In this document: positions 1 through 11,387 of the stretch, piece after piece
Layout of the letters: every line of letters begins with the position of its first letter
How positions within the stretch are numbered: position 1 is the stretch's first letter
DNA from: DATKZS01 sp035527835 [NCBI: bacterium]
GTDB lineage: Bacteria; RBG-13-61-14
Length of the DNA stretch: 11,387 nucleotides
Assembly (NCBI GenBank): GCA_035527835.1
Contig: DATKZS010000072.1
Location: 1-11,387 of the forward strand
Reading direction: 5' to 3'
The notes under the pieces: generated by a model
What the model was told of the DNA's origin: nothing
Seen by the model: the letters and a program-made list of their open reading frames with translations, nothing else
Databases searched by the model: none
Program-made: the position numbers and the translations under genes

Positions 1-73
1 CCTTGTCCACCAAGTGCCGCTTCAACACCCGTACCTTCTCCTCCGCCGTAAACCGTCTCCGCTTCCCTTCCAT
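1..73 (-). CDS. Transposase OrfA-like N-terminus (partial)
   Basis: Only the first 24 codons are present; the gene continues past base 1. The translation starts MEGKRRRFTAEEKVRVLKRH, the typical opening of the helix-turn-helix (HTH_Tnp_1/HTH_21) subunit of IS3-type transposases, where a basic RRRF(T/S)AEEK stretch leads into the first DNA-binding helix. A strong ribosome binding site AAGGAGG lies at 81-87, seven bases before the ATG. It overlaps the 3' tail of the restriction-modification reading frame in a different frame on the same strand. The IS3 assignment rests on this short peptide, so related families with the same HTH opening remain possible. Confidence 0.7.
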   Translation of the reverse strand, partial: MEGKRRRFTAEEKVRVLKRHLVDK

Positions 74-141
74 CGTCCCGCCTCCTTGTTCGTATAACTA
101 TCTTGGCGGCAGGACTCTCCATTTTCAACTGAGGCAGGACA
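1..141 (-). mobile_element. End of an IS3-like insertion sequence (partial)
   Basis: The first roughly 140 bases hold the transposase start and upstream end of an insertion sequence that continues beyond the left edge. On the minus strand the presumed terminus reads TGTCCTGCCTCAGTTG from about base 141 inwards. The octamer GTCCTGCC occurs twice near the end (minus strand, 133-140 and 108-115), 25 bases apart, which could be transposase-binding repeats. The boundary is inferred from where the restriction-modification protein stops looking like a natural C-terminus (around base 144) and from the TG start usual for IS3-family ends. The other end is outside the window, so neither inverted repeats nor a target duplication can be checked. 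Confidence 0.6.
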
Positions 142-3024
142 GCTCAGCCTTAATATATCAGCCATAACGTATTGATCAAGTATTTCACGATCAGGATTCG
201 ATATTTCTTCTTCAATAGTTCCAACCGGTCGTGATAACATATTTTTTAACCGCGGCAGGATGGTTTTTCCCCCATATTTAGGATCAAGGACAAACATCTT
301 TCGAATGTCGGTAGGATCAACCTTCAACATACCGCCGCCCATTCCAGTCCGGCCAGCTAATTCAAGAAACAACCAGCCAACCGGAGAATTGAAAAATGCC
401 CATAAAACCTCGGTTGTTTCGGGGTCATGCAATCTGATCTCTGTAAAGCTGTTGCTTGAAATCGCTTTTGCATTATTGAAAATACAATAAAAACTTTCCC
501 CTATCCCGCAAGGTAATAAAAGATCTGCGGGTTTCCTCGCGCCGAACTTATACCATTCTTTTTTATTAATAAATGTATTCCGAGTATTAATCTCCATGCG
601 CTCTCCATGTTTGATATAAGACAAAGCTCCTGTACCCTTTAATTTAGACTTGGCATCTTCAACCGTAAAAAAATATCTCTCAATTTTATCAGAAGATAAT
701 GTAAAATAATTGCTGCCGCGAGGTTTCATTAGTCCTGGACGCAAAAACCTTTTTTCGATTTTGTATTTATTAGCAATGTCTTTTTTTACATAAAAAAAGT
801 CATTTGCGCCAGTGGGCTTCCCCTCATTAACTTCTGCCAGGTTCCTTAAAGGCACAATCTTTCCTCGGGCTTTCTCCAGAATGGCAAAAAAGATTTCAGG
901 AGCACGAGTGTAATTTCCCCATTTTACTCCCATATATTCATTTTGCTGATTATATCCTTCTTCTCCGAGCTCTTCCTGTTTCTTAGGACGGATACGAAGG
1001 TCTTCATTCTCATATAAGTTGTCATGCGCCAGTATGGTTTTAATAAAACGGTCAATGGAGTGCAAACGATCTAATTGCTTTTCCCAGAGGTCTTTCGCCG
1101 GCGGTATGAAGTAATTAAGCGGCTTTTTCAAATAAACGAATCGCGTTAAATGATTATTGCGCTCTTTTTCATCCTTGTTTTTTTGAAGAATTACTATGCA
1201 GGTATTAACTTCTGCGGCTTCAAACCAGCGTTCAACCTGTGACTCGATGATAGCTATAATTTTATAGTTATCGAGAAAGAATGTTTGCAGTCCCTTTCCA
1301 TAATCAGCATCAAGCCATGAGTTGGCAACGATAAATCCCAAATAGCCGCCTTCTAAAAGCAGCTTGGTTCCATGAATGAAGAAGTAGACATGTATCCCGG
1401 CACGTTTTTCAATTTCCGCCATTTTCTTTCCGGATATATCGTGCAAGGCGTTTTCAATAAGATTCTCTTTATAAACAGCTTCTTGGCGTGAAAGTTCGCT
1501 GATTTGATGGTGTCGGGTATAAGGGGGATTTCCCACTATGGCGTCAAACCAACGGGGATATATCACTTCCCTATCACGATAACCAAGTGTTGCGGCCCTT
1601 GTCTTCCTCCAATTTTCTAAATCCAACCCCTCGTTGCCTACTCGAAAATCAAAAAAGTCCTGCTGGATGATATTGGGATAATTCTGAGCTGCCGAAAGAT
1701 CATTAATGGCGAGGTTTATAGTTGCAAGATGAGCTGGAAACTTTGCTATATCAGTTCCCCAGAGGGTTTCCAAGAGTTCCTCATGGCTTTTTATCTGGTT
1801 CATCATTTTTTTATGTTGGTATGCACGGACAAGGAAAGTTCCTGCCCCGCAGGAAGGATCAAGAATATGATCATCATCATGTTGAAGGCAAAAACGTAAA
1901 ATCAGGTCTACAACGTCAGGGCTGGTGAAATACTGTCCAAAATTATGCCGTTCTTCTGGAGGAATCAACTTCTCGAATATCCTCCCGATTATATCGTAAC
2001 CGATTTTGGAGAAATCATAGCGTTTCAAAAGTCTGACCAGTTTCTTTATCTCTTCAACAACCTCTTTAGACTCGGGGAAAGCCACACTGTCAATGAAATC
2101 AGTTGTATATACTGTTTCATAATCAATCTTGAGAACCTGTGTGAAGTATCCCTGCAAATATGCTTGAATCAATGCGCCCTTGCTTAAACCTTCAGGCAGC
2201 TCCATGGGATCAAGTTCTTGCGGCCTTTTGGCCTGCAGGAGGTTATAAAACAGAATCTTGTTTATAAGAAGGTAGGCGGTTTGCCTCGCCGTTTGATTAA
2301 AGTTCTCCTGGCTCCAGGTAAAATTCCAGTCCTGTTCCGAAAACCATTTGATAATTTTATTTGCGAAAGAAGAATCCTTATGGCAGAGGTCGTAGATGAT
2401 CTGGCTGTAATACCGGGAGAGTGTTTTGATTTTTTCGTAAAGTAGAAAAACAAGGAATTCGTCTATGGCCAATTTGGGTTCAAGTGCCTTTCCCGATTTC
2501 ACTTCAAAAAGTATCTTTAAGAAATGGATGAGTTCATTCTTAATTTGAGAGCTATATCTGGACTCTTCGAGGGTATCAAGATTTTCTAGCTCTGAAAGGT
2601 GAAATTTATCGACCAACTGTTCATCTTCAGGTTGTTGAGCGTTAGCCGATTCGGTTTTATACCAGAGCAATGTTTTAAAATTAGTGACGGCGAAATATTT
2701 TGCTTTCCTTTGATTCGCTTTTTTCCAAGCCGGTTCTTTAAGTTCTTTTTCGTTAAAGACATCAAAGTAAGGAGGTTTAGCTTCCATAACTAAAAGTACT
2801 TTATGGCTTCTTGGGGATTCATAGATAACAATGTCTGGGCTCTTTCGGTCTAAGCCGCTGGTGTCCACGTCGGGCATTCCGAGATCAAGATTTTTCTTTT
2901 CTATGATCTCTCTCATCCAATGCATCAGCACTCCGACCGCGGAGCGCTCGGTTTTTCTGGCCTCAATGCCGATCGTTTCAGGGATTTTGATGTCTTTTCC
3001 CTTAGCTATCCTTTTCTTGCTCAT
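22..3024 (-). CDS. Type IIG-like restriction endonuclease/N6-adenine DNA methyltransferase, 3' end altered by IS
   Basis: A 1000-residue single-chain enzyme expected to cut DNA and to methylate adenine at its recognition site. A PD-(D/E)xK nuclease motif is visible at the N-terminus: P63-D64, then E81-A-K83 after a strand of hydrophobic residues. A helical connector follows. The methyltransferase domain has the SAM-binding motif DPSCGAGTF at 389-397 and the catalytic NPPY at 499-502, so motif I precedes motif IV (gamma class). The last 300 or so residues would be the target-recognition region. The start ATG has AAGGAAG at 3031-3037 and lies inside the upstream RadC-like gene. From about residue 961 the chain becomes basic and low-complexity, because it is translated from IS DNA; the original C-terminus is lost. 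The gene is AT-rich compared with its neighbours, suggesting transfer. Whether the hybrid protein is active cannot be told. Confidence 0.85.
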   Translation of the reverse strand: MSKKRIAKGKDIKIPETIGIEARKTERSAVGVLMHWMREIIEKKNLDLGMPDVDTSGLDRKSPDIVIYESPRSHKVLLVMEAKPPYFDVFNEKELKEPAWKKANQRKAKYFAVTNFKTLLWYKTESANAQQPEDEQLVDKFHLSELENLDTLEESRYSSQIKNELIHFLKILFEVKSGKALEPKLAIDEFLVFLLYEKIKTLSRYYSQIIYDLCHKDSSFANKIIKWFSEQDWNFTWSQENFNQTARQTAYLLINKILFYNLLQAKRPQELDPMELPEGLSKGALIQAYLQGYFTQVLKIDYETVYTTDFIDSVAFPESKEVVEEIKKLVRLLKRYDFSKIGYDIIGRIFEKLIPPEERHNFGQYFTSPDVVDLILRFCLQHDDDHILDPSCGAGTFLVRAYQHKKMMNQIKSHEELLETLWGTDIAKFPAHLATINLAINDLSAAQNYPNIIQQDFFDFRVGNEGLDLENWRKTRAATLGYRDREVIYPRWFDAIVGNPPYTRHHQISELSRQEAVYKENLIENALHDISGKKMAEIEKRAGIHVYFFIHGTKLLLEGGYLGFIVANSWLDADYGKGLQTFFLDNYKIIAIIESQVERWFEAAEVNTCIVILQKNKDEKERNNHLTRFVYLKKPLNYFIPPAKDLWEKQLDRLHSIDRFIKTILAHDNLYENEDLRIRPKKQEELGEEGYNQQNEYMGVKWGNYTRAPEIFFAILEKARGKIVPLRNLAEVNEGKPTGANDFFYVKKDIANKYKIEKRFLRPGLMKPRGSNYFTLSSDKIERYFFTVEDAKSKLKGTGALSYIKHGERMEINTRNTFINKKEWYKFGARKPADLLLPCGIGESFYCIFNNAKAISSNSFTEIRLHDPETTEVLWAFFNSPVGWLFLELAGRTGMGGGMLKVDPTDIRKMFVLDPKYGGKTILPRLKNMLSRPVGTIEEEISNPDREILDQYVMADILRLSCPASVENGESCRQDSYTNKEAGRWKGSGDGLRRRRRYGC

Positions 3025-3331
3025 CCAATGCTTCCTTAATCAAGCGCCGCGCGATTTCAAATGCTGCTACGATTCTGATGATCTTAACGTCCCCAATTCC
3101 TCTGAAGGCCAGAAATTTTTCCACAGGGTGATTGCACATTCCGCGGAGCGAACCGAATTTGGTGATGATATCCTGGGCGATTTTTTCCGCGGGCCGGCCT
3201 TTAACCCCGGTTCCGATTAATATCGCCAGGAGTTCCGCTTCACTTAGCTTTTCCGGGCCAAGCTCCACCAGTTTTCCGCCCGGATGCTTCCAGAGAGGTC
3301 CGCTTTCCTCATTCTTTTTTTTACCGCTCAT
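3002..3331 (-). CDS. Stand-alone RadC-type N-terminal helix-hairpin-helix protein
   Basis: A 109-residue protein matching only the N-terminal (UPF0758) part of RadC. It has the LGPEKLSEAELLAILIGTG segment (23-41) and a helix-hairpin-helix around FRGIGDVKIIRI (76-87) that would bind DNA backbone. The C-terminal JAB/MPN metalloprotease-like domain of normal RadC, which is about twice as long, is absent. I chose ATG 3331 rather than an upstream in-frame TTG at 3343, because its ATG overlaps the folP stop as ATGA and is preceded by GGAAAG (3336-3341). Its last 23 bases overlap the start of the restriction-modification gene. The coupling suggests that it works with that enzyme, perhaps in DNA binding, but a truncated RadC remnant is the alternative. 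The calling of the fold is firm; the role is inference. Confidence 0.8.
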   Translation of the reverse strand: MSGKKKNEESGPLWKHPGGKLVELGPEKLSEAELLAILIGTGVKGRPAEKIAQDIITKFGSLRGMCNHPVEKFLAFRGIGDVKIIRIVAAFEIARRLIKEALDEQEKDS

Positions 3332-4545
3332 GGCTCTTTCCAATTATATCCGAGTTGAATCGCCCCCGCCATTTCCGCGTACCTCCTCATCCCCTTCACG
3401 TCATGGACCCTCACGATCTGCGCTCCGCTCATGATGCCGGCGACCAGGGACGCCGCGGTTCCCTCGAAGCGGTCGTCCTTGTCCGCGTTCAGCACGGCGC
3501 CGATGTAGGACTTGTTCGAGTGGCCGAGCAGGATGGGCCGGCCCAGCGTCCGGAGCCGCCACAGGTCCCGGATCAGCTCCAGGTTGTGCGCCACGGTCTT
3601 GCCGAACCCGATTCCCGGGTCCACGATGATGCTCTCCTCGTGAACGCCCGCGGCCATGGCCCGTTCCATGCGCAGAGCGAGGTACGCGATGATCTCGCCG
3701 AACAGGTCGTCGTAATGCGGGTCCTGCTGCATGGTCTTGGGCGTGCCCCGCATGTGCATGAGCACAAGGGCCGCGCCCGTGTCCGCCGCCGCCCTCGCCA
3801 TCTCCGGGTCAGTGAGCGCCGACACGTCGTTGATCATGGCCGCGCCCGCCTCCATGGCCCGCCTGGCCACCGCCGGCTTCACGGTGTCAATCGAGATGAG
3901 CGCGTCCGGCTCCGCGGCCAGCCGCTCGATCACCGGCAACACCCGCCGCGATTCCTCGTCATCGCTCACCGCGTCCGAGCCCGGCCGCGTGCTCTCGCCG
4001 CCCACGTCAACGATCCCCGCGCCGGCCTCCAAAAGCGTGAGACCCCGCCGGATCGCCGCGTCCTGGTCAAAATGCCGGCCCCCGTCGTAAAACGAGTCGG
4101 GAGTACAGTTCACGATGCCCATCAGCACCGGCGCTTTGCCCAGCGCCAGCTCTCCGCGCGGCGTCGGCACCGTGAACACCCGCCGCTCCACGCGGTCAAG
4201 GAACACGGCCAGGTCCGCCGCCAGCTCTTCAAGTCCGGGGCCCTGGCCCATGAGTTTCCCGCCAAGCGCCCGGAGCTGCGCGGCCGTTCCCATCAGGAGC
4301 ACGTCCGTCGGCCCGGACCCGCCCGCGTACACCTCTCCCGACACCGCCGCCTCGCCGCCCAGCATAAGCATCCGCTCCTTGATCACGGTCGCGGCCGGCG
4401 CCGGCACGGCCTCAAGCTTCGCGCAATAATGCCGCAGCTTGGGCGCCATGGCCTCGATGCCGTCCTCGTCCGCCTTGACCGCGGCAAGCCGCGACCCGGC
4501 CTCGGCGTCACTGCGCGCCGCGCTGAGATGCAGGTTGAACTTCAT
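3328..4545 (-). CDS. folP: Dihydropteroate synthase with N-terminal extension
   Basis: Joins 6-hydroxymethyl-7,8-dihydropterin pyrophosphate and p-aminobenzoate in cytoplasmic folate synthesis. In the 405-residue protein the TIM-barrel synthase starts near residue 138. It shows GIVNCTPDSFYDGG (143-156), DVGGESTRPG (180-189), SIDTVKP (218-224), INDVSAL (238-244), LMHMRGTP (262-269), DPGIGFGKT (309-317), GHSNKS (341-346) and the final RVHDVKGM (379-386). The first 135 or so residues form an extra domain, as in long FolP forms that I associate with Desulfobacterota and some archaea; typical enzymes have about 280 residues. The usual SRK of the pterin-binding loop is S-N-K here, so an arginine is replaced. 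ATG 4545 is preceded by AGGG; a longer reading with a GTG start at 4599 is less likely. First gene of an apparent three-gene unit ending in the restriction gene. Confidence 0.95.
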   Translation of the reverse strand: MKFNLHLSAARSDAEAGSRLAAVKADEDGIEAMAPKLRHYCAKLEAVPAPAATVIKERMLMLGGEAAVSGEVYAGGSGPTDVLLMGTAAQLRALGGKLMGQGPGLEELAADLAVFLDRVERRVFTVPTPRGELALGKAPVLMGIVNCTPDSFYDGGRHFDQDAAIRRGLTLLEAGAGIVDVGGESTRPGSDAVSDDEESRRVLPVIERLAAEPDALISIDTVKPAVARRAMEAGAAMINDVSALTDPEMARAAADTGAALVLMHMRGTPKTMQQDPHYDDLFGEIIAYLALRMERAMAAGVHEESIIVDPGIGFGKTVAHNLELIRDLWRLRTLGRPILLGHSNKSYIGAVLNADKDDRFEGTAASLVAGIMSGAQIVRVHDVKGMRRYAEMAGAIQLGYNWKEP

Positions 4546-4614
4546 GTCATATCGCCCTGAAACTTCCCTCGTTCCCCGAAAACCGGCCTGAAACAACACT
4601 CAAACCGGTTATTC

Positions 4615-4643
4615 AGGATAATCCGGGGACTTGCTTAAGTCAA
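4615..4643 (-). promoter_or_regulatory. Sigma70-like promoter for folP
   Basis: On the minus strand, TTGACT (4638-4643) and TATCCT (4615-4620) are separated by 17 bases, placing transcription start near 4608, about 60 bases before the folP ATG. A small perfect inverted repeat, GACTT-GCTT-AAGTC (4629-4642), overlaps the -35 box and could be an operator. The site lies in the 168-base spacer between folP and the divergent acyltransferase gene. Confidence 0.55.
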
Positions 4644-4713
4644 GCAGAACTGCATTAGTATAGCGGCCATGCCGATTGACACGCCGCTCGCCCGCATATA
4701 ACGTGAAGAGGCC

Positions 4714-5397
4714 ATGGGCAAGGAGAGCAAATTTTTCGGATTGCCCGAGCTCACGCCGCGCGAGCGCCGGATTTTCAAGCTCCTGTACGTGGAGCAGGCG
4801 CTGGGCAACCGCTGGCTCCGGTGGCGCTACCGCGACCGCATCCACTTCGGGCCGGGCTGCCGGGTGGACTGGCGCACGCTGTTGCTCTCCGGGGCAGGGC
4901 GGGTCGAGTTCGAGCAGGACGTGATCATCGAGCGCGGCATCCACAAGGTGGCGTTCCATCTGGAGCCGGGGAGCAAAGTGAGCCTGGGCCGCGGCGTATG
5001 GATTCAGACCTTTGACGACGACATGGTGTTCTCGGCGAAGGCCGGGGCCGAGATCAGGATCGGCGAGCGCTCCTGGTTCTCCGGCGGCATCTTCGGGGCC
5101 TCGAAGAGCATCACGGTCGGCGACCATACCCTGATCGGCTGGGGCTGCATGGTCCTGGACTCGGACATGCACCGCCTGGACAACGACGAGCCGCCGCCGG
5201 AGGCGGAGCCGGTTATCATCGGCAGCCACGTCTGGATGCCCTCCAACATCACCGTGCTCAAGGGCGTGACCATCGGCGACCATTGCGTGATCGGCACGGG
5301 CTCGCTGGTGACCGATGACATCCCGCCGCATTCCCTGGCCGCCGGCCGCCCGGCGCGCGTGATCCGCGAGCTTGGAGACCGGGACCGGGTGGAGTGA
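4714..5397 (+). CDS. Hexapeptide-repeat (left-handed beta-helix) acyltransferase
   Basis: A 227-residue cytoplasmic acyltransferase of the LbH/WbbJ-like family, which move acetyl or other acyl groups from acyl-CoA onto sugars or related acceptors. Imperfect hexapeptide turns run from about residue 45 to 200, for example the segments around 68-73, 112-117, 133-138 and 183-195. The loop DSDMH (149-153) provides the likely catalytic His153, and the C-terminal SLAAGRPARVIRE (207-219) is the usual end of this fold, closing with the G-x-P-A-(R/K) signature. The acceptor cannot be named; no glycan-synthesis genes are next to it. GAAGAGG (4705-4711) sits only two bases before ATG, which is short, but no better in-frame start is visible. 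It converges on a long palindrome (5412-5482), which may end its transcript. Confidence 0.85.
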   Translation: MGKESKFFGLPELTPRERRIFKLLYVEQALGNRWLRWRYRDRIHFGPGCRVDWRTLLLSGAGRVEFEQDVIIERGIHKVAFHLEPGSKVSLGRGVWIQTFDDDMVFSAKAGAEIRIGERSWFSGGIFGASKSITVGDHTLIGWGCMVLDSDMHRLDNDEPPPEAEPVIIGSHVWMPSNITVLKGVTIGDHCVIGTGSLVTDDIPPHSLAAGRPARVIRELGDRDRVE

Positions 5398-5411
5398 GAG
5401 AAGAGAAGAAA

Positions 5412-5482
5412 ATTAACAGGGATATTCAGGAGGTCCAGGATAAAAAAGAATTATCCTGAATATCCTGTGAATCCCTGTTAAT
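5412..5482. repeat. Imperfect palindrome, GGATATTCA-unit family, copy 1
   Basis: Two 31-base arms (5412-5442 and 5452-5482) pair around a 9-base loop. Both begin ATTAACAGGGAT when read inwards and both end CAGGATA next to the loop. Inside each arm 9-10 base units beginning GGGAT or AGGAT follow one another, but in a different order in the two arms. It sits between the convergent acyltransferase and the small minus-strand gene and could serve as a bidirectional terminator. The second copy of this family is at 10158-10246. Confidence 0.85.
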
Positions 5483-5488
5483 AATTCT

Positions 5489-5737
5489 TTATTGCGTGAT
5501 CCCGCACGCCAGGTCCATGGCGAAGTTGACCGCCTCCCGGTACTCCTCCCGGAGCCGCTCCCGCTCCTCCGGGTCCGGCACCGCGCCCAGGCGGAGACGG
5601 GCCTGGTCAATGAAATCCTCCACGGCCTGGAAATAGTTTTCAGGAGGCAGGGTACGATAGAGGTGGCTTAACTCCTGAATCAGTGAATTCGGCGGGATTG
5701 CCGCCACGCTTCCGGATCTCGCTTCCGCTTTGCGCAT
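5489..5737 (-). CDS. Small uncharacterised protein (82 residues)
   Basis: I do not recognise this protein. It is soluble, with no membrane segment or signal peptide. After a short basic N-terminus it is predicted largely helical, with an acidic/basic stretch (PDPEERERLREEYREA, about 58-73) and a middle segment LIQELSHLYRTLPPENYF (19-36). It ends in AMDLACGITQ, with a single Cys at 78. I chose ATG 5737, since AAGGAG (5744-5749) lies six bases upstream; longer in-frame starts at 5803 and 5848 lack a site, and 5848 falls within the -35 box of a strong promoter. Monocistronic, with about 75 bases of leader, convergent with the acyltransferase. Its modest size and charge would suit a regulator or partner protein, but that is only a guess. 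Confidence 0.65.
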   Translation of the reverse strand: MRKAEARSGSVAAIPPNSLIQELSHLYRTLPPENYFQAVEDFIDQARLRLGAVPDPEERERLREEYREAVNFAMDLACGITQ

Positions 5738-5818
5738 CTTCTTCTCCTTGTTCCATTTCCGCAACGAGCTTTTGAGCAAAAAACCACATTCCGCCGCAGC
5801 CATTGTCCGGTTTCCTAT

Positions 5819-5848
5819 ACTATACAAACATGAAATGGCATTTGTCAA
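5819..5848 (-). promoter_or_regulatory. Strong sigma70-like promoter for the small gene
   Basis: Minus-strand TTGACA (5843-5848, consensus) and TATAGT (5819-5824, five of six) are 18 bases apart. Transcription would start near 5812, giving a leader of about 75 bases before ATG 5737. This supports the small gene being real and expressed. Confidence 0.65.
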
Positions 5849-5917
5849 GTAAAAAATGCAAGTTAGGCGATTTTTTTTTCAGGCATGGATCCGAGGGAGG
5901 GAACCCGTTTAAATCAT

Positions 5918-5998
5918 TTTTTCTCGCAAAGGCGCAAAGGGCGCGAAGAAAAAATATAATCTGAATTCTTTGCGGTCTTTGCGCCTTTGCGAGAAAAA
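5918..5998. repeat. Imperfect palindrome, GGCGCAAAG-unit family
   Basis: Arms 5918-5950 and 5965-5998 pair; 22 bases reading TTTTTCTCGCAAAGGCGCAA and the following AG are identical between the left arm and the complement of the right arm. Within each arm the 9-base unit GGCGCAAAG or a variant is repeated in tandem. It lies in the 416-base spacer between two divergent genes (starts at 5737 and 6154), upstream of the flavoenzyme promoter. The rest of this spacer holds only the two promoters and a T-run at about 5871-5879. Confidence 0.85.
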
Positions 5999-6038
5999 GG
6001 AATTTCAATCCAGTTCCCGGCATGGGGCCTTGTGAGGT

Positions 6039-6067
6039 TTGACTTGAACCAAGCCCTCTGTTATTGT
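6039..6067 (+). promoter_or_regulatory. Sigma70-like promoter for the flavin oxidoreductase gene
   Basis: TTGACT (6039-6044) and TATTGT (6062-6067) are spaced by 17 bases. Transcription would start near 6074, leaving a leader of about 80 bases before ATG 6154. An in-frame upstream ATG at 6064 falls inside the -10 box, which argues against it being the start. Confidence 0.55.
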
Positions 6068-6153
6068 CAAATGCGTTCCGCGCCCGGATTTCAGGTATAA
6101 CGTCGCCCGTTCCCGTTGCTGTCCACGGGTTGTCCATAAAAGGGAGAAACAAG

Positions 6154-8154
6154 ATGTTTAAGAAGCTGTTCAGCCCCATCCATATCAACAAGCTGGAGAT
6201 CAAGAACCGCATCGCCATGCCCGCCTTCGGCCTGCTCTATTGCGACAACCGCCGGGTCGGCGACCGCCTCATCAATTTTTACGAGGCGCGGGCGCGGGGC
6301 GGGTGCGGGCTGCTGATCGTGGGCGGCGTCGGCATTGAGATGCAAGGCTCGGGCGTGATCATGCCCACCATCGAGAGCGACGAGCACATCCCGGACTGGG
6401 AGCGCATGGCCGACGCCCTTCACAAGCACGGCGCCCGCCTCTTTCTCCAGCTCTTCCACTCCGGACGCTACATGCAGTCCATCCTGGCCGGCGGCCAGCA
6501 GGCCGTGGCCCCCTCCGCCGTCCCCTCCCGCTACACCCACGAAACGCCCCGCGCCCTGGAAAAAGACGAGATCCTTGCCGTCCAGGACAAATACGCCCAG
6601 GCCGCGGCCCGCGCCCGGAAGGCCCATGCCGACGGCGTCGAGATCATCGCCTCCGCCGGCTACCTCATCTGCCAGTTCATGTCGCCGCTCACCAACCTGA
6701 GGGAGGACGAGTACGGCGGCAACTTCGAAAACCGGTCCCGCTTCGGACGCGAGGTCCTGGAAAAGGTCAGGGCCGCGGTGGGCCCCGAATTCCCCGTGAC
6801 CATGCGCGTGTCCGGCAACGATTTCATGGAAGGCGGGAACACCAACGTCAACGCCATCGAGTTTTGCAAGGTGTTCGAGCAAGCCGGCGCCGACGCCTTC
6901 AACGTCACCGGCGGCTGGCACGAGACCCGGGTGCCCCAGCTCCCGGCCATGGTCCCCCGCGGCGCCTACACCTACCTGGCCGCGGCCATCAAGCGCGCGG
7001 TCAGCGTCCCGGTCTTCGCCTCCAACCGCCTGGTCGAGCCGGCGCAGGCCGAGAAGGTGCTCATGGACCGCGTCGCGGACATGGTGTGCATCGGCCGCGC
7101 CCAGATCGCCGACCCGGAGTGGGCCAAGAAGGCCTTCGAGGGCAAGACCGACGACATCCGTCCCTGCGTGGACTGCCTGCAGGGATGCATGGACCGGCTC
7201 TTCTCCGGCAAGCCTGTCGAGTGCCTGTGCAACCCGGAGGCCGGATACGAGGCCGACCGCCGCATCAACCGGGTGCGCAAGCCCAAGACCGTGGCCATTA
7301 TCGGCGCCGGGCCCGCGGGCCTCGAAGCCGCCGTCACCGCCGCCAAGCGCGGCCACCACGTCACCATCTTCGATCATGCCGACGCCATCGGCGGACAGCT
7401 CCCGCTGGTCGCGGCCCCGCCCGGACGCGAGGAGTTCGGACGGCTGCTCAAGTACTACCAGAAGCAGGTGCAGGGCCACGGCATCGCCTTGAAGCTGGGC
7501 AAGCAGGTCACCATGCAGGCCGTGCGCCGCACCCGGCCCAACATCGTGATCCTGGCCACCGGCTCGCGCCAGCTCGTGCCCGAGATCCCCGGCGTGGACC
7601 GCCCCGAGGTCGTGACCGCGTGGGACGCGCTCCTGGGCAAGGCCGACCTCGGCCGAACCGTCGCCGTGATCGGGGGAGGCGCCGTGGGCATCGAGACCGC
7701 CATCGCCATCGCCGACCGCGGAACCGCCTCCGGCGACACCATCAAGTTCCTGCTCAAGCACGACGCCGAGGACCACGAGACCCTGAAGCGCATCGCCACC
7801 TCGGGCGCCAGGAAGGTCACCATCATCGAGATGCTCCCCAAGATCGGCAAGGACATCGGAATGACCAACCGCTGGGTCTTCTTAAAAGAGCTGGACCTGC
7901 TGGGGGTGGACGTGCTGACCGAGGCCAAGGTCAAGGCCATCGCCGACGAGGGAGTGGTTTACGAAAAGGACGGCGAGACCCAGGCGCTGCTCGCCGAGTC
8001 CGTGGTCCTCGCCCTGGGCGCGGTGCCCAACGACGAGATCGAGGCGGAGCTCAAGAGCTCAGGCTTTCAATACATCAAGATCGGAGACGTCAAGCAGCCC
8101 CGCAAGATCATCGAAGCCGTGCACGAAGGATACCTGGCCGCCCTGGAAATCTGA
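6154..8154 (+). CDS. NAD(P)H-dependent FMN/FAD/4Fe-4S enoate reductase (2,4-dienoyl-CoA reductase family)
   Basis: A 666-residue cytoplasmic flavoenzyme of the FadH/enoate reductase/trimethylamine dehydrogenase family, which reduces activated C=C bonds with electrons passed NAD(P)H to FAD to 4Fe-4S to FMN. The N-terminal old-yellow-enzyme barrel (about 1-330) keeps the FadH-type catalytic residues Tyr170 in SAGYLI and His256 in GGWHETR. The cluster cysteines are 338, 341, 345 and 357 (C-x2-C-x3-C-x11-C). FAD binds at GAGPAG (384-389) and the nucleotide at GGGAVG (507-512). After the latter there is an insertion of about 25 residues (about 520-545) relative to E. coli FadH; I believe related oxidoreductases of anaerobes share it. 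ATG 6154 has AGGGAG at 6141-6146 and gives the family's usual length. Monocistronic; the substrate (dienoyl-CoA, enoate, aromatic intermediate) cannot be decided from context. Confidence 0.92.
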   Translation: MFKKLFSPIHINKLEIKNRIAMPAFGLLYCDNRRVGDRLINFYEARARGGCGLLIVGGVGIEMQGSGVIMPTIESDEHIPDWERMADALHKHGARLFLQLFHSGRYMQSILAGGQQAVAPSAVPSRYTHETPRALEKDEILAVQDKYAQAAARARKAHADGVEIIASAGYLICQFMSPLTNLREDEYGGNFENRSRFGREVLEKVRAAVGPEFPVTMRVSGNDFMEGGNTNVNAIEFCKVFEQAGADAFNVTGGWHETRVPQLPAMVPRGAYTYLAAAIKRAVSVPVFASNRLVEPAQAEKVLMDRVADMVCIGRAQIADPEWAKKAFEGKTDDIRPCVDCLQGCMDRLFSGKPVECLCNPEAGYEADRRINRVRKPKTVAIIGAGPAGLEAAVTAAKRGHHVTIFDHADAIGGQLPLVAAPPGREEFGRLLKYYQKQVQGHGIALKLGKQVTMQAVRRTRPNIVILATGSRQLVPEIPGVDRPEVVTAWDALLGKADLGRTVAVIGGGAVGIETAIAIADRGTASGDTIKFLLKHDAEDHETLKRIATSGARKVTIIEMLPKIGKDIGMTNRWVFLKELDLLGVDVLTEAKVKAIADEGVVYEKDGETQALLAESVVLALGAVPNDEIEAELKSSGFQYIKIGDVKQPRKIIEAVHEGYLAALEI

Positions 8155-8182
8155 TCTTCGCCGAAATGACGCGGAGTTTGAT

Positions 8183-8522
8183 AAGCGCAAAGGCGCAAAG
8201 AACACAAAGAAAATTAACACTCTTGTCCAAAATAGGCCGTAAGAAAACCGCCAAGACGCCAAGAGCGCCAAGGGTCGCCAAGTAGATCATGATGTTTCTT
8301 TGCGGCCCGGCAAAGAACAGCTCCGGAGCGTTGGCCCCAACCGGCTTGGCGAACCGGCCGACGGGAGCGCCAAGCCGGAAACTTTCGCACCCAAGCCCTG
8401 TTAAAATCGTGTTAAAAAATAATCCTTGGCGCTCTTGGCGTCTTGGCGGTTCTCCGATCCGTTTATTTGGGACAGCACTGGAAAATTAATTAATCTTTGC
8501 GTTCTTTGCGCCTTTGCGCTTT
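8183..8522. repeat. 340-base compound palindrome combining two unit families
   Basis: Fills most of the 377-base gap between convergent genes; no credible gene is inside. The left arm (8183-8273) and the right arm (8424-8522) pair along nearly their whole length. The outer third is made of GCGCAAAG units, the middle third is a less conserved AT-rich linker that still pairs (TCTTGTCCAAAATA against TGCTGTCCCAAATA), and the inner third has CGCCAAGA-type units with 27 identical bases (ACCGCCAAGACGCCAAGAGC and the next seven). The 150-base centre holds further hairpins. Could act as a terminator for both flanking operons, or be a MITE-like or REP-like element. Confidence 0.85.
8341..8378. repeat. 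Perfect 11-base hairpin in the centre of the compound palindrome
   Basis: CCGGCTTGGCG (8341-8351) and CGCCAAGCCGG (8368-8378) are exact inverted copies with a 16-base loop. The stem reuses the CGCCAAG unit of the inner arms. A smaller stem, CTTTGC...GCAAAG around 8300-8317, reuses the other unit. Confidence 0.8.
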
Positions 8523-8531
8523 CAAATCTTT

Positions 8532-9095
8532 TTACTTGAACGGAGACACCGGGAAGCAGTACTTCTTGATCTCGTCGTCGCCGGCACTCTTCCAGTCGCC
8601 CACCCGGAGCAGTTGCGCCTGGTCAATGATCCAGAAGTTGTCCTCGTCCGTGAACGTCACCTGGTAAACGTAGCGCGGGTCCACGCGGGAAAAAATGTCC
8701 TTGAGGTATCCGGCCAGGACGTTGGTCTGGGGCATGTTATAGGTGTTCACGAAAATCCGGAACTCGGTGAACCGGTCCACGGTCACCCTGATGTCGTACT
8801 CATTGGGCATCACGGCCCGGCACAGCTTCTCCAGCACCAGCTTGATGTCCATCCGCGGATCGAACGCGATCCGGTCAATCTTGGTGGTCCCGTACTTGGA
8901 CTGAAGCTCATCCTCCTGCTCGCTCCTGCGCTCCGCGTCCTCTTCCCTCCATTGGTCCTTGAGCGTGGCGATGGTCTGGTCCTGGCCGCCCCCCATGTGG
9001 TTCCGCGACCACAAAAACCCGATGGCGATGAAAAGGTGCAGGACCGCGGCCCCGAGCAGCACCAGGGCCAACTGCTGTATCTGTTTCGTGTCCAT
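8532..9095 (-). CDS. Membrane-anchored protein of unknown function (187 residues), second of pair
   Basis: I do not recognise a named family. One hydrophobic segment (about residues 9-29) anchors the N-terminus, followed by a charged, probably coiled-coil linker (about 38-70) and a compact mixed alpha/beta domain (72-187), expected outside the cytoplasmic membrane by the positive-inside rule only weakly. The segment VLEKLCRAVMP...IRV...FRIFV (87-115) and AGYLKDIF (128-135) resemble AVKKIAKLACP...IRVEIAF and AGIMKDVF in the protein encoded just upstream, so the two look like diverged duplicates. Its ATG shares one base with the preceding stop (TGATG), pointing to translational coupling. The general plan (single anchor, coiled coil, periplasmic domain) resembles inner-membrane assembly subunits such as PilN/PilO-like proteins, but no specific motif supports this. 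Confidence 0.75.
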   Translation of the reverse strand: MDTKQIQQLALVLLGAAVLHLFIAIGFLWSRNHMGGGQDQTIATLKDQWREEDAERRSEQEDELQSKYGTTKIDRIAFDPRMDIKLVLEKLCRAVMPNEYDIRVTVDRFTEFRIFVNTYNMPQTNVLAGYLKDIFSRVDPRYVYQVTFTDEDNFWIIDQAQLLRVGDWKSAGDDEIKKYCFPVSPFK

Positions 9096-9931
9096 CAGAA
9101 TCCCTTTAACAGAGCCGGGAACTGGTCCCGTCTCTTGTTCCAGACGTTTTCTATTTCGGGCCGCGAAAGCCTGAGCCAGTCGCGGCCGCCCGGCGATCCG
9201 TAAACGATGAACAAGTCCCGGATCTCCCGGGTGGTGGTCCCTTGTTTCTTCACTCGCTCCAGGTTCTGGCAGGTGATGGTGAGCCCGGAGATGCCGCGGC
9301 CCGCCCCGAACGCGAACACGTCCTTCATGATCCCCGCCGCCATTTTCTGGACCTCGTAATAGTAGCCGGGAAGGTAGTTGAGCAGGTCCGGGTGCGCGTC
9401 AACCACCGCCTTGTAAGGGAAGGCGATCTCCACGCGGATCCCGTTATTTTCCGGGTAAACCCCGATCCCGGAACCCGGAGGGCAGGCCAGCTTGGCGATC
9501 TTCTTGACCGCGTCCGCCGGCGCCAGCTCCGCGTCCTCCCCGATCGCCTTCATCTTCAGCATGGCCTTTTCCGTTTCGCTCCGGCCAAAGGCGGGGTCAA
9601 GTCTCTGGCGCCGCGCGAATTCCTCGTCACGGTGCTTGCCCGCCAGGTTCTCGCCTTGCGCCCGCTTCGCCAGCTCCAGCTCCTGCTCGAACTTGGCCTG
9701 GTTCTCGTTCACCTGGAGCATGCGGGTGTTCTTCAGCGCCTGCAGCTCCTGCTTGACCTTGCCATGGAACTGGACCGCGCCCACGACCTGGATCAGGAGG
9801 TGGATCAAGATCGTGGCCGCGCAAGCGATGATGGCGCCGAGCAGGATCACCTTCTCCCGCTCCATGGCCATCCGCGATTTCACCGCGCGCTTCGGTTCCT
9901 TGGTCTTCTTCGTGGATATGGTCGGGCTCAT
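9095..9931 (-). CDS. Membrane-anchored coiled-coil protein of unknown function (278 residues), first of pair
   Basis: Not assigned to a known family. A basic N-terminus (1-26, many Lys/Arg) precedes a single transmembrane helix (about 28-53), so the remaining chain is probably outside the cytoplasm. Residues 56-110 are rich in Gln, Glu, Lys and Leu and look like a coiled coil. A globular domain follows (about 118-278), with ADAVKKIAKLACP (139-151), GIRVEIAFPYKAV (164-176) and AGIMKDVF (199-206), which parallel segments of the downstream gene product. It contains two Cys (150, 221) in the presumed exported part. A ribosome binding site AAAGGAT (9937-9943) is six bases or so from ATG, and a consensus -35 lies behind it. 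Two-gene operon with the downstream paralogue; divergent from the deacetylase gene. Confidence 0.8.
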   Translation of the reverse strand: MSPTISTKKTKEPKRAVKSRMAMEREKVILLGAIIACAATILIHLLIQVVGAVQFHGKVKQELQALKNTRMLQVNENQAKFEQELELAKRAQGENLAGKHRDEEFARRQRLDPAFGRSETEKAMLKMKAIGEDAELAPADAVKKIAKLACPPGSGIGVYPENNGIRVEIAFPYKAVVDAHPDLLNYLPGYYYEVQKMAAGIMKDVFAFGAGRGISGLTITCQNLERVKKQGTTTREIRDLFIVYGSPGGRDWLRLSRPEIENVWNKRRDQFPALLKGF

Positions 9932-9952
9932 GTTTTATCCTTTCCGATTTTA

Positions 9953-9982
9953 TTTTTACCATTTCCCATTGCCGCCTGTCAA
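9953..9982 (-). promoter_or_regulatory. Sigma70-like promoter for the membrane-protein pair
   Basis: Minus-strand TTGACA (9977-9982) and TAAAAA (9953-9958, four of six) are 18 bases apart. Transcription would begin near 9946, leaving a short leader containing the AAAGGAT ribosome site before ATG 9931. Confidence 0.5.
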
Positions 9983-10032
9983 CAGGGGACGTAAAATTTA
10001 TTTTGGATAACATGCGTACGCAATTTTTAGCC

Positions 10033-10141
10033 ACGGATGAACACGGATCAACACGGACCAAAAAGAAGTAAGAAGCAGGAACCCGGAATTCGGAAGCTGC
10101 CATGCTTGCTTCTTGATTCTCCTTGATCCGTGTTCATCTGT
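10033..10141. repeat. Imperfect palindrome, CGGATGAACA-unit family
   Basis: The outer arms are 10033-10053 and 10120-10141: GATGAACACGGATCAA is present in the left arm and in the complement of the right arm. The left arm is a tandem of the 10-base unit CGGATGAACA/CGGATCAACA. A second, inner pairing joins AAGAAGTAAGAAGCA (10062-10076) with TGCTTGCTTCTTGATTCT (10103-10120). It lies in the 448-base spacer between the divergent membrane-protein and deacetylase genes. Confidence 0.8.
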
Positions 10142-10157
10142 CATGTTCGACTGGCCC

Positions 10158-10246
10158 AAAGAATGAATGAACAGGGATGCACGGGATATTCAGGATAAGA
10201 AAGTCTTATCCTTGGCATCCGGAATATCCTTGTTGATAAATTCTTT
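10158..10246. repeat. Imperfect palindrome, GGATATTCA-unit family, copy 2
   Basis: Two 43-base arms (10158-10200 and 10204-10246) pair around a 3-base loop; both begin AAAGAAT and end AAGGATAAGA or CAGGATAAGA at the loop. In the left arm the order is GGGATGCAC then GGGATATTC; in the complement of the right arm it is AGGATATTC then CGGATGCCA, so the internal units are swapped. Same family as 5412-5482, which shares AACAGGGAT and ATTCAGGATA. The remaining 130 bases up to the deacetylase gene hold only its putative promoter and ribosome site. Confidence 0.85.
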
Positions 10247-10303
10247 GGTTGCGGCCTGGCGCCGCGCCGGGTCAATCCGCGGTTCCCTTCTTCACTCCCC
10301 TGA

Positions 10304-10333
10304 TTGCACGCCATCTTGCGGCCCGGAGATAAT
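10304..10333 (+). promoter_or_regulatory. Putative promoter for the deacetylase gene
   Basis: GATAAT (10328-10333, five of six to the -10 consensus) is preceded at 18 bases by TTGCAC (10304-10309, a weak -35). Transcription would start about 40 bases before ATG 10380. Confidence 0.35.
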
Positions 10334-10379
10334 CAAACTACAATGAGAACTCGAACGATGACGGGCAAGGAGGGAGCTG

Positions 10380-11387
10380 ATGCCGGTTACGGGATTGGTG
10401 GCCGATCCGGTGTTCATGGAACACGACACGGGCCCGGGCCATCCGGAGCGGCCCGAGCGCCTGGAAAAAATTTACGCGCTGCTCGATGAAAAGGGGCTGT
10501 CCGCAAAGGCCCTGAAAATCCCGCTGCGCCCGGCCACCGCAGCCGAGCTGCTCGCGGTCCACGGCAAGGCCCACCTCGAAAGGATCGCGGCCACCGCCGG
10601 CCGCGAACAAGTCTATCTGGACGGCGATACCCCGACCGGCCCCAAGTCCTATCACACCGCCCTGCTCGCCGCCGGAGGGATGCTCAACGCCGTGGACGCG
10701 GTCATGGAAGGCTCCGTGAGCAATGCCTTCGCCCTGTTCCGGCCGCCCGGACACCATGCCGAGCGCGACCGCGCCATGGGATTCTGCCTGTTCAACAACG
10801 TGGCCGTCGCCGCCCATCACGCCATGAATCAGCACGGCCTCAAACGCGTCCTGATCGCGGACTGGGACCTCCACCACGGCAACGGCACCCAGAGCGCCTT
10901 TTACCCGGACCCGCGCGTGCTCTATTTTTCCACGCACCAGTTCCCTTACTATCCGGGTTCCGGGGGCCTGGACGAGATCGGGTCCGGGGCGGGCCAGGGC
11001 TTTACCGTGAACGTCCCGCTGCCCGCCGGCTGCGGCGACGACGTGTACGAATCGGTCTTCGCCGACGTGCTCGAGCCCGTGGCGCGTGGCTTCAAGCCGG
11101 AGCTGATCCTGGTCTCCGCGGGTTTTGACATCCACCGTCTCGACCCGCTGGGCGGCATGAAGGTGACGGAGCTAGGCTTCGCGCGCATGGCGGCAAGGCT
11201 GAAAGGACTGGCCGAGCAATTTTGCCGCGGCCGGCTGGTGGCCGCCCTGGAGGGAGGCTATCACCTCGACGGTCTCTCCCGGGGCGTGGCCGCCGTGGTC
11301 GAGGTCTTGATGGGACTTAATACGGCGCCCGTAACCAGGCCCGCGCCGGTTGACGGTCTTGAGCTGTTGCTGGAAAAAGTCGAGGAG
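10380..11387 (+). CDS. Histone deacetylase family (AcuC/HdaH-like) hydrolase, partial at 3' end
   Basis: The frame is open from ATG 10380 through the right edge (336 codons, no stop), so only the last part of the gene is missing. The protein is a zinc-dependent deacetylase of the arginase/deacetylase fold; bacterial members act on acetyl-lysine of proteins, on acetylpolyamines or on other amides. All key residues are visible: the opening HPERPERL (21-28), catalytic His125-His126 in RPPGHHAE, zinc ligands Asp163 and His165 in DWDLHHGNGT and Asp250 in SAGFD, and the transition-state Tyr294 in LEGGYH. The motif set is closest to the class II-type bacterial proteins. AAGGAGGG (10367-10374) five bases upstream fixes the start. 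Divergent from the membrane-protein pair, so no operon partner is seen on the left side. Confidence 0.95.
   Translation, partial: MPVTGLVADPVFMEHDTGPGHPERPERLEKIYALLDEKGLSAKALKIPLRPATAAELLAVHGKAHLERIAATAGREQVYLDGDTPTGPKSYHTALLAAGGMLNAVDAVMEGSVSNAFALFRPPGHHAERDRAMGFCLFNNVAVAAHHAMNQHGLKRVLIADWDLHHGNGTQSAFYPDPRVLYFSTHQFPYYPGSGGLDEIGSGAGQGFTVNVPLPAGCGDDVYESVFADVLEPVARGFKPELILVSAGFDIHRLDPLGGMKVTELGFARMAARLKGLAEQFCRGRLVAALEGGYHLDGLSRGVAAVVEVLMGLNTAPVTRPAPVDGLELLLEKVEE

Follow-up and report, generated by a model that had tools for sequence, protein, structure and literature searches.

Inverted repeats between genes have been described in several bacterial systems. A 2009 paper on Geobacter metallireducens (PMC2700814) described pairs of sites lying on opposite strands, divided them into classes 1-3 and called them putative sites of IHF/HU or of a global regulator; multicopy intergenic families, some of them palindromic, were noted in G. 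bemidjiensis (PMC2996986). In the 23S rRNA IVS of Coxiella, three tandem heptamers are described upstream of the S23p ORF (PMC4990558). REPIN/REP sequences with their RAYT partners and the prokaryotic MITEs are further points of comparison. The GxxExxY protein, which became central to the present analysis, has been reported as a domain beside a reverse transcriptase gene. In the literature searched, with many subscription papers outside its scope, no link between GxxExxY (TIGR04256/PF13366) and arrays of the kind described below was found; a search for the unit strings, most subscription papers again lying outside its scope, found nothing related.

The window, as the whole stretch of 11,387 nucleotides analysed here is called, contains at 8183-8522 an element that an earlier note had described as a giant nested palindrome built from two unit types, with a centre reusing both. 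This anatomy was confirmed. The outer arms (8183-8210/8494-8521) form an inverted repeat of 28 nt with 96% identity, and the inner arms (8243-8273/8424-8454), an inverted repeat of 31 nt with 97% identity, are nested within them. The outer arm follows the formula CGCAAAG-G-CGCAAAG-AA-CRCAAAG and the inner arm CGCCAAG-A-CGCCAAG-AG-CGCCAAG, the right arm being the mirror of the left in each case. Both layers thus have the plan U-N-U-NN-U, that is, inverted arrays of CRCNRA(G/T) heptamers at 8/9 spacing, and the spacer bases between units are identical between the arms in the outer and in the inner layer. Units of both types recur in the core (CGCCAAG at 8276 and 8368, CTTGGCG at 8345, CTTTGCG at 8298). 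The element occupies most of a 377-bp gap with convergent genes on either side, and its parts are as follows.

8183..8210, plus strand: outer left arm, CGCAAAG-G-CGCAAAG-AA-CACAAAG array (inverted-repeat search, sequence)
8211..8242: left linker, weak complement of the right linker (32/1000 shuffles as good)
8243..8273, plus strand: inner left arm, CGCCAAG-A-CGCCAAG-AG-CGCCAAG array (inverted-repeat search, sequence)
8274..8423: core between the inner arms (fold, sequence)
8289-8489: ORF of 66 aa overlapping the core (no Pfam family matched)
8296..8318: small core hairpin reusing CTTTGCG/GCAAAG (fold and sequence)
8341..8378: core hairpin, CCGGCTTGGCG...CGCCAAGCCGG (fold and sequence)
8424..8454, minus strand: inner right arm, CGCCAAG mirror array with spacers A and AG as on the left (inverted-repeat search, spacer comparison)
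8455..8493: right linker (linker alignment)
8494..8521, minus strand: outer right arm, CGCAAAG mirror array (inverted-repeat search)

The folding check proposed with the earlier description supported it. Folding of 8150-8550 as RNA predicted a minimum free energy of -188.4 kcal/mol (z -12.1), which none of 100 shuffles equalled. The claim of a pairing linker held only in part. The linkers (8211-8242 and 8455-8493) were paired in the predicted fold but were weak taken alone: as high an alignment score arose in 32 of 1000 dinucleotide shuffles and in 4 of 307 39-mers from the window.

The window holds four further palindromes of iterated short units (5412-5482, 5908-6008, 10031-10145 and 10156-10248), listed here with the two neighbours of the element.

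5412..5482: palindrome of CAGGGAT/CAGGAT units, assigned to the class only by likeness to the flanks of locus L034
5908..6008: single-layer palindrome of CGCAAAG/CGCGAAG units, of the same class as 8183-8522
6154-8154, plus strand: Oxidored_FMN-family gene, left neighbour of the element
8532-9095, minus strand: ORF without a Pfam match, right neighbour of the element
10031..10145: palindrome of CACGGATGAA units, which also occur beside the GxxExxY gene at locus L253; similar to locus L048
10156..10248: palindrome of CAGGGATG/CAGGAT units, assigned to the class by resemblance alone

None of the nine window proteins scanned matched GxxExxY, so the partner of the window copy was not seen. None of the nine matched PF05635, and the 8/9 spacing of the element differs from that of the 7-bp arrays of the IVS/PF05635 kind. 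Positions 1-75 read on the minus strand like what we take to be the start of a transposase (MEGKRRRFTAEEKVRVLKRHLVDK), and the end of the Eco57I-like gene at 22-3024 may therefore run into an insertion sequence. A short ORF at 3002-3343 has the UPF0758 (RadC-type) N-terminal domain only and overlaps the start of the restriction-modification gene.

Searches of the genome contigs with the oxidoreductase and a lineage-specific protein (9095-9931) as queries revealed no close relative of the window. The best full-length match to the oxidoreductase there was 43% identical, with one partial match at 49%, and the best among 20 whole genomes was 48% identical; the lineage-specific protein had no relative in the contigs, nor in the 41 genomes searched out of the 45 unit-bearing ones introduced below. 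A plasmid search gave a single weak match of 32 bases, in Nostoc. Since no close relative was found, the conclusions rest on kin of the class and not on the window copy, and it was in these kin that anatomy, dispersal, presence and absence, replacement, framing of GxxExxY genes and co-variation of nuclease and unit were observed.

The pattern CGCCAAGNCGCCAAG was present in 45 of 395 genomes sampled from the phylum of the nearest match; its reversed control gave at most 5 matches per genome. One of the 45, G309, has 48 CGCCAAG sites (26 forward, 22 reverse), and four site pairs that were read out proved to bound layered elements of about 180-205 bp. Their plan is an outer CGCCAAG-N-CGCCAAG-NN-CGCCAAG array, a linker, an inner CGGAGAG/CGCAGAG array and then the mirror image. 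Together with its sister genome G269, the examined DNA of G309 contained 70 elements with both unit types, in 54 of which (38 and 16) AAG units lay outside and GAG units inside; the plain reverse order was found in none and partial or mixed orders in 16. Palindromes of a single type were also present, 9 with AAG units only and 12 with GAG units only, the latter count being low because the G309 DNA was sampled around CGCCAAG sites. The layering looks stereotyped and, since AAG-only and GAG-only palindromes coexist with nested ones, modular. The proposal of a real layered element is thus upheld by elements of like plan in other genomes.

These kin are dispersed, and they differ between related genomes. 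Near-full-length copies of one element of about 200 bp (locus L079) were found dispersed in G309 and G269 at 86-92% identity. At the place of the L079 element the gap is 13 bp in a third genome, G227, compared with 226 bp in G309, between flanks 74-80% identical. Comparison of 26 orthologous places in G309 and G269, drawn from about a third of G269 and having flanks mostly 90-98% identical (one 87%), gave by our reading 12 that keep a recognisable element, 6 with both arms in another unit, 3 from which it is absent in G269 and 5 that are rearranged. Five of the six replacements were of CGCCAAG in G309 against CACCAAG in G269, in both arms together, and the L090 pair, a further case, showed the same switch. 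Two of the three G269 absences hold other repeat arrays (judged by eye). One clean absence, in G269 (C10), concerns an element of 174 bp (L179:17952-18088 in G309) with the ends GGCCGCCA/GGCCCCCA; these repeats are short and imperfect, and the difference could be a loss by deletion rather than an insertion. No consistent target-site duplication was found in the kin, and deletion is another possible reading of this one clean empty site. Clean empty sites between G309 and G269 were also seen for two other families of short insertions, of about 165 bp and 150-160 bp (L168, L171, L175, L181, L182).

Genes of the GxxExxY family (PF13366, TIGR04256) were found in 12 of 17 unit-bearing genomes searched, which were mostly the richer of the 45, against 1 of 11 others chosen by number (Fisher p 0.002); the remaining 5 of the 17 gave no match. 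A motif-free test for arrays was applied to the flanks of these genes, scoring a 7-mer that recurs exactly at a distance of 8 or 9 bp and whose complement is likewise present within the 250-bp flanks. Arrays were detected at 22 of 30 PF13366 loci (30 of the 32 listed matches), equal to 21 of 28 distinct genes when two double-listed genes were merged. The same test was positive in 70 of 3000 random G269 windows and in 23 of 645 windows placed off the gene in PF13366 and PF05635 loci; as control windows overlap one another, p-values are rough. It was positive at 3 of 30 PF05635 loci and at none of 30 Y1_Tnp loci, both sets being the best 30 of longer lists. By individual lag, PF13366 loci were positive at 8 (16 loci), 9 (14 loci) and 13 (1 locus), and lags 7, 10-12 and 14 gave no positive locus. 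The favoured spacings are thus 8 and 9 bp, as established by the lag test independently of the spacer search.

The association extends beyond this phylum sample. The GxxExxY family occurs in 75 of 148 Bacteroidota genomes sampled, and the exact-array test was positive at 11 of 33 Bacteroidota loci (the best 30 of a longer list and 3 more); of 373 other windows in the same loci, 16 were positive. A degenerate test called for at least 2 inward CRCNRA(G/T) units on each side of the gene. In Bacteroidota it was positive at 21 of 33 loci, and in the first PF13366 set at 11 of 21 (9 of its 30 being excluded as fragments, cut contigs or gene repeats: L035, L051-L053, L057-L061). Among the plasmid loci 2 of 5 were positive, and among the PF05635 loci 1 of 26 (4 of 30 excluded). 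The background was 6 positives in 523 control placements and 18 in 4000 random placements. Among the plasmid loci (5 of 7 matches examined), units lay on both sides in Bacteroides finegoldii, Bernardetia and Gemmatirosa, Sphingomonas had a left array only and Treponema had single units; in the four annotated plasmid cases the gene stood between its neighbours and was co-directional with them. Three GxxExxY loci from IMG/VR, a viral collection, also had inverted units around the gene, as judged by eye. One of these contigs (L252) carries a framed gene at 2090-2600 and, about 1.2 kb away, a gene-less palindrome at 3810-3930, and CATTCACCACAA is common to three of the four ends of the framed gene and the palindrome. 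Phage records gave no match in a tblastn search with one GxxExxY protein.

The GxxExxY protein has about 125 residues. All 23 full proteins recovered from 25 loci tried contained D..ExK and QxxxY, neither of which had been a condition of selection (G..E..Y had). The invariant columns of a 22-sequence alignment were G24, G26, E29, Y32, D69, E79, K81, Q93, Y97 and N110. We take the combination of D, ExK and QxxxY to be a RecB-type signature. No known function of the family was found in the literature, and we know of no tested activity. Searches of the PDB with one protein and with a 22-sequence profile returned no credible relative, and PADLOC gave a weak partial match (E 5e-4) in one of three GxxExxY proteins. 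A structure model built from three IMG/VR sequences had a mean pLDDT of 40.7 and was discarded.

A single intergenic site was compared across genomes using the 11 of 16 fetched loci (L285-L300) with both flanks, five single-flank loci being excluded. Its neighbours are presumably a MeaB-like GTPase gene and an epimerase gene. Four genomes carry different GxxExxY genes there, each within its own arms: CACCAAG in G269, CGGAGAG/CGCAGAG in G309, CGCAGAG in G227 and CGCGGAG/CACGGAG in G423. The genes of G269 and G309 differ strongly between flanks that are 95-96% identical. The site is nearly empty, with gaps of 62-92 bp, in G407, G408 and G415, and in G128 the left alignment stops early and a short gap is left. 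G409 has a PF05635 gene at this site, in what by eye are 7-bp arrays, and G397, again by eye, a short gene-less GAG palindrome; G402 has other DNA.

The similarity of GxxExxY proteins was correlated with that of their arms over 59 loci (Mantel test, r 0.37, reached in 0 of 2000 permutations) and within each of the two main groups (r 0.34 for 20 loci and 0.38 for 32 loci, 0 of 2000 each). The residue that follows GxG also tracked the last base of the unit: phenylalanine occurred with T 10 times and with G once, and leucine with T once and with G 37 times (p 1.4e-8; 10 of the 59 loci excluded). The split persisted in a set thinned at 70% identity (9/1/1/33, p 1.4e-7), and the exceptions were L046, with F and CGCCAAG arms, and L246. 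Both tests overstate independence, because the Mantel set includes near-identical pairs and the F/L division may be one clade split. As read from these sequences, and with neither test tree-corrected, nuclease type appears to co-vary with unit type.

PF05635 genes, which encode a four-helix bundle (23S IVP) and which we take to be the S23p family, were often seen framed by inverted arrays with a 7-bp period (L184-L213; for example L189, L191, L196, L205 and L213). Arrays at lag 7 or 14 were found at 14 of 30 PF05635 loci, against 8 of 387 off-gene windows and 21 of 2000 random G269 windows; by individual lag, 10 of the 30 loci were positive at 7, 12 at 14, 3 at 8 and 2 at 12. The 7-bp arrays of PF05635 are a second, parallel system. 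The heptamers described before the S23p ORF of Coxiella (PMC4990558) fit this result.

Taken together, these comparisons make it probable (about 0.6) that 8183-8522 belongs, as a composite form without a gene, to a widespread GxxExxY-linked family of mobile elements between genes, with mobility suggested by genome comparison. The ends of such elements would be inverted arrays of about three CRCNRA(G/T) heptamers at spacings of 8 and then 9 bp, with about 10 bp in some elements. Coding members would have one small gene for a putative RecB-like PD-(D/E)XK nuclease (GxxExxY, TIGR04256/PF13366) enclosed by the arrays; in non-coding members no gene separates the two facing arrays, which makes them a palindrome. 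Alone or with a partner, the cognate nuclease may recognise the arrays, and its cutting could allow the element to be copied or swapped into other sites through repair. Gene-less palindromes would be carried along, as is thought for REPINs with RAYTs. The nested form may have begun with the insertion of one element into the loop of a second, or with a fusion at that loop, and may afterwards have spread as a composite.

A broader proposal, to which we give rather less than even odds, is that these elements constitute a new class of prokaryotic mobile element. Its sole protein would be a RecB/Cas4-like nuclease recognising inverted heptamer arrays, its coding and palindromic non-coding copies would spread between genes, the nuclease would co-evolve with the units, and the class would share landing sites with the unrelated PF05635 four-helix bundle family in its 7-bp arrays. 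The elements have a fair chance of being their own kind. If the tie between GxxExxY and heptamer palindromes is true, it would suggest a role for a family present in about half of the Bacteroidota genomes sampled, would explain much puzzling intergenic DNA and would point to a spread of DNA without a known transposase.

GxxExxY might instead be a homing-type parasite that inserts into existing palindromes, which themselves spread by another route. At L045 and L049 the gene stands between two separate palindromes instead of splitting a single one, and unit sites far outnumber genes (in G309, 48 CGCCAAG sites and 2 PF13366 matches), as this reading would have it. The genes of L043, L050 and L055, however, are framed by one array per side, nuclease lineage and unit type co-vary, and genomes that differ in the gene at the shared site also differ in its arms, other relatives having a gap of just 62-92 bp. 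We regard such a parasite as unlikely.

Whether the two arms are kept alike was examined at the bases between the units. In 27 elements with CGCCAAG arms, two of them from the window, the spacers of the two arms agreed at 1.15 of 3 positions, compared with 1.30 when arms were dealt out at random (4334 of 5000 shuffles reached the observed value), and in 20 elements with CACCAAG arms at 1.25 compared with 1.19 (2035 of 5000). Eight elements with CGCAAAG arms leaned the opposite way (1.88 compared with 1.38; 259 of 5000). The element sets overlap, one mismatch per unit was allowed, and as units and spacing were required the test bears on the spacers only. Spacers of the two arms thus agree no better than chance in the larger sets, and pairing seems to be a side effect of having two arrays in inverted orientation. 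Kept units with free spacers would be expected of a pair of inverted recognition-site arrays.

Free spacers also suit sites bound by a nucleoid protein or a global regulator of the IHF/HU-like kind; such sites would have been spread or retained for their part in regulation, with GxxExxY genes merely landing nearby. This is the published reading of the opposite-strand pairs with three tandem TCTCCGTS[Y] in passages on G. metallireducens (PMC2700814). The context of the elements in G269 argues against it: 12 of 21 lay between tandem, 4 between convergent and 5 between divergent genes, much like all 496 intergenic gaps (266/109/121), by crude longest-ORF gene calls and with six clusters inside ORFs excluded. 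Units moreover change at the same places between sister genomes, and unit type follows nuclease type. Regulatory sites seem to us unlikely, slightly more so than a homing parasite.

That one arm was copied from the other by local fold-back template switching, with no mobile element involved, is improbable. The spacers of the window copy do agree between arms in both layers, and the small CGCAAAG set leans toward agreement, but agreement is at chance in the larger sets and near-full-length copies are dispersed. The same data bear on the earlier note, which had taken linker pairing to mean an origin as one palindrome or selection on structure. Neither alternative gains support, the linker pairing being marginal and the spacer agreement of the 27 elements being at chance. 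As to the compensatory changes it had suggested looking for, both arms can switch unit together (CGCCAAG in G309, CACCAAG in G269); spacers of the CGCCAAG and CACCAAG sets are at chance, with the eight-element CGCAAAG set leaning the other way.

A long bidirectional transcription terminator or structured RNA, its pairing under selection, is more doubtful again. The fold is very stable and the window copy lies between convergent genes. Against this, the kin in G269 showed no enrichment at convergent gene ends, where intrinsic terminators are expected, by the same crude gene calls; their context, which resembles the intergenic background, argues against their acting as terminators and supports the earlier note in setting the element apart from simple terminators. 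In addition, the arms agree at spacer bases no better than chance in the two larger sets, and an Rfam scan of the window gave no match at the gathering score. Least credible is the REP/REPIN type, with a RAYT (Y1) transposase as its mover. Many-copy inverted doublets in intergenic DNA speak for it, as do Y1_Tnp matches in 17 of 17 unit-bearing genomes searched, but arrays lay within 250 or 600 bp of none of the best 30 Y1_Tnp loci fetched from these genomes, and RAYT gained no support as mobiliser.

The preferred reading, a gene-less composite member of a GxxExxY-linked mobile family, can be set beside the known systems. Prokaryotic MITEs (reviewed in PMC10969869) are likewise short, non-coding inverted-repeat elements dispersed between genes, and the present element is short with terminal inverted repeats, as seen in the window copy, and dispersed, as seen in its kin; unlike MITEs, however, these elements have no identified transposase partner and showed no consistent target duplication. 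The 23S rRNA IVS with S23p (PMC4990558) shares the feature of one small ORF in a selfish element, but differs from the present elements in protein family, in its 7-bp period and in its siting in rRNA genes. In G. metallireducens (PMC2700814), the three tandem TCTCCGTS[Y] of class 2 are the complement of the CGGAGA units found here and have the 8/9 spacing, and the tandem heptamers of class 3 resemble the 7-bp system linked to PF05635; the term 'GxxExxY' does not occur in the main text of that paper, and its passages on these sites contain no proposal of mobility. The likeness to REPIN/REP sequences and RAYT (TnpA-REP; PMC3116915, PMC8266576) lies in the many small intergenic inverted doublets, non-coding beside a single-gene partner, and in the matching of partner groups to repeat groups. 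The partner here, however, is a RecB-like PD-(D/E)XK nuclease by its signature, whereas theirs is a Y1 HUH transposase, and the elements described here have array ends of about three heptamers, nested layers and fast-changing units.
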